From positions 1-64,000 of the forward strand of contig JANQQJ010000028.1 of the NCBI GenBank assembly GCA_028284945.1: a stretch of 64,000 nucleotides of DNA, in the 5' to 3' direction. The notes below the pieces were generated by a model, which did not search any database, was not told the DNA's origin, and worked only from the letters and a program-made list of their open reading frames with translations. The position numbers and the translations under genes are program-made. Numbering within the stretch: position 1 is the first letter of the stretch; each line of letters starts with the position of its first letter. Positions 1 to 64,000 of the stretch are shown piece by piece. Origin of the DNA: Alphaproteobacteria bacterium. Its GTDB lineage: Bacteria; Pseudomonadota; Alphaproteobacteria; SMXS01.

Positions 1-193
1 GCTGAACAGGAACCCCGCCAGCAACGGGAACATCAGCATCGGCAGGACTGTCAGAAACCCTTCCATGTTACAGGCCGTTCGTGCTGAGGAGCCCGATTAG
101 GGCTCCTCAGCACGAACGGCCTGTAACATGGAAGGGTTTCTGACAGTCCTGCCGATGCTGATGTTCCCGTTGCTGGCGGTGTTCCTGTTCAGC
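1..193. repeat. 94-bp fold-back inverted repeat (dyad at position 97)
   Basis: Bases 1-94 are the reverse complement of 100-193 with one mismatch (c14 against t180); the loop is gatta (95-99). The right arm contains the first 66 bases of the DctM gene, so the left arm is an antisense copy of that gene start. The centre (72-122) is a half-copy of dispersed palindrome family A, also found at 23.8 and 40.4 kb. Its position at the very start of the window suggests a fold-back chimera at a contig end; a genuine inverted duplication is the alternative. Confidence 0.9.
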
Positions 194-1495
194 GGGTTCC
201 CGGTCGCATTCGGCCTGGCCGGCACAGCGATGATCTTTGCGTTGATCGGCATGTCACTCAGCCTGTTCGAATTCGAGCAGTTTTTCACCATTGTGCTGCG
301 GATTTTCGGCAATGAGGTCTCCAACCTGCTGCTGGTCGCGATCCCCATGTTCATCTTCATGGGGACCATGCTGGAGAAAAGCGGCGTTGCCAATAACCTG
401 TTGTTCGCCCTACAGATTTTGACCCGGAAGCTTCCGGGGGGATTAGCAGTTTCGGTCATGGTGCTGGGTGTCATCATGGCGGCCAGCACCGGCATTATCG
501 GCGCCAGCGTCGTTTTGATGACCCTGTTGGCATTGCCCCCGATGATGGAGCGGAACTACGACCCGGCATTGGCGACCGGCACCATCGCGTCATCAGGGAC
601 GCTGGGCATTCTGATCCCGCCCAGCATCATGCTGGTGATCATGGGCAATTTGCTGAATGTTTCGGTGGGCACACTCTTCATGGCCGCGATCATTCCCGGG
701 CTGATCCTGGCCGCCCTTTACATGATCTATATCGTGAGCGCATCGGCCCTGCGGCCGGAACGCGCCCCGCCCCTGCCCGCCGGTTTGGGGCCCGACAGCA
801 TGGGCGAACTGATTGTCCTGATGCTGAAGAGCTTCGTCCCGCCGCTGGCGCTTATCGTCATGGTTTTGGGATCGATCTTCGCCGGGTATGCCACACCGAC
901 CGAAGCCGCCGGTGTCGGCGCCTTTGGCGCGCTTGTCCTCGCCGCACTGAACCGGCGCCTGACACTATCGGTGCTGACGGACGTGCTGGAGCGCTCCGCT
1001 CTAACGGGCGCGATGCTGTTCGGCATCTTCGTCACCGCGACAGCCTTCTCGTTCGTATTTGCCTTTCTGGGCGGCCATGAACTGATCCGGGTCTTTGTCG
1101 ACAATCTGGGGATCGGCGCGTGGGGCGTGCTGTTTCTGTTGCTCGGGGTTGTCTTCCTGCTGGGCTTCTTCCTAGACTGGATGCAGATCACCCTGATCGT
1201 GCTGCCGATCTTTGCGCCGCTGGTTTCAGACCTTGACTTCGGCGGCCATGTGCCCGCTGCCGGTGTACTTGCCTGGTTCGCGATCCTGGTCTCGGTCAAC
1301 CTGCAGACCAGCTTCTTGACGCCGCCATTCGGGTTCGCGCTGTTCTACCTGAAAGGCGTTGCACCAAAGAGCATCAAGATCCAGTCGATCTACAGCGGGG
1401 TTATTCCCTTCGTCATCTTGCAGCTGATCGGACTGGCGATGGTCATCACCTGGCCCGAACTCGCCCTATGGCTGCCCGAGAAACTGCTGGATTGA
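128..1495 (+). CDS. dctM: TRAP transporter large permease, DctM family
   Basis: This is a 455-residue, almost wholly hydrophobic inner-membrane protein matching the DctM/SiaM large subunit of tripartite ATP-independent periplasmic transporters, which import carboxylates, ectoine and similar solutes using an ion gradient. The N-terminal pattern (hydrophobic helix, then SGFPVAFGLAG), the IPMFIFMGTMLEKSG stretch near residues 73-87 and the GTLGILIPPS segment near residue 157 are typical. The small permease (DctQ) and binding protein (DctP) would lie upstream, outside the window. The next gene is a universal stress protein, an arrangement known from the ectoine system teaABC-teaD. Substrate is not determinable. 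The first 66 bases also occur inverted just upstream. Confidence 0.92.
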   Translation: MEGFLTVLPMLMFPLLAVFLFSGFPVAFGLAGTAMIFALIGMSLSLFEFEQFFTIVLRIFGNEVSNLLLVAIPMFIFMGTMLEKSGVANNLLFALQILTRKLPGGLAVSVMVLGVIMAASTGIIGASVVLMTLLALPPMMERNYDPALATGTIASSGTLGILIPPSIMLVIMGNLLNVSVGTLFMAAIIPGLILAALYMIYIVSASALRPERAPPLPAGLGPDSMGELIVLMLKSFVPPLALIVMVLGSIFAGYATPTEAAGVGAFGALVLAALNRRLTLSVLTDVLERSALTGAMLFGIFVTATAFSFVFAFLGGHELIRVFVDNLGIGAWGVLFLLLGVVFLLGFFLDWMQITLIVLPIFAPLVSDLDFGGHVPAAGVLAWFAILVSVNLQTSFLTPPFGFALFYLKGVAPKSIKIQSIYSGVIPFVILQLIGLAMVITWPELALWLPEKLLD

Positions 1496-1547
1496 CCGGT
1501 CAGGGCGGTTAGCATGATCGCGTCTTAACCGCGGAGGGGAACACCGC

Positions 1548-1982
1548 ATGGCAAATCTCTATCTTGTCGGGGTCGATGGCTCCGGTCCGGCCAATCGAGC
1601 CGTGAGCTATGCTGCTGAACAGGCGGCGGCCACGGGCGCCAAACTCATGCTCGCCCATATCATTGACTGGTCGGGCTATGACTTTATGGGCCCGGAAGAG
1701 TTGGCTGAGCGCCCCAAATACCGCAAGGCGGAGATTGCGACAGCGCAGGAGCAGATTATCGACCCCGCGCTCGCCCTGGCCGATGCCCATGGGATCGCCG
1801 CAGAGACGGTCGTGCACCACGGGAATGCCACGGAAATTCTGATGACGCTGATTAAAGACCACGGCGTCAGCCAGGCCTTCGTCGGCCGCAATGGGCAATC
1901 GCGGCTTGAGGCCCTGGTCTTTGGCAGCACCACCAACGGCTTGGTGCAACATGCCCCTGTCCCCGTAACGGTGATGCCATGA
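1548..1982 (+). CDS. universal stress protein, UspA family (TeaD-like context)
   Basis: A 144-residue single-domain Usp protein. It begins with the usual beta strand and VGVDGS motif and carries a complete ATP-binding signature near the C-terminus: G113-x2-G116-x9-G126-S127. It is therefore probably of the ATP-binding, dimeric class. It follows the TRAP permease by 52 bases, with gcggagggg ahead of the ATG, and overlaps the sodium symporter gene by ATGA. In Halomonas the equivalent TeaD modulates an adjacent TRAP transporter; the same role here is inference from position. Confidence 0.88.
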
Positions 1983-3442
1983 CAATCGATGAACAAATTA
2001 ACCGTGCCGTCGCCCCGTTTACCGACGCGGTGACATCCGCGGTTTTCGCTGCGGTCGACATCAACGGTGTCGGACTGCCGATCGTTCTGGTCTGGCTGGT
2101 CATCGGCGCGACTATTTTCACCCTCTACAACCGGTTCATCAACTTTCGTGGCTTCGCGCAGGCGTTCAAGATTGTGCGGGGCGACTATCACGACCCTAGC
2201 CATGATGGCGAAGTCACCCATTTCCAGGCCTTGTCAGCCGCGCTTTCAGGCACCGTCGGGCTGGGCAATATAGCGGGTGTTGCGGTCGCTATCGGACTCG
2301 GCGGGCCGGGCGCGACGTTCTGGATGATCCTGGTCGGCCTGCTCGGGATGTCATCGAAATTTGTCGAGTGCACGCTGGGGGTGAAATACCGCGAGATCAA
2401 CGCCGACGGCTCGGTTTCCGGTGGTCCGATGTATTACCTGCGTGACGGCCTGGCCAAGAAAGGCTGGCCTCAGGTCGGCAAGATCCTTGCGGTCTTGTTT
2501 GCCATCATGTGCATTGGCGGCTCATTTGGCGGCGGCAACATGTTCCAGGCCAATCAGGCCTATCACCAATTTGATTCGGCCATCCTGGAAGGCCTTTTGG
2601 GATTCCACGATGACAGCAATTTCGGTTGGCTTTTCGGCCTGGCGGTCGCCGGGCTGGTCGGTTTCGTGATCATTGGCGGTATTCGCAGCATTGCGCGCGT
2701 TACCCGCATCCTCGTGCCCTTTATGTGCGGCGTTTATGTGCTCGGCGCGCTTTTGATCATTCTGATGCACATTCCGCAGATTCCCGATGCCTTCGAGCTG
2801 ATCTTCGTCGGCGCATTTGCGCCCGAAGGCGTCGCAGGCGGGCTCGTGGGCGTCCTGATTCAGGGAATCCAGCGCGCCGCGTTCTCCAATGAAGCCGGCG
2901 TCGGATCAGCCGCCATCGCCCACTCTGCGGTTCAAACCGACGAGCCGGTCACAGAAGGCCTGGTTGCCCTGCTGGAGCCGTTCATCGATACGGTCGTCGT
3001 CTGTACCATGACGGCCCTGGTGGTGATCGTCACCGGCACCTATTTGCAGACCGACCTGCAGGGCATCGAGATGACCTCCGTTGCGTTCGAGTCCATCTTG
3101 CCAGGCTTTCAGTACATTCTGGTGATGGCGGTGATTCTGTTTGCGTTTTCGACCATGATCACCTGGTCCTATTACGGCCTGAAATCATGGACCTATCTGT
3201 TTGGCGACTCGCGGGCGATGGACCTGACCTATAAGACCATCTTCCTGGGGTTTGTCGTCATCGGTGCAGCCATGGAACTGGGCTCTGTCATCGACTTCTC
3301 CGATGCGATGATCTTCGCGATGAGTTTCGTCAACATCGCCGGACTCTACATTCTAATGCCAGAGGTCCGGGCCGATCTGAATTCCTATATGCGCCGGGTC
3401 CAGAGCGGCGAAATCAAGCCCACGCGGGTACCCGCCGAATGA
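1979..3442 (+). CDS. sodium:alanine/glycine symporter, AGCS family
   Basis: A 487-residue multispanning membrane protein of the alanine-or-glycine:cation symporter family. Family hallmarks include [20 protein letters not shown] near residues 91-110, [16 protein letters not shown] near 148-163 and [16 protein letters not shown] near 303-318. It imports small neutral amino acids with sodium. Its ATG overlaps the stop of the preceding usp gene (ATGA), and its own stop overlaps the next start the same way, so translation is probably coupled along the operon. Specificity within the family cannot be read from sequence. Confidence 0.93.
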
Positions 3443-3852
3443 TCGGGATCAGAGCAGCGATCGTCCTTCTCGCTGTAGCCATATCGTCAACAGCCGGCGC
3501 ACAGGACGCTGATCTGCTTGCAGAGGGAGCCCAGGTCTTCCGCAAATGCGCGGCCTGTCACACGCTGGGTGAAGGCGAACGGAACAAGGTCGGCCCCAAC
3601 CTTTGGGGCATGTTCGGACGTGAAGCCGCCACAGCAGAAGGCTTTACCCGTTACTCCAAAGCGATGAAGGAGTCCGGCATCGTCTGGGATGACGCCAGGC
3701 TGGACACTTATCTGGAATCGCCGCGCAAAGCCGTCCCCGGCACCAATATGGCCTTTGTCGGCATCAGAAAGCCCGAAGATCGCGAAAAGTTGATCACCTT
3801 CTTGAGGGCGGAAACCGGGGCTCCGCCAGCGCCAGAGAATACGACCCCCTAG
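3439..3852 (+). CDS. class I cytochrome c (c2-like), periplasmic
   Basis: A 137-residue protein with a Sec signal peptide (first ~21 residues, cleavage after TAGA) and a single haem c site C37-A-A-C40-H41. Following family features are [10 protein letters not shown] and a probable axial methionine M104 in GTNMAFVG, as in mitochondrial-type cytochrome c/c2. The C-terminus ends in a short Pro-rich tail. It would be a soluble periplasmic electron carrier. It is the last gene of the dctM-usp-agcS run and overlaps the symporter stop by ATGA. A cytochrome c in an uptake operon is unusual and its partner is unknown. Confidence 0.92.
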
Positions 3853-3959
3853 ACGGCAGCGGCTGAATCCTTATCTTTTCATCGAGACGCGCCGACCGCG
3901 CGCTCATCAATGTTCTATAGGCCCATTGTTCTAGGCCCAACGCTTCTTGGAGACGGCTT

Positions 3960-4601
3960 TTGATCAGAAAACCTCTCGCCTGGCTGTTCCTGGTAACCAT
4001 GTTCAGCACAGGCGCTTTGCCCGCGGCCGCTCAAGTCAGCCCGGAAGATCTGGCTGAAGCCGGCGCCATGATTCAAACCTTGGGCGACGACGCGATTGAA
4101 ATTCTGAACGACCCCGGCACGACACCCGAACAGCGGGACGACGCTTTTCGCGAGATGATGCGCAGTGCGCTCAACCTGGATTATCTGGCACAGCTTGCGC
4201 TGGGGCGGCATTGGCGCAGGGCCACGCCTGAAGAGCGCAGCGCCTATCTGGATGTTTTCGACGACTATTTGCTGCACACGATCACATCCCGGCTCACCGG
4301 CATTGATCTGGAAAGCCAGATTGTCAGTGGCCAGCAACAGGCCGGCAAGCGCGACATTTTTGTCGACGCGGACATTATTGGCGGCGGGGATGCTTATACG
4401 GTCCGCTGGCGTCTACGGCGTTTTGATAATGGCCTGAAGATCATCAACCTGAATCTGGAAAGCTTCAGCATGATGATCACGACGCGGGAGGAGTTTTCCT
4501 CCGTCGTCAATGACAAGGGCATGGCTGGCCTGGTTCAGGCGATGCTAGACAAGATCGAAGATATGAAGGCCAAGACCTATTCGGCCTCGGCCAACAATTA
4601 A
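3960..4601 (+). CDS. mlaC: MlaC/Ttg2D-like periplasmic phospholipid-binding protein
   Basis: A 213-residue secreted protein of the MlaC (Tgt2/Ttg2D) family, which ferries phospholipid between outer and inner membrane for asymmetry maintenance. A TTG start is chosen because ggag lies seven bases upstream and it gives a proper signal peptide (RK then hydrophobic core, ending AAA). Family features include LGRHWRRATPEERSAYLDVF near 82-101 and NGLKIINLNLESFSMM near 160-175. The other mla genes (FEDB) are absent nearby, so this is an orphan or distant member. Its stop overlaps that of the convergent ACT gene (ttaa at 4598-4601). Confidence 0.88.
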   Translation: MIRKPLAWLFLVTMFSTGALPAAAQVSPEDLAEAGAMIQTLGDDAIEILNDPGTTPEQRDDAFREMMRSALNLDYLAQLALGRHWRRATPEERSAYLDVFDDYLLHTITSRLTGIDLESQIVSGQQQAGKRDIFVDADIIGGGDAYTVRWRLRRFDNGLKIINLNLESFSMMITTREEFSSVVNDKGMAGLVQAMLDKIEDMKAKTYSASANN

Positions 4602-5128
4602 ACCTCTTCCGCCTCGCAACTTAGCGAAAGCTGGTTGGCGGAATTGCTGACCGCCGCCAGGCACTGTTCGGCACGGGCAGCGGGAATGCTGACCTCAAAC
4701 CGGGTGACATAGTCGCCCGAATCCCGGCTTGAATTCATCCGCACAATATTGGCCTCGAACTCCTGAAACGCTTCTGTTAGCCGGGCGATGAGGCCAGGCC
4801 GATCACCACCGCTGACGTCGATGATATGGGTGATCCGCGCGTTGTCTGCCGCGGCACCGGCAAATTCGAACGGCTCAACAGTGATGTCGGCACCATCCAG
4901 TTCGGCCAGCGCGGTCAGTCCGCGGGTGATTTCATCATTTTCAATATTGCCCGGCAGCTCGCAGACTGCGTTGAATTCAAAACCGGTGCCCAGGACCGCA
5001 AAGTTCGTATCGGCCAGGTTGGCGCCCAAATCGAACAGCGTCCCGGTCACGGCAGAGATCAGGCCGACCCGGTCGGGACCGGTGATCGTGACATAGGCCA
5101 AGTGGATATCGCTGCTCTGCGATGTCAT
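4598..5128 (-). CDS. tandem ACT-domain protein, GcvR-like
   Basis: A 176-residue protein made of two ACT domains: residues ~8-85 (ITGPDRVGLISAVTG) and ~95-170 (VSGGDRPGLIARLTEAFQEF). This layout matches GcvR, the accessory repressor of the glycine cleavage operon, and related regulatory ACT proteins. The GPDRxGL and GDRPGL motifs are the usual amino-acid-binding turn. No DNA-binding domain is present, so it would act by protein contact or as a ligand sensor. It converges on mlaC with overlapping stop codons and lies just downstream of tRNA-Arg in the same direction. Confidence 0.82.
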   Translation of the reverse strand: MTSQSSDIHLAYVTITGPDRVGLISAVTGTLFDLGANLADTNFAVLGTGFEFNAVCELPGNIENDEITRGLTALAELDGADITVEPFEFAGAAADNARITHIIDVSGGDRPGLIARLTEAFQEFEANIVRMNSSRDSGDYVTRFEVSIPAARAEQCLAAVSNSANQLSLSCEAEEV

Positions 5129-5143
5129 TACTCTTCCCCGTTA

Positions 5144-5220
5144 TGGCGACCCCGGCAGGATTCGAACCTGCGACCGGTGGCTTAGAAGGCCACTGCTCTA
5201 TCCAGCTGAGCTACGGGGCC
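5144..5220 (-). tRNA. tRNA-Arg (anticodon TCT)
   Basis: On the minus strand this 77-base gene folds into a full cloverleaf: acceptor stem GGCCCCG paired with CGGGGTC (one G-T pair), T-arm GGTTCGAATCC, anticodon loop CTTCTAA giving TCT, and an encoded 3' CCA. It reads AGA codons. Confidence 0.97.
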
Positions 5221-5227
5221 ATGGGTC

Positions 5228-5524
5228 TTAACGTCCGGGCGTATCGTACCGGAAATTGTCCGCATAGGCTTTGATGTTTCTGGTGCGCGCACGCGGTTCC
5301 TGAACGTCGTATTCCAGATCGTTGCGCTTGGCATAGGCAATCGCATCTTCCTTGCTGTCGAACTTCAGCCGGACCTGACGGCTGGTATCGGCAGAGCCTG
5401 ACCAGCCCATCAGCGAGTCCACCCGGCGCGGCGCCGCACGCTCGAACTCAAGCAACCAATGGCGCGTATTGCGCATGCCGGACTGCATCGCCGTCTTGGC
5501 CGGACGATAGATTTTCGCACGCAT
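5228..5524 (-). CDS. NADH dehydrogenase accessory subunit, NDUFS4/ETC complex I 18 kDa family
   Basis: A 98-residue protein of the NDUFS4 family, an accessory subunit of respiratory complex I confined to mitochondria and alphaproteobacteria. It starts [16 protein letters not shown], the usual N-terminus of bacterial members; a GTG 30 bases upstream would add ten residues, but a gagg Shine-Dalgarno fits the ATG. The [19 protein letters not shown] region and the terminal [10 protein letters not shown] are conserved. It stabilises the NADH-oxidising arm. It sits between tRNA-Arg and tRNA-Pro, away from nuo genes, which is normal for this family. Confidence 0.93.
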
Positions 5525-5563
5525 GGTCGAGACCTCAATACTGCTCAAAATCACGATCGGTTA

Positions 5564-5640
<77 letters not shown>

Positions 5641-5989
5641 AGCGGCGGAAATTAGGGCTTTCGTGCTATTTGAGCAAGCGGCGATTTGGGACAAATAAGG
5701 AGTATATAGTTTACTACCTGACAAATATATGCAGCAACATCTGAGCATAATTGGCACGCAACCAAAGGTTTCTCCCAGCCCGAATCAACCTCATATTTCC
5801 CGTCAAAAGCGCTGTTTGGCGCCAGACTGAGCCCCAAGGTGGATTCGCCTATCTCAATTGGCCGCAGGAAGATTCCAATTTTTCTCTCTATAGTTGCGAT
5901 TTTCACAAATAAAGTTATGATAAAAATTGAAAAATGCGACCTATAATTGTATAAACATCTATCTACGTAGATTTTTTTGGAGGTAAACT
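5641..5989. other. AT-rich intergenic region upstream of orphan secreted gene
   Basis: These 349 bases are much richer in A and T than the rest of the window. A TATAAT box is at 5942-5947 but no -35 element lies at normal spacing, so it is only a possible promoter for the gene at 5990. A minus-strand open frame (5652-5906) has no ribosome site or recognisable protein and is probably not a gene. Confidence 0.5.
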
Positions 5990-6595
5990 GTGCTCAGACT
6001 CTTATCGGTAATCGCGCTCTTTATGTTACCAGTTTCTGTCTTCGCGGACGAGGAGGCTGGGGGTACAGAGATTCCTGATGCAGCTAAAGAACTGCCCTAT
6101 GCGCCAGCAACAATCAAATTCATAACAAGCGGCATCCCAAAGGACTTGGAAGATCCAAATTTGCAGTCGAGCGACCTCGTCGCCGGATATCTAGTTGGCT
6201 GTTCAGACATTCATGATTGGTGTGGAATGGATGTAAGAGTGCCAGATGCTGTACTAGATTTCGATGGCGGACGGTTTCGTATAATACTTCAGAATGAACT
6301 AAATCCGCACGATCAGGTGCGTGTAATTGATGGCTTTATCGGATGTGAGTGGGTAGATGACAGATTCGGAGCTCGGGGTCGCCATGAACCGGGGCGTTAT
6401 TGCTGGGGAAGACTAGACGGGGGAGATTACTCATTCATTCTCGATGACAACGTGGCTCATAATATTGTTACACCGTGGGATTGGTTCTTTATGATGGATT
6501 ATCAATGGCGCACTGGTGGCACACCTCTAAAAAACCAGAAAATTCGCATGGTCTCGCACCCTCACGTCACCGCGAGAGTTCTATTCTATAAGTAG
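5990..6595 (+). CDS. secreted hypothetical protein, AT-rich orphan
   Basis: A 201-residue protein not recognised as any family. The GTG start is supported by ttggaggtaaact just upstream. The first ~19 residues form a clear signal peptide (hydrophobic core, cleavage after VFA). The mature part has four cysteines in two regions (GCSDIHDWCGMD and IGCEWVDD...RYCWGR), suggesting disulfides, and is aromatic-rich. Codon choice includes ata, aga and gta triplets that are rare in neighbouring genes, and the AT-rich flanks reach to about 6750. That suggests acquisition by transfer or a rapidly evolving lineage-specific gene. Confidence 0.7.
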   Translation: MLRLLSVIALFMLPVSVFADEEAGGTEIPDAAKELPYAPATIKFITSGIPKDLEDPNLQSSDLVAGYLVGCSDIHDWCGMDVRVPDAVLDFDGGRFRIILQNELNPHDQVRVIDGFIGCEWVDDRFGARGRHEPGRYCWGRLDGGDYSFILDDNVAHNIVTPWDWFFMMDYQWRTGGTPLKNQKIRMVSHPHVTARVLFYK

Positions 6596-6752
6596 CTATC
6601 TAGTCATGGCCTTTGATGCAAAACTCATTCAACTCAACTAGAACTAAATAGGTTCCTCAGTCAGAGGCGGCTAGTGATCAAAGATCAAGTCCACCCATAG
6701 ACCTAATCATTAACAATTTGCAGATTGATCCGGATAGACGAATATCACCTGC

Positions 6753-7217
6753 TCAAGGCAGCAGCGCGGGAGTAACGCCAAAGAACGGGTGCTGCACAAA
6801 ATCGCCCACCGCGATCCCGAGTTTTTCCGACAAGCCGCCATTGATCTCCAACACAGCCGCGACATCACCGTCAGAACGGATGTGATCCATCGAAAACGGC
6901 TCCGTGTTTTCAGCAATCTTCTCAATGCGGCCGGTCTCGCTGATGAACATGATGTCGAGCGGGATTTCCGTGTTCTTCATCCAGAATGAGGCCAATTCTG
7001 GCTGATCGAACAGGAACAGCATGCCCCGGTCGGGCGGCAGATATTTTCGGTACATCAGGCCGGTGCGGCGGGTGGCCGGCGTGTCAGCGATCTCGACCTC
7101 GAACGATACAGCGCCCGCCTCTGTCTTGATCGACAGCGGCTGAAGTGGTTCAGCGGCAAGGGTGACCGGCCAAATGACGATGAGCACGGCGATGCCGCGC
7201 AGAAGGAAGGCTCTCAT
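6753..7217 (-). CDS. DUF192 family secreted protein
   Basis: A 154-residue protein with an N-terminal signal peptide (cleavage near TLAA) followed by a DUF192 domain (~28-150). Hallmarks are TRRTGLMYRKYLPPDRGMLF, FWMKNTEIPLDIMFIS and the C-terminal AAVLEINGGLSEKLGIAVGD. DUF192 proteins are small, secreted or cytoplasmic, and of unknown biochemical role. The gene lies 18 bases downstream of the cold-shock gene on the same strand, a pairing common in alphaproteobacteria and probably co-transcribed. Confidence 0.9.
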   Translation of the reverse strand: MRAFLLRGIAVLIVIWPVTLAAEPLQPLSIKTEAGAVSFEVEIADTPATRRTGLMYRKYLPPDRGMLFLFDQPELASFWMKNTEIPLDIMFISETGRIEKIAENTEPFSMDHIRSDGDVAAVLEINGGLSEKLGIAVGDFVQHPFFGVTPALLP

Positions 7218-7235
7218 AAGGACAATATAGGACGG

Positions 7236-7787
7236 CTACTGCGACAAACGAATGGCGGCGGCCTGCAGCCCCTTACCCCCTTGTTCGACGCGGACCTGCA
7301 CCTGATCGCCCGGCTGAAGCTGCGGTATGCCCGCGCGCCGCAGGGTTTCCATATGGACGAAGATATCTTCCGAATTGGCGTTTTCGGATACGAAGCCATA
7401 GCCCCGGACCCGGTTGAACCATTTGACGTCGCAGTCGATAAAATCGCCGCTGTCATCAGCGTCACCAGGGTCGTTCGTCCGGACCGGCACCAGAGGCAAG
7501 GCCGAGGCCTCACTGGTATCAAAACTGACGATACCGACCACCTGCCGGCCTTTGTCGCGCTCGGCAACACGGCACCGGATTTTGGTGCCCTCAGGCAAAA
7601 ATGTAACGCCGGCCGCACCCATAACCGAATGATGCAGCAGGATGTCTTTGCCACCGCTGTCAGGAATGACGAAGCCATACCCTTTGGTCGAGTCATACCA
7701 CTTGACGGTACCCTCGAGCTCGATGACATCGCCGCTGTCAGACGCCGGCCCATGACCGTTTATGTTGTTCACTAAAGACACGTGCAT
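7236..7787 (-). CDS. double cold-shock-domain protein
   Basis: A 183-residue protein with two cold-shock domains. The first (~25-90) has the RNA-binding motifs KGYGFV and DILLHH; the second (~118-182) has RGYGFV and DIFVHM. An acidic linker separates them ([12 protein letters not shown]). It resembles the CspC/CspD-type double CSD proteins of alphaproteobacteria, single-stranded nucleic-acid chaperones used in stationary phase and cold. It probably forms an operon with the DUF192 gene. Confidence 0.93.
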
Positions 7788-7890
7788 ATCCCACTGATAT
7801 TCAATGGGACATTATCACGCAGGGACTGCAGAGCCGGATCACACCCTATGCGGTGTCACTCACATTTTGGTGAGGAAATTGAACCCCAAT

Positions 7891-9480
7891 CTAATGCCCG
7901 CCGCCGGATGATTCTTCACCGGGCATTTCGCTGTGATGCGTGATCAGATTGGCCTCATACATATAGTCGGTGACCGGCGCGAGCAGATAGTACGCTGCGA
8001 CCAGGCCGGTCAGCGTCATGATGATCGTATAGGGCAGCGCCATCACGACCATGCGCATATAGGACAGGCGGATCAGTGGCGCCAAGGCCGAGGTCAGCAG
8101 GAACAGGAATGCTGCCTGTCCATTGGGCGTCGCAACGCTGGGGATGTTGGTCCCGGTATTGATCGCCACGGCAAGCACATCGAACTGATCGCGGGTGATA
8201 ATCCCGTCGCGCAGCGCCTCTGTGATCTGGTTGATATAGACCGTAGCCACAAAGACGTTGTCACTGATCGCCGAGAGCACACCATTGGCCAAATAGAACG
8301 CAACCAACTGGTCGGTTCCTTCCATCTTCAGCACCTCGTTGATCACCGGCGTGAACAGCCCCTGGTCACCAATCACGGCCACGATGGCAAAAAACACCAC
8401 CAATAGCGCCGTAAAGGGAAGCGCTTCTTCGAACGCCTTGCCGATCTGATGCTCTTCGGTAATCCCGGTGAAGGTTGTCGCCAAGACGATGACTGACAGC
8501 CCGATCAGGCCGACCTCCGCCAGATGAAGCAGCAGGCCCACCACCAGCCACAGGCCGACAGCACCCTGTGCGACCAGCTTAGCCACGTCCTGCGGCGTGC
8601 GCTTTTCGGTTTGGACCTTGTCGTAGTCGTCCAGCACATTGCGGACGGCAGATGGCAGTTGCGCGCCGTAACCAAGAATCTTCGTCGTTTCCAACAAAAT
8701 GACCGTCAACAGACCGGCAACCAGAACCGGCATGGAAATCGGCGCCATGCGGAAATAGAACTCGATGAAGTCCCAATTGGCGCGTTCGCCGATGATGATG
8801 TTCTGCGGCTCGCCGACCAGCGTACACACACCGCCAAGCGCGGTCCCGACAGCGGCATGCATCATCAGGCTTCGCAGGAAGGCGCGGAACGCCTCCAGGT
8901 CAGATCGATGGAGGTCATGAACCTGATTATCGTCCTGGTGGTCGTGGTCATGGTGGAACTGCTTGCCAGACGCCACACGGTGATAGATCGAGAAAAACCC
9001 GACGCCGATTGCAATCACGACCGCGGTGACGGTCAATGCGTCCAGAAACGCAGACAGCACCGCGCCAACGAACGAAAACAGCAATGACAGCATCAGCTTG
9101 TTTTCGACCTTCAGCAGGATTTTCGTGAAGATGAAAAGCAGCAGATCCTTCATGAAGAAGATACCTGCCACCATGAACATCAAGAGCAGGATGACCGGCA
9201 GCGCCGCTTCGATCTCGTGATAGACCATGCCAGGGCTGGTCATGCCCATGGCGACCGCTTCAATCGCGAGTAACCCGCCCGGCTGCAGCGGATAACACTT
9301 CAGCGCCATGGCCAGGGTGAAGATGAACTCGATCACCAGCACCCAGCCTGTCGTCACAGGCCCCAGGGTGAACAGGATAACCGGATTGATCGCCAGAAAA
9401 CCGATGATGGTCATCTTGTACCAATCGGGCGAATTACCGAGGAAGTTCTTGACGAATGAATTGGCGACGGTCGTGGCCAT
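7891..9480 (-). CDS. nhaB: Na+/H+ antiporter NhaB
   Basis: A 529-residue membrane protein matching NhaB across its length. It opens with [18 protein letters not shown], and includes the [15 protein letters not shown] loop, an [15 protein letters not shown] helix and a [20 protein letters not shown] segment, all typical. A His/Asp-rich loop ([14 protein letters not shown], near residues 178-191) could sense metal or pH; this is an inference. It exports sodium in exchange for protons, consistent with a saline habitat and with the sodium-coupled symporter earlier in the window. Confidence 0.95.
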
Positions 9481-9574
9481 CGTCGACCCCTTGTGCTGCT
9501 TGAAGATGCCCCCTCCGAACGGAAGACAATCCGTTCTAACTTATGGATTTCGCGCGAGGCAAGAGAAACCCCAA

Positions 9575-10261
9575 CTAGCGCTGGGGATCATCCTCTAACA
9601 TCGCCGCCAAAACGGCCTCGTCCTCGGCATCCAAAATCCGGCGGGCGAGGCTGTAGGCAAATCCGTTCCGGGCAAATGCAGCAAGCGCGCGCTGTTGTTC
9701 CCGGCGAGGGTCGGCCGGCTCGCGCCGTGCGAACGGGCCCAAGCGCTTACGGCGTGCAAAGTTAATGGCGGCCTCAATATCCGGATTGACGCCGGCCTCC
9801 CCCGGCTCCTGCAGCAGCGTTTCTATCAGCGGTGCCGCCAGTCCTTTCCGGCGCAGTTCGGCTTCGATCACCCGCCCGGATTTTCCGCGCCGCCTGAGGC
9901 TGTCTCGCTTTCCGCGCCCGTAAACTGCGTCATCCAGCAATCCGACGGCGACGAATCGATCCGTGAGCGCCTCGATCCACTGCTGGGCTTCGCCGTCGCT
10001 GACTCCATCCGGCAGACCACGCCGCTTTATCTTGCGCTGCAGCACCGACTTGAAATTCGAGACGCTGCTGGCATAGCGCGCCAGATAATATTGTGCCGCC
10101 CGTTCAAGGTATTCCGGCGATGCGGGCCGCTGTTTGGGCCGCCTCTGCCGTTTGCCGTCTGGTTTCCTGGATTTTTTGCGATTGCACAAACGGGGTTGCC
10201 TTTGGCGACGTGTCTCCGTAAACCGGCGTCCACTTTCGTGCCGGAACGCAAGATATGCCAT
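9575..10261 (-). CDS. recX: RecX-like RecA regulator
   Basis: A 228-residue protein whose residues ~50-215 match RecX: LERAAQYYLARYASS, LKRKIKRRG, VGLLDDAVYGRGKRDSLRRRGKSG and a C-terminal ARNGFAYSLARRIL. RecX binds RecA filaments and limits recombinase activity. The first ~45 residues are very basic and low in complexity, beyond the family core, and the ATG at 10261 may therefore not be the true start. recA is not in the window. Confidence 0.88.
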   Translation of the reverse strand: MAYLAFRHESGRRFTETRRQRQPRLCNRKKSRKPDGKRQRRPKQRPASPEYLERAAQYYLARYASSVSNFKSVLQRKIKRRGLPDGVSDGEAQQWIEALTDRFVAVGLLDDAVYGRGKRDSLRRRGKSGRVIEAELRRKGLAAPLIETLLQEPGEAGVNPDIEAAINFARRKRLGPFARREPADPRREQQRALAAFARNGFAYSLARRILDAEDEAVLAAMLEDDPQR

Positions 10262-10362
10262 TTTTTAGGCCAAAAGGGCCAAGAAATAGACTAAAGTCCG
10301 TTCGCAAGAGCCAGTGAACAAGGCTCACGCCGTCATGCAATAGGAAGCGATCCTAACGCCAG

Positions 10363-12153
10363 ATGCTGACTCCCACTCCAACACTTGATCCGACCCTGCC
10401 CCGCCGACCGGCGGATTTCGATACGCTCATCGACGCGCTGGATTATGCCGCGCAGGGCATTCGCGGGTTCAACTTTTACTCCGCCCGCGGCGAATTGGAG
10501 AGTGTCCTGCCTTATTCTGAGCTACGGGCCCGCGCTCATTCATTCGCGCACCGCATGGTTCACCACGGGCTTGAGCCGGGAAGCCGTGTCGCCCTGATTG
10601 CGGATACGTCGCCGGAGTTTTTGGCTGCGTTCTTTGGCTGCCAATATGCCGGCCTGCTGCCTGTTCCGCTGCCGTTGCCAACGTCGTTTGGCGGCAAGGA
10701 AGGCTATGTCGATCAACTCAACAAACAGATGCAGAGCTGCCGCGCCTCGGCTGTAGTGGGCGCCAGTGCCATGCAGGACCTTCTGGCGCAGGCGTCGGTT
10801 GGCCTTGATCTGGCTCTGGTCGCGTCGCACGAAGATGTCGATGCCATGCCCGAGGGTGATGAAGAACTTCGGCCTCAGGGACCCGACGATATTTGTTATC
10901 TGCAATATTCCTCCGGCAGTACGCGGTTTCCGCATGGCGTTGTGATCAGCCAGGAGGCTGCGGTCACCAATTGCCGCAGCAATCTCTATCAGGGCGTGAT
11001 GCTGCAGGACGACGACCGGATGATGTCGTGGCTGCCATTTTATCATGACATGGGCCTGGTCGGCGCGATGCTGAGCCTGATGACAGGCCAGGTTTCGGCG
11101 GACTATCTACCGACAGAATATTTTGCGCGCCGCCCGATGCTTTGGCTTGAACTCATGAGCCGAAACAGATGCACCATGGCCTATAGCCCGACCTTCGGCT
11201 ATGAGCTTTGCGCCAGGCGCGCACGGCCAGAACGCATTGCGGAGTTCGACCTCAGTGCGTGGCGCGTTGCCGGGCTTGGTGCGGAAATGATCCGGGCTGA
11301 TTCAATGCGCGAATTCGTCGATACATTCGGCCCCGCCGGCTTCCCGGCCAGCGCGTTCATGCCCAGCTACGGGCTCGCTGAATGCACGCTGGCGGTCAGT
11401 TTCATGCCGACGGGGCGCGGCATTGAAGTCGACATTGTCGACGAAGCCAAATTGTCCGAGGAACGCCGCGCTATCCCAACGGCAGCAGGCGAAAGCGACG
11501 TCAAGACGCGCGAAGTCGTGAACTGCGGAATCCCCGTGTCAGACTTCGATCTGGAGATACGCGACGACGATGGCGGAATTTGTCCCGAGCGCGGCATCGG
11601 CAAAATCTACGTCCGTGGCCCCTCGGTGATGTCTGGCTACTACATGGACCCTGAGGGCACCCGCAATGTGCTCGATGACGCCGGCTGGCTGGACACTGGC
11701 GATATGGGCTACATGCTGGACGGTGCGCTTTACATTATCGGCCGGGCCAAGGATCTGATCATCCTGAATGGCCGCAATCACTGGCCACAGGATATTGAAT
11801 GGACGGTCGAACAGGTTGACGGTCTGCGCAGCGGGGATTGCGCAGCGATTTCGGTGCCGGGTACCGCCGACGAAGAGATCGCACTCATTCTGGTTCAGGC
11901 CCGCATAAGCGATCTCGACGAGCGTGCTGCTCTGATCACCGAAATCAAAAAACGGCTGCAAAAAGAAGTGGGGATTACCTGCCGGGTCACACTGGTAAAA
12001 CCGCGCAGCCTGCCCCGCACGTCGTCCGGCAAGCTCAGCCGGTCGAAAGCCCGCGACAAATACCTGGCCGGGCAGCTGGAGCCTTTAGAAGGCAGCGACC
12101 CTGACGCATGGATGGATCAACAGGTACAGTTAAAGGCCGCGGCGGGCCGGTAA
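10363..12153 (+). CDS. fatty acyl-AMP ligase/acyl-ACP synthetase of sphingolipid cluster
   Basis: A 596-residue adenylate-forming enzyme of the FAAL class. The ATP loop YLQYSSGSTRFPHGV (~186-200), SWLPFYHDMGLVG, PSYGLAECTLAVSF, and GRNHWPQDIE, the latter being characteristic of FAALs rather than CoA ligases, are visible; the C-terminal lysine lies in RTSSGKLSRSK. It would activate a fatty acid and load it on an acyl carrier protein. It heads a four-gene run whose order (ligase, epimerase, ACP, serine palmitoyltransferase) is that of the Caulobacter sphingolipid locus in reverse. It would thus supply acyl-ACP for long-chain base or ceramide synthesis. Confidence 0.87.
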   Translation: MLTPTPTLDPTLPRRPADFDTLIDALDYAAQGIRGFNFYSARGELESVLPYSELRARAHSFAHRMVHHGLEPGSRVALIADTSPEFLAAFFGCQYAGLLPVPLPLPTSFGGKEGYVDQLNKQMQSCRASAVVGASAMQDLLAQASVGLDLALVASHEDVDAMPEGDEELRPQGPDDICYLQYSSGSTRFPHGVVISQEAAVTNCRSNLYQGVMLQDDDRMMSWLPFYHDMGLVGAMLSLMTGQVSADYLPTEYFARRPMLWLELMSRNRCTMAYSPTFGYELCARRARPERIAEFDLSAWRVAGLGAEMIRADSMREFVDTFGPAGFPASAFMPSYGLAECTLAVSFMPTGRGIEVDIVDEAKLSEERRAIPTAAGESDVKTREVVNCGIPVSDFDLEIRDDDGGICPERGIGKIYVRGPSVMSGYYMDPEGTRNVLDDAGWLDTGDMGYMLDGALYIIGRAKDLIILNGRNHWPQDIEWTVEQVDGLRSGDCAAISVPGTADEEIALILVQARISDLDERAALITEIKKRLQKEVGITCRVTLVKPRSLPRTSSGKLSRSKARDKYLAGQLEPLEGSDPDAWMDQQVQLKAAAGR

Positions 12154-12157
12154 CAGC

Positions 12158-13114
12158 GTGAGTGTTGCACCCCCTGGCAGCCGAATCGCCCTGACCGGCG
12201 CCACCGGCTTCGTGGGTGGACACCTGCTGAACCCGTTGATCGACAAGGGCTACAGGATCAACGCCCTGACACGGCGGGACCCGCCCCTGCAAAATGACAA
12301 TGTCGATTGGATTTATGGCGACCTGGGTGATCCCACCGCGCTTCGGACTTTGGTAGAAGGGGTTGACGGGGTGATCCATCTGGCCGGGTTGATCAAGGCC
12401 CGGCGCAAGCAGGCCTTCTACAACGCCAATGTCCGGGGCACATGGATGCTGCTGGATGCGTTGCGCGATGCCGGTCAGCCTACCGACACCAGATTTATTC
12501 ACATATCCTCTTTCGCGGCGTGCGAACCAGGGCTTTCCCATTATGCCGCCAGCAAGGCCGAGGCCGAAGAAACTGTCAGAAAGGCCCACCCTCAACCGGA
12601 TTGGACCATTCTGCGCGCCCCCGGCATCTATGGACCAGGCGACGAAGAAACACTGTTCTTTTTTCAATCCGCGCTGTCGCGCATTCCAATTCTACCTGGC
12701 CGGTCCGGCAACCGAACCTCGCTGATCCATGTCCACGACTTCTGCCGTGCGATCGTGACCGCGCTGCAGGAACCTGGATTATCGGGCCTGACCGTCGATG
12801 TGCATGACGGCGCGCCCAAGGGCTATCTGCTGGACGACGTGTTGCGATACATCTCGGATGATGCTGATAAACGGGCGCTCCACATACCAGGCTTCGTCTT
12901 GCAATCCTTAGGCGCGCTTAACCTTCTGGCCGCCCAGATCATCAGGCGCACACCGTCGCTGACGCCTGGTAAAGCCCGTGAACTGGCCCACCCGGACTGG
13001 GTCTCGACCGATCAGACATTGATCGAGAAGTCATCATGGACGCCATGGATCAAGGCGGAACGAGGGCTGCCCGAAACCCGGGACTGGTATCAGCTGCATG
13101 GGTACCTGAAATAG
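12158..13114 (+). CDS. NAD(P)-dependent epimerase/dehydratase, CerR-like
   Basis: A 318-residue extended short-chain dehydrogenase. It has the Rossmann motif TGATGFVGGHL (~11-21) and catalytic YAASK (~129-133). The GTG start lies four bases after the ligase stop. In Caulobacter the gene at the same place, cerR, encodes a ceramide reductase that reduces the 3-oxo group after N-acylation. Position and family support the same role here; sequence alone would also fit a sugar epimerase. It is followed 67 bases later by the carrier-protein gene. Confidence 0.82.
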   Translation: MSVAPPGSRIALTGATGFVGGHLLNPLIDKGYRINALTRRDPPLQNDNVDWIYGDLGDPTALRTLVEGVDGVIHLAGLIKARRKQAFYNANVRGTWMLLDALRDAGQPTDTRFIHISSFAACEPGLSHYAASKAEAEETVRKAHPQPDWTILRAPGIYGPGDEETLFFFQSALSRIPILPGRSGNRTSLIHVHDFCRAIVTALQEPGLSGLTVDVHDGAPKGYLLDDVLRYISDDADKRALHIPGFVLQSLGALNLLAAQIIRRTPSLTPGKARELAHPDWVSTDQTLIEKSSWTPWIKAERGLPETRDWYQLHGYLK

Positions 13115-13181
13115 GTTCCATATAGGCTCGTCTGGGCCAATGGTGCTATAAGGCGCGATCCACCTATCAACCGGACCCTCC

Positions 13182-13427
13182 ATGACCAGCGCCCAAACGA
13201 CCTTTGATCAGATCGCCGCCCTGATAGTGCCTTACAACACCAAGGGCGTCACCGTGATCCCGGAATCAACCTTCGCCAGCGACCTGGAGTGGGACTCGCT
13301 GACCGTGATGGATTTCGTGGCCGATATGGAAGACCACTTCGACATCATCATCCCGCTCAATATGCTGCCGGACCTGGAAACCGTCGGCCAGGTTGCCGCG
13401 GCGGTCGACAAGCTGCTGGGCGACTGA
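13182..13427 (+). CDS. acyl carrier protein for sphingoid-base synthesis
   Basis: An 81-residue acidic carrier protein with the phosphopantetheine attachment site S39 in EWDSLTVMDF. Its stop is one base before the serine palmitoyltransferase ATG, so the two are translationally linked. In Caulobacter and Sphingomonas relatives this dedicated ACP delivers the acyl chain to serine palmitoyltransferase. It is not the fatty-acid-synthesis AcpP, which has a different DSLxxVEL motif and context. Confidence 0.92.
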   Translation: MTSAQTTFDQIAALIVPYNTKGVTVIPESTFASDLEWDSLTVMDFVADMEDHFDIIIPLNMLPDLETVGQVAAAVDKLLGD

Positions 13428-13428
13428 A

Positions 13429-14646
13429 ATGGCCGACCTGTTCGACAAGTTTGAGGCGTTGACCAGCACCCGCGAGGCAATGCCGTTTGAGGAAGCAAAT
13501 CCTGTCGGCATCGTGATGGACGAGGTCATCTCCCCCACTGAGGCGATGATCGACGGCCGGCGCACCATTCTGGCGGGGACCAACAATTACCTAGGTTTAA
13601 CGCTCGATCCGCGCTGCATTGCCGCCGCCCATGAAGCGCTCGACGCCGCCGGCACCGGCACCACGGGGTCGCGTGTTCTGAACGGCACCTATGCCGGACA
13701 TAAGCAGCTCGAAGACGCCCTAGCCAATCTATACGGCACCGACCAATGCATCGTCTTTAGTACCGGCTTCCTGGCCAATCTGGCGGTCATCGGCGCACTG
13801 GCAGGCAAAGACGACTACATCCTTCTCGATGCCGACAGCCATGCCAGCATCTATGACGGCTGCGGGATGAGCGGCGCGACCATTGTCCGCTTCAAACACA
13901 ATGACGCCGCCGACCTCGACAAGCGCCTGACCCGTCTGGGCGTGGAAGGCTCGCGCGTCCTGATCGTCGTCGAGGGCCTCTACAGCATGTTGGGTGACAG
14001 GGCGCCGCTGGACGATTTGGTTGCGGTCAAGAAAAAGCACGGCGCCTATCTGCTGGTCGATGAGGCCCATTCACTGGGTGTTTTTGGCGAAACCGGCCGT
14101 GGCGTCGGGCAGGACATGGGCCTCGACGATGATATCGACTTTATCGTCGGCACCTTCAGCAAGAGCGTCGGTACCATCGGTGGCTACTGTGTCTCCAATC
14201 ACCCGAAGTTCGACATCCTGCGTCTTGCCGCCCGGCCCTATATGTTCACGGCGTCACTGCCGCCATCGGTTGTCGCATCCGCGACCAAAGCCATTGAAAT
14301 TCTCGGCAGCGAGCCGGAACACCGTGAAAGGTTGTGGCGCAATGCGAAGCAACTCCATGAAGGCCTCCGCCGGGCCGGTTTTACCCTTGGCGCCGACTGC
14401 AGCCCGGTCGTTGCGGTCAAAGTAGACAGTCCGGACATTCTGGTCAGGTTCTGGGAAAAACTGGTGCTCAATGGCGTTTATGTGAATCTGGCCATGCCGC
14501 CAGCAACGCCCCAGGGCCTTTGCCTGCTTCGCTGCAGCCTCAGTGCGGCCCATACGCCTGAGCAGGTCGACACGATCATCGAGACGTTTGAGAAAGTGGC
14601 GCGGATGAACAGCGTCGGCATGCCAGCGCTCGAGCCTGTCGACTAA
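13429..14646 (+). CDS. spt: serine palmitoyltransferase
   Basis: A 405-residue PLP enzyme of the alpha-oxoamine synthase family. It condenses serine with an acyl thioester to give 3-ketosphinganine, the first step of sphingolipid synthesis. Visible landmarks are NNYLGLTLDPR near 55-65, GTGTTGSRVLNGTYAGHKQLE, LLVDEAHSLGVFG and the PLP lysine K245 in TFSKSVGTIGGY. The ATG at 13429 is preferred over an in-frame upstream ATG inside the ACP gene. The alternative 2-amino-3-ketobutyrate ligase or AONS is unlikely given the ACP and ceramide-type neighbours. Its stop overlaps that of the convergent gene. Confidence 0.93.
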   Translation: MADLFDKFEALTSTREAMPFEEANPVGIVMDEVISPTEAMIDGRRTILAGTNNYLGLTLDPRCIAAAHEALDAAGTGTTGSRVLNGTYAGHKQLEDALANLYGTDQCIVFSTGFLANLAVIGALAGKDDYILLDADSHASIYDGCGMSGATIVRFKHNDAADLDKRLTRLGVEGSRVLIVVEGLYSMLGDRAPLDDLVAVKKKHGAYLLVDEAHSLGVFGETGRGVGQDMGLDDDIDFIVGTFSKSVGTIGGYCVSNHPKFDILRLAARPYMFTASLPPSVVASATKAIEILGSEPEHRERLWRNAKQLHEGLRRAGFTLGADCSPVVAVKVDSPDILVRFWEKLVLNGVYVNLAMPPATPQGLCLLRCSLSAAHTPEQVDTIIETFEKVARMNSVGMPALEPVD

Positions 14647-15593
14647 CGAAACCCCCCACCGCCGCGATTTTGAACATAGAGCCAAAGCCCCCCAATCAAG
14701 GGGTGGCGCCGTTGCCACGGGCTAACTTCAATATCGACGCCAGAATGACGTCGAATTTTCCAGGCCAGGTAATCCAGCCCCCCACTGAACGTCAGGGCAG
14801 CTTTCATCAACCGGACCAGGCTGACGGCCTTGCCGTAAACCATCCGCAGGCGCCATACAAACGCGGCACGTGATCGTCGCGATCCGGGGATCTCGCAGTC
14901 GTATTGACCGGCCACCGGGTCGTGACCAACAGCGCCCATCGATTTCAAAACGTCAAGCGTGATGGCGCGATAACGGTCTGCGTATTCCAGGAAAATTTCA
15001 CGCCCCTTGCCGGCGGCATCCTCGGCGCGCAGCTCAGCCCGGTAGGTCAGCTCGAACGCCCGCGCCCACAGATCGTCCGCGCTGAAAGAGGGTGGGCACA
15101 TCGGTAAGGCCTTAGCCGCCGTTGTGGTCACAGCATCAACCAGCGCTTTATCAACCTGAGCCCTCACCGCGTCATTACGGGCATAGGCAAGGGCCGCTGG
15201 CTGGGCAAAACGCGCCCAGAAACTGGCGTTGAACCGGCTGGCGCGCATGGCGGCACTGAAACCATCAAGGGACATCAGCGCGTATTTGCTGCGCACGATG
15301 CGGCCGTCGATATCGACTTCACGGTAATAGACGTTCGGCGGCACCATCCGGTTCATCAGGCCAAGAAACCAGCTGTCATTCGCCTGCGACAGATCGTCGC
15401 ACAGAACATAAAAATCCAGGATCTTGTCCTCGTCGGTACCAAGCCGCAGACATGAGCCATAAAACAAGACCGCGGCAACGGTGTCGCCCCGGTCGGCGAC
15501 AATATCTGCCGCAGCAGCAGACGCCGCGTCGAAGATGGGTTGATCCAGTTCCCGCCTGATCTGATCGATGACAGTGACACCGGCGGCAGCCAT
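14643..15593 (-). CDS. nucleotidyltransferase-fold protein of sphingolipid cluster
   Basis: A 316-residue protein with an N-terminal segment resembling the nucleotidyltransferase fold: FYGSCLR near residues 41-47, then DFYVLCDDL. The usual pattern is hG[GS] followed by Dh[DE]h; here the second acid is tyrosine (D-F-Y-V). The remaining ~200 residues are helical with a basic C-terminus and match nothing I recognise. The ATG at 15593 is four bases after the lipid kinase stop, so the two are one operon. In Caulobacter, genes beside spt (cpgABC) build the anionic ceramide phosphoglycerate headgroup; this is a positional candidate for such a step, unproven. Confidence 0.65.
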   Translation of the reverse strand: MAAAGVTVIDQIRRELDQPIFDAASAAAADIVADRGDTVAAVLFYGSCLRLGTDEDKILDFYVLCDDLSQANDSWFLGLMNRMVPPNVYYREVDIDGRIVRSKYALMSLDGFSAAMRASRFNASFWARFAQPAALAYARNDAVRAQVDKALVDAVTTTAAKALPMCPPSFSADDLWARAFELTYRAELRAEDAAGKGREIFLEYADRYRAITLDVLKSMGAVGHDPVAGQYDCEIPGSRRSRAAFVWRLRMVYGKAVSLVRLMKAALTFSGGLDYLAWKIRRHSGVDIEVSPWQRRHPLIGGLWLYVQNRGGGGFR

Positions 15594-15597
15594 ATCA

Positions 15598-16626
15598 CTA
15601 GGCCTGATCAGGAATATGCACGAAGGCAAACGGCTCTGTTGCCTCCAGCCGGACGGGATGACCCGGCACTGGATCAAAGAACTCCCCATCGAGTGTGACC
15701 GGACAATCGGTCGCAATCTCAATCGATGCCGCCCGCCGCCGGACTAGACCCTTGACCAGTTTCGCGGTCGGCCGGCCGAACAGGAACGTGCGAAGCGCCC
15801 GGATCACGGCCCGCACCGAATAATCGATACTGGTGAACCGCAGCGGCCCCTCACCCACCGGCGACGATGTCCGGATACCAAGGATCAGCTTATCCAGTGT
15901 GGTTACCAGCAGAATCATATAAGGCCGCGGCGAGCTCGCCGTATCGCCAAATCGAACCGCAATGTCCTCGCGCCGCATGGGTGACCGTGCGGTTTTGAAT
16001 GGCCACGCCATGTTGAGAACCAGAAAGATAATTGCCAGGAAGTGCGACAATCCGTTGGGAAGCCCCAGTGGGTAGATTGCCCGGCGCGTGAACTGCATCC
16101 CCCGAACAATCGTCGCGGCCCCAAAGAAAATACCCAGAACGGGCTTTCGGTCAGGTGCCATCTGCAGGCTGAGAAACGGCATCGGCATCGTCTGAAGCGT
16201 ATCCTCGCTCACCTGACTGACAATGGCGTCCAGCAAATCCGGCGCGGACTCTACCAGCCCCAGGGACTCTGCAGTCAGATTGGTCTGACCACCGGGCAGA
16301 ATGCCGAGTATGGGCTGCTGTCCGAAGGGCTTTTCCACAACGAGATGTGTTCCAACCGCCTGAACAGTTCCGTCCCCACCGGCGATCATCAACAGACGGA
16401 CGCCCAGTGCGGCGAATTCATCCAGGATAGAAGCCACATCGGCTATGTCGGACAGTTCGCGATAGTGAAGATCGGGATAAGCCGCTGCGGCGTCGCGCAG
16501 CTTGCTGATTCCCTTCACCATTCGTGTACTGCCAGGGTTCGCAAGAACCCCGATTTCGCTGATATCCAATGAACGATAGTCCTGGCCGACCGAAACGCGG
16601 CAGAACTTAGTGCACCACCCGCGCAA
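15598..16626 (-). CDS. diacylglycerol/ceramide kinase-like lipid kinase
   Basis: A protein of up to 342 residues with the diacylglycerol-kinase catalytic fold: nucleotide-binding IAGGDGT (~81-87), then ILPGGQTN (~109-116), as in DgkB/YegS-type kinases. The TTG start at 16626 is uncertain; the conserved part begins near IGVLANPGS. Next to serine palmitoyltransferase, the best functional match is a bacterial ceramide kinase such as CpgB of Caulobacter, which phosphorylates ceramide. A plain lipid kinase with another substrate remains possible. Confidence 0.78.
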   Translation of the reverse strand: MRGWCTKFCRVSVGQDYRSLDISEIGVLANPGSTRMVKGISKLRDAAAAYPDLHYRELSDIADVASILDEFAALGVRLLMIAGGDGTVQAVGTHLVVEKPFGQQPILGILPGGQTNLTAESLGLVESAPDLLDAIVSQVSEDTLQTMPMPFLSLQMAPDRKPVLGIFFGAATIVRGMQFTRRAIYPLGLPNGLSHFLAIIFLVLNMAWPFKTARSPMRREDIAVRFGDTASSPRPYMILLVTTLDKLILGIRTSSPVGEGPLRFTSIDYSVRAVIRALRTFLFGRPTAKLVKGLVRRRAASIEIATDCPVTLDGEFFDPVPGHPVRLEATEPFAFVHIPDQA

Positions 16627-16715
16627 CCGTCAAACGGCGTGGTTGACCCGGCACATGGTTTAATGCGCACAATCAGAGTGATACGGTGACCAGTATTTTT
16701 AGCGTGAGGCCAGTT

Positions 16716-17846
16716 ATGCGCACCTTAGTTATCCTTATTTTACTTATCGTTCTGATCAGTCCAGGGTCTGCAAATAGCGACATTTCAGCGGATGTAAATG
16801 CCTTGGAAACCTACCTTGACCGAGGCTATTTCGAACTCACAGCCACGGAGGCCCCTGTTCTCCTGGAAAGAGTCGAGGCTGAAAAAGGCAAGGACCATCG
16901 GTTGACGGGACTTGTACGCAAGTACTGGGGGCTCGCCGAGGTCCAGCTGGGCCGCCCCAAGCCGGCGAACAGGATATTGCGAAAGGCGAGAAAAACACTC
17001 GAGAAATCTGGCGACTATCGGGATGTCCTGGACATCCAAATCGCAATGGGTGAGGCGCGAGCCCGCATGGGGCGATCGCGAGATGCAGTGAACGCCTATG
17101 AGGCGGCGGTGAGCGACGCCAAACGCTTGTTTGGAAGCCGAACGGCTGAACATGCCGAAATGCTCGTCATGCTTGGCAACCTTATCACTCGGTTCCGATA
17201 CGGATCGCCAAACAGTGAGCGCCGCGCATTCGCCAAAGCTCGAAGTTACACCCGCCGTGCGCTTTCGATCCGCGAAGAGGTCTTCGGCTCCGAAGACCCG
17301 ATCGTCGCAGACACACATCGAATTTTGGTCGACTACTACTATCAACAAGAAGATTGGAAAGACGGGATTGAGCACGCGCAAATCGCAATCGGAATTTACG
17401 AGAGCGCCAATGTCCAAGACTATCCAGCCGCTTCCACAATGAGACAGTTTCTGGCGTCCGGTTTTGAAATGATGGGCGACGTAACAGCCGCTCTTGAAGC
17501 CACAGCTGTTGATTACCCCAATTTCGACGCAGACCCAGAGTCTGTAATTGTTGAGATTCCCAGATGTTCGGCAAACGCTACCCGAGACTCAAGCGCCATA
17601 TTGCGGTTTTCGGTCGAGAAAAATGGTCGCCTTTCCGGCGTCACAATTGTCGAGGCACAACCTGAAACATTTGGTCAGTCCGCTATGGAGCTGGCCAGGA
17701 ACACGTGGAGATACCGGCCGCGATTCATCAGCGGTGTGCCGGTGGCAAGTGCTGGCGTGACATACGAAGCAAAATGTATCGTCGATCGCGATAACCTGAA
17801 GGCCCGCCAACGGGCAATCGGCCGCGCCCCCACCGGAACCCGGTAA
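16716..17846 (+). CDS. secreted TPR protein with TonB-like C-terminal domain
   Basis: A 376-residue exported protein. The ATG is preferred over an upstream GTG (16686) because gagg lies seven bases before it and it yields a clean signal peptide ending near GSANS. Residues ~20-260 form tetratricopeptide-like helical repeats (for example RSRDAVNAYEAAVSDAKRLF). The last ~90 residues resemble a TonB C-terminal domain: ILRFSVEKNGRLSGVTIVEA and NTWRYRPRFISGVPV. Such proteins may contact outer-membrane receptors or peptidoglycan; no function is known. Base composition is more AT-rich than the flanking sphingolipid genes. Confidence 0.72.
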   Translation: MRTLVILILLIVLISPGSANSDISADVNALETYLDRGYFELTATEAPVLLERVEAEKGKDHRLTGLVRKYWGLAEVQLGRPKPANRILRKARKTLEKSGDYRDVLDIQIAMGEARARMGRSRDAVNAYEAAVSDAKRLFGSRTAEHAEMLVMLGNLITRFRYGSPNSERRAFAKARSYTRRALSIREEVFGSEDPIVADTHRILVDYYYQQEDWKDGIEHAQIAIGIYESANVQDYPAASTMRQFLASGFEMMGDVTAALEATAVDYPNFDADPESVIVEIPRCSANATRDSSAILRFSVEKNGRLSGVTIVEAQPETFGQSAMELARNTWRYRPRFISGVPVASAGVTYEAKCIVDRDNLKARQRAIGRAPTGTR

Positions 17847-17918
17847 GGGTTACGCTGAAAGATTCAGACGGCTAGACTTGCCCCAAGGTAGGTTCTAACC
17901 GTCTAAGGGGACGTCAGC

Positions 17919-18287
17919 ATGACCATTCAGATGCTCGACCACGTCAACATCAACACGCGCGACCTGGACGCGTGTATTTCGTTCTATTCAGATATTCTCG
18001 GTTTCGAGAATGGGCCGCGGCCTGACTTCGGCTTTCCGGGGGCGTGGATGTATTGCGGCGACCAGGCGGTGATTCACATCATGGCGATGCCGGATGCGCC
18101 AGCAGGCAACACCGGACCACTAGACCATGTGGCGTTCAAATGCAGCGGCTTTGACGCCATGAAATCGCGGTTGAACGACAGTGGCCTCAAATTCAGGTCG
18201 AATGAAGTGCCGGACTTCAACATCAAGCAACTGTTCGTTCACGATCCGGATGGCGTGAAAATCGAACTCAACTTCGTCGGAGAGTAA
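17919..18287 (+). CDS. VOC/glyoxalase-family protein
   Basis: A 122-residue protein with one glyoxalase/bleomycin-resistance/dioxygenase (VOC) fold: LDHVNINTRDLDACISFY at the start and DPDGVKIELNFVGE at the end. Probable metal ligands are the N-terminal His of LDHV, a central His in DHVAF, and the Glu of IELN. Substrate unknown. It is two bases upstream of a carboxymuconolactone-decarboxylase-like gene and clearly co-transcribed with it. Confidence 0.85.
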   Translation: MTIQMLDHVNINTRDLDACISFYSDILGFENGPRPDFGFPGAWMYCGDQAVIHIMAMPDAPAGNTGPLDHVAFKCSGFDAMKSRLNDSGLKFRSNEVPDFNIKQLFVHDPDGVKIELNFVGE

Positions 18288-18289
18288 CA

Positions 18290-18877
18290 ATGCCGCGCAT
18301 GGACCCGCTGCCTGACGATCAGCTTGGCCCCCTGGCCGAAACGCTATCGGGAATGGAAGCCATGATGGGTTATGTGCCCAATAGCTTTAAGACCATGGGC
18401 CGCAAGCCGGAAATGGCGCAGGCCCTGCTCGCTTGGGCAGGCACGGTGATGGCGCCGGGCAGTGTGAGCCCCGAACTGAAAAACCTCGTCAGCCAGGTGA
18501 CCAGCAAATCCGCCGGCTGCGCTTATTGCATGGCCCATACCGGCCACAGTTCTCATGGCGTGGGCATCTCTGCTGAAAAAGAAGCCGCGCTGTGGGATTG
18601 GGAGACCAATCCCCTGTTCACAGACGCCGAGCGCGCTGCCCTGCGGGTGGCACAAGGCGCCGCCCAGGTGCCCAACGCCGTCACCGATGCGGACTTCGCC
18701 GACCTGAAGCAGCATTTCACCGACGACCAGATCGTCGAAATCGTTGCGGTCATTTCCATGTTTGGGTTCTTCAACCGCTGGAACGACACCATGGCCACAG
18801 AACTGGAAAGCTCCCCGCTGCAATTCGCGCAAGAAACCCTGGGCCCGAAAGGCTGGGACGCCGGGAAGCACGGGTAA
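18290..18877 (+). CDS. carboxymuconolactone decarboxylase/AhpD-family protein
   Basis: A 195-residue all-helical protein of the CMD/AhpD superfamily. It carries the redox CxxC motif of alkylhydroperoxidase-type members with a following histidine (AGCAYCMAHTGHSSHGVG, ~84-101), so peroxidase-like activity is more likely than lactone decarboxylation. It forms a two-gene unit with the VOC gene. Palindromic repeat B1 begins 12 bases after its stop. Confidence 0.85.
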   Translation: MPRMDPLPDDQLGPLAETLSGMEAMMGYVPNSFKTMGRKPEMAQALLAWAGTVMAPGSVSPELKNLVSQVTSKSAGCAYCMAHTGHSSHGVGISAEKEAALWDWETNPLFTDAERAALRVAQGAAQVPNAVTDADFADLKQHFTDDQIVEIVAVISMFGFFNRWNDTMATELESSPLQFAQETLGPKGWDAGKHG

Positions 18878-18888
18878 TCCCCTTCTTC

Positions 18889-18987
18889 GTCATTCCGGAC
18901 AAGGCGCGCAGCGGCGCGATCCGGAATCCAGAGCAACAGTTCAACAGCGTCAATGTTGGCCTGGATTCCGGCTTTCGCCGGAATGAC
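18889..18987. repeat. intergenic palindrome, family B copy 1
   Basis: A 99-base interrupted palindrome that starts gtcattccgg and ends ccggaatgac, with an inner pair gatccggaatcca / tggattccgg. A second copy lies at 22155-22300. It fills the gap between the CMD and Rieske genes and would form a long hairpin as RNA, so it could act as a terminator or RNA stabiliser. Confidence 0.85.
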
Positions 18988-19072
18988 GATCTGAGGTGAG
19001 GACAGTCACGAGTGCATGGAAATCGGGGGCCCGTTGCGCTAGGTTCACACCGATAGAATACGGGCAAATTTC

Positions 19073-20344
19073 ATGGCCAAAATCGATCTGGACCTGGACG
19101 CCATTGAGGCGCTGAACCGCGAAATTCTGCGCGCCATGTCCTATGAGAAGTCCCGCTCGGGCCCGCCGGAAGACTTTCTCGAATTGCCGGATATTCCATC
19201 CGGCCGTTATGTCGACGAAGATTTCTGGGCCGCCGAGTGGCAGGCCGTCTGGAAGAAGAGCTGGTTTTATGCGTGCCACAGCGACCAGCTGCCCGAGGCC
19301 GGGAGCTACCTGCTCTGGCAGAATACCGGCTCGCCGATTCTGATCCTGCGCGGCGAAGACCTTCAAATCCGGGCCTTCTACAACACCTGCCGCCATCGCG
19401 GCGCCCCGCTGGTGATGGACGATGCGGGCAATACGCGCGGGCTGGTCTGCTCCTATCACGGCTGGACCTATAATCTGGAAGGCGAGCTTCTGAACATGCG
19501 CGACAAGCGCGACTTCGTGAATGTCGACATGTCGTGCAAATCGCTGGTGCCCGTCCGCTGCGAGATGTTCGGCAATTGGGTTTTTGTCTCGGAAGACCCG
19601 GAGGCGGAACCCCTGATGGACTATCTGGGGCCAATGGCAACGCAGTTGATGCAGTTTCAGCCCGACCGGCTGCGCTATGTCGACCATCACGGCTTTGACG
19701 TGAAGTGCAACATCAAGGTGTTGATGGATGCGTTTCTAGAGACCTATCACGTCAAGTCGATCCACCAACACACGGTCGACCGGTTTATCGACTCCCGCGG
19801 CACGGCGATACAGCTTTGGGATCAGGGCCATTCGATCATGTGCACGCCCAATCGCCGCGAGGGCTGGCGCGATCCAGGCACCATAGGCCTGCAGCACATG
19901 GACACGGTGACCGACGTGCCGCGGGTCCATAATCTGTCGTTCAATATCTTCCCGAATTTCGTCTCGCCGCCGCATGCGGCGGGCATTCCCGTGCTCACCT
20001 TCTGGCCTAAAGGCATGAACGAGATGCGGGTTGAGTCCCACTGGTTTGCGCCCGATTGGGGCGACGGCGAGATGCCGAACCAGGACGTTTGGAACACCCG
20101 CATTGCCAATTGGGACCGTATATTGTTTGAGGACACCCAGTTCGCAGAACATATTCAGAAATCCGTCCAGTCACCTGGATTTAAAGGTATTTCTCTGAGC
20201 TATCAGGAACGTCGTCTCTACCACTGGCACGAAGAAGTTGACCGGCGTATTCGTAAGCACGTCGCGAACCCGCCAGAGCATTTGATGCTCGACCCGGCGA
20301 TGGAACGCTGGCGATCAGCGCAAAAAAGAGAGGGTATGACATGA
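19073..20344 (+). CDS. Rieske-type ring-hydroxylating oxygenase alpha subunit (copy 1)
   Basis: A 423-residue oxygenase subunit. The Rieske [2Fe-2S] ligands are C106-x-H108 (CRHRGAPL) and C126-x2-H129 (CSYHGWTY). The mononuclear iron site is in the C-terminal domain: LMDAFLETYHVKSIHQHT, with the bridging acid and two histidines. It would insert oxygen into an organic substrate; family members include aromatic dioxygenases and demethylating monooxygenases. No beta subunit or reductase is adjacent. Its stop overlaps the P450 ATG (ATGA), so the two oxygenases are made together and may act on the same compound. Confidence 0.92.
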   Translation: MAKIDLDLDAIEALNREILRAMSYEKSRSGPPEDFLELPDIPSGRYVDEDFWAAEWQAVWKKSWFYACHSDQLPEAGSYLLWQNTGSPILILRGEDLQIRAFYNTCRHRGAPLVMDDAGNTRGLVCSYHGWTYNLEGELLNMRDKRDFVNVDMSCKSLVPVRCEMFGNWVFVSEDPEAEPLMDYLGPMATQLMQFQPDRLRYVDHHGFDVKCNIKVLMDAFLETYHVKSIHQHTVDRFIDSRGTAIQLWDQGHSIMCTPNRREGWRDPGTIGLQHMDTVTDVPRVHNLSFNIFPNFVSPPHAAGIPVLTFWPKGMNEMRVESHWFAPDWGDGEMPNQDVWNTRIANWDRILFEDTQFAEHIQKSVQSPGFKGISLSYQERRLYHWHEEVDRRIRKHVANPPEHLMLDPAMERWRSAQKREGMT

Positions 20345-21591
20345 ATGTCGAAACATCGGTTGGCAACGAACAATTCCGCGTCGAGCGTCCGGCCCACGTG
20401 CCGGAAGAGGCCGTCGTCGAGATCGATTATCACCTGTTTGGCGGTGCTGCCGACCCGCGCCTGAAGCCGGGCATGGCCTATCAGGAAGCTTGGAAAGAGA
20501 TTCAGGATTCCGATGGGCCGGACATGCGCTGGACGCCCTTTAACGGCGGCCACTGGATCCCCATGAAAGGGGACCTGATCAACGAGGTCCTGCAGAACCC
20601 GGACCGGTTCTCAAGCAAGTACATCGCCTTGCCGAAAGAAGTCGGTGAACTCTACGACTTTATCCCGCTGACCCTCGACCCGCCGGAACAGACACCGTAC
20701 CGGGCGATTCTCAATCCGCTCCTGTCACACAAGGTCGTCCGCCCGAAAGAAGCACCCGTCCGCGCGCTCGCGGCCGATCTGATCGAGGGCTTCATGGACA
20801 AGGGTGAATGCGACTATGTCCGTGACTTTGCCAACATCCTGCCCGTAGCCACATTCCACGAACTGGTCGGTCTGCCTGAGGAAGAGCGCGAGGAACTGCG
20901 CAAGCTGGCCACCAGCGGCGATCAGACCAAGCCTGAATCCGTGGAGCTGATGCTCGAAAAGATCGAGGGGTATCTGAGGCCCCATCTGAAACGCCGCCGG
21001 GAGGAGCCGGGGACGGACCTTTTCAGTGGCCTGCTACACTCCAATGTGGGCGACCGGCCGATCACCGACGATGAAGCCATGCACATGTGCAAGCAGCTTT
21101 TCGTCGCCGGCTTCCACACCACCGCATCGAGCATGACCTATGCCATGTATCAAATGTCCAAGGAAAAGGCGCTGCGGGACGACATCGCCAGCGACTTGCC
21201 GAATGTTCGGTTCAAGGTGGAAGAACTGCTGCGCCGCTTTGCCATGGTCAGCATCCCCCGCACGGCCACCCGTGACACAACGCTTGGCGGTCAGGAGATC
21301 AAGGAAGGCGATCCCATCCTGCTGCCGCTGATCCTGCACAATATGGACGAGAGCATTTACCCCGACCCCATGAAGATCGACTTCAAACGCCGCGGTGCGT
21401 TGCAAGCAGGTTTTGGCCGGGGTGCCCACAAGTGCCCGGGATCAGTGCTCGGGATTGTCGAGATCTCGGTCGCGCTGCAGGAATGGCTGAAGCGAATTCC
21501 GGACTTCGAGATCGCCAATAAAGACGACGTGGTAATGGCCGGCGGCGGCGTCGCCCGGATCGATCGCCTGCCCTTGCGGTGGGACGTATAG
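20341..21591 (+). CDS. cytochrome P450, class I bacterial type
   Basis: A 416-residue soluble P450. The haem loop is FGRGAHKCPG with ligand C365; the K-helix ExxR is in KVEELLRRFAM. The sequence around it (LLRRFAMVSIPRTATRDTTLGG, shown in part) recalls the CYP101/camphor group. The I-helix motif is A-G-F-H259-T260-T261: the acidic residue before the conserved Thr in P450cam-like enzymes is histidine here. It would need a ferredoxin and reductase; a fitting pair is at 54.3-55.9 kb. It overlaps the Rieske gene and is followed by a VOC gene. Confidence 0.92.
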   Translation: MNVETSVGNEQFRVERPAHVPEEAVVEIDYHLFGGAADPRLKPGMAYQEAWKEIQDSDGPDMRWTPFNGGHWIPMKGDLINEVLQNPDRFSSKYIALPKEVGELYDFIPLTLDPPEQTPYRAILNPLLSHKVVRPKEAPVRALAADLIEGFMDKGECDYVRDFANILPVATFHELVGLPEEEREELRKLATSGDQTKPESVELMLEKIEGYLRPHLKRRREEPGTDLFSGLLHSNVGDRPITDDEAMHMCKQLFVAGFHTTASSMTYAMYQMSKEKALRDDIASDLPNVRFKVEELLRRFAMVSIPRTATRDTTLGGQEIKEGDPILLPLILHNMDESIYPDPMKIDFKRRGALQAGFGRGAHKCPGSVLGIVEISVALQEWLKRIPDFEIANKDDVVMAGGGVARIDRLPLRWDV

Positions 21592-21629
21592 GGAGCCGCC
21601 TCGGCGCTCTACAAGCGGGGACTCAGCGA

Positions 21630-22145
21630 ATGCCGGAATCAGTCACTTTTCATCATGTCGGAATCACGGTCAGCAACCTGGAACGAGCGGTCAAATGGTA
21701 CCGCACCGCGTTCGGGCTTGAGCCAGGGCTGGTGATTGAAGTCTCGGGGCCTAATTCCGGTACGATCCTGCGCATGCCGGAACATGTACACAAGGCGGCG
21801 CTCTTGCCAGTCGGCGATTTCGCGATAGAGCTTCTGGAATTCACTCCAACACGGCGGCAAAACGACAGCCGCCAGGACGACGTCGGCTATGTCTACACCT
21901 GCTTCAAGGTCGATGATCTGGACGCTGTTTACGAGCGCATGAGCGCGGCCGGTTATGACTTTCACACCGAGCCACAACTGGCCGAAGAGGGCCAGATCGC
22001 GGGGTCAAAGTTCTGCGTGATGCGCGACCCGGACGGCAAAACCATCGAGTTCATCGAAGCCGGGCCTGGCATGGAAATTTCGGCCCTGCATGAGGCCGCC
22101 CGCGAGGGCCGCTCGCTCGACGACCCGCTTGTGGTGCATGGTTAG
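21630..22145 (+). CDS. VOC-family protein downstream of P450
   Basis: A 171-residue VOC-fold protein: FHHVGITVSNLERAVKWYR at the start, DPDGKTIEFIEAG near the end, with a probable metal site formed by the first His and the Glu of IEFIE. The ATG at 21630 is preferred over an in-frame upstream one inside the P450 gene. Third gene of the Rieske-P450-VOC operon, so probably an isomerase, lyase or extradiol-type step on the oxygenated product; substrate unknown. Confidence 0.85.
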   Translation: MPESVTFHHVGITVSNLERAVKWYRTAFGLEPGLVIEVSGPNSGTILRMPEHVHKAALLPVGDFAIELLEFTPTRRQNDSRQDDVGYVYTCFKVDDLDAVYERMSAAGYDFHTEPQLAEEGQIAGSKFCVMRDPDGKTIEFIEAGPGMEISALHEAAREGRSLDDPLVVHG

Positions 22146-22154
22146 CCAAATACC

Positions 22155-22300
22155 GTCATTCCGGACAAGCCGCTGAAGGCGGCGCGATCCGGAATCCAGG
22201 CCGACGCCTAAGCTGCTCCACCGATTGACTGGATTCCGGGTTGTAAGCCTCGCTTACCAATCCCTTCATGGGATTGGGCTCGTCTAACCCCCGGAATGAC
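22155..22300. repeat. intergenic palindrome, family B copy 2
   Basis: It shares gtcattccggacaag, gcgcgatccggaatcca and the terminal ccggaatgac with the copy at 18889-18987, but carries a longer middle with an extra small hairpin (cccttcatggg). Lies between the VOC gene and a convergent monooxygenase-like gene. Confidence 0.85.
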
Positions 22301-22318
22301 GCGTTTTCGGTTTGTGCC

Positions 22319-22720
22319 CTACTTCCGAAGCGCCAACCACCAGTCCTGCATGGTGAGCGGATGTGTGGCCGCATATTCCTTCATCAGGTCTGACGCATCC
22401 TCGGGAAGCTCCTTCGGGTTGGTCTCGACAAGGTCGCACGCGCCTTGGATCGGGTCGATCCACTCCAATTCGATTTCTTCCAGCATGGAGCCGAAGTCCG
22501 GCGCCTCATGGTGGTCGGAGGTCTGGTGCTCCATGAAACCGACAAAATCGTCGAAGGATTCCATGCAGTAATAGGTGCGCGGCTCCGCCCCGCGCCAATA
22601 TTCATAGCGCCGGCAGGTCGGCTCATTGGCATGGGTTTCGCGGAACATCATCCGCGCGGTTTCCTCGAATTCAGCTTCCTTGCCTTCGAAGATTTTGATC
22701 TTCGCCAGAAATGTCGCCAT
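22319..22720 (-). CDS. antibiotic-biosynthesis-monooxygenase (ABM) fold protein
   Basis: A 133-residue protein of the dimeric alpha+beta barrel type. Typical features are MATFLAKIKIFEGKEAEFEE, FRETHANEPTCRRYEYWRG and YCMESFDDFVGFMEHQTSDHH. Members include cofactor-free monooxygenases and proteins of unknown role; the length is slightly above the usual ~100 because of a C-terminal extension. It belongs to a run of minus-strand catabolic-looking genes separated by palindromic repeats. Confidence 0.75.
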   Translation of the reverse strand: MATFLAKIKIFEGKEAEFEETARMMFRETHANEPTCRRYEYWRGAEPRTYYCMESFDDFVGFMEHQTSDHHEAPDFGSMLEEIELEWIDPIQGACDLVETNPKELPEDASDLMKEYAATHPLTMQDWWLALRK

Positions 22721-22768
22721 GGTTTTTCCCCTTCCTCATCTAGTTCAAAAAGATACCCAAAGTGTCCT

Positions 22769-22883
22769 GTCATTGCGAGGAGCCACGAGCTTGTGAGAGG
22801 CGACGCGGCAATCCATCACCCGTGGGACCAAACTGCAACAGTGCATGGATTGCTTCGCCCGGCTGACCCGGGCTCGCAATGAC
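22769..22883. repeat. intergenic palindrome, family C copy 1
   Basis: An interrupted palindrome bounded by gtcattgcgaggagc and gctcgcaatgac, with inner gcgacgcggcaatcca / tggattgcttcgc. Copies recur at 30425-30521 and 38649-38751. It fills the space between the ABM and sulfotransferase genes. Confidence 0.87.
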
Positions 22884-22891
22884 GGTGAGTG

Positions 22892-23809
22892 TCACTTCAA
22901 TGTTGCGATCATGGATGCGTAATCCGGGAACCCCAAATCAGCAGTGATTTCGCGTTGCCAAATGGCATCAAGTTCCTCAACCACGTCATCGCTGAATTTC
23001 TGGCGAGAGTCGCCGGTCTTGCCGGTCCGGACCTTGGAAGAATCGCTATCGACCGGCACCCCGCATATGGACGCCGCTCGCTCACGCATTAACTTATCGT
23101 CGAATTTGTCCTTATGCTTCTGCATGAAGGGCAGTGACGCATGCTCCTGCGTAATCGCCAGCAGGTCGTCGTCCAACTCGATATCCATGAACGCGGCAAC
23201 GCGGTGGATCGTACCGGCCAGATCCTCCTTCATGTGCTCATAGGCCATGAAGAGTACGTCTGGATCATTGCGCCGCGCCCACCAGGATTTCAGGTGCTTC
23301 CAATAACCGTCACGGCCACTGTCGGGGTTCAGGAACGATCCGCGCGCGAAGTTGTCGGGCGTCATGGTCCCGGGTTCGATGAACCACCCTTCCATGAATT
23401 TAAACATGGAATAGAGCACGTCCTGCGGATCGCGTGACGAGTTCAGATAATGCCCGCCCTTGGGTATCGCATCCGCATCCAGATGACTTTTGAACACGCG
23501 CGGATGGGCCTTCTGTTCCGCGGTGAGATCAAGGCCCAGATCGGTCGACGTCTCGATCCACGGGGTCACGCGGCTGATATCGTCGAAATCCATATCCCCG
23601 CGCGTGCGCAGGCAGTGCGCCATCTGCTGCAGCCATGTGGTCCCCGACTTACCGAATGGTGTGACCACCACATCCGTTGGCCGCAGCTGAAGCGCAAGAC
23701 CGGCGGCGACGCCTTCCTTGGTGATGAAACCCTCCATCACCTCGCGGAACGACTCCATATCCGTCGCCCGGCCTGAAGGCGCGCGTCCGTCAACTGTCTG
23801 ATCGCCCAT
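22892..23809 (-). CDS. sulfotransferase family protein
   Basis: A 305-residue cytosolic-type sulfotransferase. The PAPS 5'-phosphosulfate loop is PFGKSGTTWLQQM (~52-64), and the 3'-phosphate region includes YLNSSRDPQDVLYSMFKFM. It would transfer sulfate from PAPS to a hydroxyl or amine of a small molecule, consistent with hydroxylated products made by nearby oxygenases; the true acceptor is unknown. The stop (22892) is nine bases from repeat C1. Confidence 0.88.
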   Translation of the reverse strand: MGDQTVDGRAPSGRATDMESFREVMEGFITKEGVAAGLALQLRPTDVVVTPFGKSGTTWLQQMAHCLRTRGDMDFDDISRVTPWIETSTDLGLDLTAEQKAHPRVFKSHLDADAIPKGGHYLNSSRDPQDVLYSMFKFMEGWFIEPGTMTPDNFARGSFLNPDSGRDGYWKHLKSWWARRNDPDVLFMAYEHMKEDLAGTIHRVAAFMDIELDDDLLAITQEHASLPFMQKHKDKFDDKLMRERAASICGVPVDSDSSKVRTGKTGDSRQKFSDDVVEELDAIWQREITADLGFPDYASMIATLK

Positions 23810-23821
23810 CTGCTATCCAAT

Positions 23822-23916
23822 CCGTTCGCCCTGAGGAGCACGCGTCAGCGAGCGTCTCGACGGGCGATCCGCCCGTGCTTCGAGACGGGCCCAAAGGGCC
23901 CCCTCAGCACGAACGG
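23822..23916. repeat. intergenic palindrome, family A copy 2
   Basis: Outer arms ccgttcgccctgaggag / ctcagcacgaacgg, inner arms gcgtctcgacgggcgat / gcccgtgcttcgagacg. It shares outer and inner arms with the copy at 40428-40532 and a half-copy at 72-122. Lies between the sulfotransferase and SnoaL-like genes. Confidence 0.87.
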
Positions 23917-23937
23917 CTGTTAACTTGCTAAGGGATA

Positions 23938-24372
23938 TCAGCCGCTCCAGCCGGTCTTGTCGCCTTCGAACTTCACCGCGCCGCGATAGATGACGTTGTA
24001 ATGGCGTTCCTTGAACACCCACTTGCCGTTTTCCTTAATCAGCACGTCGTCATAGCAGCCATAGACCCGCATGCCTTCGCCGTCCGGGTTTTCCAGGTTT
24101 TCCTCGACGAAGGACCGCATGGTGGCGCCCTCACCGTCTACGTTAACGATCCCCGGCAGGACCAGGAAGACGGCAAACGGATAGCCCGCCATGGCGCCCT
24201 TCCACATATTGACGATGTTGTCGCGGCCCTTGACCGATTCCGGCATGCCCAGGTCCCACTCACCGTCTTCGGCCCAGCAGGCGCCCCAGTCGTCCGCGTC
24301 ATGGCGCATAACGGCGTCTGCATAGCGCTGCGCCAGCATTTGGATTTCAAGAATATCGTCTGCGTTTGACAT
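23938..24372 (-). CDS. SnoaL/NTF2-like protein
   Basis: A 144-residue cone-shaped NTF2-fold protein: a helical start (ILEIQMLAQRYADAVMRHDADDW), then GEWDLGMPESVKGRDNIVNMW and beta strands ending KERHYNVIYRG. The D-DW-G-W pattern is that of SnoaL-like polyketide cyclases and steroid isomerase relatives common in oxygenase clusters. Enzymatic role not determinable. ggggagag precedes the ATG. Confidence 0.82.
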   Translation of the reverse strand: MSNADDILEIQMLAQRYADAVMRHDADDWGACWAEDGEWDLGMPESVKGRDNIVNMWKGAMAGYPFAVFLVLPGIVNVDGEGATMRSFVEENLENPDGEGMRVYGCYDDVLIKENGKWVFKERHYNVIYRGAVKFEGDKTGWSG

Positions 24373-24440
24373 AAGTCTCTCCCCTGAAGTGTGCCGTCAC
24401 GTTAGTTGAAATGAGCGGCGTCGGGTAGAGCCTATTGCGC

Positions 24441-27400
24441 TTACTTTGCCGGCGAGATGGTGGTTGTCGAGGAATTACACGCACTGTCGGCCAGCATGAC
24501 CTCCAGCGGCACGCCACAACGATAGTTTGGTGCGAATTGGTTGAACAGCTGCGGCAGGTTGCTGCCATCGTCGTTCAGGTCACCGATCTGCGGCTGGCTA
24601 CCATCTGTGGCCGCGTCCCAGGTCCGGCCTGCATCCGGGTCCTTCAGGAAGCCCTCAACCGATGGCGCCGGCTGACGGAAATGCGCCTTACCCATCGGGA
24701 GCTCTCCCGGATTCAACGCCTGACGGCAGAACCCGTCTTCCACGAAACTGACGCCGGGCGACTGCTCAAGCCGCGTTCTCAGCCTGTCCTGGCCCGTAAA
24801 CGACGTATCGAAGTTAAGGCGAACGCGGTTTCCAAAGGTCGAATCAGACCCGTTTTGACTGGTCGTATCCCGGCTGGTCGAGGTCCGGCTATTGCTTGAG
24901 GGTATCTCACTCGACCAAGATGACACATCACCACTCTCAAAGCCGTCGGTGAATATCTCGCCAACATCGAAGTCGCCGAAGTTTCCCTCACCGCCGAACA
25001 GTTCATTAATTGACGGTGCCCTGGGCGTGTATTGTGTCGCACCCCTGGGACCCGTCGATCCGAACAGGACCGTGCCATGCGAGAAATTAGCGCTGTCGCC
25101 GTACGATCGAGCAAATTCGCCCAGGTCAAACAATTCCGAAAAGGATGCGCCTTCAATCACAGGTATGTTGAGTTCGCCGAAGATCTCGTACACGTCGAAT
25201 TTACTGTCATCCTCTTTCACGCCGACGGTGTAATCCGAATAGTTGATCATTGGGTCGAGCGTTATTTCAACGTAGTCCGTCGCCGAATAGCGCATGCCGA
25301 CCGACAGCTTCCACTCGTCCGTCCCCGAATAACCGAAACGCATGTCCTCTAGAGTTGCCGGCGCGTTCTGGGATTCGATCTTTACCCGATTCATCTCGCG
25401 CGGCTTTTGATCAGCCTGAGCGATGCCGGACTGGTCACCTGCTTGCTCGTTAACAAGGATCGTGTCCGTCGCCACGGTGGTGCCTTGAGCAGCATCGGCT
25501 GCCTCCGCTGGTGACATCGGATCGAGCCAGTCCCAAACGTTGAGCGGCCAACCGGCCACCTGCTGATTCTGCTGAACTTGTGCTGTGCCGCATAGGGCCG
25601 GAGGCTCGGGCTTGTCTTCTTCCTCTACCGGCGGCTCTGTTTGCGGCGGGTCTGCAAGTGCAACACCACCGCCTTCGTCCGGACAGGGCGAAACCACCAG
25701 GCCAATTTCCTGCTCGGCCGTCAGCGGCGGGGTTTGGTTGGTCTCTTTGGCGTAAAACCGGATGACATAGGTGCCGGGCACCGCCGGTGCCTTCAAATCA
25801 GCGATATAGGTGTTGCTGCCGGCACTTCCCGTCATCTGGACTTTGCCGCCCATCGGCACAAAGTTGTTGCCCCGCATCTGGCCGATCTCTGCCTTGACGT
25901 CGAGGGGGTCGCCTTCCGGGTCTACGAAGATCGCACCTGCCCGGAAGGTTTCGTTCGGGCAGATGATGCGCTGATCGCCCGGCTTGATGTCATAGATATA
26001 GCCTGAACCGCTGGCCCGGGGCGGATCGTTGCCAACCTCGATATCCTTGTCGCAAGTGCCTTTTTCCGGATCGTTCTGGCCCTGCTCCGGCGCGCCATTG
26101 TCTTCGGCAAAGGCAGGGATCGGATAGGTGCCGCGCGCATTGGGGTGCCCGAACTTGTCCGGGTTGGTGACAAAGGTAAAGCCGCTATCCCCATTATCGG
26201 TGAGCACGAGATTGCCATTGGCTTTGGTATAGAGAGCGCCGCCCGCTTGCCGCGCATCGACCTCGATTTTCTCGATGTCATCCTTGCCATTCTCATCCGA
26301 TACGGAACCGGAGAGCACGACCTGAATGCCATCATTGGCGTGATACTTCCGTTTCGGCGCGACACGGAGCGTACAGACAGGCGCGACATTCTTGATCGTG
26401 ATATCGATGGGCGCTGTCGTTACAGACCGGCCATCCTTATCCTCGATCTTCAGCGTGACGGGGAACTTGCCGTGCTTATGCGGTTTCTTGGCGTTGGCCT
26501 TGCGCGCAATCTCAAACGTATAGGTGCCGGTCGTCGCATCATGCGCACCCACCTTGCGGGCCTGCGCATTGGTCTGGAACGCATTGCCCGGATTGGTATC
26601 CAGCTCCGGCGGATGGCCCTGGAAGGTGATTTTCCCCGCTGTCAGTTCGTTGGCGTTGCGGTCGTCAGCATTGCGGTCGACAACCACCAACTGACCATCG
26701 AAGCTGAGGGCCTCTCCCGGCTCCTTCTCCGGCCCCGTAGGCAGGGTCGTCACGGTCGGTGCAACGTTGTTGACCATATAACCCGTCACCCGGTGGGTGC
26801 TGCTGGTCGTCCCTGCAGAGGCGGACATACCGGCCGGGCGGCCGGTCACGGTGATGGTCAACTGATGCGGCCCCTGCCGTTTCACATCGTCGATCTTGAA
26901 GCTGACATTCACCGCGGCCCCGCCCAAACCGCCAATATTGGCGCCGCCTGAGCTGACAGCAGACACATTGGCCGTCACAGCCGTAATGGTCACGGCCTTG
27001 CCGGACCGGGTGGTCGCGCTGACCGTGCTGTTGATCTGAGCACCGGGATCGCCTGTCCCCGGCGACCAGGTAATCGTACCAATCGGATCAAAACGGGCCT
27101 CGCAGTCACGGGGAGTCTTTGGCCGGCCATTAAGGTCCAGCCGCGCATTACCCAGATTGGTCCGCGCGGTCTGAATATCGCGCAGCGCCTGTCGAATCAG
27201 TGATTCCGGAATGGTCAGCGTGTCATTGGCTGCACGGTCCTGAAAAAAGCGATCTAGGCCCTGCCCCTCGCCCGCGGTGCCCAACGCCTCGTTCTGCTCG
27301 GCCAGACCGGACCGGCGCCCCCGGCCCCCTAACTGCGCCGCGACCGCGTTGATCCGCCCATTGATCTGGTCAAGGTCGTCCGTGTCCTGCTTCTTGGACT

Positions 27401-27629
27401 CTGACGGCGGGCAATCATATTGCGCTTTGAAGCCGCTCTGCGTGCGCTCAATATCGCGGAGGATTTTCGCGATCTCCCGCTGGACGTCTGAGAACCGGTC
27501 CCGAAGCTGTTCGGGCGTCGGATCAGCCGCAAAACTGGTTGCGGTTACACCAAACAAAAGCACAAGGGCCGTACATACCAGCCCCAGCCTGTCCCTCAAC
27601 CTTCGAAAACCCATGCGACGACCCGTCAT
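24441..27629 (-). CDS. large mosaic secreted protein with Ig-like and TonB-receptor-like segments
   Basis: A 1062-residue exported protein, not recognised as a whole. The ATG at 27629 follows ggagggg and gives a signal peptide ending SFAA; a longer frame upstream is unlikely. Residues ~35-140 are helical with a possible coiled coil. Residues ~180-690 look like four or so Ig/cadherin-like beta domains, with recurring NVAP/NDPP starts. The C-terminal third holds stretches resembling TonB-dependent receptors (VYEIFGELNIPVIEGASF and PRAPSINELFGG), then FTDGFESGDVSSW, common in exported proteins, and RVRLNFDTSFTG. It lacks the length for a complete 22-strand barrel. Cell-surface or outer-membrane location is inferred. 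Confidence 0.7.
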   Translation of the reverse strand: MTGRRMGFRRLRDRLGLVCTALVLLFGVTATSFAADPTPEQLRDRFSDVQREIAKILRDIERTQSGFKAQYDCPPSESKKQDTDDLDQINGRINAVAAQLGGRGRRSGLAEQNEALGTAGEGQGLDRFFQDRAANDTLTIPESLIRQALRDIQTARTNLGNARLDLNGRPKTPRDCEARFDPIGTITWSPGTGDPGAQINSTVSATTRSGKAVTITAVTANVSAVSSGGANIGGLGGAAVNVSFKIDDVKRQGPHQLTITVTGRPAGMSASAGTTSSTHRVTGYMVNNVAPTVTTLPTGPEKEPGEALSFDGQLVVVDRNADDRNANELTAGKITFQGHPPELDTNPGNAFQTNAQARKVGAHDATTGTYTFEIARKANAKKPHKHGKFPVTLKIEDKDGRSVTTAPIDITIKNVAPVCTLRVAPKRKYHANDGIQVVLSGSVSDENGKDDIEKIEVDARQAGGALYTKANGNLVLTDNGDSGFTFVTNPDKFGHPNARGTYPIPAFAEDNGAPEQGQNDPEKGTCDKDIEVGNDPPRASGSGYIYDIKPGDQRIICPNETFRAGAIFVDPEGDPLDVKAEIGQMRGNNFVPMGGKVQMTGSAGSNTYIADLKAPAVPGTYVIRFYAKETNQTPPLTAEQEIGLVVSPCPDEGGGVALADPPQTEPPVEEEDKPEPPALCGTAQVQQNQQVAGWPLNVWDWLDPMSPAEAADAAQGTTVATDTILVNEQAGDQSGIAQADQKPREMNRVKIESQNAPATLEDMRFGYSGTDEWKLSVGMRYSATDYVEITLDPMINYSDYTVGVKEDDSKFDVYEIFGELNIPVIEGASFSELFDLGEFARSYGDSANFSHGTVLFGSTGPRGATQYTPRAPSINELFGGEGNFGDFDVGEIFTDGFESGDVSSWSSEIPSSNSRTSTSRDTTSQNGSDSTFGNRVRLNFDTSFTGQDRLRTRLEQSPGVSFVEDGFCRQALNPGELPMGKAHFRQPAPSVEGFLKDPDAGRTWDAATDGSQPQIGDLNDDGSNLPQLFNQFAPNYRCGVPLEVMLADSACNSSTTTISPAK

Positions 27630-27669
27630 AACCCCTCCGAAACAGTCTAGCCCGGTAGGAGCGCGCCGC

Positions 27670-28824
27670 CTAGTCCGGCATTGCCTCGCGAACTTGCTCG
27701 GCAAACCAGCGGATTGGATCTTCGGCACCGGGGCCTTGGGACAGCGGACCATGGTCATAAGCAAGTGAGTTCAGGCCCCGCTGGATCTGCTCGCAGATCC
27801 AGACATCCTCAGACTGGAAATCCCCACTTTCCAGCGCGGGTGTCGTCCACTTTTCCGACCGGATCGTGCCGGTTTCCGGATCATAGCCGGGCACGTCCGC
27901 CAGCTTGATGTGGGGCAGGCCCTTCTCCTGCCAACTGCGCACGTGAAGTAGCGTCCGGCCCGGCGACACTGGCTCCAACATAGTGGTGGCCAGGCCATAA
28001 GGCGTCGCGGTGATGATGGTGGTGGGCCACAAATAGTAGACGCCGGCGAAATCATCGGCCTCAGCCGCATTGAGCGACGACGCCCAGGCCGACTCGAACA
28101 TCTTGTGTACGGCGGCAGGGATCGATGAGCGGCCATCGCCCTCCGCCGCATACCACAGCATGTGCGGCCCCGCCCGCTCCCAGACATTCTGGTCCGGCTT
28201 GGGGCCGCCCAGCGTGTGCTCGTGCAGATAAGCCAGGTGATAGCCATCGATAGCGTTCTCGACGAAGACCTTCCAGTTGCAGGCAACGTCATAGACCAGC
28301 GGGTCGTCTTCGCGGGCATCGGACGCCGACAGATCATGCGGCCAGGTCAGGCCCGACAGCGGCGCGGTCCAAGCATCGAAATCCGCATCCGGGTCAGGAT
28401 GGATGAAGACCAGCCCGCCCAGAACACCCAGCGCCGCGGGTTTGAGACCAAGGTCGCCTTTCTGCAGCCCGGGAAAGCACTCGGCCATGTCGGGCGCGCC
28501 GCGCAACGCGCCTTCTAACGTGTAGGTCCAGCGGTGATAGGGGCAGACCAAAGCCGTACCCACCTGGCCCCGCCCCTCCAGCAGCGCCGCGCCGCGATGG
28601 CGGCAGACATTGTGGAAAGCCCGCAGGTCGCCCCGCTTGTCCCGCAGGATCGCGAGCGGATATCGGCCGACAGTGAGCGTCAGATAATCACCAGGCTTGG
28701 GCAGATCGCCCGGGGTGCAGGCAAAGGTCCAGGCGGGCTCGACAATCGCCGCCTGTTCCTTCTCGAACCAGCTCTGATCCGTATAGGCGCCCCGTGGTAA
28801 CCGACCGTTTTCAAATGCAATCAT
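27670..28824 (-). CDS. Rieske-type oxygenase alpha subunit (copy 2)
   Basis: A 384-residue Rieske non-haem iron oxygenase. Cluster ligands are in CRHRGAAL (C74, H76) and CPYHRWTY; the iron site is NWKVFVENAIDGYHLAYLH, with bridging Asn/Asp region and two histidines. The length and motif spacing fit the alpha-only group that includes choline/carnitine-type and demethylating enzymes. It is shorter than the other two copies and not closely similar in the Rieske region. The mosaic secreted protein lies 40 bases downstream on the same strand. Confidence 0.9.
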   Translation of the reverse strand: MIAFENGRLPRGAYTDQSWFEKEQAAIVEPAWTFACTPGDLPKPGDYLTLTVGRYPLAILRDKRGDLRAFHNVCRHRGAALLEGRGQVGTALVCPYHRWTYTLEGALRGAPDMAECFPGLQKGDLGLKPAALGVLGGLVFIHPDPDADFDAWTAPLSGLTWPHDLSASDAREDDPLVYDVACNWKVFVENAIDGYHLAYLHEHTLGGPKPDQNVWERAGPHMLWYAAEGDGRSSIPAAVHKMFESAWASSLNAAEADDFAGVYYLWPTTIITATPYGLATTMLEPVSPGRTLLHVRSWQEKGLPHIKLADVPGYDPETGTIRSEKWTTPALESGDFQSEDVWICEQIQRGLNSLAYDHGPLSQGPGAEDPIRWFAEQVREAMPD

Positions 28825-28961
28825 CCAACGTCCCCGTTTTTTTTATCTCCTACTGCTTAGGTGGCGACGATTGAACCGTGCTCAACCCCTCTCGGCTTGA
28901 ACCGTCTGCCTCGCTTCTATAAGAGTCGCGGCGACTTCTGGGAGCACGCGGGGACCATCAC

Positions 28962-30422
28962 ATGAGCGATGTCGGCATCACTGCCTATGGGGCCTATTTG
29001 CCCAAACGCCGCCTCAGTCGCGCGGCCATCGCCGCCGCCAATGCCTGGATGAACCCGGCGCTGAAAGGCATGGGCCGGGGCACCAAGAGCATGTGCAATT
29101 GGGACGAGGACGCGCTCACCATGGCCGTCGAGGCCGCGCGCGACTGCCTGACCGGGCTCGACCGCACGCAGGTGAGCCAGATCAGCTTCGCCTCCACCAC
29201 CCATCCTTTCGCCGACCGGCACAATGCAGGCGTGATCCGCGCCGCGCTGACGCTGTCGGAAGACGTCCGCTCCAGCGATGCAGGCGGCAGTCAGCGCGCA
29301 GGCACCTCCGGACTGATACAGGCGCTGGACGGCGCGACCCAAGGGCCCTCGCTCTTCCTGGCCGCCGATCACCGCAAGACCAAGCCGGGCAGCGCGCTCG
29401 AAATGCAGAATGGCGACGGCGCAGCGGCGCTGCTGCTGGGCACCGAAAACGTAATTGCGACTTATCTGGGCGGCGCCTCGCTGGCGCGGGACCTTGTCGA
29501 TCACTACCGGGACGCCAATGCGGAGTATGACTACGCGCTGGAAGAACGCTGGATCCGCGATATGGGCTATGACCAGATCGTGCCCGAAGCCGTCGGCAAG
29601 GCGCTCGCCGCAACCGGCGTGTCGGCCGATGAGGTCGATCACTTCATCATGCCCGCGACCCAGCGCAATCTAGCGGCGCGTGAAGCGAAGAAGTCCGGCA
29701 TCAACCCGGATACCGTCCGCGACAATCTGGCCGCCAATGTGGGCGAAGCCGGCACCGCCCATGCAGTCCTGATGCTGGCCCATGCGCTGCAGGAGGCCGA
29801 ACCGGGCCAGATCATCATGGTCGTCGGCTTCGGCCAGGGCGCCGATGTGCTGCTGTTCAGGACGACCGAGGCGCTGAAATCCCTGCCTGCCCGTTCTGGC
29901 GTGGCCGGGGCGCTCGCCCGCGGCGTCGAGGACCATAACTATCCCCGCTTCCTCTCCTTCAACGGGCTGCTGGACTATGAGTGGGGCATCCGCGCCGAGC
30001 GCGACAACCGCACGGCCCAGAGTACCTTCTACCGCAAGCGCGATGCGGTGACGTCCTTCATGGGCGGCAAGTGCACCCAGTGCGGCACGGTCCAGTTCCC
30101 GAAGACGGCGATTTGCGTGAACCCCAATTGCGGGGCGCGCGACACCCAGGAAGACTTCCCCTTCGCGGATATGGCCGCCGAGGTCAAAACCTTTACCGAG
30201 GACAACCTGGCCTACTCCCCCAACCCGCCGCTGCAATATGGTAATGTCGCCTTCGAAGAAGGGGGCAATGTCTATATGGACTTGACCGATTTCGATGCAG
30301 GAACCATCTCGGTAGGATCGCCGCTCAAGATGGTGTTCCGCATCAAGGACTTCGACGACAAGCGCGGCTTCCGCCGCTATTTCTGGAAAGCCGCGCCGGC
30401 GGAGTTGAAGAAGGAAACATGA
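28962..30422 (+). CDS. HMG-CoA-synthase-like protein fused to zinc-ribbon/OB-fold (DUF35) domain
   Basis: A 486-residue fusion. Residues ~1-350 have the thiolase/HMG-CoA synthase fold (ITAYGAYLPKRRLSR, ISFASTTHPFADR, VGFGQGADVLLF). At the place of the nucleophilic cysteine the sequence reads DAGGSQRAGTSGL, so the catalytic Cys appears to be missing. The tail (~366-486) is a DUF35 module with zinc ribbon C-x2-C...C-x4-C (CTQCG and CVNPNCGA) and an OB-fold. Archaeal HMG-CoA synthase and steroid side-chain aldolases (Ltp2-ChsH2) use a thiolase-fold/DUF35 pair as separate chains. A lyase or retro-aldolase acting with the downstream thiolase is plausible. Confidence 0.8.
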   Translation: MSDVGITAYGAYLPKRRLSRAAIAAANAWMNPALKGMGRGTKSMCNWDEDALTMAVEAARDCLTGLDRTQVSQISFASTTHPFADRHNAGVIRAALTLSEDVRSSDAGGSQRAGTSGLIQALDGATQGPSLFLAADHRKTKPGSALEMQNGDGAAALLLGTENVIATYLGGASLARDLVDHYRDANAEYDYALEERWIRDMGYDQIVPEAVGKALAATGVSADEVDHFIMPATQRNLAAREAKKSGINPDTVRDNLAANVGEAGTAHAVLMLAHALQEAEPGQIIMVVGFGQGADVLLFRTTEALKSLPARSGVAGALARGVEDHNYPRFLSFNGLLDYEWGIRAERDNRTAQSTFYRKRDAVTSFMGGKCTQCGTVQFPKTAICVNPNCGARDTQEDFPFADMAAEVKTFTEDNLAYSPNPPLQYGNVAFEEGGNVYMDLTDFDAGTISVGSPLKMVFRIKDFDDKRGFRRYFWKAAPAELKKET

Positions 30423-30424
30423 CC

Positions 30425-30521
30425 GTCATTGCGAGGAGCGCCTTTAGGGCGCGACGCGGCAATCCGGAGACGGTCACCAAGCGGCGGGCAGGCTGGATTG
30501 CTTCGCTCCGCTCGCAATGAC
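30425..30521. repeat. intergenic palindrome, family C copy 2
   Basis: Bounded by gtcattgcgaggagcg and gctcgcaatgac, with inner gcgacgcggcaatcc / ggattgcttcgctccg. It separates the HMG-CoA-synthase-like gene from the thiolase gene, which lie in the same direction, so it may tune their relative expression. Confidence 0.87.
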
Positions 30522-30547
30522 GGAAGAGAGCCGAAGGAGACGAACCA

Positions 30548-31747
30548 ATGGCAGGTATCCGCGACAAAGTAGCCATCATCGGCATGGGCTGTTCCAAGTT
30601 CGGCGAACGCTGGGACATGAGCCCGGACGATCTGATGCTGGAATCCTATACCGAGGCGCTGGAAGACGCTGGCATCGCCCAGGACGATATCCAGATGGCC
30701 TGGCTGGGCGTGTTCTTCGACGAGCAGAATGTCGGCAAGTCGGCCATTCCGCTGTCGCAGGCGCTGCGCCTGCCGAACATCCCTGTCACGCGGGTCGAGA
30801 ACCTCTGCGCGACGGGCACCGAGGCGCTGCGCGGCGCAGTCTATGCGGTCGCGGCCGGTGCCTGCGATGTCGCCCTGGCACTGGGTGTCGAAAAGCTGAA
30901 AGACACCGGCTATGGCGGCCTGCCCGAGCGCACCAAGGGCACCTTTGAGGATCTGTGGCAGCCGAACTCGACGGCGCCCGGCTCCTTCGCCCAATTGGCC
31001 AGCGCCTATGCCGCCAAGCACGGCATCGAGATGGACGACCTGAAGCGCGCCATGGCGCATGTCTCCTGGAAGAGCCATCAGAACGGCTCGAAGAACCCCA
31101 AGGCCCACCTGCAGAATCAGGTCGAGATGGACAAGATCCTGAACGCACCGATGGTGTCGTTCCCGCTGGGTCTGTTCGACTGCTGCGGCGTCTCCGACGG
31201 CTCGGCCGCTGCCATTGTCGCCACGCCCGAAAAGGCCAAGGAGCTTGGCATCGATAACCCGGTGATGGTGAAGGCGATGCAGCTTGCCGCCTCCAACGGT
31301 GTCGAGATGGCGCATAACAGCTGGGACGGCAGCTACACCATGACGACCCGCATGGCCGCGTCCCGTGCCTATGAGGAAGCGGGCATCACCGACCCGGTGA
31401 AGGAAATCAGCATGACCGAGGTGCATGACTGCTTTTCCATCACCGAGCTCGTTGTGATGGAAGATCTGCAGCTTTCCAAGGAAGGCGAAGCGCCCAAGGA
31501 CATTCTGGACGGCAAGTTCGACGCCGATGGCGATGTGCCCTGCCAGATCGATGGCGGTCTGAAGTGCTTCGGCCACCCCATCGGCGCCTCAGGCCTGCGC
31601 ATGGCCTATGAGGTCTATACCCAGATCAATGGCCGCGCCGGTGACCGCCAGCTGAAAGACCCGACCATGGGGCTGACCCACAATTTGGGCGGTATTCCCA
31701 ACCGAAACGTCTGCAGCGTGTCAATCCTGGGGCGGCTGGAGCAGTAA
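30548..31747 (+). CDS. thiolase (SCP-x/acetyl-CoA acetyltransferase type)
   Basis: A 399-residue thiolase. The nucleophile C87 is in ENLCATGTEA, the second active-site region is EVHDCFSITE, and the general-base histidine H343 is in CFGHPIGASG. The pattern (VHDCFS, GGLKCFGHP) is that of SCP-x-like thiolases, which cleave branched or bulky beta-keto-acyl-CoA, rather than of PhaA. ggag precedes the ATG. It follows the synthase-like/DUF35 fusion and probably acts on the same CoA intermediates. Confidence 0.9.
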   Translation: MAGIRDKVAIIGMGCSKFGERWDMSPDDLMLESYTEALEDAGIAQDDIQMAWLGVFFDEQNVGKSAIPLSQALRLPNIPVTRVENLCATGTEALRGAVYAVAAGACDVALALGVEKLKDTGYGGLPERTKGTFEDLWQPNSTAPGSFAQLASAYAAKHGIEMDDLKRAMAHVSWKSHQNGSKNPKAHLQNQVEMDKILNAPMVSFPLGLFDCCGVSDGSAAAIVATPEKAKELGIDNPVMVKAMQLAASNGVEMAHNSWDGSYTMTTRMAASRAYEEAGITDPVKEISMTEVHDCFSITELVVMEDLQLSKEGEAPKDILDGKFDADGDVPCQIDGGLKCFGHPIGASGLRMAYEVYTQINGRAGDRQLKDPTMGLTHNLGGIPNRNVCSVSILGRLEQ

Positions 31748-31836
31748 AAAACCTTCTCCGGTTGGCATTTCGGGTCCGGAACTACTAGATTTCTAATCAA
31801 CCTGCTGATTGATCGGCGCGGCTTGGGGAGGAACCT

Positions 31837-32829
31837 ATGTATAGTCTTCAGATAACAGTCTTATCTGCCGTCTTCATGGCAATGGCACTGTCACTGTCGG
31901 GTATCGGACCGGCGGACGCGCAAATTCGATACTCCTGCGGCACAGCGCCGGGGCCGCTGCGGGCCATCAGTAACGACGTTGTTCAAGAGTGCAAGATCGA
32001 GGACCTGACCCAGCGGCTGATCGAATATAGCGAGGCCTCCCGCTACTACTTCTGCCGGTCGGATCTGGCCCGGCGGGAACGCGACCAGAACTACGACGAC
32101 ACGACTTACAAGCTCGTAAATGCCCAGATTACGTCGGCGGAGGCGTCGATCAATGCAGCGGCTTCGCTCTATATGCAAAAGGGTGGTTTTGGCCAACGGA
32201 TCAAAATCCTGAATCAGCTTGGTGAGGCGGTGGACAACATAAAGTCCGCCTCGGAGACCGCGTCGAAAGGTTTCAGCGCCTCTGAACAAGCCGATGAGTT
32301 TCACCGCTTGGGTATGAACGCACTGCACCAGGCAAACAATGCTGCAAAAATCCTCGAGCAGTGGAAAACAAGAAGAGACGCAGGCGAAGACTGCCCGCCC
32401 TTTGAAGAAGAACCGTTTGATCCTTTTGATCCCGAGAACGAAATCTCAGAAGAAGAAGCCCTGGGTGGCGACGAGGAAGAGAGTGATCCGGATGATCCAT
32501 TCTCACCGGAAAACGAGATTTCCCGCGAAGAAGCGTTCGGTGACGACAAGCCCGCCGGTGACGAGGTCATCGGCACCTATTCCGGTTTCGGGATTACGGT
32601 CGAGGTGCTGGCGCGGGGCGCCATGCGGGTCACCAGCAACTGTCAGGAAGATGACCACCGCATCCAGATGCAAGGCATTATCGACGGGCAGGTCAAGGGT
32701 ACCTGGCAAGCCATTGGCGTGGGTGTGGGGCAAGTGACGGTTTCGCCGCCTCAAACGCGCGACTACCAATTCCGCCGCCGGTGCGATCAGGACTTCAGCG
32801 GTGCTGTGATAGTGCCGTTCAAGAAATAA
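31837..32829 (+). CDS. secreted hypothetical protein with acidic repeats
   Basis: A 330-residue exported protein, unknown family. Signal peptide ends near PADAQ; ggagg precedes the ATG. Residues ~45-190 are helical (possible coiled coil). Residues ~195-245 are strongly acidic and contain an internal duplication, PENEISEEEALG and PENEISREEAFG. The last ~85 residues look like a small beta domain beginning GTYSGFGITVEVLARGAMRV with two cysteines. The acidic linker could bind calcium. It lies between the thiolase and a block of other secreted proteins. Confidence 0.7.
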   Translation: MYSLQITVLSAVFMAMALSLSGIGPADAQIRYSCGTAPGPLRAISNDVVQECKIEDLTQRLIEYSEASRYYFCRSDLARRERDQNYDDTTYKLVNAQITSAEASINAAASLYMQKGGFGQRIKILNQLGEAVDNIKSASETASKGFSASEQADEFHRLGMNALHQANNAAKILEQWKTRRDAGEDCPPFEEEPFDPFDPENEISEEEALGGDEEESDPDDPFSPENEISREEAFGDDKPAGDEVIGTYSGFGITVEVLARGAMRVTSNCQEDDHRIQMQGIIDGQVKGTWQAIGVGVGQVTVSPPQTRDYQFRRRCDQDFSGAVIVPFKK

Positions 32830-32865
32830 TCAGCGGACATGCGGCATCCGGGCCGTCCGGCTGCA

Positions 32866-33384
32866 TCAATCGTCACACTCTCCGTCCGGGGAATCGTAGT
32901 GGATGTTGAACTTCACGCATGAGCTTTCCCGCATATCCCCTGCTGGAAATTCGTAGGTGTGAATGACGTCCGGTTCCCAGGTGTAGGGCTCGCGTGCGTG
33001 AAAGCGATACGGACACCCCGCGGGTACTGTGAATGATCGCATCATGGGCGGGTTGCCTTTGGACCTTGTGTGCCCATTGCTGACAGTCTTTGTGAAAGGA
33101 TTAACTCCGTAGCGGTTCAGCACGGTGTCTGTATCCGCACTGCACCAGTCATCAAGAGACAGGGTGACCCGGTCAAGCATTGTGTTGCGGTACTCCCGCG
33201 AAAAGGAATTCCAGTGTCCGGAAACGTCCTCAATCTGCAACGTTAGCGTAATACACTTGAGGTCATTGTCTTGTACGCACTCGATATAGACTTCGTGCTC
33301 GTTGTCTGCCGCAAATGCCGAACCGGCGGCAAGCGTTGACAAGGTGAATACCGCTACCGCGGTCTTGGCAAACAAATGCCTCAT
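32866..33384 (-). CDS. secreted hypothetical protein, cysteine-containing
   Basis: A 172-residue exported protein, not recognised. The ATG at 33384 is chosen for its gggag eight bases upstream; the signal peptide ends SAFAAD. The mature part has six cysteines (IECVQ, KCITL, DWCSA, GCPYR, SCVKF, GECDD) and is rich in aromatic and charged residues, fitting a disulfide-stabilised extracellular domain. It is transcribed in the same direction as the cysteine-rich run to the right but is not obviously homologous to it. Confidence 0.68.
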   Translation of the reverse strand: MRHLFAKTAVAVFTLSTLAAGSAFAADNEHEVYIECVQDNDLKCITLTLQIEDVSGHWNSFSREYRNTMLDRVTLSLDDWCSADTDTVLNRYGVNPFTKTVSNGHTRSKGNPPMMRSFTVPAGCPYRFHAREPYTWEPDVIHTYEFPAGDMRESSCVKFNIHYDSPDGECDD

Positions 33385-33684
33385 GGGTTGAACTCCCTTT
33401 TTGCCCTCTTCAGACCCGTTTCGCGTGACTGCGGACCGGCCCTGAATTTCCAAGACATAGGGACTTAACGAAATCCCGCAAGAGTAAAAACAACCTTAAG
33501 ATGTATACCATAATAATCTTTAAGTTGTATGATGACTTCTTAGACTTCTACTTCCAGTGGCCTGACAACGGCGACACACGCACCTTGTCGACTAGGCCTG
33601 CTGAATCACTTAAGTAGTCGACGCGCCGACCATCGATGGCGGCGTGGGCTGGGCCTTACTTCAACCGGCTCCCGCCGGCACGGA
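33385..33684. other. intergenic region with AT-rich imperfect hairpin
   Basis: These 300 bases separate two minus-strand secreted-protein genes. An imperfect inverted repeat, caaccttaagat (33491-33502) with atctttaagttg (33516-33527), sits in an AT-rich stretch that is a candidate promoter region for the 33384 gene. No open frame with a ribosome site is visible. Confidence 0.4.
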
Positions 33685-34110
33685 CTACCCGCAACTCACC
33701 TTCTTGCAGCGGCAGAGTTTAAGGAATCCTTCCTTGCGGCAGGTCACGCAACTGTCCTCACGGCCGTCCACATCAGCATGTTTCTGGTCGCCGACCATGC
33801 CGCGGGCCAGGTGCGAATACATACAGACTTCGCCCCCATAACCATGGCTTTTCAGATTGAGCGTCGGCGCATATGAGCCAGGTGCAACGACGATCACATG
33901 GTCGGTGCACAAGGTCTCGGTAATGTCGCCATCTTCATTGGGCGCCCAGACGTGCACCTCCGTGTTGCCCAGCGCGTTATGGGTGCTGCAGTCGTGATTG
34001 AAGATCGTGATCGAGCCGGCCATGGCAGAGGGCACCGCCACCGAAGCAGCGATTCCCATCACCACTAGGACGATAAAACGACGCGCGACGTTGCTTAAAG
34101 ACCCGGCCAT
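33685..34110 (-). CDS. small cysteine-rich secreted protein, tandem family member 3
   Basis: A 141-residue exported protein. Signal peptide ends SAMAG, then SITIFNHDC. It shares with the next two genes upstream the pattern of NxxC near the mature start, a central C(T), then CxYxHxARGM, a GxEDxxVTC motif and a closing LxxCxCKK. The mature domain is ~110 residues with eight cysteines, six shared by all three. No known family recognised. Its ATG is one base after the stop of the upstream paralogue, so the genes are co-translated. It is the last gene of the operon that starts with the lipoprotein at 35534. Confidence 0.72.
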   Translation of the reverse strand: MAGSLSNVARRFIVLVVMGIAASVAVPSAMAGSITIFNHDCSTHNALGNTEVHVWAPNEDGDITETLCTDHVIVVAPGSYAPTLNLKSHGYGGEVCMYSHLARGMVGDQKHADVDGREDSCVTCRKEGFLKLCRCKKVSCG

Positions 34111-34111
34111 G

Positions 34112-34513
34112 TCAGTTCTTGTTGCAGTGGCACATCTTCAGGAAGCCCTGCTTGCGGCAGGTAATCCGTGCATCCTCGTTACCCTTAACATCATCGGCAT
34201 TGGACCCACCGACCATGCCATCGGCAAGATGCAGATAGTCGCAAACTTCGCCTTCGTGATTATTGACCGCCAGATCCACGGTCACATAGCTGTTGGCGCC
34301 GACGGATACGGACTTCTCTGTGCAGGTCCGGTTTTCCGGGATCCCGGCCTGGTTGGTTGCCCGGATATGAACCTTGGTGCCATCACGGTTCCTTTTGGCT
34401 CCGCAATCATGGTTATAGATCTGCATTGATCCAGCTATGGCGGGCGGCGTGACGCTCACCAAAGCAAATCCGGCAAGCAGGACAATGGTGAGAGACTTGA
34501 TCAGCGTTCCCAT
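34112..34513 (-). CDS. small cysteine-rich secreted protein, tandem family member 2
   Basis: A 133-residue paralogue of its neighbours. The start at 34513 gives a proper signal peptide (MGTLIKSLTIVLLAGFAL) ending PPAIAG; a longer frame begins inside the upstream gene. The mature part reads SMQIYNHDC, then TCTE, EVCDYLHLADGM, GNEDARITC and LKMCHCNKN. It is the family member most like the one at 33685-34110. Five bases separate it from the upstream gene. Confidence 0.72.
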   Translation of the reverse strand: MGTLIKSLTIVLLAGFALVSVTPPAIAGSMQIYNHDCGAKRNRDGTKVHIRATNQAGIPENRTCTEKSVSVGANSYVTVDLAVNNHEGEVCDYLHLADGMVGGSNADDVKGNEDARITCRKQGFLKMCHCNKN

Positions 34514-34518
34514 AACAT

Positions 34519-34944
34519 TCAATCCTTCTTGCAGCGGCACAAGGCGCCGTCTAACTGGCAGGTCACGCTGGTGTCTTCGTTGCCGTTGATGTCACCTTCG
34601 TTGATCACCAGCATGCCGCGGGCATAGTGGTTATAGGTGCACAGGAAATCCTTGCCCTTAGGGTGAAACAGGCCCTGCCGGTGGCAATAGGCTTTCACAT
34701 CGATCCGCGACTTATAGGTCTTGCTTTCCGTTTCGCCCCAGGCCGGCAGGTCGTCCTTGCGGACCAGATAGCTGCCATGGGTACAGCAGTAATACTGGTT
34801 TGGATCGCCGATCTGGATATGGACATCCGGGTTGCCGCAATTCTTGTTATGGACGGTAATGGACCCGGCAGTGGCGTTTGGGATGGACCAGGCGCTTGCG
34901 ACCAAGGCCAAACCAATCATGAGGATAAAGCGTTTCATTTTCAT
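34519..34944 (-). CDS. small cysteine-rich secreted protein, tandem family member 1
   Basis: A 141-residue paralogue. Signal peptide ends NATAG, then SITVHNKNC; the distal half reads FLCTYNHYARGM, GNEDTSVTC and LCRCKKD. It differs from the other two by a longer middle (~20 residues between the second and third shared cysteines) with two additional cysteines. aggag precedes the ATG. The three genes look like products of local duplication followed by divergence. Confidence 0.72.
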   Translation of the reverse strand: MKMKRFILMIGLALVASAWSIPNATAGSITVHNKNCGNPDVHIQIGDPNQYYCCTHGSYLVRKDDLPAWGETESKTYKSRIDVKAYCHRQGLFHPKGKDFLCTYNHYARGMLVINEGDINGNEDTSVTCQLDGALCRCKKD

Positions 34945-34961
34945 GGTTCTCCTGCTTCCGG

Positions 34962-35534
34962 TCAGCTCTGATCCAGCGGGTGCTGGACCTCACACTCATT
35001 AAGCGCGCTAGAAATCGCGCTGATCACGTCTTCAGGGGCATCTGGTGAAATGCCCGCGTGGGCGCCTTCTTTCTCGACATGCTCATGCGGCAACACTTCT
35101 TTGAGCGCCGCGATACTGCAGTCGCAATAGTCGTTGTGACCGGTATGGAGCACGCACTCATTCCTGAAATAGGCCAGGTGATCCACGGCCTCATCCGCCT
35201 GCTGGTCGCGGACTTCGTTCAAATGCTCCTGCTCGCACGCAAAGGCGGCATCGGACACGGCGTCGTGCACATCATCCGGCGCCTCCATGGAAATTGATGC
35301 GGTCCCATCTTCGCCCACATCGACATGTTCGGGCGGTAGGTGCGTGTGAAGCGCGTCTATGCCGCATTCGCAGAATGCTTCATGGCCAGCCTCATCGAGA
35401 CACTGAGATTTGAACGACGCAACATGAGCGTCGTTGTGCCCCGATGCATCCGCGCTCGCATCCGTCGCGGTATCATCATTACCGCAGGCAGCCAGCAATA
35501 AAGCGGCTGCGCCAAAGGCCAAATACCTGATCAT
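34962..35534 (-). CDS. lipoprotein with duplicated cysteine domain
   Basis: A 190-residue lipoprotein: hydrophobic signal with lipobox LLAAC, so anchored by a lipid on the cysteine at ~17. The mature part holds two copies of one ~60-residue unit: the first has CLDEAGHEAFCECGIDAL, HLPPEHVDV and FACEQ; the second CVLHTGHNDYCDCSIAAL, VLPHEHVEK and NECEV. Each copy has four cysteines and several histidines, possibly binding metal. It is first in an operon with three cysteine-rich secreted proteins (17-base gap). Family unknown. Confidence 0.75.
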   Translation of the reverse strand: MIRYLAFGAAALLLAACGNDDTATDASADASGHNDAHVASFKSQCLDEAGHEAFCECGIDALHTHLPPEHVDVGEDGTASISMEAPDDVHDAVSDAAFACEQEHLNEVRDQQADEAVDHLAYFRNECVLHTGHNDYCDCSIAALKEVLPHEHVEKEGAHAGISPDAPEDVISAISSALNECEVQHPLDQS

Positions 35535-35609
35535 GAGGACCCCCTCTCGTTTTATTTACTTACATAATGGGCGACATGCCCCTCCTATACCACAACCATA
35601 GCGATTAAA

Positions 35610-36380
35610 TTAGAGCCGCATTGTTGCGCCTCCGTCGATCTTTAGACCAATACCGTTAACAAAATTTGAACTGTCCAGCGACAGGAACAGCGCGCCATTG
35701 GCAATATCGATCGGCTGACCCAACCGGCCCACGGGTGCTTTGTTCGCCCAATAGGCCTCGAACTCGTCCTTTTCTTCAGCGGTCATCTGGTCGGTATAGC
35801 CCTTGGAGATACCGGTCACGACAAATCCCGGCTGGATAAAATTTGCCGTGATCCCCATCGGTCCCAGCTCCAGCGCTTGCTGCTTGGTCAGCCCGGCCAC
35901 CGCGTGCTTTGACGTGGTGTAAGCAGTCAGAGTCTCACCGGCGATCTGAGATTGGATCGATCCGGTATTGATCACCCGGCCATTGCCGCTGGCTTGCAAG
36001 TGCGGCACGGCGGCCAAGGTCAACCGGTTTATCGACCCGACATTAACATCCAGCACATGCTCCCACTGGCCCGGTGATTGCTCAAGAATGGGCTCAGGCG
36101 GACAGACGCCGGCATTGTTGAACAGGATATCGAGCCGTCCGAAATTGTCGATGGCAGCGCCGATCAGCGCGTCCGGCGCATCCTCATCGGTGACATCTTT
36201 GGCAATACAAACCACGTCAGGGTTATTGCCGTGGCAGTCTTCCAGCGGCGAACCGGGAATGTCATTGGCCACAACCTTGCAGCCTTGTTGGGTAAACAGC
36301 GTCACCGTCGCCTCGCCAATACCGCTGGCGGCCCCTGTGATGATCGCGACCTTACCGGCCAGTCTGTTTTCTTTAGGCAT
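35610..36380 (-). CDS. short-chain dehydrogenase/reductase (SDR)
   Basis: A 256-residue classical SDR: cofactor motif TGAASGIG near 15-22, NNAG (NNAGVCPPE), catalytic YTTSK near 153-157, and a C-terminal GIGLKIDGGATM. It oxidises or reduces a hydroxyl/keto group using NAD(P). It is closely similar to the next upstream SDR (36392-37144), pointing to a tandem duplication; the pair abut with 11 bases between. aggag lies before the ATG. Substrate unknown. Confidence 0.9.
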   Translation of the reverse strand: MPKENRLAGKVAIITGAASGIGEATVTLFTQQGCKVVANDIPGSPLEDCHGNNPDVVCIAKDVTDEDAPDALIGAAIDNFGRLDILFNNAGVCPPEPILEQSPGQWEHVLDVNVGSINRLTLAAVPHLQASGNGRVINTGSIQSQIAGETLTAYTTSKHAVAGLTKQQALELGPMGITANFIQPGFVVTGISKGYTDQMTAEEKDEFEAYWANKAPVGRLGQPIDIANGALFLSLDSSNFVNGIGLKIDGGATMRL

Positions 36381-36391
36381 CTATCGGTCTC

Positions 36392-37144
36392 CTAAAAATG
36401 CGAGGTCGCGCCGCCATCGATCATAAGACCGATGCCGCTGACAAAACTGGCCTCGTCGGACGACAGGTAGAGCACCGCGTTGGCAATATCTTCCGGCAGT
36501 CCTAACCGGCCCGTGGACGCCCGGTTCTTCCAGTACTCGCCATATTCCGGCATCGCTGCAAAAGCAGGCTCGGTAATTCCAGTCAGGATCGCACCTGGCT
36601 GCACAAAATTGGCCGTGATGCCATGCTGCCCCAGTTCGACCGCCAGAACCTTGGTCAAACCAGCAACACCATGTTTGGTCGTCGTGTAGGCCGCGGCGCC
36701 TGAATCCGCAAATTCTGACCGGATCGACCCGACATTAACAATCCTGCCGGCACCCGATTTCTTAAGCTCGGGAATCGCGGCCTTGGTGATCCGGTACATG
36801 GAATGCAGGTTGAGTTCGGTCACGAACATCCAGTCGGCTTCGTCATGGGATTCGACCTCGCCGCCCTGCCCGACCGTGCCTGCATTGTTGAACAATATGT
36901 CGATCTTACCGAAGGCCTCCAGCGCGGCGCCGACGATCGTGTCGGCGGCCCCCTCACCCGTTACATCCTGCTCCAGGCACGACACATTGGCGTCGTTGCC
37001 ATGCACATCATTAAGCGGCGAGCCGGGCAAGTCGACCGCGAGCACTTTCGCGCCCTCTGCCGTAAATAGCTCGGTAGTCGCTTTGCCGATGCCGCTTGCC
37101 GCACCGGTGATAATCGCGACCTTACCTTCCAATAGTCCTGTCAT
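36392..37144 (-). CDS. short-chain dehydrogenase/reductase (SDR), tandem paralogue
   Basis: A 250-residue classical SDR with TGAASGIG, NNAGTVGQ, YTTTK and GIGLMIDGGATS. The ATG at 37144 is taken because gggaggacac immediately precedes it; a longer frame to 37195 is less likely. It duplicates the downstream SDR and is divergent from the third Rieske gene (114 bases apart), so a shared regulatory region is likely. Confidence 0.9.
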   Translation of the reverse strand: MTGLLEGKVAIITGAASGIGKATTELFTAEGAKVLAVDLPGSPLNDVHGNDANVSCLEQDVTGEGAADTIVGAALEAFGKIDILFNNAGTVGQGGEVESHDEADWMFVTELNLHSMYRITKAAIPELKKSGAGRIVNVGSIRSEFADSGAAAYTTTKHGVAGLTKVLAVELGQHGITANFVQPGAILTGITEPAFAAMPEYGEYWKNRASTGRLGLPEDIANAVLYLSSDEASFVSGIGLMIDGGATSHF

Positions 37145-37257
37145 GTGTCCTCCCTGATCCGCGCTCAGATTGAACCGTCGCAAACCCATGGTCAACGACC
37201 TTCATCAGTGACTTTGGCTGTGGTAGTTTCCTCCCGGGAGATCATCAGGAGCAGACG

Positions 37258-38631
37258 ATGGACTATAACCTCAGGGATGGCGGGCCGGTTCTAAACCCGG
37301 ACGCAGGTGACGCCGATCCGGACCGCAAGGCGCCTTATGTCAACAATGGAACCGACACCAAGGACCCGCAACGCTATTACAGCGCCGATCAGATGGCGCG
37401 GGAATGGGAACAGCTCTGGACCCGGGTCTGGACTATTGCCGGTGTTGTCTGCGACATCCCCGAAGTCGGCGACGTGATGACCTATGAATTGCTGCACGAA
37501 TCCTTTGTGGTCGTGCGTACGGGAGAAGGCCCCGAAGACGTCGCGGCCTATTACAATATCTGCGGGCACAGGGGTAACCGGCTCGTGCTGCAGGATTTCG
37601 GCCATGTCGGCAACCGCTTCACCTGTTCCTTCCACTCCTGGCAATGGTCGATTAACGGCGAGCTGGCCCATGTGACGGATTCAGAATCCTTCCAGCCGGA
37701 GGTCTTGGAATGTGCGCCGGATATGGTGCCGGTGCGCCATGAGATCGTGGCCGGTGTGGTGTTCATCAACATGGACGATACGGCGCCGCCCGTGCGCGAG
37801 GTTCTGGGCCCGGTCGCCGGCCACATGGAATCCTTCCAGGTCGATAAGATGCACGTGGCCCGCCACACCCGCACCTCATGGGCCGCCAACTGGAAGACCG
37901 GCATTGACGCGTTTTACGAGACCTATCACCTGGGCAGCGTTCACCCGCAGACCCAGCCGGTAATGGGCGACATTGACGTCCAGCTTGATTGCTACCCCAA
38001 CGGCATGAGCCGGATGATCGTACCCATCGGCAAGCCAAGCCCGCATTTCCCGGACCAGGAGTCGGTCAACGAAGGTCTGCAGATGATGCTGGCCGACGCC
38101 GGGCTGGACGCTGCAGGCTTTCACGGCAAAGCCCCCGACGTGCGCCCCACCCTGTGGGACCAGAAACGCAAGATTTCCGATGAATTCAATCTGGGTTGGG
38201 ACAATCTGTCCGATGTGCAGCTTACCGACAGCTTCGCCACCGGGATTTTCCCCAATGTCCAGTTCGGCATGCACCCGGAAGGCGCCTTCCTGATGCGGTT
38301 CATGCCCGACGCGAAAGACCCGGAAAAATTCGTCTATGACAACATCACGCTGGTCCGGTATGTCGACGACCCGCGGTTCAAGGTGCCTGACTGGATGGGG
38401 CTGCCCGAGGGTACGGACTACATGGCCGCCGACCGGCCGGACGTGGAATATAAGGACATTGGCGAACCGCCGGAACTTGGCCTGGTGCTCGATCAGGATT
38501 CCGAACTGCTTCCCGTGGTGCAAAAAGGCATCCGCAGCCGCGCGTTCAAAGGTCCGTTGTGGAGCGAACAGGAACAGCGGGTACGCCACTTCCACAATGA
38601 ACTAGACCGCTATTTGAACGGCGAGAAATAG
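37258..38631 (+). CDS. Rieske-type oxygenase alpha subunit (copy 3)
   Basis: A 457-residue Rieske oxygenase. Cluster ligands are C102-x-H104 (CGHRGNRL) and C123-x2-H126 (CSFHSWQW); the iron site is NWKTGIDAFYETYHLGSVH. It has the longest N-terminal arm of the three copies and a C-terminal extension. It is divergent from two SDRs and followed by a CoA ligase, which suggests a pathway of hydroxylation, dehydrogenation and CoA activation. Confidence 0.91.
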   Translation: MDYNLRDGGPVLNPDAGDADPDRKAPYVNNGTDTKDPQRYYSADQMAREWEQLWTRVWTIAGVVCDIPEVGDVMTYELLHESFVVVRTGEGPEDVAAYYNICGHRGNRLVLQDFGHVGNRFTCSFHSWQWSINGELAHVTDSESFQPEVLECAPDMVPVRHEIVAGVVFINMDDTAPPVREVLGPVAGHMESFQVDKMHVARHTRTSWAANWKTGIDAFYETYHLGSVHPQTQPVMGDIDVQLDCYPNGMSRMIVPIGKPSPHFPDQESVNEGLQMMLADAGLDAAGFHGKAPDVRPTLWDQKRKISDEFNLGWDNLSDVQLTDSFATGIFPNVQFGMHPEGAFLMRFMPDAKDPEKFVYDNITLVRYVDDPRFKVPDWMGLPEGTDYMAADRPDVEYKDIGEPPELGLVLDQDSELLPVVQKGIRSRAFKGPLWSEQEQRVRHFHNELDRYLNGEK

Positions 38632-38648
38632 AATGCACGCGAGTTATC

Positions 38649-38751
38649 GTCATTGCGAGGAGCACCGAGGGAACCAAGGTGCGACGCGGCAATCCAGAAA
38701 AGTCAACGCGCCCTGCGAAGTCCTGGATTGCTTCGCTACGCTCGCAATGAC
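38649..38751. repeat. intergenic palindrome, family C copy 3
   Basis: Bounded by gtcattgcgaggagca and gctcgcaatgac, with inner gcgacgcggcaatccag / ctggattgcttcgctacg. It occupies the gap between the third Rieske gene and the CoA ligase. Confidence 0.87.
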
Positions 38752-38772
38752 GGCAATAAGGGACATATAACG

Positions 38773-40419
38773 ATGCCTAACGAAATAAACACCTTCGGCC
38801 CGCTTCTCAGCCATGCCGCAAACACCTGGCCACAGCGTGACGCGATTATCTTCCCGGACCAGAACCTGTCCTACCAGGCGCTGCACGCTGCCGCGACAGA
38901 CCGCGCCAAACAGCTGATCGCCCTGGGCGTCAAGCCGGGCGAGCATGTCGGCATCCTTTTGCCAACCGCGGTTGAATTTGTCGAAGTGATGTTCGGCATC
39001 GCCATGGCCGGCGCCGTGATGGTGCCGATCAACGCACGATACCGCGCCAACGAAATTCAGTATCTAACGGAAAATGCTGATCTGGTTACCATCGTGACCA
39101 CCGGTCAGGTCGCCGAAGGGGTGGATTTTGTCGAGCGCCTGTGCGAGGGCCTGCCCGGCCTGGAAGGTGCAGCAGACCCCTGGTCGCTTGAGATCAGCGT
39201 CGCGCCGAAGCTGCGCAATGTCATCGTCCTGGGCGATGACATGGCCGACGGCATGCTGCCGGAAGCGGTGGTGAATGCAAAAACCGGCGACGTTGCCGAC
39301 AGCGCTGTCGAGGCAGCCAGTAACGGCGTAAAGCCCGAAGATATGGCGATGATCCTTTATACGTCCGGCACCACGTCCAACCCGAAGGGCTGTATGATCT
39401 CCGGCGGCTCGCTGATCGCCAATGGCCGCGCGCTGGCCAAAGCCTATGAGATGACGGGCGACGACAAATTCTGGTCTCCGCTACCGATGTTCCATATCGC
39501 CGCCACCTTCCCGATCTGCGCCTGTTTCGATCTGGGTGCGGCCTATGTGACCATGAGCTATTTCGAGGCAGGGACCGCGCTCAAGCTGCTGGAAGACACC
39601 AAGTCCACTGTCACCTATCCGTGCTTCGTGACGATCATTTCCGACATGATCAACCATCCCACATTCGACGATACCGATCTGAGCCATGTGCGGGTGATGA
39701 ACAGCAATCTGGCGGTCCAGCCACCGGAATTCGCCGCCAAGCTGAAAGAGGCCATGCCGGACGCGATCCAGGTTGGCACATTCGGCCTCAGCGAAGCCTC
39801 CGGCTCAATCTGTTCGACGCCGCTTGATGCGCCGGAAGAGCAGCGCATTACGCGGCTGGGCTCGCCGCTGCCTGGCCAAGAGGTCAAAATCTGCGATCCC
39901 GATACCGGCGAGGAAGTCGCCACCGGCCAGCGCGGCGAAATCTGCGCCCGCGGGCCCAACATCATGATGGGCTATTACAAGGACGCCGAAAAAACCGCCG
40001 AGGCACTGAAGGACGGCTGGCTGCACACTGGTGACATCGGTTCGCTCGACGAAAACGGCACCATCATGTTCCATGGCCGGTTCAAGGACATGCTGAAGGT
40101 CGGCGGTGAAAATGTCGCCGCCGCCGAAATCGAAGGCCTGTTGCAGGAACATCCGGCGGTGAAGCTGGCCCAGGTGGTCGGCATTCCCGACCCCCGGCTG
40201 GTGGAAATTCCCGCCGCCTTTGTCGAACTGCATGAAGGCCAGACAGCGACCGAGGCCGAGCTGATCGGCTCGTTCAAGGGAAAGGTTTCAAGCTTCAAGA
40301 TTCCGCGGCACGTCAGGTTTGTGACCGAATGGCCGATGTCTACATCAAAGATCAAGAAGTTCGCCCTGCGCGACCAGCTTGAAGCCGAACTGGCAGCGGA
40401 AAAAGGCGCCGCGGAGTAG
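38773..40419 (+). CDS. acyl-CoA synthetase (AMP-forming)
   Basis: A 548-residue class I adenylate-forming ligase: ATP loop YTSGTTSNPKGCM, PMFHIAATFPI, the hinge TGDIGSLDENG and GRFKDMLKVGGENV, and a C-terminal catalytic lysine in STSKIKKFAL. The ATG at 38773 is preferred; a frame reading back through the repeat is an artefact. It activates a carboxylic acid, probably fatty, aromatic or terpenoid, to its CoA ester. Placed after Rieske copy 3, it may activate the oxygenated product. Confidence 0.9.
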   Translation: MPNEINTFGPLLSHAANTWPQRDAIIFPDQNLSYQALHAAATDRAKQLIALGVKPGEHVGILLPTAVEFVEVMFGIAMAGAVMVPINARYRANEIQYLTENADLVTIVTTGQVAEGVDFVERLCEGLPGLEGAADPWSLEISVAPKLRNVIVLGDDMADGMLPEAVVNAKTGDVADSAVEAASNGVKPEDMAMILYTSGTTSNPKGCMISGGSLIANGRALAKAYEMTGDDKFWSPLPMFHIAATFPICACFDLGAAYVTMSYFEAGTALKLLEDTKSTVTYPCFVTIISDMINHPTFDDTDLSHVRVMNSNLAVQPPEFAAKLKEAMPDAIQVGTFGLSEASGSICSTPLDAPEEQRITRLGSPLPGQEVKICDPDTGEEVATGQRGEICARGPNIMMGYYKDAEKTAEALKDGWLHTGDIGSLDENGTIMFHGRFKDMLKVGGENVAAAEIEGLLQEHPAVKLAQVVGIPDPRLVEIPAAFVELHEGQTATEAELIGSFKGKVSSFKIPRHVRFVTEWPMSTSKIKKFALRDQLEAELAAEKGAAE

Positions 40420-40427
40420 ACAGCAGG

Positions 40428-40532
40428 CCGTTCGTGCTGAGGAGCCGCGAGCGAAGCGAACGGCGTCTCGAAGTACGGACGCAGCCCGTTTCCCTTCGAG
40501 ACGCGGCTAACGCCGCTCCTCAGGGCGAACGG
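40428..40532. repeat. intergenic palindrome, family A copy 3
   Basis: Outer arms ccgttcgtgctgaggagc / gctcctcagggcgaacgg; inner arms cgtctcgaagtacgg / cccttcgagacg. The first 19 bases are identical to the palindrome centre at the start of the window (position 74 onward). Confidence 0.88.
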
Positions 40533-40589
40533 GCTATAAGTGCATCACGCACGCGACCGATTTTGGCTCACGACCCATGAGAAAAACCG

Positions 40590-40624
40590 CCCCTCACCCT
40601 AACCCTCTCCCAAAGGGAGGGGGA
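40590..40624. repeat. short C-rich palindromic repeat
   Basis: The sequence ccccctcaccc-like motif (cccctcaccctaaccctctcc) followed by caaagggaggggg is a widely seen proteobacterial intergenic repeat. Only one copy is in this window. It lies directly before the stop of the minus-strand flavin-type gene. Confidence 0.6.
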
Positions 40625-40625
40625 A

Positions 40626-41123
40626 TCAGCCCCGCGCCGCCGCTGTGGCTGCTGCCATCTTACTGCCATCAAAGCCGATGCGTTTCACCGGTGTGACCTT
40701 CAGCACGCGCCGGTTGGGCGTGTCGTTAAGGCGGACGAATTCTTTCTGTGCCTCAGGGTCGCCCCAGCGCAGCCGCTCTGCCAGCGCCGGTAGGAACCAG
40801 TCGATGGTTTCCCGGTCCTGCAAGACCTCGCACGTGCCCTTATAGGTCAGGCTCCAGGGCTTTTTGATGCTCGAGCCCTTGCTGGTAATGCTGACCGACA
40901 CACGTGGTTCGCGCGCCACGGCCTGCACCCGCACCCGCAGCGACGACACGCTGAGCCAGAAACACCCGTCCTTGAAGATATAGGACATGATGACGCCCAC
41001 GGGCCAACCATCCTTGGTCGACCACATGAAGGTGCATTCGTTCTGCGCCTCGATCAGCGCCCGCTCATCGGCTTCGTCGAGCTGGTAACTGCTGACGTCG
41101 TCGTAGTTGAATTCCTTGTCCAT
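40626..41123 (-). CDS. pyridoxamine 5'-phosphate oxidase-family (FMN-binding split barrel) protein
   Basis: A 165-residue protein with the split beta-barrel pattern: CTFMWSTKDGWPVGVIMSYIF, WLSVSSLRVRVQAVAREPRV, then SLTYKGTCEVLQD. These are typical of PPOX/F420- or FMN-binding reductases of unknown substrate. It is divergent from the toxin-antitoxin module 97 bases away. Its natural function is unknown; some relatives reduce quinones or protect against oxidative stress. Confidence 0.78.
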   Translation of the reverse strand: MDKEFNYDDVSSYQLDEADERALIEAQNECTFMWSTKDGWPVGVIMSYIFKDGCFWLSVSSLRVRVQAVAREPRVSVSITSKGSSIKKPWSLTYKGTCEVLQDRETIDWFLPALAERLRWGDPEAQKEFVRLNDTPNRRVLKVTPVKRIGFDGSKMAAATAAARG

Positions 41124-41172
41124 TCGCTACCTCCAGCTTCAATCAGTGCAATTTCCTGCTCGCCATCTACCA

Positions 41173-41195
41173 ATTATACGAAAAATACGTATAAT
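41173..41195. promoter_or_regulatory. palindromic operator overlapping -10 box of toxin-antitoxin operon
   Basis: A perfect inverted repeat: attatacg (41173-41180), seven-base spacer, cgtataat (41188-41195). The right half contains TATAAT (41190-41195), a consensus -10 hexamer, 25 bases before the antitoxin ATG (41221), with aaaggag as ribosome site. The position fits autorepression by the antitoxin, as known for Phd/YefM systems. Confidence 0.78.
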
Positions 41196-41220
41196 ACGAG
41201 TTAGACGGAAAGGAGCATAT

Positions 41221-41478
41221 ATGGATCCCATCACATCAAAGGCGATACAACGCCAGTATGGACGTGTTCGCGCCCAGGCGCTACGCGAGCCCGTGGTGAT
41301 AACCCACCATGGCAGAGAAGACATGGTCTTACTGTCAGCGGCAGAATTCAAACGCCTCAAGCGGCGCGACCGGGAAGTTCTGCTCGTCAAGGACTTGGAT
41401 AACGAAACGCTGAAAGCGATTTTGGAGGCCGAGCCGCCCGAAGAGGCAAGCAACTATGACAATGAGGTTGATGGTTAG
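41221..41478 (+). CDS. type II antitoxin, Phd/YefM family
   Basis: An 85-residue protein: MDPITSKAIQRQYGRVRAQAL, then EPVVITHHGREDMVLLSAAEFKRL (shown in part), the usual Phd/YefM pattern of a DNA-binding N-terminal half followed by an acidic, toxin-wrapping tail (LEAEPPEEASNYDNEVDG). The ATG at 41221 is chosen for aaaggagcatat before it. It would neutralise the downstream protein and repress the operon through the palindrome at 41173-41195. Five bases separate it from the next gene. Confidence 0.87.
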   Translation: MDPITSKAIQRQYGRVRAQALREPVVITHHGREDMVLLSAAEFKRLKRRDREVLLVKDLDNETLKAILEAEPPEEASNYDNEVDG

Positions 41479-41483
41479 AAACA

Positions 41484-41921
41484 TTGCCACTGCCGCCTCC
41501 GCAACCCGGCCTGCTCATTCGTTACGCCTATCTCTGGCATCGGCACGCTGCCGAAGGCAGGGAGGAAGGTGAAAAAGATCGGCCCTGTGCCGTCGTCCTC
41601 AGTCAGCATGTTGAAGACGGCGACATAATTGTTGCTGTCGCGCCGGTGACCCATTCACAGCCGCGAAACAAGCCCGACGGCATTGCTATCCCCAGAACCA
41701 CGCGCGCTCGTCTGGGCCTGGACGACGAACCAGCGTGGATTATCGTCAGCGAAATCAATCGATTTGTTTGGCCTGGACCGGACTTACGGCCTGTTGAAAC
41801 CAACCGGGGCAGGCGTTGGTCCTATGGCCTGCTTCCGGCCCGACTGTTTCGCCAGATTCAGGAAGCTATCTATCAAAAAGCGATAAGGCGAAACCTGTCC
41901 CAGACAGATCGCTCTAATTGA
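41484..41921 (+). CDS. PemK/MazF-like toxin candidate
   Basis: A 145-residue protein placed as toxin immediately after the antitoxin. It has an N-terminal beta segment (PLPPPQPGLLIRYAYLWHRHA), a motif KDRPCAVVLSQ like that after the first strand of MazF/PemK RNases, and IAIPRTTRARLGLDDEPAWI. The TTG start is the only one fitting the apparent N-terminus, and lacks a strong ribosome site. Recognition as PemK-type rests on the short KDRPxxVV motif and on position, so RNase activity is a prediction. Confidence 0.72.
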   Translation: MPLPPPQPGLLIRYAYLWHRHAAEGREEGEKDRPCAVVLSQHVEDGDIIVAVAPVTHSQPRNKPDGIAIPRTTRARLGLDDEPAWIIVSEINRFVWPGPDLRPVETNRGRRWSYGLLPARLFRQIQEAIYQKAIRRNLSQTDRSN

Positions 41922-43081
41922 CCCGTATCGCGCCCGGGCCTATACACGCCGGGCTGTTCGACGCTCAAGGAGCCTGCGCATTGCAAGCGCTATATGCCCT
42001 GCCGGATCATGAGGTTGTCACCGACCTGATCCCGGCCGTGACTGAGACCCATCTGGGCCATTTTGAGGCGCTGGAACACATCCAGCACCACCGAGGTATC
42101 GTGCCGGTCGCGATTGACCCGGCAAACGGCGGCAAGGTGTTGTGGGCCGATCTGGGCGATCATCCGTTCCGCGAATGGCAATATATGTACACGGTACAAA
42201 CGCTGGCCAATGACGACGCCATTGCAGGTGCATTCACCACGGATTTTGACATTCTGGCAGACAATGCCGTGGTGAACGACGCAGCACCGCCGGCCGGCTT
42301 TATCTTTCATATCTCGCGTTGCGGGTCGACCCTGTTGGCCAAGGCCCTGGCCCGGTCAGATGCCAATGTGGTCATCAACCAGGGTGGCCCGCTCCAGCGC
42401 GGTTTCTGGGCGACCATTACCGATAACTGGGCAAAGCCAGCAGATCCCAGCCCGGAGAATCTGGCCATGTTCCGTAATCTGGTACTGGCCATGGCGCGCC
42501 GCCGGGCCGACGGCCAGGAACGGTCCTTTATCAAATTCATCAGCTGGAACAGCCTTTACATGGAGTTCGCGCGCGCAGCCTTCCCCGGCCTGCCCAGCCT
42601 GTTCCTCTACCGCGACCCGGTCGAGGTTATCGCTTCGGTCTTTAAAGAAACCACGGCTGCTCTATGGGCCAAGGGTCGCGTTCAGGCGGGTTTTTTGACC
42701 GGCGGCGACCACATGGCGACCCGCGACATGAGTGATGCGGCCTATTTGTCCAAATGCTTCGCAGAGTATTTCAGGGTTGCGTTGAGCGCAGAGCAAGATG
42801 GCCTGAAACATATTAACTATCTGAATATCAACGCAGAAAACTTCCCCAAAATCATCGGCGAGGGGCTGCACTTCACGCCGGATGCGGCAGAACTGGCGCT
42901 TATGGCCGAACAATTCCAGTACCACTCGAAGGACGATTCAGATAAAACCCAATTCCGCCCGGATGGTGCGGAAAAGCGGGCTGCGATGCCGGATGCCGAC
43001 AAGCAGATGATCGCCGAAGAATGCGGATCGCTCGTTGCGCAACTGGATGCCGCACCCAACAACCTGTTTAGAAGCGCGTAA
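41918..43081 (+). CDS. sulfotransferase-like P-loop protein
   Basis: A 387-residue protein with a PAPS-loop-like FIFHISRCGSTLLAKALA near residues 128-145 and a second region LFLYRDPVEVIASVFKETTA (~228-247), as in the broad sulfotransferase/aspartyl-hydroxylase-associated family. The first ~110 residues match no family I know. The TTG start overlaps the toxin stop and is uncertain. It is followed by a glycosyltransferase and a sugar-nucleotide dehydrogenase, suggesting sulfation of a surface glycan. Confidence 0.75.
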   Translation: MTRIAPGPIHAGLFDAQGACALQALYALPDHEVVTDLIPAVTETHLGHFEALEHIQHHRGIVPVAIDPANGGKVLWADLGDHPFREWQYMYTVQTLANDDAIAGAFTTDFDILADNAVVNDAAPPAGFIFHISRCGSTLLAKALARSDANVVINQGGPLQRGFWATITDNWAKPADPSPENLAMFRNLVLAMARRRADGQERSFIKFISWNSLYMEFARAAFPGLPSLFLYRDPVEVIASVFKETTAALWAKGRVQAGFLTGGDHMATRDMSDAAYLSKCFAEYFRVALSAEQDGLKHINYLNINAENFPKIIGEGLHFTPDAAELALMAEQFQYHSKDDSDKTQFRPDGAEKRAAMPDADKQMIAEECGSLVAQLDAAPNNLFRSA

Positions 43082-43103
43082 GCGCTGAACCAAAGGCGAG
43101 CCT

Positions 43104-43850
43104 ATGTCAGCCCAGAAACCCGGCCTGCTATCGGTCCTGATCCCGAATTACAATTATGCCGGCTATATCGCGGAATCCATCGCCAGCGTCGCCGCACAGG
43201 ACTATGCGCCGATCGAACTCATCGTGGTGGACGACGCCAGCACGGATAACTCGGTGGAAGCGATGAAAGCCGCGGTCGCGGATGCCGGTCTGTCGCGGGT
43301 TGAGATCATCGCGCTTGATGCCAATGTGGGCAAGCTGGGCGCCATGAACCGGGGCCTGGAGATAATCGAAGGCGAATATCTGATCATCCTGGATTCCGAT
43401 GACCGGTTGACCCCGGAATATGCCAGCCGCTGTATCGCGGGGCTGAAGGCGGCCCGCGAAAAAAATGAGCACATCGGCTTTATCTATACGGACTGCAACC
43501 TGATCTCTGCCACGGGTGAACACCTCGACCGGGGCCGCTCCACAGCGTTCAAGCCGGAACTGCTTGAAATCTATAGCTTCATACCGGAACCGGCTGTTTG
43601 TCTGGCATCGATCGTTACCGATTCCGCGCCCTATGATGAAAGCATCCGGCGCGGCACCAAACACCACAAATGGACCCGCATTGTCGGCAAGGGCTGGCAC
43701 GGCGAATATTTACCGGAGCCGCTTTTCGAATACCGCATGCATGACGCCAATATCTCGGGCATCGGCAAGCGCGTGCTCGATGAGGTCGACGAAGGAAAAC
43801 GCGGCGAACGTATCCTGTCCGGCTATTGGCCGACGCAACAGCAGCAGTAG
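43104..43850 (+). CDS. glycosyltransferase family 2
   Basis: A 248-residue GT-A fold enzyme: [19 protein letters not shown], then [15 protein letters not shown] and the metal-binding [12 protein letters not shown]. It uses a nucleotide sugar to extend a polysaccharide or lipid-linked glycan. Glycosyltransferases of this length often act on lipopolysaccharide or capsule. 20 bases separate it from the dehydrogenase gene that may supply its donor. Confidence 0.88.
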
Positions 43851-43870
43851 AAACAGCAATAGAGCACGCC

Positions 43871-45193
43871 ATGCCGAGCCAGATTGCCCCGACCACAAAC
43901 ACAGCCCCCTTCCCGCTCAAGCTGGAAGATGCCCGGATCGGCGTGGTTGGACTGGGTTATGTCGGCCTGCCCGTGGCCGTGGAGTTCGCACAGCAATTCG
44001 ACACCATCGGCATCGATACCAATGAAAAACGCGTTGCCGAGTTGAAAGCGGGGCGTGACGTCACCCGTGAAACGGACAGCGACGAATTGGCCGCGGCAGC
44101 CGAACACCTTAGCGTAACGACAGACTGGTCTGATATGGGCGACGCTAATGTCTATATCGTTACCGTCCCAACCCCCGTGGAGAGCCACAACCAGCCGGAT
44201 CTGAGGCCTCTCGCCGCTGCCACCCGCGCCATTGCAGGCGTGCTGAGCGCCGGCGACCTGGTCATCTATGAATCCACCGTCTATCCCGGTGCCACGGAAG
44301 AGTTTTGCGTCCCGATCCTGGCCGAAGAATCCGGCCTGACCTATAATCAGGACTTCTTCGTCGGTTACAGCCCGGAACGGATCAATCCCGGCCAGAACGA
44401 CCAGCGCCTGCCGGATATCCAGAAAATCACCTCGGGATCGACGCCCGAAACCGCCGATTTTATCGATGCGCTTTATGGCCAGATTATCACCGCGGGGACG
44501 CACAAGGCGGCCTCGATCAAGGTTGCTGAAGCTGCCAAGGTGATCGAGAACACGCAGCGCGACCTGAATATCGCGCTCGTCAACGAACTCGCAATGATCT
44601 GCAACCTGCTGGATATCGACACACTCGATGTGCTTGAGGCAGCGGGAACCAAATGGAACTTCCTGCCGTTCCGCCCCGGCCTGGTCGGCGGGCACTGTAT
44701 CGGCGTCGATCCCTATTACCTCACCCACAAGGCCGAAGAAATCGGCCACCACCCGGAGGTCATTCTCGCCGGCCGGCGGATCAATGACCGCATGGGCAAG
44801 TACATCGTCAATCAGTTCGTCCGGCTGCTGGGCCAGCACGACCTGCTGTCCAATGACCTGCGCATCCTGGTTCTGGGTTTCGCCTTCAAGGAAAACTGCC
44901 CGGACGCCCGCAACTCACGCGTTGCAGACATTGTCGAGCATTTGGGTCAGTTCAATATCGCCTGCGATGTCTATGATCCCTGGGTCGACCCGGATGAGGT
45001 GGAACGTGAATATGGCCTGAGGCCCATACACGCGCTGGAAACCGGCAAATATGATGGCACCATCCTGGCCGTCGCCCATGATACGTTCAAGGAGATGGGG
45101 CCTGAGGGTATCCGTGCCCTCGGCAAGCCCGGCAGCGTGCTCTATGACGTCAAGTCAGTCCTGCCGAAGGACGCCGTCGACGCGCGGCTTTAG
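43871..45193 (+). CDS. UDP-N-acetylhexosamine-type nucleotide-sugar dehydrogenase (WbpO/TviB-like)
   Basis: A 440-residue enzyme of the UDP-glucose/GDP-mannose dehydrogenase family. Motifs: [16 protein letters not shown] near 22-37, catalytic cysteine in [12 protein letters not shown], and the C-terminal [12 protein letters not shown]. The sequence most recalls WbpO/TviB enzymes that oxidise UDP-GalNAc or UDP-GlcNAc to the uronate. The start at 43871 avoids a longer frame overlapping the glycosyltransferase. It would provide an acidic sugar for surface glycan. Confidence 0.87.
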
Positions 45194-45220
45194 GCGTTCT
45201 GGGACGTAGGCTGGCACACC

Positions 45221-45580
45221 TTGACCTACGAAGACTTCAATGCTTTTTGCGGCTCCCTTCCCGCGACAACGCACGTCGTGCAATGGGGCGGTGCGCATGT
45301 GTGGAAAGTGGGCGGCAAGGTCTTCGCGATCGGTGGCTGGGACGATGGCGACGGCATTCGGGTTACGTTCAAGGTTTCCGATTTGGCCTATGAAATTTTG
45401 CGCGATGGGCCGGGTCTGCGGCCCGCGCCCTATTTCGCCACCAGAGGCATGAAGTGGATTCAGTATTTTGGCGGCCTGACGGAAGATGAGTTGAAAGCCT
45501 ACTTGACCGACTCACACGAGATCGTCTCGCGTGGCCTGACCAAGAAAAAACAGCGCGAACTGGGGCTGAACCAGGACTAG
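45221..45580 (+). CDS. MmcQ/YjbR-family protein
   Basis: A 119-residue single-domain protein: TYEDFNAFCGSLPATTHVVQWG, VFAIGGWDD, ISxx-like core and WIQYFGGLTEDELKAYL (all within the MmcQ/YjbR double-wing fold). Function is unknown; some relatives bind DNA. The TTG start is weakly supported. Its stop TAG lies in the CTAG that begins repeat D1. Confidence 0.83.
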   Translation: MTYEDFNAFCGSLPATTHVVQWGGAHVWKVGGKVFAIGGWDDGDGIRVTFKVSDLAYEILRDGPGLRPAPYFATRGMKWIQYFGGLTEDELKAYLTDSHEIVSRGLTKKKQRELGLNQD

Positions 45581-45693
45581 AGCGGGATCAGGAAAAGTGG
45601 ATACCGGTTTTCCGTCCGATCCCGCTCTCACTCATTGAATCTAGATCACGTTTATCGGTTTAGGTGAACCTACCTAAACCGATCGTGATCTAG
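45577..45693. repeat. CTAG-bounded composite palindrome, family D copy 1
   Basis: A 117-base element that starts CTAGAGCGGG and ends GATCTAG. Unit 1 (45577-45626) is agcgggatcagg...ccgatcccgctct; unit 2 (45641-45693) is CTAGATCACG...CGTGATCTAG with a near-perfect long palindrome. The left CTAG supplies the stop of the MmcQ gene (+), the right CTAG the stop of the acetyltransferase gene (-). Copy 2 is at 55997-56139. Unit 1 resembles intergenic repeats common in Rhizobiales. Confidence 0.87.
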
Positions 45694-46355
45694 GGCCGAA
45701 ACGACGAGAGAGACTGGACCTGCTGCCCGTCTGCGCCGAAGTTTTCAGGCGAAAGCCACGCTTCAAATGCCGTCTTCACCTGCGGCCATTCGCTGTCAAT
45801 GATGGAGAACCAGGCCGTGTCTCGGTTCTCGCCCTTCACGATCATGTCCTGACGGAACACGCCCTCGAACTGAAAGCCCAGCCGTTCAGCGGCCCGCTTT
45901 GAAGCGTCATTGCGGTTATTGCACTTCCACTCATAGCGGCGGTAGCCCAGATCATCGAAGATATGCCGCGCCAGAAGATACATCGCCTCTGTTGCCGCGG
46001 GAGTGCGCTTCAGCGAGGGCCCATAGATCACGCAGCCGATTTCAGCAGACGCAGACCCTGGCCTGATCCGCATATAGCTGGCGGTACCCAATGCAGCATG
46101 GGTGTCGGCGTCACGGATGATGTTGCTTTGCCACTTGCCGAGTCTCTGCCCGGCCTCAAATGCCTCAACCAGGGCGTCGACGGTGTCGAACGGTCCCAGG
46201 GGAACCCAGCGCCAGAGGTCCGCGTTCTCTGGGCCGCCAATCGCCGCGAACAAATCTTGCGCATCGCGCGCCAGATCGAGCGCGTCCACCCGCACAAAAC
46301 GGCCCGTCACGGAGGTAAGGTTCGGCCGCTTAAAGGTTCTGTCCAGATCACTCAC
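45690..46355 (-). CDS. GNAT-family N-acetyltransferase (RimJ/RimL-like)
   Basis: A 221-residue protein: LTSVTGRFVRVDALDL, ALGTASYMRIRPGSASAEIG, YGPSLKRTPAATEAMYLLARH and YEWKCNNRNDASKRAAERLGF, the usual pattern of RimJ/RimL-type acetyltransferases. GTG start. It would acetylate a protein N-terminus or small amine. The stop TAG overlaps the CTAG at the right end of repeat D1; the convergent MmcQ stop overlaps the left end. Confidence 0.87.
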   Translation of the reverse strand: MSDLDRTFKRPNLTSVTGRFVRVDALDLARDAQDLFAAIGGPENADLWRWVPLGPFDTVDALVEAFEAGQRLGKWQSNIIRDADTHAALGTASYMRIRPGSASAEIGCVIYGPSLKRTPAATEAMYLLARHIFDDLGYRRYEWKCNNRNDASKRAAERLGFQFEGVFRQDMIVKGENRDTAWFSIIDSEWPQVKTAFEAWLSPENFGADGQQVQSLSSFRP

Positions 46356-46395
46356 TGGGCCCAGCCCTCACATCGCTTCCGCACCAAAAGCAGTT

Positions 46396-47226
46396 TCAAG
46401 ACTGCTTCTCGGCTGCCTGCCGCCGTCTGATCAGCGCATCTTCGGTCAGTTTGAATGAAGCTGGATTATCCACGTCAATCGGGCCCCAGCTGTAATCCTG
46501 GATGATCGAATCGACCGTGACGCCAAGCCCGCGGCCGATCCGCGCCATCAGCGCATGTACGCCCACCGCTTTTAGTTTGTAGAGAATGAAGGGCATGATC
46601 CCGAAGGCTTTCAGGATCCGCATATGGCGCTTGCCGAACTGGCCACCGCCCTCAAAGACCTTCACGGCATTGAGCGCGTTTTCGTTACGCAGACCGTAGA
46701 GGTTGCACGCGGACCAGCCGCCATCCTTCAACTCATGAAAGGCCAGGCCGGGTTCCGGAAACTCCTTCAGCACCACATCGCGGCCGGTGAAAGATACAGC
46801 TACGTCGCCAGAACCGGCGCGAAACTGATCGACAAATTCACTCACAATTTCAGCGGTGTGGAGCGCGTTGTCACCAGTCGTTATGAACAGGGGCAGCGGG
46901 TTATCGATCACGTTGACCGCCGACAGAATACTGTCGGCAATATTGCCGCTGCTTTCCACAAAAGCCATCTTGCCTTCGTCCATCCATGCCGCGAGCTGCG
47001 GCACCGTCCGCAGCGAAGCCTCGGTCTCAATGGAAACGAAAATCCGGTCGAAGCGGCCTGTTTCGATCAGCACGCCGACGACCCGTTCCAGCATCACCAT
47101 ACCGTCGATGGTGACAAAACATTTGTGTGAGAGACCCTGAAGCTGAGCAACCGAATCTGCCGGGCCTTTTCGGCTGGCCGCCATGACAAGCGCGAGGATT
47201 CCCGGTTCGGTCTGTGAGTCAGCCAT
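46396..47226 (-). CDS. MobA-like NTP-transferase family protein
   Basis: A 276-residue nucleotidyltransferase: ILALVMAASRKGPADSVAQL then SHKCFVTIDGMVMLERVV, the sugar/cofactor nucleotide-transfer pattern. The middle has FITTGDNALHT, an aspartate site, and the end has IDVDNPASFKLTED. It probably makes a nucleotide-activated sugar or polyol-phosphate, and could serve the glycan genes at 41.9-45.2 kb. The ATG at 47226 replaces a longer frame lacking a ribosome site. Confidence 0.78.
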   Translation of the reverse strand: MADSQTEPGILALVMAASRKGPADSVAQLQGLSHKCFVTIDGMVMLERVVGVLIETGRFDRIFVSIETEASLRTVPQLAAWMDEGKMAFVESSGNIADSILSAVNVIDNPLPLFITTGDNALHTAEIVSEFVDQFRAGSGDVAVSFTGRDVVLKEFPEPGLAFHELKDGGWSACNLYGLRNENALNAVKVFEGGGQFGKRHMRILKAFGIMPFILYKLKAVGVHALMARIGRGLGVTVDSIIQDYSWGPIDVDNPASFKLTEDALIRRRQAAEKQS

Positions 47227-47257
47227 AAACGGACTTTCTATTGTTATTTTGAATGGG

Positions 47258-48664
47258 TCAGGCGACCCGGGAAATCGGTGTAGCGAGGTGTTCGGCGAGA
47301 TCGGCGATATAGACCAGGTCCGGCAGACGCTCAAGCGTATCACGCAGGTCCTTGGCCTGCGTCTCGCTTAGATGTCCACGGCAGCACTGGTCGAACTTCA
47401 GCCAGTATTCGTCCCACATGAAGGGAGCCTCCTTGCTGCCACGTGGCAGGCCGACGGCGGTTTCTAACACCCGCCCATCCTTGAGCGTCACGGTAACTTC
47501 TGTGGGAAACTGACTCTCCGGCAGATCAACGGTTTCGAGGTCCAGCAGGTCATAAACCTCACGGATTTCGGGCCGCATGACCGCTGCATCCGTGAAATCG
47601 TCCAATCCACAGGTCCCCTGAACAAGGATGCAGGCGATGGTGTATTCCTGGCTGAATTTGGCCTCCAGGCCGGTTTTCGGATCATGATGCATCAGGTTGT
47701 TCTGATGCAGTTGCGGCAGCCGGATTTTGAGTTTTTCGACATCGTCTTTGCCGAAGTCATGCTCGGCCATCAGGTCGAGCAACCCATCCATGGCGCGATG
47801 CGACACACCGCAGGACGGGAAGCGCTTAACCCTGAATTTATGCTCGGTAATCAGCAGCGGCTCACCGATGCTTTCGGTCTCATAGCGCAGGCTGTGACCA
47901 TGTTCGAAATTGGTCAGGCTGTCCCGCAGCTCCTCGTAGTCCGGGCCGACCATAAGCTTCTGCATGCCCGTTCGGCCTTCCATAACGCCCATGCCGGCGG
48001 ACATGCCTTCGCGCGCCAGGCTGGCGGCCATAATCCCTGCTTTGGCGGCAAGGCCCGCGTGCAGCGGTTTGGCCATCGTCCCGAACTGCGACATGAACCC
48101 CGCTGCCATGCTGGTGGAGAGCGAAAGCGCGCGGGCACAGCCATCGGCATCCAGCTTCAGCAATCGCGCGCAGGCTGCAGCAGCACCAACCGCGCCAACG
48201 GTACTTGTCGCGTGCCACCCGCGGTTCCGGTGGGGTGGATTGAGCCCCTGCCCGACCCGGCCCATGATCTGCAACCCGGCAATATAGGCGTCGATGCAGT
48301 CAGATCCAGATTTCCGCTCCTGCTCGCCAAGCGCCATAAGCGCCGGGACGAGAACGGTAGACGGATGGGTCTTGGAGGGATCGAAATTATCGTCGAAATC
48401 AAGGGCGTGACCGGCGGCCCCGTTCACCAGGGCCGCCCAGGGCGCCGCCACGCGTTTCGATTGGCCAGCCACCGCACAAGGGCCGGTTCCCCAGTCGGAC
48501 ACCACATTGAAGGCTTTGCACGCGACTGGCTCCGCCGCGCCGGGAATAATCACCGCGACCGTGTCGACAAATTCCCGGTGCGCCCAATCTCGCGCCTCGT
48601 CGGGCCACAGATTCGGTGTTTCAGCCAGCCATGTGCCGAAAGCTATCAGCGGATTGGCGGTCAT
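47258..48664 (-). CDS. MmgE/PrpD-family protein
   Basis: A 468-residue protein of the MmgE/PrpD superfamily: GHALDFDDNFDPSKTHPST near 85-103, GYHATST-like (RGWHATSTVGAVGAAAA), and a C-terminal swap domain. Known members are 2-methylcitrate dehydratase and cis-aconitate decarboxylase. The metal-free fold provides no direct indication of substrate. gggagg precedes the ATG. Lies 39 bases downstream of the E2 gene on the same strand, so may be co-transcribed with the dehydrogenase. Confidence 0.88.
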   Translation of the reverse strand: MTANPLIAFGTWLAETPNLWPDEARDWAHREFVDTVAVIIPGAAEPVACKAFNVVSDWGTGPCAVAGQSKRVAAPWAALVNGAAGHALDFDDNFDPSKTHPSTVLVPALMALGEQERKSGSDCIDAYIAGLQIMGRVGQGLNPPHRNRGWHATSTVGAVGAAAACARLLKLDADGCARALSLSTSMAAGFMSQFGTMAKPLHAGLAAKAGIMAASLAREGMSAGMGVMEGRTGMQKLMVGPDYEELRDSLTNFEHGHSLRYETESIGEPLLITEHKFRVKRFPSCGVSHRAMDGLLDLMAEHDFGKDDVEKLKIRLPQLHQNNLMHHDPKTGLEAKFSQEYTIACILVQGTCGLDDFTDAAVMRPEIREVYDLLDLETVDLPESQFPTEVTVTLKDGRVLETAVGLPRGSKEAPFMWDEYWLKFDQCCRGHLSETQAKDLRDTLERLPDLVYIADLAEHLATPISRVA

Positions 48665-48703
48665 GAGCGCCGTCCTCCCCTAAACGTTAAGGGGGAGTAT
48701 ACC

Positions 48704-50242
48704 CTAAATGACCAGCGCCAACGGCTCTTCAAGCAGGTCCTTGAACGCCTCAAGGAAGCGCGCGCCCAGAGCACCATCGATCGCCCGGTGATCACACGAC
48801 ATGGTCACCGTCATGACGGTCGCGACAGCGGGGGCGCCATTGCGGGCCACAATACGTTCTTCGCCCGACCCAACAGCCAGAATGGCGGCCTGCGGCGGAT
48901 TGATGACCGCATCGAAGTTGCGAATGCCCAACATACCCATATTGGAAATACTGAACGTTCCGCCCTGGATCTCATCAAGCGAAAGCTTTCCGGAACGGGC
49001 GCGCGTCGCAAGATCCTTGGTTTCAGCCGCGATCTCGTGAATCGACTTGGTGTCTGCCGCCCGGACGATCGGCGTGATCAAGCCGCCATCGAGCGCAACG
49101 GCCATCGAGATATCTGCGTGCTGGAACATATGGATGCCGTCGTCATGCCATTGCACGTTACATTCCGGCACCTGCTTCAGCGCCAGTGCAGCAGCGCGGA
49201 TGATGAAGTCATTCACCGAGGCTTTGGCGTCGGCGCCGGCATTCACCTTGGCACGGCGCGCCAACAGACGGTCCAGTTCGACATCTACCGTCAGATAGAT
49301 ATGCGGGATGCTGGACTTGGCTTCCGTCAGACGGCGCGCAATGGTCTTGCGCATATTGTTGAGTTCGATGAGCTGATAGGGATTTTCGCCTGGCACAACC
49401 GGCGCAGCAGACGCGCCCGAGGCAGCCCGTTCAACATCTTCCTTGGTGATGCGGCCACCCTTGCCGGTTCCCTGCACCGTGGCCAGATCGATATTGTGTT
49501 CCTTGGCCAGTTTTCGAACGGCAGGTGTGGTCCGGACATCTTCGTTGACGGCAGCGGGCGCAGCGTCTCCGCCACCAGATTCTGCGTGGGCTTTCACGTC
49601 GTCTTCGGAAATCCGGCCACCACGGCCACTGCCGGTTACATCGGCAATATCGATACCCAATTCCTTGGCCAATTTCTTGGCGCGCGGAGAGGCGCGGACG
49701 CGGCCTTTCTCCTTTGCAGGTTCGCCGCCACCGGACTGTTGCTCGTCAAAATAGGCTTGAACATCCCTGTCGGAAATTCGCTTACCCGAAGTCGGCACCT
49801 CGGCGATATCGACACCCAGCTCTTTGGCCAGCTTCTTGGCCCGGGGCGATGCCTTCACATCGGCTTGAGCCGCTTTCTTTGCAGGTGCTGAGGCCTCAGC
49901 CGCTTCTGCTTTGTCTTCCTTTTTCCTTGCCTCGACACGGCCCACCGCGATCGATTTGAAATTCGCAACGAAATCTTCAATCGCCGCATCGTCTGCGTCC
50001 TCAGGCGCGACGACGCCCAGCAAGCCGCCCACAGCGATCACATCGCCTTCACCCGCGACCTGCTTACGCAAGACGCCTTCAAGATCGGCTTCGACTTCGT
50101 TCGCTATCTTTTCCGTCTCGACATCCATGATCACCTGGCCCTTGGTGATCGCTTCACCTTCGGCGACATGCCACTTGGCCAGCGTACCCTCTGACATTTC
50201 GAGGCCCCATTTGGGCATGGCGATCGCTTTGATGTCGGCCAT
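48704..50242 (-). CDS. E2 acyltransferase of 2-oxoacid/acetoin dehydrogenase with three E3-binding domains
   Basis: A 512-residue E2. Lipoyl domain 1-78 (lipoyl lysine K45 in VETEKIANEVEA); Ala/Lys-rich linker; then three peripheral-subunit-binding domains at ~129-164 (ASPRAKKLAKELGVDI), ~182-218 (ASPRAKKLAKELGIDI) and ~236-272 (TTPAVRKLAKEHNIDL). The second and third keep GxGxGGRI; the first has only SGKRIS. The catalytic domain (288-512) has HxxxDG at H485-D489. It transfers the acyl group to CoA. Most E2s carry a single such domain, so the triplication is unusual. It lies downstream of E1 alpha and beta (AcoAB-like); no E3 is in the window. Confidence 0.92.
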   Translation of the reverse strand: MADIKAIAMPKWGLEMSEGTLAKWHVAEGEAITKGQVIMDVETEKIANEVEADLEGVLRKQVAGEGDVIAVGGLLGVVAPEDADDAAIEDFVANFKSIAVGRVEARKKEDKAEAAEASAPAKKAAQADVKASPRAKKLAKELGVDIAEVPTSGKRISDRDVQAYFDEQQSGGGEPAKEKGRVRASPRAKKLAKELGIDIADVTGSGRGGRISEDDVKAHAESGGGDAAPAAVNEDVRTTPAVRKLAKEHNIDLATVQGTGKGGRITKEDVERAASGASAAPVVPGENPYQLIELNNMRKTIARRLTEAKSSIPHIYLTVDVELDRLLARRAKVNAGADAKASVNDFIIRAAALALKQVPECNVQWHDDGIHMFQHADISMAVALDGGLITPIVRAADTKSIHEIAAETKDLATRARSGKLSLDEIQGGTFSISNMGMLGIRNFDAVINPPQAAILAVGSGEERIVARNGAPAVATVMTVTMSCDHRAIDGALGARFLEAFKDLLEEPLALVI

Positions 50243-50293
50243 GACGGTTTCTCCTTCTCTAACTGTCTTCGCTTCGCTGTTTAGAACGGCAAA

Positions 50294-50323
50294 GCCCCGA
50301 GGGATGTTTTATTCCCCCGGGGC
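50294..50323 (-). terminator. hairpin between E1 beta and E2 genes
   Basis: Arms gccccgaggg (50294-50303) and cccccggggc (50314-50323), one mismatch, loop of ten. On the minus strand it follows the E1 beta stop and precedes the E2 start by ~50 bases. It lacks a run of T, so it is more likely a processing or attenuation hairpin than a full stop. Confidence 0.5.
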
Positions 50324-50347
50324 GGCCAGACAAATCAAACGCTAGCC

Positions 50348-51358
50348 TTAGTAATCAAGCGTTCTGCGGATTGCTGCTTCGATTTCATCCGTGCTGGGCA
50401 GGAATTCCTGCTCCAGATTGGGGGCGAACGGCACAGGTGAGTGCGCCGACGTCACCATCTCGATCGGGGCGTCCAGGAAATCAAAGCCCTTCTGCGCGAC
50501 CATCGCGGAAATGTCCGATGCGACGGAACAGCGCGGTGTCGATTCGTCAACCAGCACCAACCGGCCGGTCTTTTCAACACTGGCCAGGATCGCATCTTCA
50601 TCCAGTGGAGACGTCGTCCGCGGATCGACCACATCACAGGTAATGCCATCGTCGGCAAGACCATCGACGACAGTCTCGGCGAAATGAACCATCCGGCCTA
50701 AGGCCACGACGGTGCAATCATCGCCTTCACGCGAGACCGAGGCCACGCCGAACGGAATGCCTTCGTCGCCTTCCGGCACCTCACCCGAAACACCGAACAA
50801 CGCCTTGTGATCAAAGAAGATCACCGGATCATCATCGCGCATCGCCGTCAGCATCAAGCCCTTCACATCTGCCGGCTTCGACGGAACCACCACTTTCACC
50901 CCCGGAATGTGGGTGATAATCGGGTAGATCGCCTGGGAGTGCTGTGCCGCAGCCGAGAGACCAGCGCCATAGGCTGTCCGAAGCACCATGGGCGTCCGTG
51001 CCGTCCCACCGAACATGTACCTGAACTTCGCCGACTGGTTCATGATCTGATCCAGGCAGTAGCCGATAAAGTCAGCGAACATGATTTCGACGACCGGACG
51101 CAGGCCACCAAGTGCCGCGCCTGCAGCAGCGCCGACAATCGCGGCTTCACTGATCGGCGTGTCGATGAACCGGTTCTCACCGTAACGGGCGTGGAACTGC
51201 GGATAGGTGCCGAAGATACCGCTTTGGTTGTCGCGTTCCCCGGACGAACCGCCGGCACCACCGGCGACATCTTCACCCATAATGATCGTGGTTTCGTCAC
51301 GATCCATTTCAATCATCAAGGCTTCGGAGATCGCCTCGCGATAAGTCATTACTGGCAT
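50348..51358 (-). CDS. 2-oxoacid/acetoin dehydrogenase E1 component, beta subunit (AcoB-like)
   Basis: A 336-residue transketolase-pyrimidine-domain protein: MTYREAISEALMIEMDRDETTIIMGEDVAGG (start), FADFIGYCLDQIMNQSAKFRYM and DEDAILASVEKTGRLVLVDE. It pairs with the alpha subunit to form thiamine-dependent E1. Length and motifs fit AcoB or the pyruvate dehydrogenase beta chain. ATG at 51358; 18 bases follow the E1 alpha stop. Confidence 0.92.
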   Translation of the reverse strand: MPVMTYREAISEALMIEMDRDETTIIMGEDVAGGAGGSSGERDNQSGIFGTYPQFHARYGENRFIDTPISEAAIVGAAAGAALGGLRPVVEIMFADFIGYCLDQIMNQSAKFRYMFGGTARTPMVLRTAYGAGLSAAAQHSQAIYPIITHIPGVKVVVPSKPADVKGLMLTAMRDDDPVIFFDHKALFGVSGEVPEGDEGIPFGVASVSREGDDCTVVALGRMVHFAETVVDGLADDGITCDVVDPRTTSPLDEDAILASVEKTGRLVLVDESTPRCSVASDISAMVAQKGFDFLDAPIEMVTSAHSPVPFAPNLEQEFLPSTDEIEAAIRRTLDY

Positions 51359-51376
51359 GATGATACTCCCCGGGCC

Positions 51377-52351
51377 TTAGTAAGAAATGTAGACGTTTTT
51401 GGTGACCTCGGACGGATCCGGGAACGGCGCCGCCATGGCCTCTTCGACCGCCTCATCAATCAGCTGAAGCACTTCAGCATCAATCGCATCGAGATCAGCG
51501 GCGTCCAGAAGCGCCGCCTCAGTCACCTTGGCACGGAAGTTCTTCAGGCAGTCCAGGTTCTCGCGGGCATCTTCGACTTCACCCTTGGCGCGGTAGCGCT
51601 GCGGATCGCCTTCAAAGTGGCCGAAGAACCGCAGACACTCAAACTCGAGCGCCGTCGGGCCACCGCCGGAGCGTGCACGCTCGGCGGCTTCGCCGAACAT
51701 CTCATAGACCTGGAAGAAATCGGTGCCATCACCCTTGGCGGCCGGCATGCCGAAGCCTTCAGCCCGGCGGACCATATCGGTCTTGCCGCCACCCACGGCA
51801 TAAGCAGGCGCGGTCTGTTCGGAATAGCCGTTGTTTTCAAAGACGAAGATCACCGGCAGGTTCAACATGACAGCCATGTTCATGGCTTCAAAGACCGGAC
51901 CGGAGTTACAGCTGCCGTCACCGGCGAGCGCCACGGCGACTTCGCCCTTACCACGGTTCCGGAATGCAATACCCGCGCCCATGGCGATGGGCGGGCCACC
52001 ACCGACAATGCCGTTTGCGCCCAGCATGCCTTTGGTCAGGTCGGCGATATGCATCGATCCGCCCTTGCCGCCGCACAGGCCGGTCGCGCGGCCAAAAATC
52101 TCTGCCATCATGCCTTTGACATCACAGCCCTTGGCGATGCAATGGCCATGGCCGCGATGGGTGCTGGTAATGGCATCGGAATCATTCAGGTTTTCACAAA
52201 CGCCGACAGCGATTGCCTCCTGACCTGAATACAAGTGCGTAAAGCCGGGGATCTGACCTTTCGGGATCTCTTCATGAAGCCGATCCTCAAATTCGCGGAT
52301 CGTTTTCATCTGGCGATAGGCACGGAGAAGTTCGTCGCGTGATAACTGCAA
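51377..52351 (-). CDS. 2-oxoacid/acetoin dehydrogenase E1 component, alpha subunit (AcoA-like)
   Basis: A 324-residue thiamine-diphosphate enzyme. The TPP/Mg motif is GDGSCNSGPVF...FVFENN near 142-171; STHRGHGHCIAKG and GKGGSMHIADL are typical. AcoA-like enzymes oxidise acetoin or a 2-oxoacid and hand the acyl group to the lipoyl arm of E2. First gene of the E1a-E1b-E2 operon. The exact substrate (acetoin, pyruvate or a branched oxoacid) cannot be told from the sequence alone. Confidence 0.91.
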   Translation of the reverse strand: MQLSRDELLRAYRQMKTIREFEDRLHEEIPKGQIPGFTHLYSGQEAIAVGVCENLNDSDAITSTHRGHGHCIAKGCDVKGMMAEIFGRATGLCGGKGGSMHIADLTKGMLGANGIVGGGPPIAMGAGIAFRNRGKGEVAVALAGDGSCNSGPVFEAMNMAVMLNLPVIFVFENNGYSEQTAPAYAVGGGKTDMVRRAEGFGMPAAKGDGTDFFQVYEMFGEAAERARSGGGPTALEFECLRFFGHFEGDPQRYRAKGEVEDARENLDCLKNFRAKVTEAALLDAADLDAIDAEVLQLIDEAVEEAMAAPFPDPSEVTKNVYISY

Positions 52352-52530
52352 GTGATGTCTCCCTCATCGATTGACCCGCCCCTGTTTGAGTCTGACCCTG
52401 AGCGGGGAGCGGAATAGTGGCGAGGCCGGAAAGCCCGGTCAAGCGCCGATTGTGGCGCGGAACATACCATAGTCGCTATGGCGGTCTAGGTTAAACAATC
52501 ACCTATGACGGTTCACGCCGAAGGCAAGAA

Positions 52531-52557
52531 AAAGGGCGGCCTTTGGAACCGCCCTTT
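52531..52557 (-). terminator. Rho-independent terminator of SDR gene
   Basis: Arms aaagggcgg (52531-52539) and ccgcccttt (52549-52557), nine-base loop; on the minus strand followed by a T-rich tract. It lies 25 bases beyond the stop of the SDR at 52582. The adjoining sequence to 52352 holds no gene and probably the E1 alpha promoter. Confidence 0.82.
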
Positions 52558-52581
52558 CCCTTTCATAAGCCAAAGCAGGTC

Positions 52582-53349
52582 TTAGAACTTGGTGCGCTTG
52601 GTCTGACCACCGTCAACCGTGACGTTAACGCCGGTAACCCAGCTGGCCAGCGGGCTCAGCAGGAAGACGATGACATTGGCCACCTCTTCCGGCGTGCCGT
52701 AACGGCCCATGGCAATTGTCGACAGAACCTGATCATAGAACGGCTTCATGTTCTGCTTGATCATGTCCCAGTCGCCGCCTTCGAAATAGATCGACCCCGG
52801 CGAAACGACGTTCACATTGATGCCCTGCGGCGCCAGGAACTGGGCAAGGTTGGACCCATAGTTCACAACCGCGGACTTGATCGAGCTGTAGGACTGCGGC
52901 GCGGCGAAAAATTCACCGGCCGCTGTCGTCGCCATAAACACCATGGCGCCCTTGGATTCGGCCAGGAACGGCGTCACCGCCTCGGCACCGGCAACGGTGC
53001 CCATGATGTCGGCCTTGAAGTTGTTTTCCCAGTTATGGCCCCAGTTATTCGGATCGAAACCGCCACCAGCGGAAACGTTGGGGACGAACATATCGAGCCC
53101 GCCAAGCTCTTCCGCTGTTGCCTTCAGCCACGCGACATAGTTTTCAGTGTCCATGACATCGACGGTGCCGCCGACGACCTTGACGCCACCGGCCGAAAGC
53201 TCGGCAACCGCTGCATCAACTTCTTCCTGATTACGGGCGCAGATGCCGACATTGACACCTTCTTCAACCAGCAGATTGACGACCCGGCGGCCAATACCCT
53301 TGGTCGAGCCGGTGACAATCGCGTTTTTACCTTTGATACCCAGATCCAT
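52582..53349 (-). CDS. short-chain dehydrogenase/reductase (SDR)
   Basis: A 255-residue SDR: TGSTKGIG near 12-19, active-site YSSIK near 155-159 with AAGEFF preceding, and a C-terminal GVNVTVDGGQTKRTKF. ATG at 53349. The middle sequence (NVSAGGGFDPNNWG) replaces the NNAG motif usual in the classical group, so it may prefer a divergent cofactor or substrate. It lies downstream of another SDR on the same strand (56 bases), possibly in one operon. Confidence 0.87.
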   Translation of the reverse strand: MDLGIKGKNAIVTGSTKGIGRRVVNLLVEEGVNVGICARNQEEVDAAVAELSAGGVKVVGGTVDVMDTENYVAWLKATAEELGGLDMFVPNVSAGGGFDPNNWGHNWENNFKADIMGTVAGAEAVTPFLAESKGAMVFMATTAAGEFFAAPQSYSSIKSAVVNYGSNLAQFLAPQGINVNVVSPGSIYFEGGDWDMIKQNMKPFYDQVLSTIAMGRYGTPEEVANVIVFLLSPLASWVTGVNVTVDGGQTKRTKF

Positions 53350-53404
53350 AAGTCTGTCTCCTGTTTAGATTTTATTGTGTGAAGTCTTTGAACTGTTCTG
53401 CGGG

Positions 53405-54184
53405 TTATTCGGCAGCGGCTGCCATCTCGTGCGGCTTGGGCAACCGGCCCAGCGATGCACCGCCATTGAGCTGGATATTCTGGCCGGAAACGAAGGACTG
53501 ATCGCTGCAGAGGAACAACACGCCATTGGCGATATCGTCGACCGTGCAAATCCGGCCCATCGCCGTTTCTCGAGCGAACGCGCCTTCGATGTCGAGGCCC
53601 GGCGCGCCGAAGAACGGCTCGGTCATCGGCGTGCGGGTAAAGCCTGGGCTGAACGAATTAACCTTGATGCCTCGTGCGCCATATTCAACGGCAGCAACAC
53701 GGACCACCTGATCGGCACCGGCCTTGGTACCGGAATAGATCGCCATACCGGGACCGGCATGGAACGCCGTCAGGGTCGACGCGGTGGCAATCGACCCGCC
53801 ATCATTCATGATCTCTGCCATATAGCGGATGAACAGGATCGTGCCGACAAAATGGATCATCGTGCCGGGTAGGATTTCTTCTGTCGTCAGCTCGGCAATG
53901 GCACCGCCGACATTGATGCCGGCACAGTTGACGGCAATGTCGATCTTGCCATGTGAATCGGCGGCAGCTTGTGCCAGCGCCTTGATGTCGTCTTCCTTGC
54001 CGATGTCACATGCAACGGCCGTGCCGCCGATATCGGCGGCCAGCGCCTGAAGCGATTCCAGATTGCGCGCGGCAACAACCACCTTGGCGCCCTCGCCCGC
54101 AAGCCTGCGCGCAACGGTTTCACCAATACCGCCGGGTGACGACGCACCCGTAACAACAGCAACTTTGCCGTCAAGCATTCCCAT
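53405..54184 (-). CDS. short-chain dehydrogenase/reductase (SDR)
   Basis: A 259-residue classical SDR: TGASSPGGIG near 12-21 (two residues longer than the usual TGxxxGIG loop), NCAG in place of NNAG, catalytic YSGTK near 155-159 and GQNIQLNGGASL near the end. Divergent from the ferredoxin reductase gene, 140 bases apart. Substrate unknown. Confidence 0.87.
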   Translation of the reverse strand: MGMLDGKVAVVTGASSPGGIGETVARRLAGEGAKVVVAARNLESLQALAADIGGTAVACDIGKEDDIKALAQAAADSHGKIDIAVNCAGINVGGAIAELTTEEILPGTMIHFVGTILFIRYMAEIMNDGGSIATASTLTAFHAGPGMAIYSGTKAGADQVVRVAAVEYGARGIKVNSFSPGFTRTPMTEPFFGAPGLDIEGAFARETAMGRICTVDDIANGVLFLCSDQSFVSGQNIQLNGGASLGRLPKPHEMAAAAE

Positions 54185-54324
54185 TGTGATCTCCCCCTGA
54201 GAAGTCGAAGTTTAGTCTTGGCGGGCAGCCATAACATAGATTTTTTGGCCCGAACAGGATAAGAGGCCTGCACGCAGTCAATTAGGGCGAACGGCCCGCG
54301 TGGCCAGAACATCATGAGAGAAAC

Positions 54325-55536
54325 ATGAGCGAAACAATTGTCATTATCGGCGCAGGACATGCCGGCGGTCAGGCCGCAACGACATTGCGGCAAAAAGGCT
54401 TCGAGGGCCGGATCATCATGATCGGCGACGAACCCTATGTGCCCTATGAGCGCCCACCCCTGTCCAAGGCGCTTCTTGCCGGTGATATCGAGGTCGAACG
54501 GACCTATCTGAAAAAACCCAATTGGTATGAGGACAAGGACGTTGAACTGCGCACCAACACGCGCGCGACGTCTGTCGATCCAGCCGCAAAGTCAGTGACG
54601 CTCGACGACGGGGCGGTCCTCTCTTATGACAAGCTTTTGCTCGCCACGGGCACAAGGGTGCGAACACTCGACTTGCCGGGCGCCGACCTGGACAACATTT
54701 TCTATCTGCGCGCCATTGACGACACCTTTGCGATCAAGGACCGGCTGACGCCGTCTTCCAGACTGGTCATCGTCGGCGGCGGTTACATCGGCCTCGAGGT
54801 TGCAGCGGTCGCGGTAAAGATGGGCTGTACGGTAACGGTCGTCGAGGGCCTTGACCGGGTGATGAGCCGGGTGGTCTGTCCTGAGGTTTCCGCGTTTTAC
54901 AATGACGTCCATACGCAAGCCGGCGTCGACATCAAAACAGGCATGGGTGTCAGCGCGTTTGAAGGGAACGGTAAGGTCGAAAAAGTCGTCTGCGCCGATG
55001 GGAATGCGTTCGATGCCGATATCGTGGTCATTGGTGTCGGCGTGGTTCCCAATGTCGAACTTGCTGAGGAGTGCGGGCTGGTGGTCGACAATGGCATTGT
55101 CGTCGACGAGTTCGCGGCAACCAGTGACCCGTCGATCTGGGCCGCAGGCGATTGTACCAATCATCCCAATTCGCTGCTTGGCCGCAGGCTCCGGCTGGAA
55201 TCCGTGCAAAACGCTGTCGATCAAGCCAAGACCGCCGTGGGCAGTATGCTGGGTGAGCCGAAGGAATATGCCGAGGTGCCCTGGTTCTGGTCTGACCAGT
55301 ATGATTTGAAGTTGCAGATCGTCGGCCTGTCCGAGCCTGGCGACGAGGTTGTGGTTCGTGGCGACCCGGCAGACAGGAAATTCTCCATCATCTACCTGCG
55401 GGACGGGGTTTTCACGGCGATCAACACAATCAACAACGTCAAGGACTTCATGGCGTCGAAGAAGATTATCGCCGCGGGACGCAAGATCGATCCGGCTCTG
55501 CTGGCCGATGCAGAAACCCCTCTTAAGGAACTGTAG
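54325..55536 (+). CDS. ferredoxin reductase (P450/Rieske type, FAD-NADH)
   Basis: A 403-residue two-domain flavoprotein. FAD motif TIVIIGAGHAGGQAATTLR (3-21), NADH motif RLVIVGGGYIGLEVAAV (~148-164) and the FAD-ribityl signature IWAAGDCTNHPN (~272-283). It resembles putidaredoxin/rubredoxin reductases such as ThcD and CamA. It passes electrons from NADH to the 2Fe-2S ferredoxin encoded 78 bases downstream. Probable power supply for the P450 at 20.3 kb and possibly the Rieske oxygenases. gagaaac precedes the ATG. Confidence 0.9.
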   Translation: MSETIVIIGAGHAGGQAATTLRQKGFEGRIIMIGDEPYVPYERPPLSKALLAGDIEVERTYLKKPNWYEDKDVELRTNTRATSVDPAAKSVTLDDGAVLSYDKLLLATGTRVRTLDLPGADLDNIFYLRAIDDTFAIKDRLTPSSRLVIVGGGYIGLEVAAVAVKMGCTVTVVEGLDRVMSRVVCPEVSAFYNDVHTQAGVDIKTGMGVSAFEGNGKVEKVVCADGNAFDADIVVIGVGVVPNVELAEECGLVVDNGIVVDEFAATSDPSIWAAGDCTNHPNSLLGRRLRLESVQNAVDQAKTAVGSMLGEPKEYAEVPWFWSDQYDLKLQIVGLSEPGDEVVVRGDPADRKFSIIYLRDGVFTAINTINNVKDFMASKKIIAAGRKIDPALLADAETPLKEL

Positions 55537-55614
55537 CCGGGAATCGGTTGCATTCGGCCCGGGCTTTGGCTAGGAAGCGGCCCGATCTATTCACGCGTCG
55601 GAGGAAACACAGGC

Positions 55615-55929
55615 ATGGCCAAGATTCACATCACCAACCGCGAAGGCGTTGAGAGCGAAATCGAGGGCGAAATCGGCATCTCGGTGATGGAGAACCTGCG
55701 CGATAACGACTATGAGCTAGAAGCCATCTGTGGCGGACAGTGCTCCTGCGCGACCTGCCATATCTATATCGACGACGCCTGGACCGAAAAAACCGGCGAG
55801 CGCAGCGACGAAGAAACCGAACTGCTTGAAGAGCTGGAATGCATGCAGCCGGGCTCGCGGTTGAGCTGCCAGATCGAGTTCACTGAAGACTTGGACGGCT
55901 TGAAACTGGTTGTCGCACCTGACGAATAA
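55615..55929 (+). CDS. [2Fe-2S] ferredoxin, adrenodoxin/putidaredoxin type
   Basis: A 104-residue ferredoxin with cluster ligands C39, C45, C48 (CGGQCSCATC) and C85 (LSCQIEF). The spacing C-x5-C-x2-C-x36-C is that of the P450-serving class (putidaredoxin, terpredoxin). A strong ribosome site (ggagg) precedes the ATG. It is the partner of the reductase upstream and the last gene before a terminator. Confidence 0.95.
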   Translation: MAKIHITNREGVESEIEGEIGISVMENLRDNDYELEAICGGQCSCATCHIYIDDAWTEKTGERSDEETELLEELECMQPGSRLSCQIEFTEDLDGLKLVVAPDE

Positions 55930-55950
55930 GTCAGAGCTTATAGCGAAATA

Positions 55951-55977
55951 AAAAGCCCCGCCTTTAGCGGGGCTTTT
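55951..55977 (+). terminator. Rho-independent terminator after ferredoxin
   Basis: Arms aaaagccccgc (55951-55961) and gcggggctttt (55967-55977), five-base loop, followed by T. It ends the reductase-ferredoxin transcript. Confidence 0.93.
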
Positions 55978-55996
55978 TCGTTTCTAGGCAGAACTG

Positions 55997-56139
55997 CTAG
56001 AGCGGGGTCAGGAAAAGCATGCCCTCGGACTTGACCCGATTGGCGGATACCGGTTTTCCGTCCGATCCCGCTCTCACTCATTGAATCTAGATCACGTTTA
56101 TCGGTTTAGGTGAACCCGCCTAAACCGATCGTGATCTAG
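55997..56139. repeat. CTAG-bounded composite palindrome, family D copy 2
   Basis: It matches copy 1 (45577-45693) through both units but has an extra 26-base insertion after ggaaaag (about 56017-56042: catgccctcgg...). Starts CTAGAGCGG and ends GATCTAG; the inner CTAG is at 56087-56090. The right CTAG supplies the stop (TAG on the minus strand) of the secreted protein at 56136. No gene ends on the left CTAG, and the ferredoxin terminator is 20 bases away. Confidence 0.87.
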
Positions 56140-57146
56140 AACGGCGCAGCGATAAAGAAGCCGCCGATATATTCCGTATAAGACGAATCCGCGCCTGACT
56201 GGGTCCTGCCAAGATTGTCTGAGGGGGCAAATTCAGGCGTGGCAGCCGGCCCAACGGACGGACCAGGCGCCTGCGCAACCACATTTGGCGTTGTCGTGGC
56301 GGGCGCAGAAGATGTGGCAGGGCTCACAACAGGCACCGACGACGCCACTCGCGTTGCGCCGAGCGGGTCGGGACGATTTAACGACAAGGATGGCCGGCTG
56401 GGCACGCTAACCCTGTCCACCACAGAAATGTCAGATACGCGGTCTGCTGACACGGTAGCGACATTGCGCGAGAGACTTGCCGAGGAATTGGTCAGAACCG
56501 CCGAAGACCCCGCAAGGCTTACACTGCTGGCAGCATTGGAAACCGGCGACAATGAGGGCCCGGATGTCGGTGTGATCGTCGAATCAATCGATGCGACAAC
56601 CGGTTCCGGCTCAACAACCGAAGGACTACTGGTCGGAGCATCCTGCACAGGCTGGCGAATCACCAGTTCCGAAGCGACAACATCAATCTGGTTTGCGGAA
56701 ACCGAACTCAGCGTCGGGACCAGGCCACTGTCCTCAGCAGATAGGTTATAGATTTCGCGGACGTCGCCCCAGAAGCCATAGCTGAACGGACCCGCATTGA
56801 ACGCCAGGCCCACCCGTGTCTTGTCGAGCCAGCGATAGCCAAGGCGACGCAGGAATGTCGGATCATAAAAGTTGGTGGGCGTGACCTGCCCCTCTGCACA
56901 GCCGGGACAACGGGCGCCCCGTTCCTCGCGATAGGCGACAAAGTCCTGTGATTCATGCAGATCGCGCTCAAGGTCCAAATCCAGCACGAGTGGTTGTTCG
57001 TCTTCTGGCTCCGCGAATGGCACCTCAATACCGCCGAGCAACTCCGCCAGGCCGGGATGAAGCTCGTCTGAGTCAGACAGATCAGCCCATGCCGGCAAAG
57101 GCGCGAGGAGCGCGCCCGCAAACACTACCTTAGCAAATCGAACCAT
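56136..57146 (-). CDS. secreted Ser/Thr/Pro-rich hypothetical protein
   Basis: A 336-residue exported protein, family unknown. Signal peptide ends PLPAWA. Residues ~25-140 form a folded domain with a CPGC pair (ARCPGCAEG) and a LAFNAGPFSYGFWGD stretch. Residues ~160-310 are low in complexity and rich in Ser, Thr, Pro, Val and Ala, like a flexible or glycosylated stalk. The C-terminus ends GGFFIAAPF, whose terminal Phe is common in outer-membrane proteins. Its TAG stop lies inside repeat D2. Confidence 0.7.
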   Translation of the reverse strand: MVRFAKVVFAGALLAPLPAWADLSDSDELHPGLAELLGGIEVPFAEPEDEQPLVLDLDLERDLHESQDFVAYREERGARCPGCAEGQVTPTNFYDPTFLRRLGYRWLDKTRVGLAFNAGPFSYGFWGDVREIYNLSAEDSGLVPTLSSVSANQIDVVASELVIRQPVQDAPTSSPSVVEPEPVVASIDSTITPTSGPSLSPVSNAASSVSLAGSSAVLTNSSASLSRNVATVSADRVSDISVVDRVSVPSRPSLSLNRPDPLGATRVASSVPVVSPATSSAPATTTPNVVAQAPGPSVGPAATPEFAPSDNLGRTQSGADSSYTEYIGGFFIAAPF

Positions 57147-57246
57147 TTGCCCACCCTCCTGGTTCTTTTCCTTGAAAAAATCCTAGCACAGTCAGGCTTG
57201 CTGGTACAATTCCGGTCCGAAATTTGTCATTCCGGAAGGGGGAAAT

Positions 57247-57795
57247 ATGAAACAGCATCAGAATCAGGTGATTACCCAGAATGCCTATGTCGTGCGTGAC
57301 ATTGAGGAGGCAGTCGATCGATGGCGCCAGTTTCTCAATATCGGACCGGTTTTCGTGATGCCACATATCCCGCTGGACAGCGTCACCTATCGCGGTACAC
57401 CGGCCGAACTGGACCTAACGGCTGCCGTTGCCTTTGCCGGACATGTCCAGCTGGAATGGATCGTGCAACACAATGATGCTCCCTCTGCCTATCGGGACGT
57501 CGTCCCGGCGGGCGAAGAGGGTTTTCACCACATCTGCTTTTATCCAGACGATTATGATGCCGAGGTCGCCCGTTATGAAGCGCTCGGTTGCCCGATCGCA
57601 ACAAGCGGCGCGGTCAGCCAGGCCAATGGCCGACGATTCTGCTACATCGATACGCGCCCGCAGCTCAATTGCATGGTCGAACTGGTCGATGCGCCCGAAG
57701 GCGCTGGTGTGGTCTGGGAAGCTCTCCGCGAAGCCACCGACACGTGGGACGGCAAGACAGACCCGATCAGGGAAGTGGCTCTCGGCTCGCCCTAA
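57247..57795 (+). CDS. VOC-family protein
   Basis: A 182-residue VOC-fold protein: NQVITQNAYVVRDIEEAVDRW at the start, LEWIVQHNDAPSAY with a probable metal-binding acid, EEGFHHICFYPDD and LNCMVELVD near the end. A strong ribosome site (aaggggg) is seen. Convergent with the SDR whose stop is four bases away. Substrate unknown. Confidence 0.82.
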   Translation: MKQHQNQVITQNAYVVRDIEEAVDRWRQFLNIGPVFVMPHIPLDSVTYRGTPAELDLTAAVAFAGHVQLEWIVQHNDAPSAYRDVVPAGEEGFHHICFYPDDYDAEVARYEALGCPIATSGAVSQANGRRFCYIDTRPQLNCMVELVDAPEGAGVVWEALREATDTWDGKTDPIREVALGSP

Positions 57796-57798
57796 GCA

Positions 57799-58563
57799 CT
57801 AAGGGCTAATCACCGTACAATTGTCGACAGGCAGTTCGACGCCATTGATGAATTTGGATTCATCTGAGGCCAGGAAAAGCACCGTATTGGCCACATCGAC
57901 CGGATCGCCAATACCAGGGCCCGGCGGGGCATCAGCCGGCGGCGCGGGTGGCGGGGCATCCGGGTCCATGCCCGCACCGGCGCGGATCATCGGCGTATCG
58001 ATCCCGCCCGGATGGATCGAATTGACCCGGACAGGGATACCGGATTGCTGGCAATAGACGGCGGCTGACTTGGTCATGGATCGCACCGCGCCCTTTGCGG
58101 CGGCATAGGCGAAGAACGGGGGATAACCGACCAGTGCTGCGGTCGATGACACGTTAATGATCGAGCCGCGCTCGCCGTTCTCTTTCATCGCGCCCAGGGC
58201 GTACTTCATGCCCCAGAACACACCATCGGTCATGATCGAGTGGATCCGGCGCCATTCTTCTGTGGTGGTACTTTCCACGGTCGCGACGAGGACAATACCG
58301 GCATTGTTGACCAGCACGTTGAGCTTGCCGAACTGATCCGTGGTTGCCTTGATAATCTCCGGCCAACGGTCTTCGTCAGCGACATTCTGCTCCAGGAAGA
58401 TGGCGCCGTTACCCGCCAATTGGGCTGTTTCTTCACCGCCTTCCACATTGATATCGGTGACGACGACCTTGGCGCCCTCTTCCGCCAGCCGAATGGCATC
58501 CGCCCGGCCGAGGCCCGAACCACCGCCGGTTACCAGGCAGACTTTTCCTTCTACGCGACCCAT
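57799..58563 (-). CDS. short-chain dehydrogenase/reductase (SDR)
   Basis: A 254-residue classical SDR: TGGGSGLG near 11-18, NNAG (NNAGIVLV), active-site YAAAK near 153-157. A Pro/Ala-rich insertion (PPPAPPADAPPGPG) near residue 208 lengthens the substrate-lid region and is unusual for the family. Probably co-transcribed with the DUF1330-like gene upstream on the same strand. Confidence 0.88.
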   Translation of the reverse strand: MGRVEGKVCLVTGGGSGLGRADAIRLAEEGAKVVVTDINVEGGEETAQLAGNGAIFLEQNVADEDRWPEIIKATTDQFGKLNVLVNNAGIVLVATVESTTTEEWRRIHSIMTDGVFWGMKYALGAMKENGERGSIINVSSTAALVGYPPFFAYAAAKGAVRSMTKSAAVYCQQSGIPVRVNSIHPGGIDTPMIRAGAGMDPDAPPPAPPADAPPGPGIGDPVDVANTVLFLASDESKFINGVELPVDNCTVISP

Positions 58564-58650
58564 ATCCCTCTCCCCATTTCAGAAAACCAGTTGATGCCGG
58601 CACGCTAGCGGGCGCGCCGGGTCAGGACAAGGCCGGACTATTGACGTTGC

Positions 58651-59271
58651 TTATTCGACGATACCCGGGAAGGCGATGTGGTCGCTTTCGGTGTTGTCCT
58701 CGCGCAGCTTCTTCATGGCGGCATATTCGTCGCCATACCAGAAGTCCTTGAAAGCCTTTTCAGACGGGAATTTCAGCATCACCAGTGAACTGCGCGGGCA
58801 TTCGCCATCCAGCACCTGGAACTGGTCACCGGCCGCCAGGGCCTCGACACCGAATTTATTCGCAACTGGCGGTACCTTTTCCTGATATTCCGGGACCCAA
58901 TCGGCGTTTTTCATGTCGTTCAGGCCCAGCATGTAATAGGGCGTGCCCTCATCTGCAGGCGCGTCTGGATCTTCATCGGCCATACCCTCGACCAAGATGT
59001 TGTCCTGTTCGCTGGAGTCCTCCCGCAGCAATTTCAGCGAGGTATATTCAGGCGCCGTCCAGAACGCATTGGCGTGCTTCATCGATGGAAATTTGATCAC
59101 GACGATCCGCTTGCGCGGCCAGTTGCCATCGACATGCTCGATCTGTTCGGTTCCGGCGATGACTTCTGCCTTATAGCGCTGCAGCAGCGACATGGTTCCT
59201 TCACGATACGGCCCCATCGCGCCTTCGTTATAGATGTCGATTCCGATGATCATGTAAGCGGGTTTGGTCAT
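58651..59271 (-). CDS. tandem DUF1330-like protein
   Basis: A 206-residue protein built from two DUF1330-like dimeric alpha+beta barrel repeats. The first (~4-95) has IGIDIYNEGAMGPYREG and RIVVIKFPSMKHANAFW; the second (~110-205) has LGLNDMKNADWVPEYQEK and SLVMLKFPSEKAFKDFW. Most DUF1330 proteins have one domain and dimerise, so this fusion would form the equivalent dimer within one chain. Function unknown; neighbours are catabolic dehydrogenases. Confidence 0.83.
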   Translation of the reverse strand: MTKPAYMIIGIDIYNEGAMGPYREGTMSLLQRYKAEVIAGTEQIEHVDGNWPRKRIVVIKFPSMKHANAFWTAPEYTSLKLLREDSSEQDNILVEGMADEDPDAPADEGTPYYMLGLNDMKNADWVPEYQEKVPPVANKFGVEALAAGDQFQVLDGECPRSSLVMLKFPSEKAFKDFWYGDEYAAMKKLREDNTESDHIAFPGIVE

Positions 59272-59354
59272 AACTCTCCCCTGTCTGGCTCCCTGACCCT
59301 GCCCGGATCATAAGCACCCCCGTCAAATTTGCGATTGATTTGAGTCACACAGGG

Positions 59355-60908
59355 CTAACGCACGCCATGCATCAGCTTTTTCAGTAAAGGTGATATCAGC
59401 ACCGCAACAACGCCTGCGCCGACCGCAACCCAGGCAATAGACGTGAAGGTCGCGTCATAGATTGGCAGGGCAACATCCACGGCAACCTCTGTCCCGGGTG
59501 GTTCGTCGACGCTCGCGGTCATCGCGATCAGCGCCGCGGCATAGTTGGCAAAGGCGGACGAAAGAAACCAGATCCCCATCATCAGGCTGGTGATGCGCTG
59601 CGGTGCGAGCTTCGTGACCGCCGACAGACCGACCGGCGACAAACAAAGCTCGCCCGACGTATGGAACAGATATCCCAGCACCAGCCAGGCAAAGCCCACC
59701 TTGTGGCCGTCTTGCGCCAGGTCGATGCCGACGACAAACATGAAAAAGCCGAGGCCGATCTGGATTAGACCGAAGGCGAATTTGACCGGGATGTTCGGCT
59801 CGGCCTTCCAACGCGCCAGCCGCAACCAAAGCAGCGCGAAAAGCGGGGCCAATAGAATAATAAAGGTTGGGTTGATCGCCTGAATTTGCGCCGGCGCGAC
59901 GGAGAGTCCAAACAGGGTTAGCTCGACCGCCCGTTCGGCAAACAGCGAAATTGACGTGCCCGTCTGTTCGAAGAAGGCAAAGAACAATGTCGCCAGGCCG
60001 GTCAGCACGAGAATAGCAAAGACGCGGTCCCGCTCTATCCGCTCCAAATGTGCAACGGCGTAATAGAGCACGCTGCCAATGGCGATGGCCGCGACCACGA
60101 CCAGGAGCTGCCCAACCACATGACTATTCTGAACCAGCCACCACAACGGAAGGACCGAGGCAAAGCTTGCTGCTGTAATCAGATGGCCCATTTTCAGCCC
60201 GGCAAAGACGGGCATCTGCAGTTTTTCAGGATCGTCGGGTTCTCCCTGCCCGTCCAGCCACGAGCGCCCCGCGATGAAGACGATCAGTCCGGCGGCCATG
60301 CCAACCGCTGCCGCGCCAAACCCATAAGACCAGCCATAGGTATGACCCAGCCAACCGCACAGCAGCGGCGCAGCTAATGCGCCGATATTGATGCCCATAT
60401 AGTAGATCGTGAACCCACCATCGCGGCGCGGGTCACCGGGTTCATAAAGCGCCCCAACGATGGTTGAAATATTTGGCTTCAACAGGCCCGTCCCGACGAT
60501 AATCAGCGCGAGCGCGAGATAGAAGATCTGCAGCGAGTTCAAATCCTGAACCAGCGAGCCATCGGCAGCATAGGTGCTGGCATCGCCTTCGAACGCCATG
60601 CCGATATGCCCCATCATGATGAGCACCCCACCCAGAATGACCGCCCGGCGATATCCCAACCACCGGTCGGCCAGATAACCGCCCAGCAGCGGTGTCAAAT
60701 AGACCAGCGAGGTATAGGCGCCGATAATCGCAAAGGCGGGGTCGTCGGCGAACAGGAAGTGCTGGGTGAGGTAGAACACCAGCAGCGCCTTCATGCCGTA
60801 ATAGCTGAACCGCTCCCAAAGCTCGGCAAAGAACAGAACAACCAATCCCCGGGGATGACCCAGGAAAGTCTTGGCGTCTGTAGCGTATTGCGTCGCTGCT
60901 TCATCCAT
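59355..60908 (-). CDS. POT-family proton-dependent oligopeptide transporter
   Basis: A 517-residue 14-helix transporter. Motifs: LWERFSYYGMKALLVFYLTQ near 30-50 (the ExxER proton site), GGYLADRWLGYRRAVILGG near 75-93 and FTIYYMGINIGALAAPLLCG. It imports di- and tripeptides with protons, or related compounds. Long gene stands alone on the minus strand, divergent from the enoyl-CoA hydratase gene. Confidence 0.93.
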   Translation of the reverse strand: MDEAATQYATDAKTFLGHPRGLVVLFFAELWERFSYYGMKALLVFYLTQHFLFADDPAFAIIGAYTSLVYLTPLLGGYLADRWLGYRRAVILGGVLIMMGHIGMAFEGDASTYAADGSLVQDLNSLQIFYLALALIIVGTGLLKPNISTIVGALYEPGDPRRDGGFTIYYMGINIGALAAPLLCGWLGHTYGWSYGFGAAAVGMAAGLIVFIAGRSWLDGQGEPDDPEKLQMPVFAGLKMGHLITAASFASVLPLWWLVQNSHVVGQLLVVVAAIAIGSVLYYAVAHLERIERDRVFAILVLTGLATLFFAFFEQTGTSISLFAERAVELTLFGLSVAPAQIQAINPTFIILLAPLFALLWLRLARWKAEPNIPVKFAFGLIQIGLGFFMFVVGIDLAQDGHKVGFAWLVLGYLFHTSGELCLSPVGLSAVTKLAPQRITSLMMGIWFLSSAFANYAAALIAMTASVDEPPGTEVAVDVALPIYDATFTSIAWVAVGAGVVAVLISPLLKKLMHGVR

Positions 60909-61006
60909 GGCCCCGCACTATAGACAACATGCCGGACTGCAAAAGGCCCTTAAGTTTTGGCCCGCCGTCGCTATAGTCGCGAGCAAATCCTACCGGGAGA
61001 GAATTG

Positions 61007-61822
61007 ATGACCGAAATGCCGCATCTCGAAGACGCGATCCTGACACTGGAAGACCGGGTCGCCGTACTGACACTCAACCGCCATGACATGCGCAATGCGC
61101 TGACCGGCAACAAGATGATCGACCACATTGTCGATACCTGCGCCTGGGTGAACGCCTGCCCAGAAGTCTCCGTCCTGGTGATTACGGGCGCAGGCTCGGC
61201 ATTCTCCGCCGGTGGCAATATCAAGGCGATGAAGGAACGCGGCGATGATTTCGCCGGCGATGTGGGCGCCGTCGCTCAAAGCTACCGCGACGGCATTCAA
61301 CGTATTCCGCTTGCCGTTCAAAGCGTCGAGGTTCCGGTGATTGCTGCCGTCAATGGCCCGGCCATCGGCGCAGGCTGCGACCTGACCCTGATGTGCGACA
61401 TTCGCATTGCCTCTGAAAATGCCCGCTTCGGCGAAACCTTCGTCAATTTGGGTCTGATTTCGGGCGATGGTGGCGGCTGGTTCCTCCCCCGCGTGGTCGG
61501 GCCGCAGCGGGCCGCTGAAATGACCTTCACAGGACGCCTGGTCAAAGGCGATGAAGCGGTCGAGCTGGGCATCGCCATGGAAGTCGTCGCGGAAGACGAA
61601 CTGATGCCGCGCGTCATGGAGCTGGCCAAAGAGATTGCCTCCAAGCCGCCGATCACCGTTCGCTACACCAAACGGCTTTTGAAACTAAGCGAGCGGGCCG
61701 AGCTGAAGGACTTCCTGGCTCAATGCTCATTCTTCCAGGCCGTCTGCCACCAAACCGACGACCATATGGAGGCGGTCACCGCCTTTATTGAAAAACGGTC
61801 GCCTGAATTTGCCGGCAGGTAA
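61007..61822 (+). CDS. enoyl-CoA hydratase/isomerase (crotonase)
   Basis: A 271-residue crotonase-fold enzyme. The oxyanion hole is AGSAFSAGGNIKAMK (~64-78) and the second is GPAIGAGCDLTLMCDIRIAS; the catalytic acid region is ARFGETFVNLGLISGDGG. gggagag precedes the ATG at 61007. It hydrates or isomerises an acyl-CoA, consistent with beta-oxidation-type catabolism in the window. Only one of the two classical hydratase glutamates is obvious, so an isomerase is possible. Confidence 0.88.
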   Translation: MTEMPHLEDAILTLEDRVAVLTLNRHDMRNALTGNKMIDHIVDTCAWVNACPEVSVLVITGAGSAFSAGGNIKAMKERGDDFAGDVGAVAQSYRDGIQRIPLAVQSVEVPVIAAVNGPAIGAGCDLTLMCDIRIASENARFGETFVNLGLISGDGGGWFLPRVVGPQRAAEMTFTGRLVKGDEAVELGIAMEVVAEDELMPRVMELAKEIASKPPITVRYTKRLLKLSERAELKDFLAQCSFFQAVCHQTDDHMEAVTAFIEKRSPEFAGR

Positions 61823-61880
61823 ACCAAAGCGGGGGTAACCCCGTAGAGACAGGCTATTCCAATCAAGTTAAAGGTGCGTC

Positions 61881-62849
61881 ATGCAACGCCTTGCGATTGC
61901 TATTGTTCTCCTTATTGGGCTCGGCCCGGTCTCTAGCTTGGCAGCGGATCCGCTGCCCGAAGGCGTGCGCGCCATGCTGGAAAGTGCTGCGGCACGCGAT
62001 GCAGCCGAAGGCACAACCCGATATCTCGATACAGCGCTAATGCTCGCGCGCGATGCCTACCCCGACCGGATCGCCGAGATCGATGTTCTGGCCAGTGAAA
62101 TCACCCCTGCCCAACCAAGCGCCGTCGCTGCGGCACCAGCGCCGCCTCCCCCGCCGGCGGAAGACCCGCCCGCCGAACCAGCCAAGCCTGTTGGTTTTTT
62201 CTCATTCTCCGGCTGGAGCGGTTCAGTTGAACTCGGGGCGACGCTCACCACGGGCGATACGGATGAAAAGGCGCTGACCTCTGCCTTTGATCTGGTCAAC
62301 GAGCGCGCCCGCTGGCGGCACAAATTGGGCGCCAGTTTCGACTTCACCCGCACCGCCGGCGCGACGACCAAACAGGCGCTCGCAGCCTATTACCAGCTCG
62401 ACTACAAATTCAGTGAGCGGCTCTATGCCTTCGGTCGGTTCGAATATGACGACGACAGGTTTAGCGGGTTTGATTGGGAACTGCAGGAAGCCGTCGGCGT
62501 TGGTTACCGGCTTTTCCAGGGGGACACCTACTTCTTCGATGTCGAAGGCGGCGTGATCTATGAGCAGATGAAGTTGACGGCCACCGGCATGACTGACTCC
62601 CAATTCGGCGGCCGGGCCAATGCGATCTTCAACTGGGACATTTCAGAAACCTTTAGCCTGAACAACGAGACCACAGTCCTCGTCACAGAAGGCGGCGAGA
62701 GCCTTGAGAATACCATCGCGGTTCAGACGAAGATCACCGACAGCATCTCCGGCAAGCTGTCATTCAACGTCGAATGGGAATCGGATGTGCCGGCTGGCGC
62801 ATCGAAAACCAACACCGAGACCAAGGCAACGATTCTCTACGGTTTCTAA
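61881..62849 (+). CDS. DUF481 outer-membrane beta-barrel protein
   Basis: A 322-residue protein: signal peptide ending SSLAA, a helical segment, a proline-rich linker (APPPPPAEDPPAEP) and a C-terminal DUF481 barrel (~115-322), with FSGWSGSVELGATLTTGDT, RWRHKLGASFDFTRT and a final TILYGF. DUF481 barrels include the salt-induced YdiY protein. The N-terminal helical/proline extension is not part of the usual DUF481. Its stop overlaps that of the convergent alr gene. Confidence 0.87.
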   Translation: MQRLAIAIVLLIGLGPVSSLAADPLPEGVRAMLESAAARDAAEGTTRYLDTALMLARDAYPDRIAEIDVLASEITPAQPSAVAAAPAPPPPPAEDPPAEPAKPVGFFSFSGWSGSVELGATLTTGDTDEKALTSAFDLVNERARWRHKLGASFDFTRTAGATTKQALAAYYQLDYKFSERLYAFGRFEYDDDRFSGFDWELQEAVGVGYRLFQGDTYFFDVEGGVIYEQMKLTATGMTDSQFGGRANAIFNWDISETFSLNNETTVLVTEGGESLENTIAVQTKITDSISGKLSFNVEWESDVPAGASKTNTETKATILYGF

Positions 62850-63943
62850 CCGCCAGAGTAGTGCCGTTCAAACCGTCGGCCCAATCCAGTGAGAACCTCA
62901 TAGGAAATGAGTCCGCCTGCGTCCGCCTGCTGATCGAGAAGGACGTTGGGGCCTATCAGTTCAATCAATTCACCAGGCGTGGTCGCGTCTTCGGACGCTA
63001 TGGTGACATCAAGAGTGATCAGATCCATCGAAACCCGGCCAACCATGGGCACGTGATACCCGGCGACAAAGCCCTGGCCGTGATTGGTCAGGGGCGTTGG
63101 CAGTCCGTCGGCATAGCCAGCGGCGACCGTCGCCAGCCGCATCCGGCCGTCGACTGTGTAGAGCGCCTCATACCCGATGGTCGCGGGTGGGTCGATCCAG
63201 CGCTGCTGCAACACCCGGGCCTTTGCAGTCACGACCGGCGCAAATGGATTGGCCACGCCATGCGTCGGGTTGCCGCCATAAAGCGCAATACCCACGCGCA
63301 CCGCATCGAAGTGATAGGCGGGTCCCAGCAAAACACCCGCTGAATTCGCCAGGCTTTTCCGGACATAGGGGTACATCGGGATCACCTCGTTGAAGAGGGC
63401 GAGTTGTGCCGCGTTCTGCGGGTGATCGATCTGCCCGGCACAGGCCAGATGACTCATGATCTCGACCAGGTTCAAACCATGGAGATTTGAGGCAAGCGCG
63501 CCTGCTTCTTCCGGTGCCAGCCCCAGCCGGTTCATACCCGTATCAACATGGATGATACAGGGCGCGCCCTGCCCGGCCTGACGCCAGCGTTCGACCTGCT
63601 CCATGTCGTTGAGAACCGGAACGAGACGGTGCTCAAGAAACACCCCTTCATCTCCGGGCATCAGCCCGTTGAGCACGATGACTTCAGCAGACCGCGCAAT
63701 TGTTTTGAGTTCAATGCCCTCTGTCACCGTGGCGACGAAAAAGCGTTTGCACCCGGCACCCTGAAGCGCCTTTACCACCGGCTCGATCCCCAAGCCATAG
63801 GCGTTGGCCTTGACGGCCGCGCCAACCTGCGCCCCCTCGGCGCGCGCGCAGATGTCGCGATAATTCGCGACGAGCGCCCCCAGATCAATCTCCAGGACGC
63901 CGGGGCTAAGAACCGTTGAGTTGTCAGAAGCAGGTGGCGGCAT
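62846..63943 (-). CDS. alr: alanine racemase
   Basis: A 365-residue PLP enzyme for D-alanine synthesis (peptidoglycan). The PLP lysine is in AAVKANAYGLG (~43-53), ALYGGNPTHG contains a conserved loop, and the catalytic tyrosine region is TIGYEALYTVDG; VGRVSMDLITLDV is a further hallmark. The ATG at 63943 is chosen by alignment with typical N-termini; the longer GTG at 63964 cannot be excluded. Stop overlaps DUF481 stop (ctaa, 62846-62849). Confidence 0.93.
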   Translation of the reverse strand: MPPPASDNSTVLSPGVLEIDLGALVANYRDICARAEGAQVGAAVKANAYGLGIEPVVKALQGAGCKRFFVATVTEGIELKTIARSAEVIVLNGLMPGDEGVFLEHRLVPVLNDMEQVERWRQAGQGAPCIIHVDTGMNRLGLAPEEAGALASNLHGLNLVEIMSHLACAGQIDHPQNAAQLALFNEVIPMYPYVRKSLANSAGVLLGPAYHFDAVRVGIALYGGNPTHGVANPFAPVVTAKARVLQQRWIDPPATIGYEALYTVDGRMRLATVAAGYADGLPTPLTNHGQGFVAGYHVPMVGRVSMDLITLDVTIASEDATTPGELIELIGPNVLLDQQADAGGLISYEVLTGLGRRFERHYSGG

Positions 63944-64000
63944 GAGAGCTTGTTTGCACCACACGACGGGCCAACGCGCAAGGCGTTTTGGCAGACTGTC

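What the first reader, a model, noticed from the sequence alone, without database searches (positions are those of the whole stretch)
33685..35534. Operon of a lipoprotein and three cysteine-rich secreted paralogues of unknown family
Four genes with gaps of 17, 5 and 1 bases encode only exported proteins. The three small ones share NxxC, CxYxHxA(R/D)GM, GxEDxx(V/I)TC and LCxC signals but are diverged, so they are a local expansion. The lipoprotein is separately duplicated. Such an arrangement suggests an undescribed secreted system: effectors, metal scavengers, adhesins or defence peptides.
Basis: partly seen in the sequence, partly recalled or inferred. Interest (0 to 1): 0.62.

Follow-up and report, generated by a model that had tools for sequence, protein, structure and literature searches.

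The report
Species-specific exported cysteine-rich protein operon
The operon is real: it encodes a lipoprotein and three related small exported proteins with six shared cysteines, from a family found only in this one bacterium among several hundred genomes searched; their job is unknown, but they look like diversifying surface or secreted binding proteins.

Summary
On the minus strand a lipoprotein gene (35534-34962) is followed, with gaps of 17, 5 and 1 bases, by three diverged paralogues (34944-34519, 34513-34112, 34110-33685), each with a signal peptide and six shared cysteines. The same genome has a second array of three intact paralogues plus a decayed remnant 130 kb away, and a distant single copy on contig C2. 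I found no relative in 384 other class genomes, 397 phylum genomes (overlapping samples), GTDB contigs, viral contigs, phages, plasmids, Pfam, NCBIfam, PHROGs, PADLOC or PDB. One AlphaFold model (pLDDT 84.5) is all-beta with no confident fold match. The lipoprotein is two tandem copies of a 72-residue CxC domain, with two single-domain paralogues in this genome only. The second array has no lipoprotein, so operon conservation is unproven. The gene just downstream belongs to a second orphan exported cysteine-rich family with an array on contig C10, beside a third such family and a ricin-type lectin. Best reading: a lineage-specific birth-and-death repertoire of small disulfide-stabilised exported proteins, probably binding proteins or effectors acting at or beyond the envelope. 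Activity and release from the cell are untested.

The parts
34962..35534 (-). Lipoprotein (190 aa, lipobox LLAAC, Gly after the Cys); two tandem copies of a 72-aa domain with C-x9-CxC...C and conserved His
   Evidence: domain copies at 35435-35220 and 35189-34977
34519..34944 (-). Small exported Cys-rich protein W1 (141 aa; six family cysteines plus an extra pair)
34112..34513 (-). Small exported Cys-rich protein W2 (133 aa; six cysteines); ATG at 34513
33685..34110 (-). Small exported Cys-rich protein W3 (141 aa; six family cysteines plus an extra pair)
33460..33477 (-). Weak terminator-like hairpin between the operon and the next gene; the number of such sites is near chance
32866..33384 (-). 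Next gene downstream, same strand: member of a second, unrelated orphan exported six-cysteine family (F2) with seven copies on contig C10 and one on C13; probably a separate unit
   Evidence: unrelated to the trio family by hhalign

Best explanation
The operon encodes members of a lineage-specific, fast-diverging family of small (about 100-120 aa mature), all-beta, disulfide-stabilised proteins exported by Sec signal peptides, probably co-transcribed with a lipid-anchored partner built from two CxC domains. The family grows by tandem duplication and decays (birth and death). It is one of at least three unrelated orphan families of this style in the genome. Most likely mechanism (inferred): the cysteine scaffold holds variable loops that bind ligands such as glycans or surface proteins of other cells, so the products act at or beyond the envelope as adhesin-like or effector-like binding proteins, and the lipoprotein anchors, chaperones or protects. 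Shown: genes, signal peptides, cysteine scaffold, paralogy, arrays, remnant, absence elsewhere in the sampled genomes. Predicted: beta fold, disulfides. Inferred: binding role, release from the cell, lipoprotein function.
For: Seven copies plus a decayed C-terminal remnant, all in one genome. Six cysteines are kept in all seven while the rest diverges to 25-58% identity. Additional cysteines come in pairs (total counts 6, 6, 6, 6, 6, 8, 8), as expected for disulfides. dN is well below a near-saturated dS, so the proteins are under purifying selection. The AlphaFold model of a paralogue is all-beta, 10 strands, pLDDT 84.5, pTM 0.75. Two other unrelated orphan exported Cys-rich families form arrays on contig C10, beside a ricin-B lectin gene (PF00652, E 6.8e-13). 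Loops differ in length between paralogues.
Against: No homologue of known function, no significant fold match, no binding or expression data, no conserved operon. No positive-selection signal can be measured because dS is saturated. Four of the five AlphaFold models scored only 60-69, and the alignment had seven sequences. Products may stay in the periplasm.
Confidence: 0.4

Rival explanations
1. Periplasmic or outer-membrane envelope proteins with an internal role (stress, envelope stability, substrate capture), not acting on other cells.
For: Signal peptides take them only to the periplasm; no T2SS GspD reaches the cut-off in this genome; the partner is a lipoprotein; the flanks are ordinary catabolic genes.
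Against: Absence from all sampled relatives, arrays and a decayed copy are unusual for core envelope functions.
Confidence: 0.28
2. Antagonistic toxins (bacteriocin-like or aimed at eukaryotes), with the lipoprotein as immunity or delivery partner.
For: Lipoprotein directly precedes the exported trio; arrays of diverged paralogues; weak, non-significant fold resemblance to membrane-binding domain 4 of cholesterol-dependent cytolysins (TMq 0.33-0.45, E 0.07 or worse).
Against: The second array of three has no lipoprotein gene beside it, and the lipoprotein paralogue on C2 sits by a secretin gene instead. No PADLOC or significant PHROG match. Fold hits are below any usable threshold.
Confidence: 0.15
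3. Metal scavengers or metal-binding proteins.
For: Histidines in the small proteins (CxYxH); each lipoprotein domain keeps four cysteines and three invariant histidines.
Against: Cysteine counts are even and extra ones come in pairs, fitting disulfides; the one near-conserved histidine is missing in the C2 member; no metal-related genes were seen next to the arrays.
Confidence: 0.1
4. Thaumatin-like or osmotin-like minimal proteins, binding beta-glucan or similar.
For: The N-terminal TIxNxxC strand resembles the thaumatin start (recalled, not tested); thaumatin-like proteins and a GH64 domain appear among the structure hits.
Against: E 0.11-0.55 and TMq 0.19-0.37; no Pfam match; half the size and a different cysteine pattern.
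Confidence: 0.07

Closest known systems
Tandem expanded families of Ca. Ichthyocystis (PMC4943182)
   Same: Lineage-specific families of hypothetical proteins in a bacterium, mostly in tandem arrays (up to 47 adjacent members), proposed there as virulence factors
   Different: Those families are listed as putative membrane/hypothetical and reach tens of copies in an intracellular fish pathogen; here seven small signal-peptide Cys-rich proteins in a bacterium of unknown lifestyle. No sequence comparison was made
MAX effectors of phytopathogenic fungi (PMC4624222)
   Same: Small secreted beta-sandwich proteins, disulfide-stabilised, highly diverged, lineage-expanded
   Different: Fungal, six-stranded with one conserved disulfide; no homology shown; used only as an analogy
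Thaumatin-like proteins / GH64 fold
   Same: All-beta, cysteine-rich, exported; weak fold hits
   Different: Not significant, about twice the size, different cysteine pattern
Domain 4 of cholesterol-dependent cytolysins
   Same: Compact beta-sandwich; TMq up to 0.45
   Different: E above 0.05, no sequence motif shared, no pore-forming domains

Membership tests
Any Pfam or NCBIfam family | Score above curated cut-off | tested here: not met
   Best hits E 0.011 or worse, all far under the cut-offs
Thaumatin-like / osmotin fold | Significant fold match | tested here: not met
   E 0.11-0.28, TMq 0.33-0.37 for the thaumatin-like proteins 7p23 and 2ahn
Cholesterol-dependent cytolysin domain 4 | Significant fold match and pore-forming domains | tested here: not met
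   E 0.07 or worse, TMq at most 0.45; proteins are single small domains
Anti-phage defence system (PADLOC) | PADLOC model match | tested here: not met
   0 families
Bacteriocin with lipoprotein immunity | Killing of sensitive cells, neutralised by the partner | not testable with these tools
   Needs bench work
Lineage-specific tandem array of exported orphan proteins | Paralogues in tandem, restricted to one lineage, with decayed copies | tested here: met
   limit: no same-genus genome was held
Lineage-specific tandem array of exported orphan proteins | Export beyond the cell | not testable with these tools
   Signal peptides only; no T2SS GspD over the cut-off, three other secretins in the genome

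The most novel reading that the evidence does not exclude
This bacterium maintains a fungal-effector-like repertoire: several unrelated families of small exported Cys-rich beta-proteins in birth-and-death arrays, served by a family of CxC-domain lipoproteins, one of which sits beside an orphan secretin, for contact with hosts, prey or competitors.
Probability: 0.22. Interest if true: 0.72.

Novelty: new variant of a known kind. Interest (0 to 1): 0.42.

Why it matters
If the reading is right, a probably environmental alphaproteobacterium carries species-private arrays of disulfide-scaffolded exported proteins similar in style to fungal effector sets. That would make the origin and use of orphan exported proteins in bacteria directly testable in one genome.

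Tried and rejected
Sequence families: Pfam, NCBIfam, PHROGs, PADLOC, none. PDB by sequence, only E 0.28 or worse. GTDB contigs with one protein and with the second-array trio, viral contigs, plasmids, phages: none. An alignment of all six was too variable for a pattern scan. First AlphaFold job, on the C2 copy with signal peptide, was poor (pLDDT 44) and was not used. Fold searches gave nothing significant; cytolysin, thaumatin and minor-pilin hits were considered and set aside. Homology of the trio family with F2 or F3 was tested and not found. dN/dS is uninformative on positive selection because dS is saturated. Promoter scan: none found; terminator counts near chance.

Full report
What is there. 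On the minus strand the window holds a lipoprotein gene (35534-34962) and three small exported proteins (34944-34519, 34513-34112, 34110-33685) with gaps of 17, 5 and 1 bases. The upstream neighbour on the same strand, an SDR-like gene (named by eye), ends 75 bases before the lipoprotein start. The next gene downstream on the same strand starts 300 bases after the operon, with a weak terminator-like hairpin between them. GC and third-position GC of the four genes lie at the lower side of, but overlap, those of neighbouring genes.

Paralogy. The three small proteins are homologous far above chance (z 13-39 against shuffles). Invariant features across all seven members are six cysteines and a few other residues (N37, T73, Y97, A101, G103, T117 in the C2 copy). 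Additional cysteines appear in pairs in W1 and W3.

The family in the genome. A search of the whole genome found a second array of three intact paralogues on the same contig (L007:6672-7082, 7094-7531, 7554-7949, plus strand; about C23:164.7-165.9 kb), a decayed C-terminal remnant just upstream (C23:164374-164547), and a distant single copy on contig C2 (50346-50741). No further copies came up at E up to 10. The window trio separates from the second trio with moderate support (83/89), which fits two local expansions.

Outside the genome. No match in 384 other genomes of the class or 397 of the phylum (the two samples overlap), in GTDB species contigs, viral contigs, plasmids or phages. The nine same-family genomes gave no match to the window's first small protein. 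No same-genus genome was held, about half of GTDB 232 species are held, and no metagenome scan was available, so 'species-specific' means 'not found in what could be searched'. A ClpB fragment from the genome best matches Azospirillum plasmid-borne ClpB (76%) and then other alphaproteobacteria, so the host is most likely an alphaproteobacterium.

The lipoprotein. It is an internal tandem duplication of a 72-residue domain with four cysteines (C-x9-CxC...C) and three invariant histidines. Single-domain copies lie on C2 (57731-57270) and C7 (16533-16961), and no full-length match was found among 239 other class genomes (one 20-residue hit at E 0.0085). The C2 copy is upstream of a secretin gene on the same strand, about 130 bases apart if the secretin starts at its lipoprotein signal (PF00263 E 6.9e-33). 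The C7 copy is divergent from another small exported protein. The link between lipoprotein and exported proteins is suggestive but not consistent.

Structure. AlphaFold of the mature paralogue L007:7614-7949 (C23, second array) with the seven-sequence alignment gave pLDDT 84.5 and pTM 0.75, ten beta strands. The other four models scored 60-69, so the fold is only moderately supported, and the window's own proteins were not folded separately. No PDB or viral match is significant (best E 0.031 and 0.016).

Context. The downstream gene (32866-33384) belongs to family F2, with nine copies in this genome: seven on contig C10, one on C13 and this one, and none in 336 other genomes. The C10 island (about 99.4-108.9 kb) also holds four copies of family F3 (none in 142 other genomes), other exported Cys-rich genes and a ricin-B lectin gene. 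The three families are unrelated by profile comparison (the weak A6-A7 hit is the signal peptide). The genome therefore shows a repeated pattern: small exported Cys-rich orphan families in tandem.

Mechanism. The pattern fits a birth-and-death repertoire of disulfide-scaffolded exported proteins whose variable loops bind something outside the cytoplasm. Binding, release from the cell and targets are inferred, not shown. Envelope housekeeping is the main rival. Published parallels are the tandem arrays of Ca. Ichthyocystis (PMC4943182) and, as analogy only, fungal MAX effectors (PMC4624222).

Verdict. Observation confirmed; interpretation partly supported; a new orphan family in a known style of genome organisation; moderate interest.

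Noticed in passing
window 32866-33384 (-); L051:5067-9995; L052:5282-5770: Second orphan exported six-cysteine family (F2), nine copies in this genome, none in 336 other class genomes.
   Followed up: partly
L051:2420-11919 (C10:99.4-108.9 kb): Island of at least 13 small exported Cys-rich genes, including four F3 copies, with a ricin-B lectin gene among them.
   Followed up: partly
L028:1472-3139 (-): Lipoprotein-type secretin gene directly downstream of a single-domain paralogue of the window's lipoprotein; not GspD by the curated cut-off.
   Followed up: partly
L029:5560-5937 (-); C7:14613-14876, C7:13582-13704; C13:46295-46636: Another small exported family with an 80% identical partial copy and a further fragment nearby, suggesting recent duplication and decay.
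   Followed up: no
window 31837-32829 (+): Exported protein of 330 aa with an acidic repeated segment (DPFDPENEISEEEA / DPFSPENEISREEA), no significant Pfam match.
   Followed up: no
L016:5865-6221 (+): Small exported Cys-rich ORF just upstream of the C2 member of the trio family.
   Followed up: no
L007:4130-5211 (-): Three adjacent similar genes that look like YCII-type small proteins by eye; not tested.
   Followed up: no
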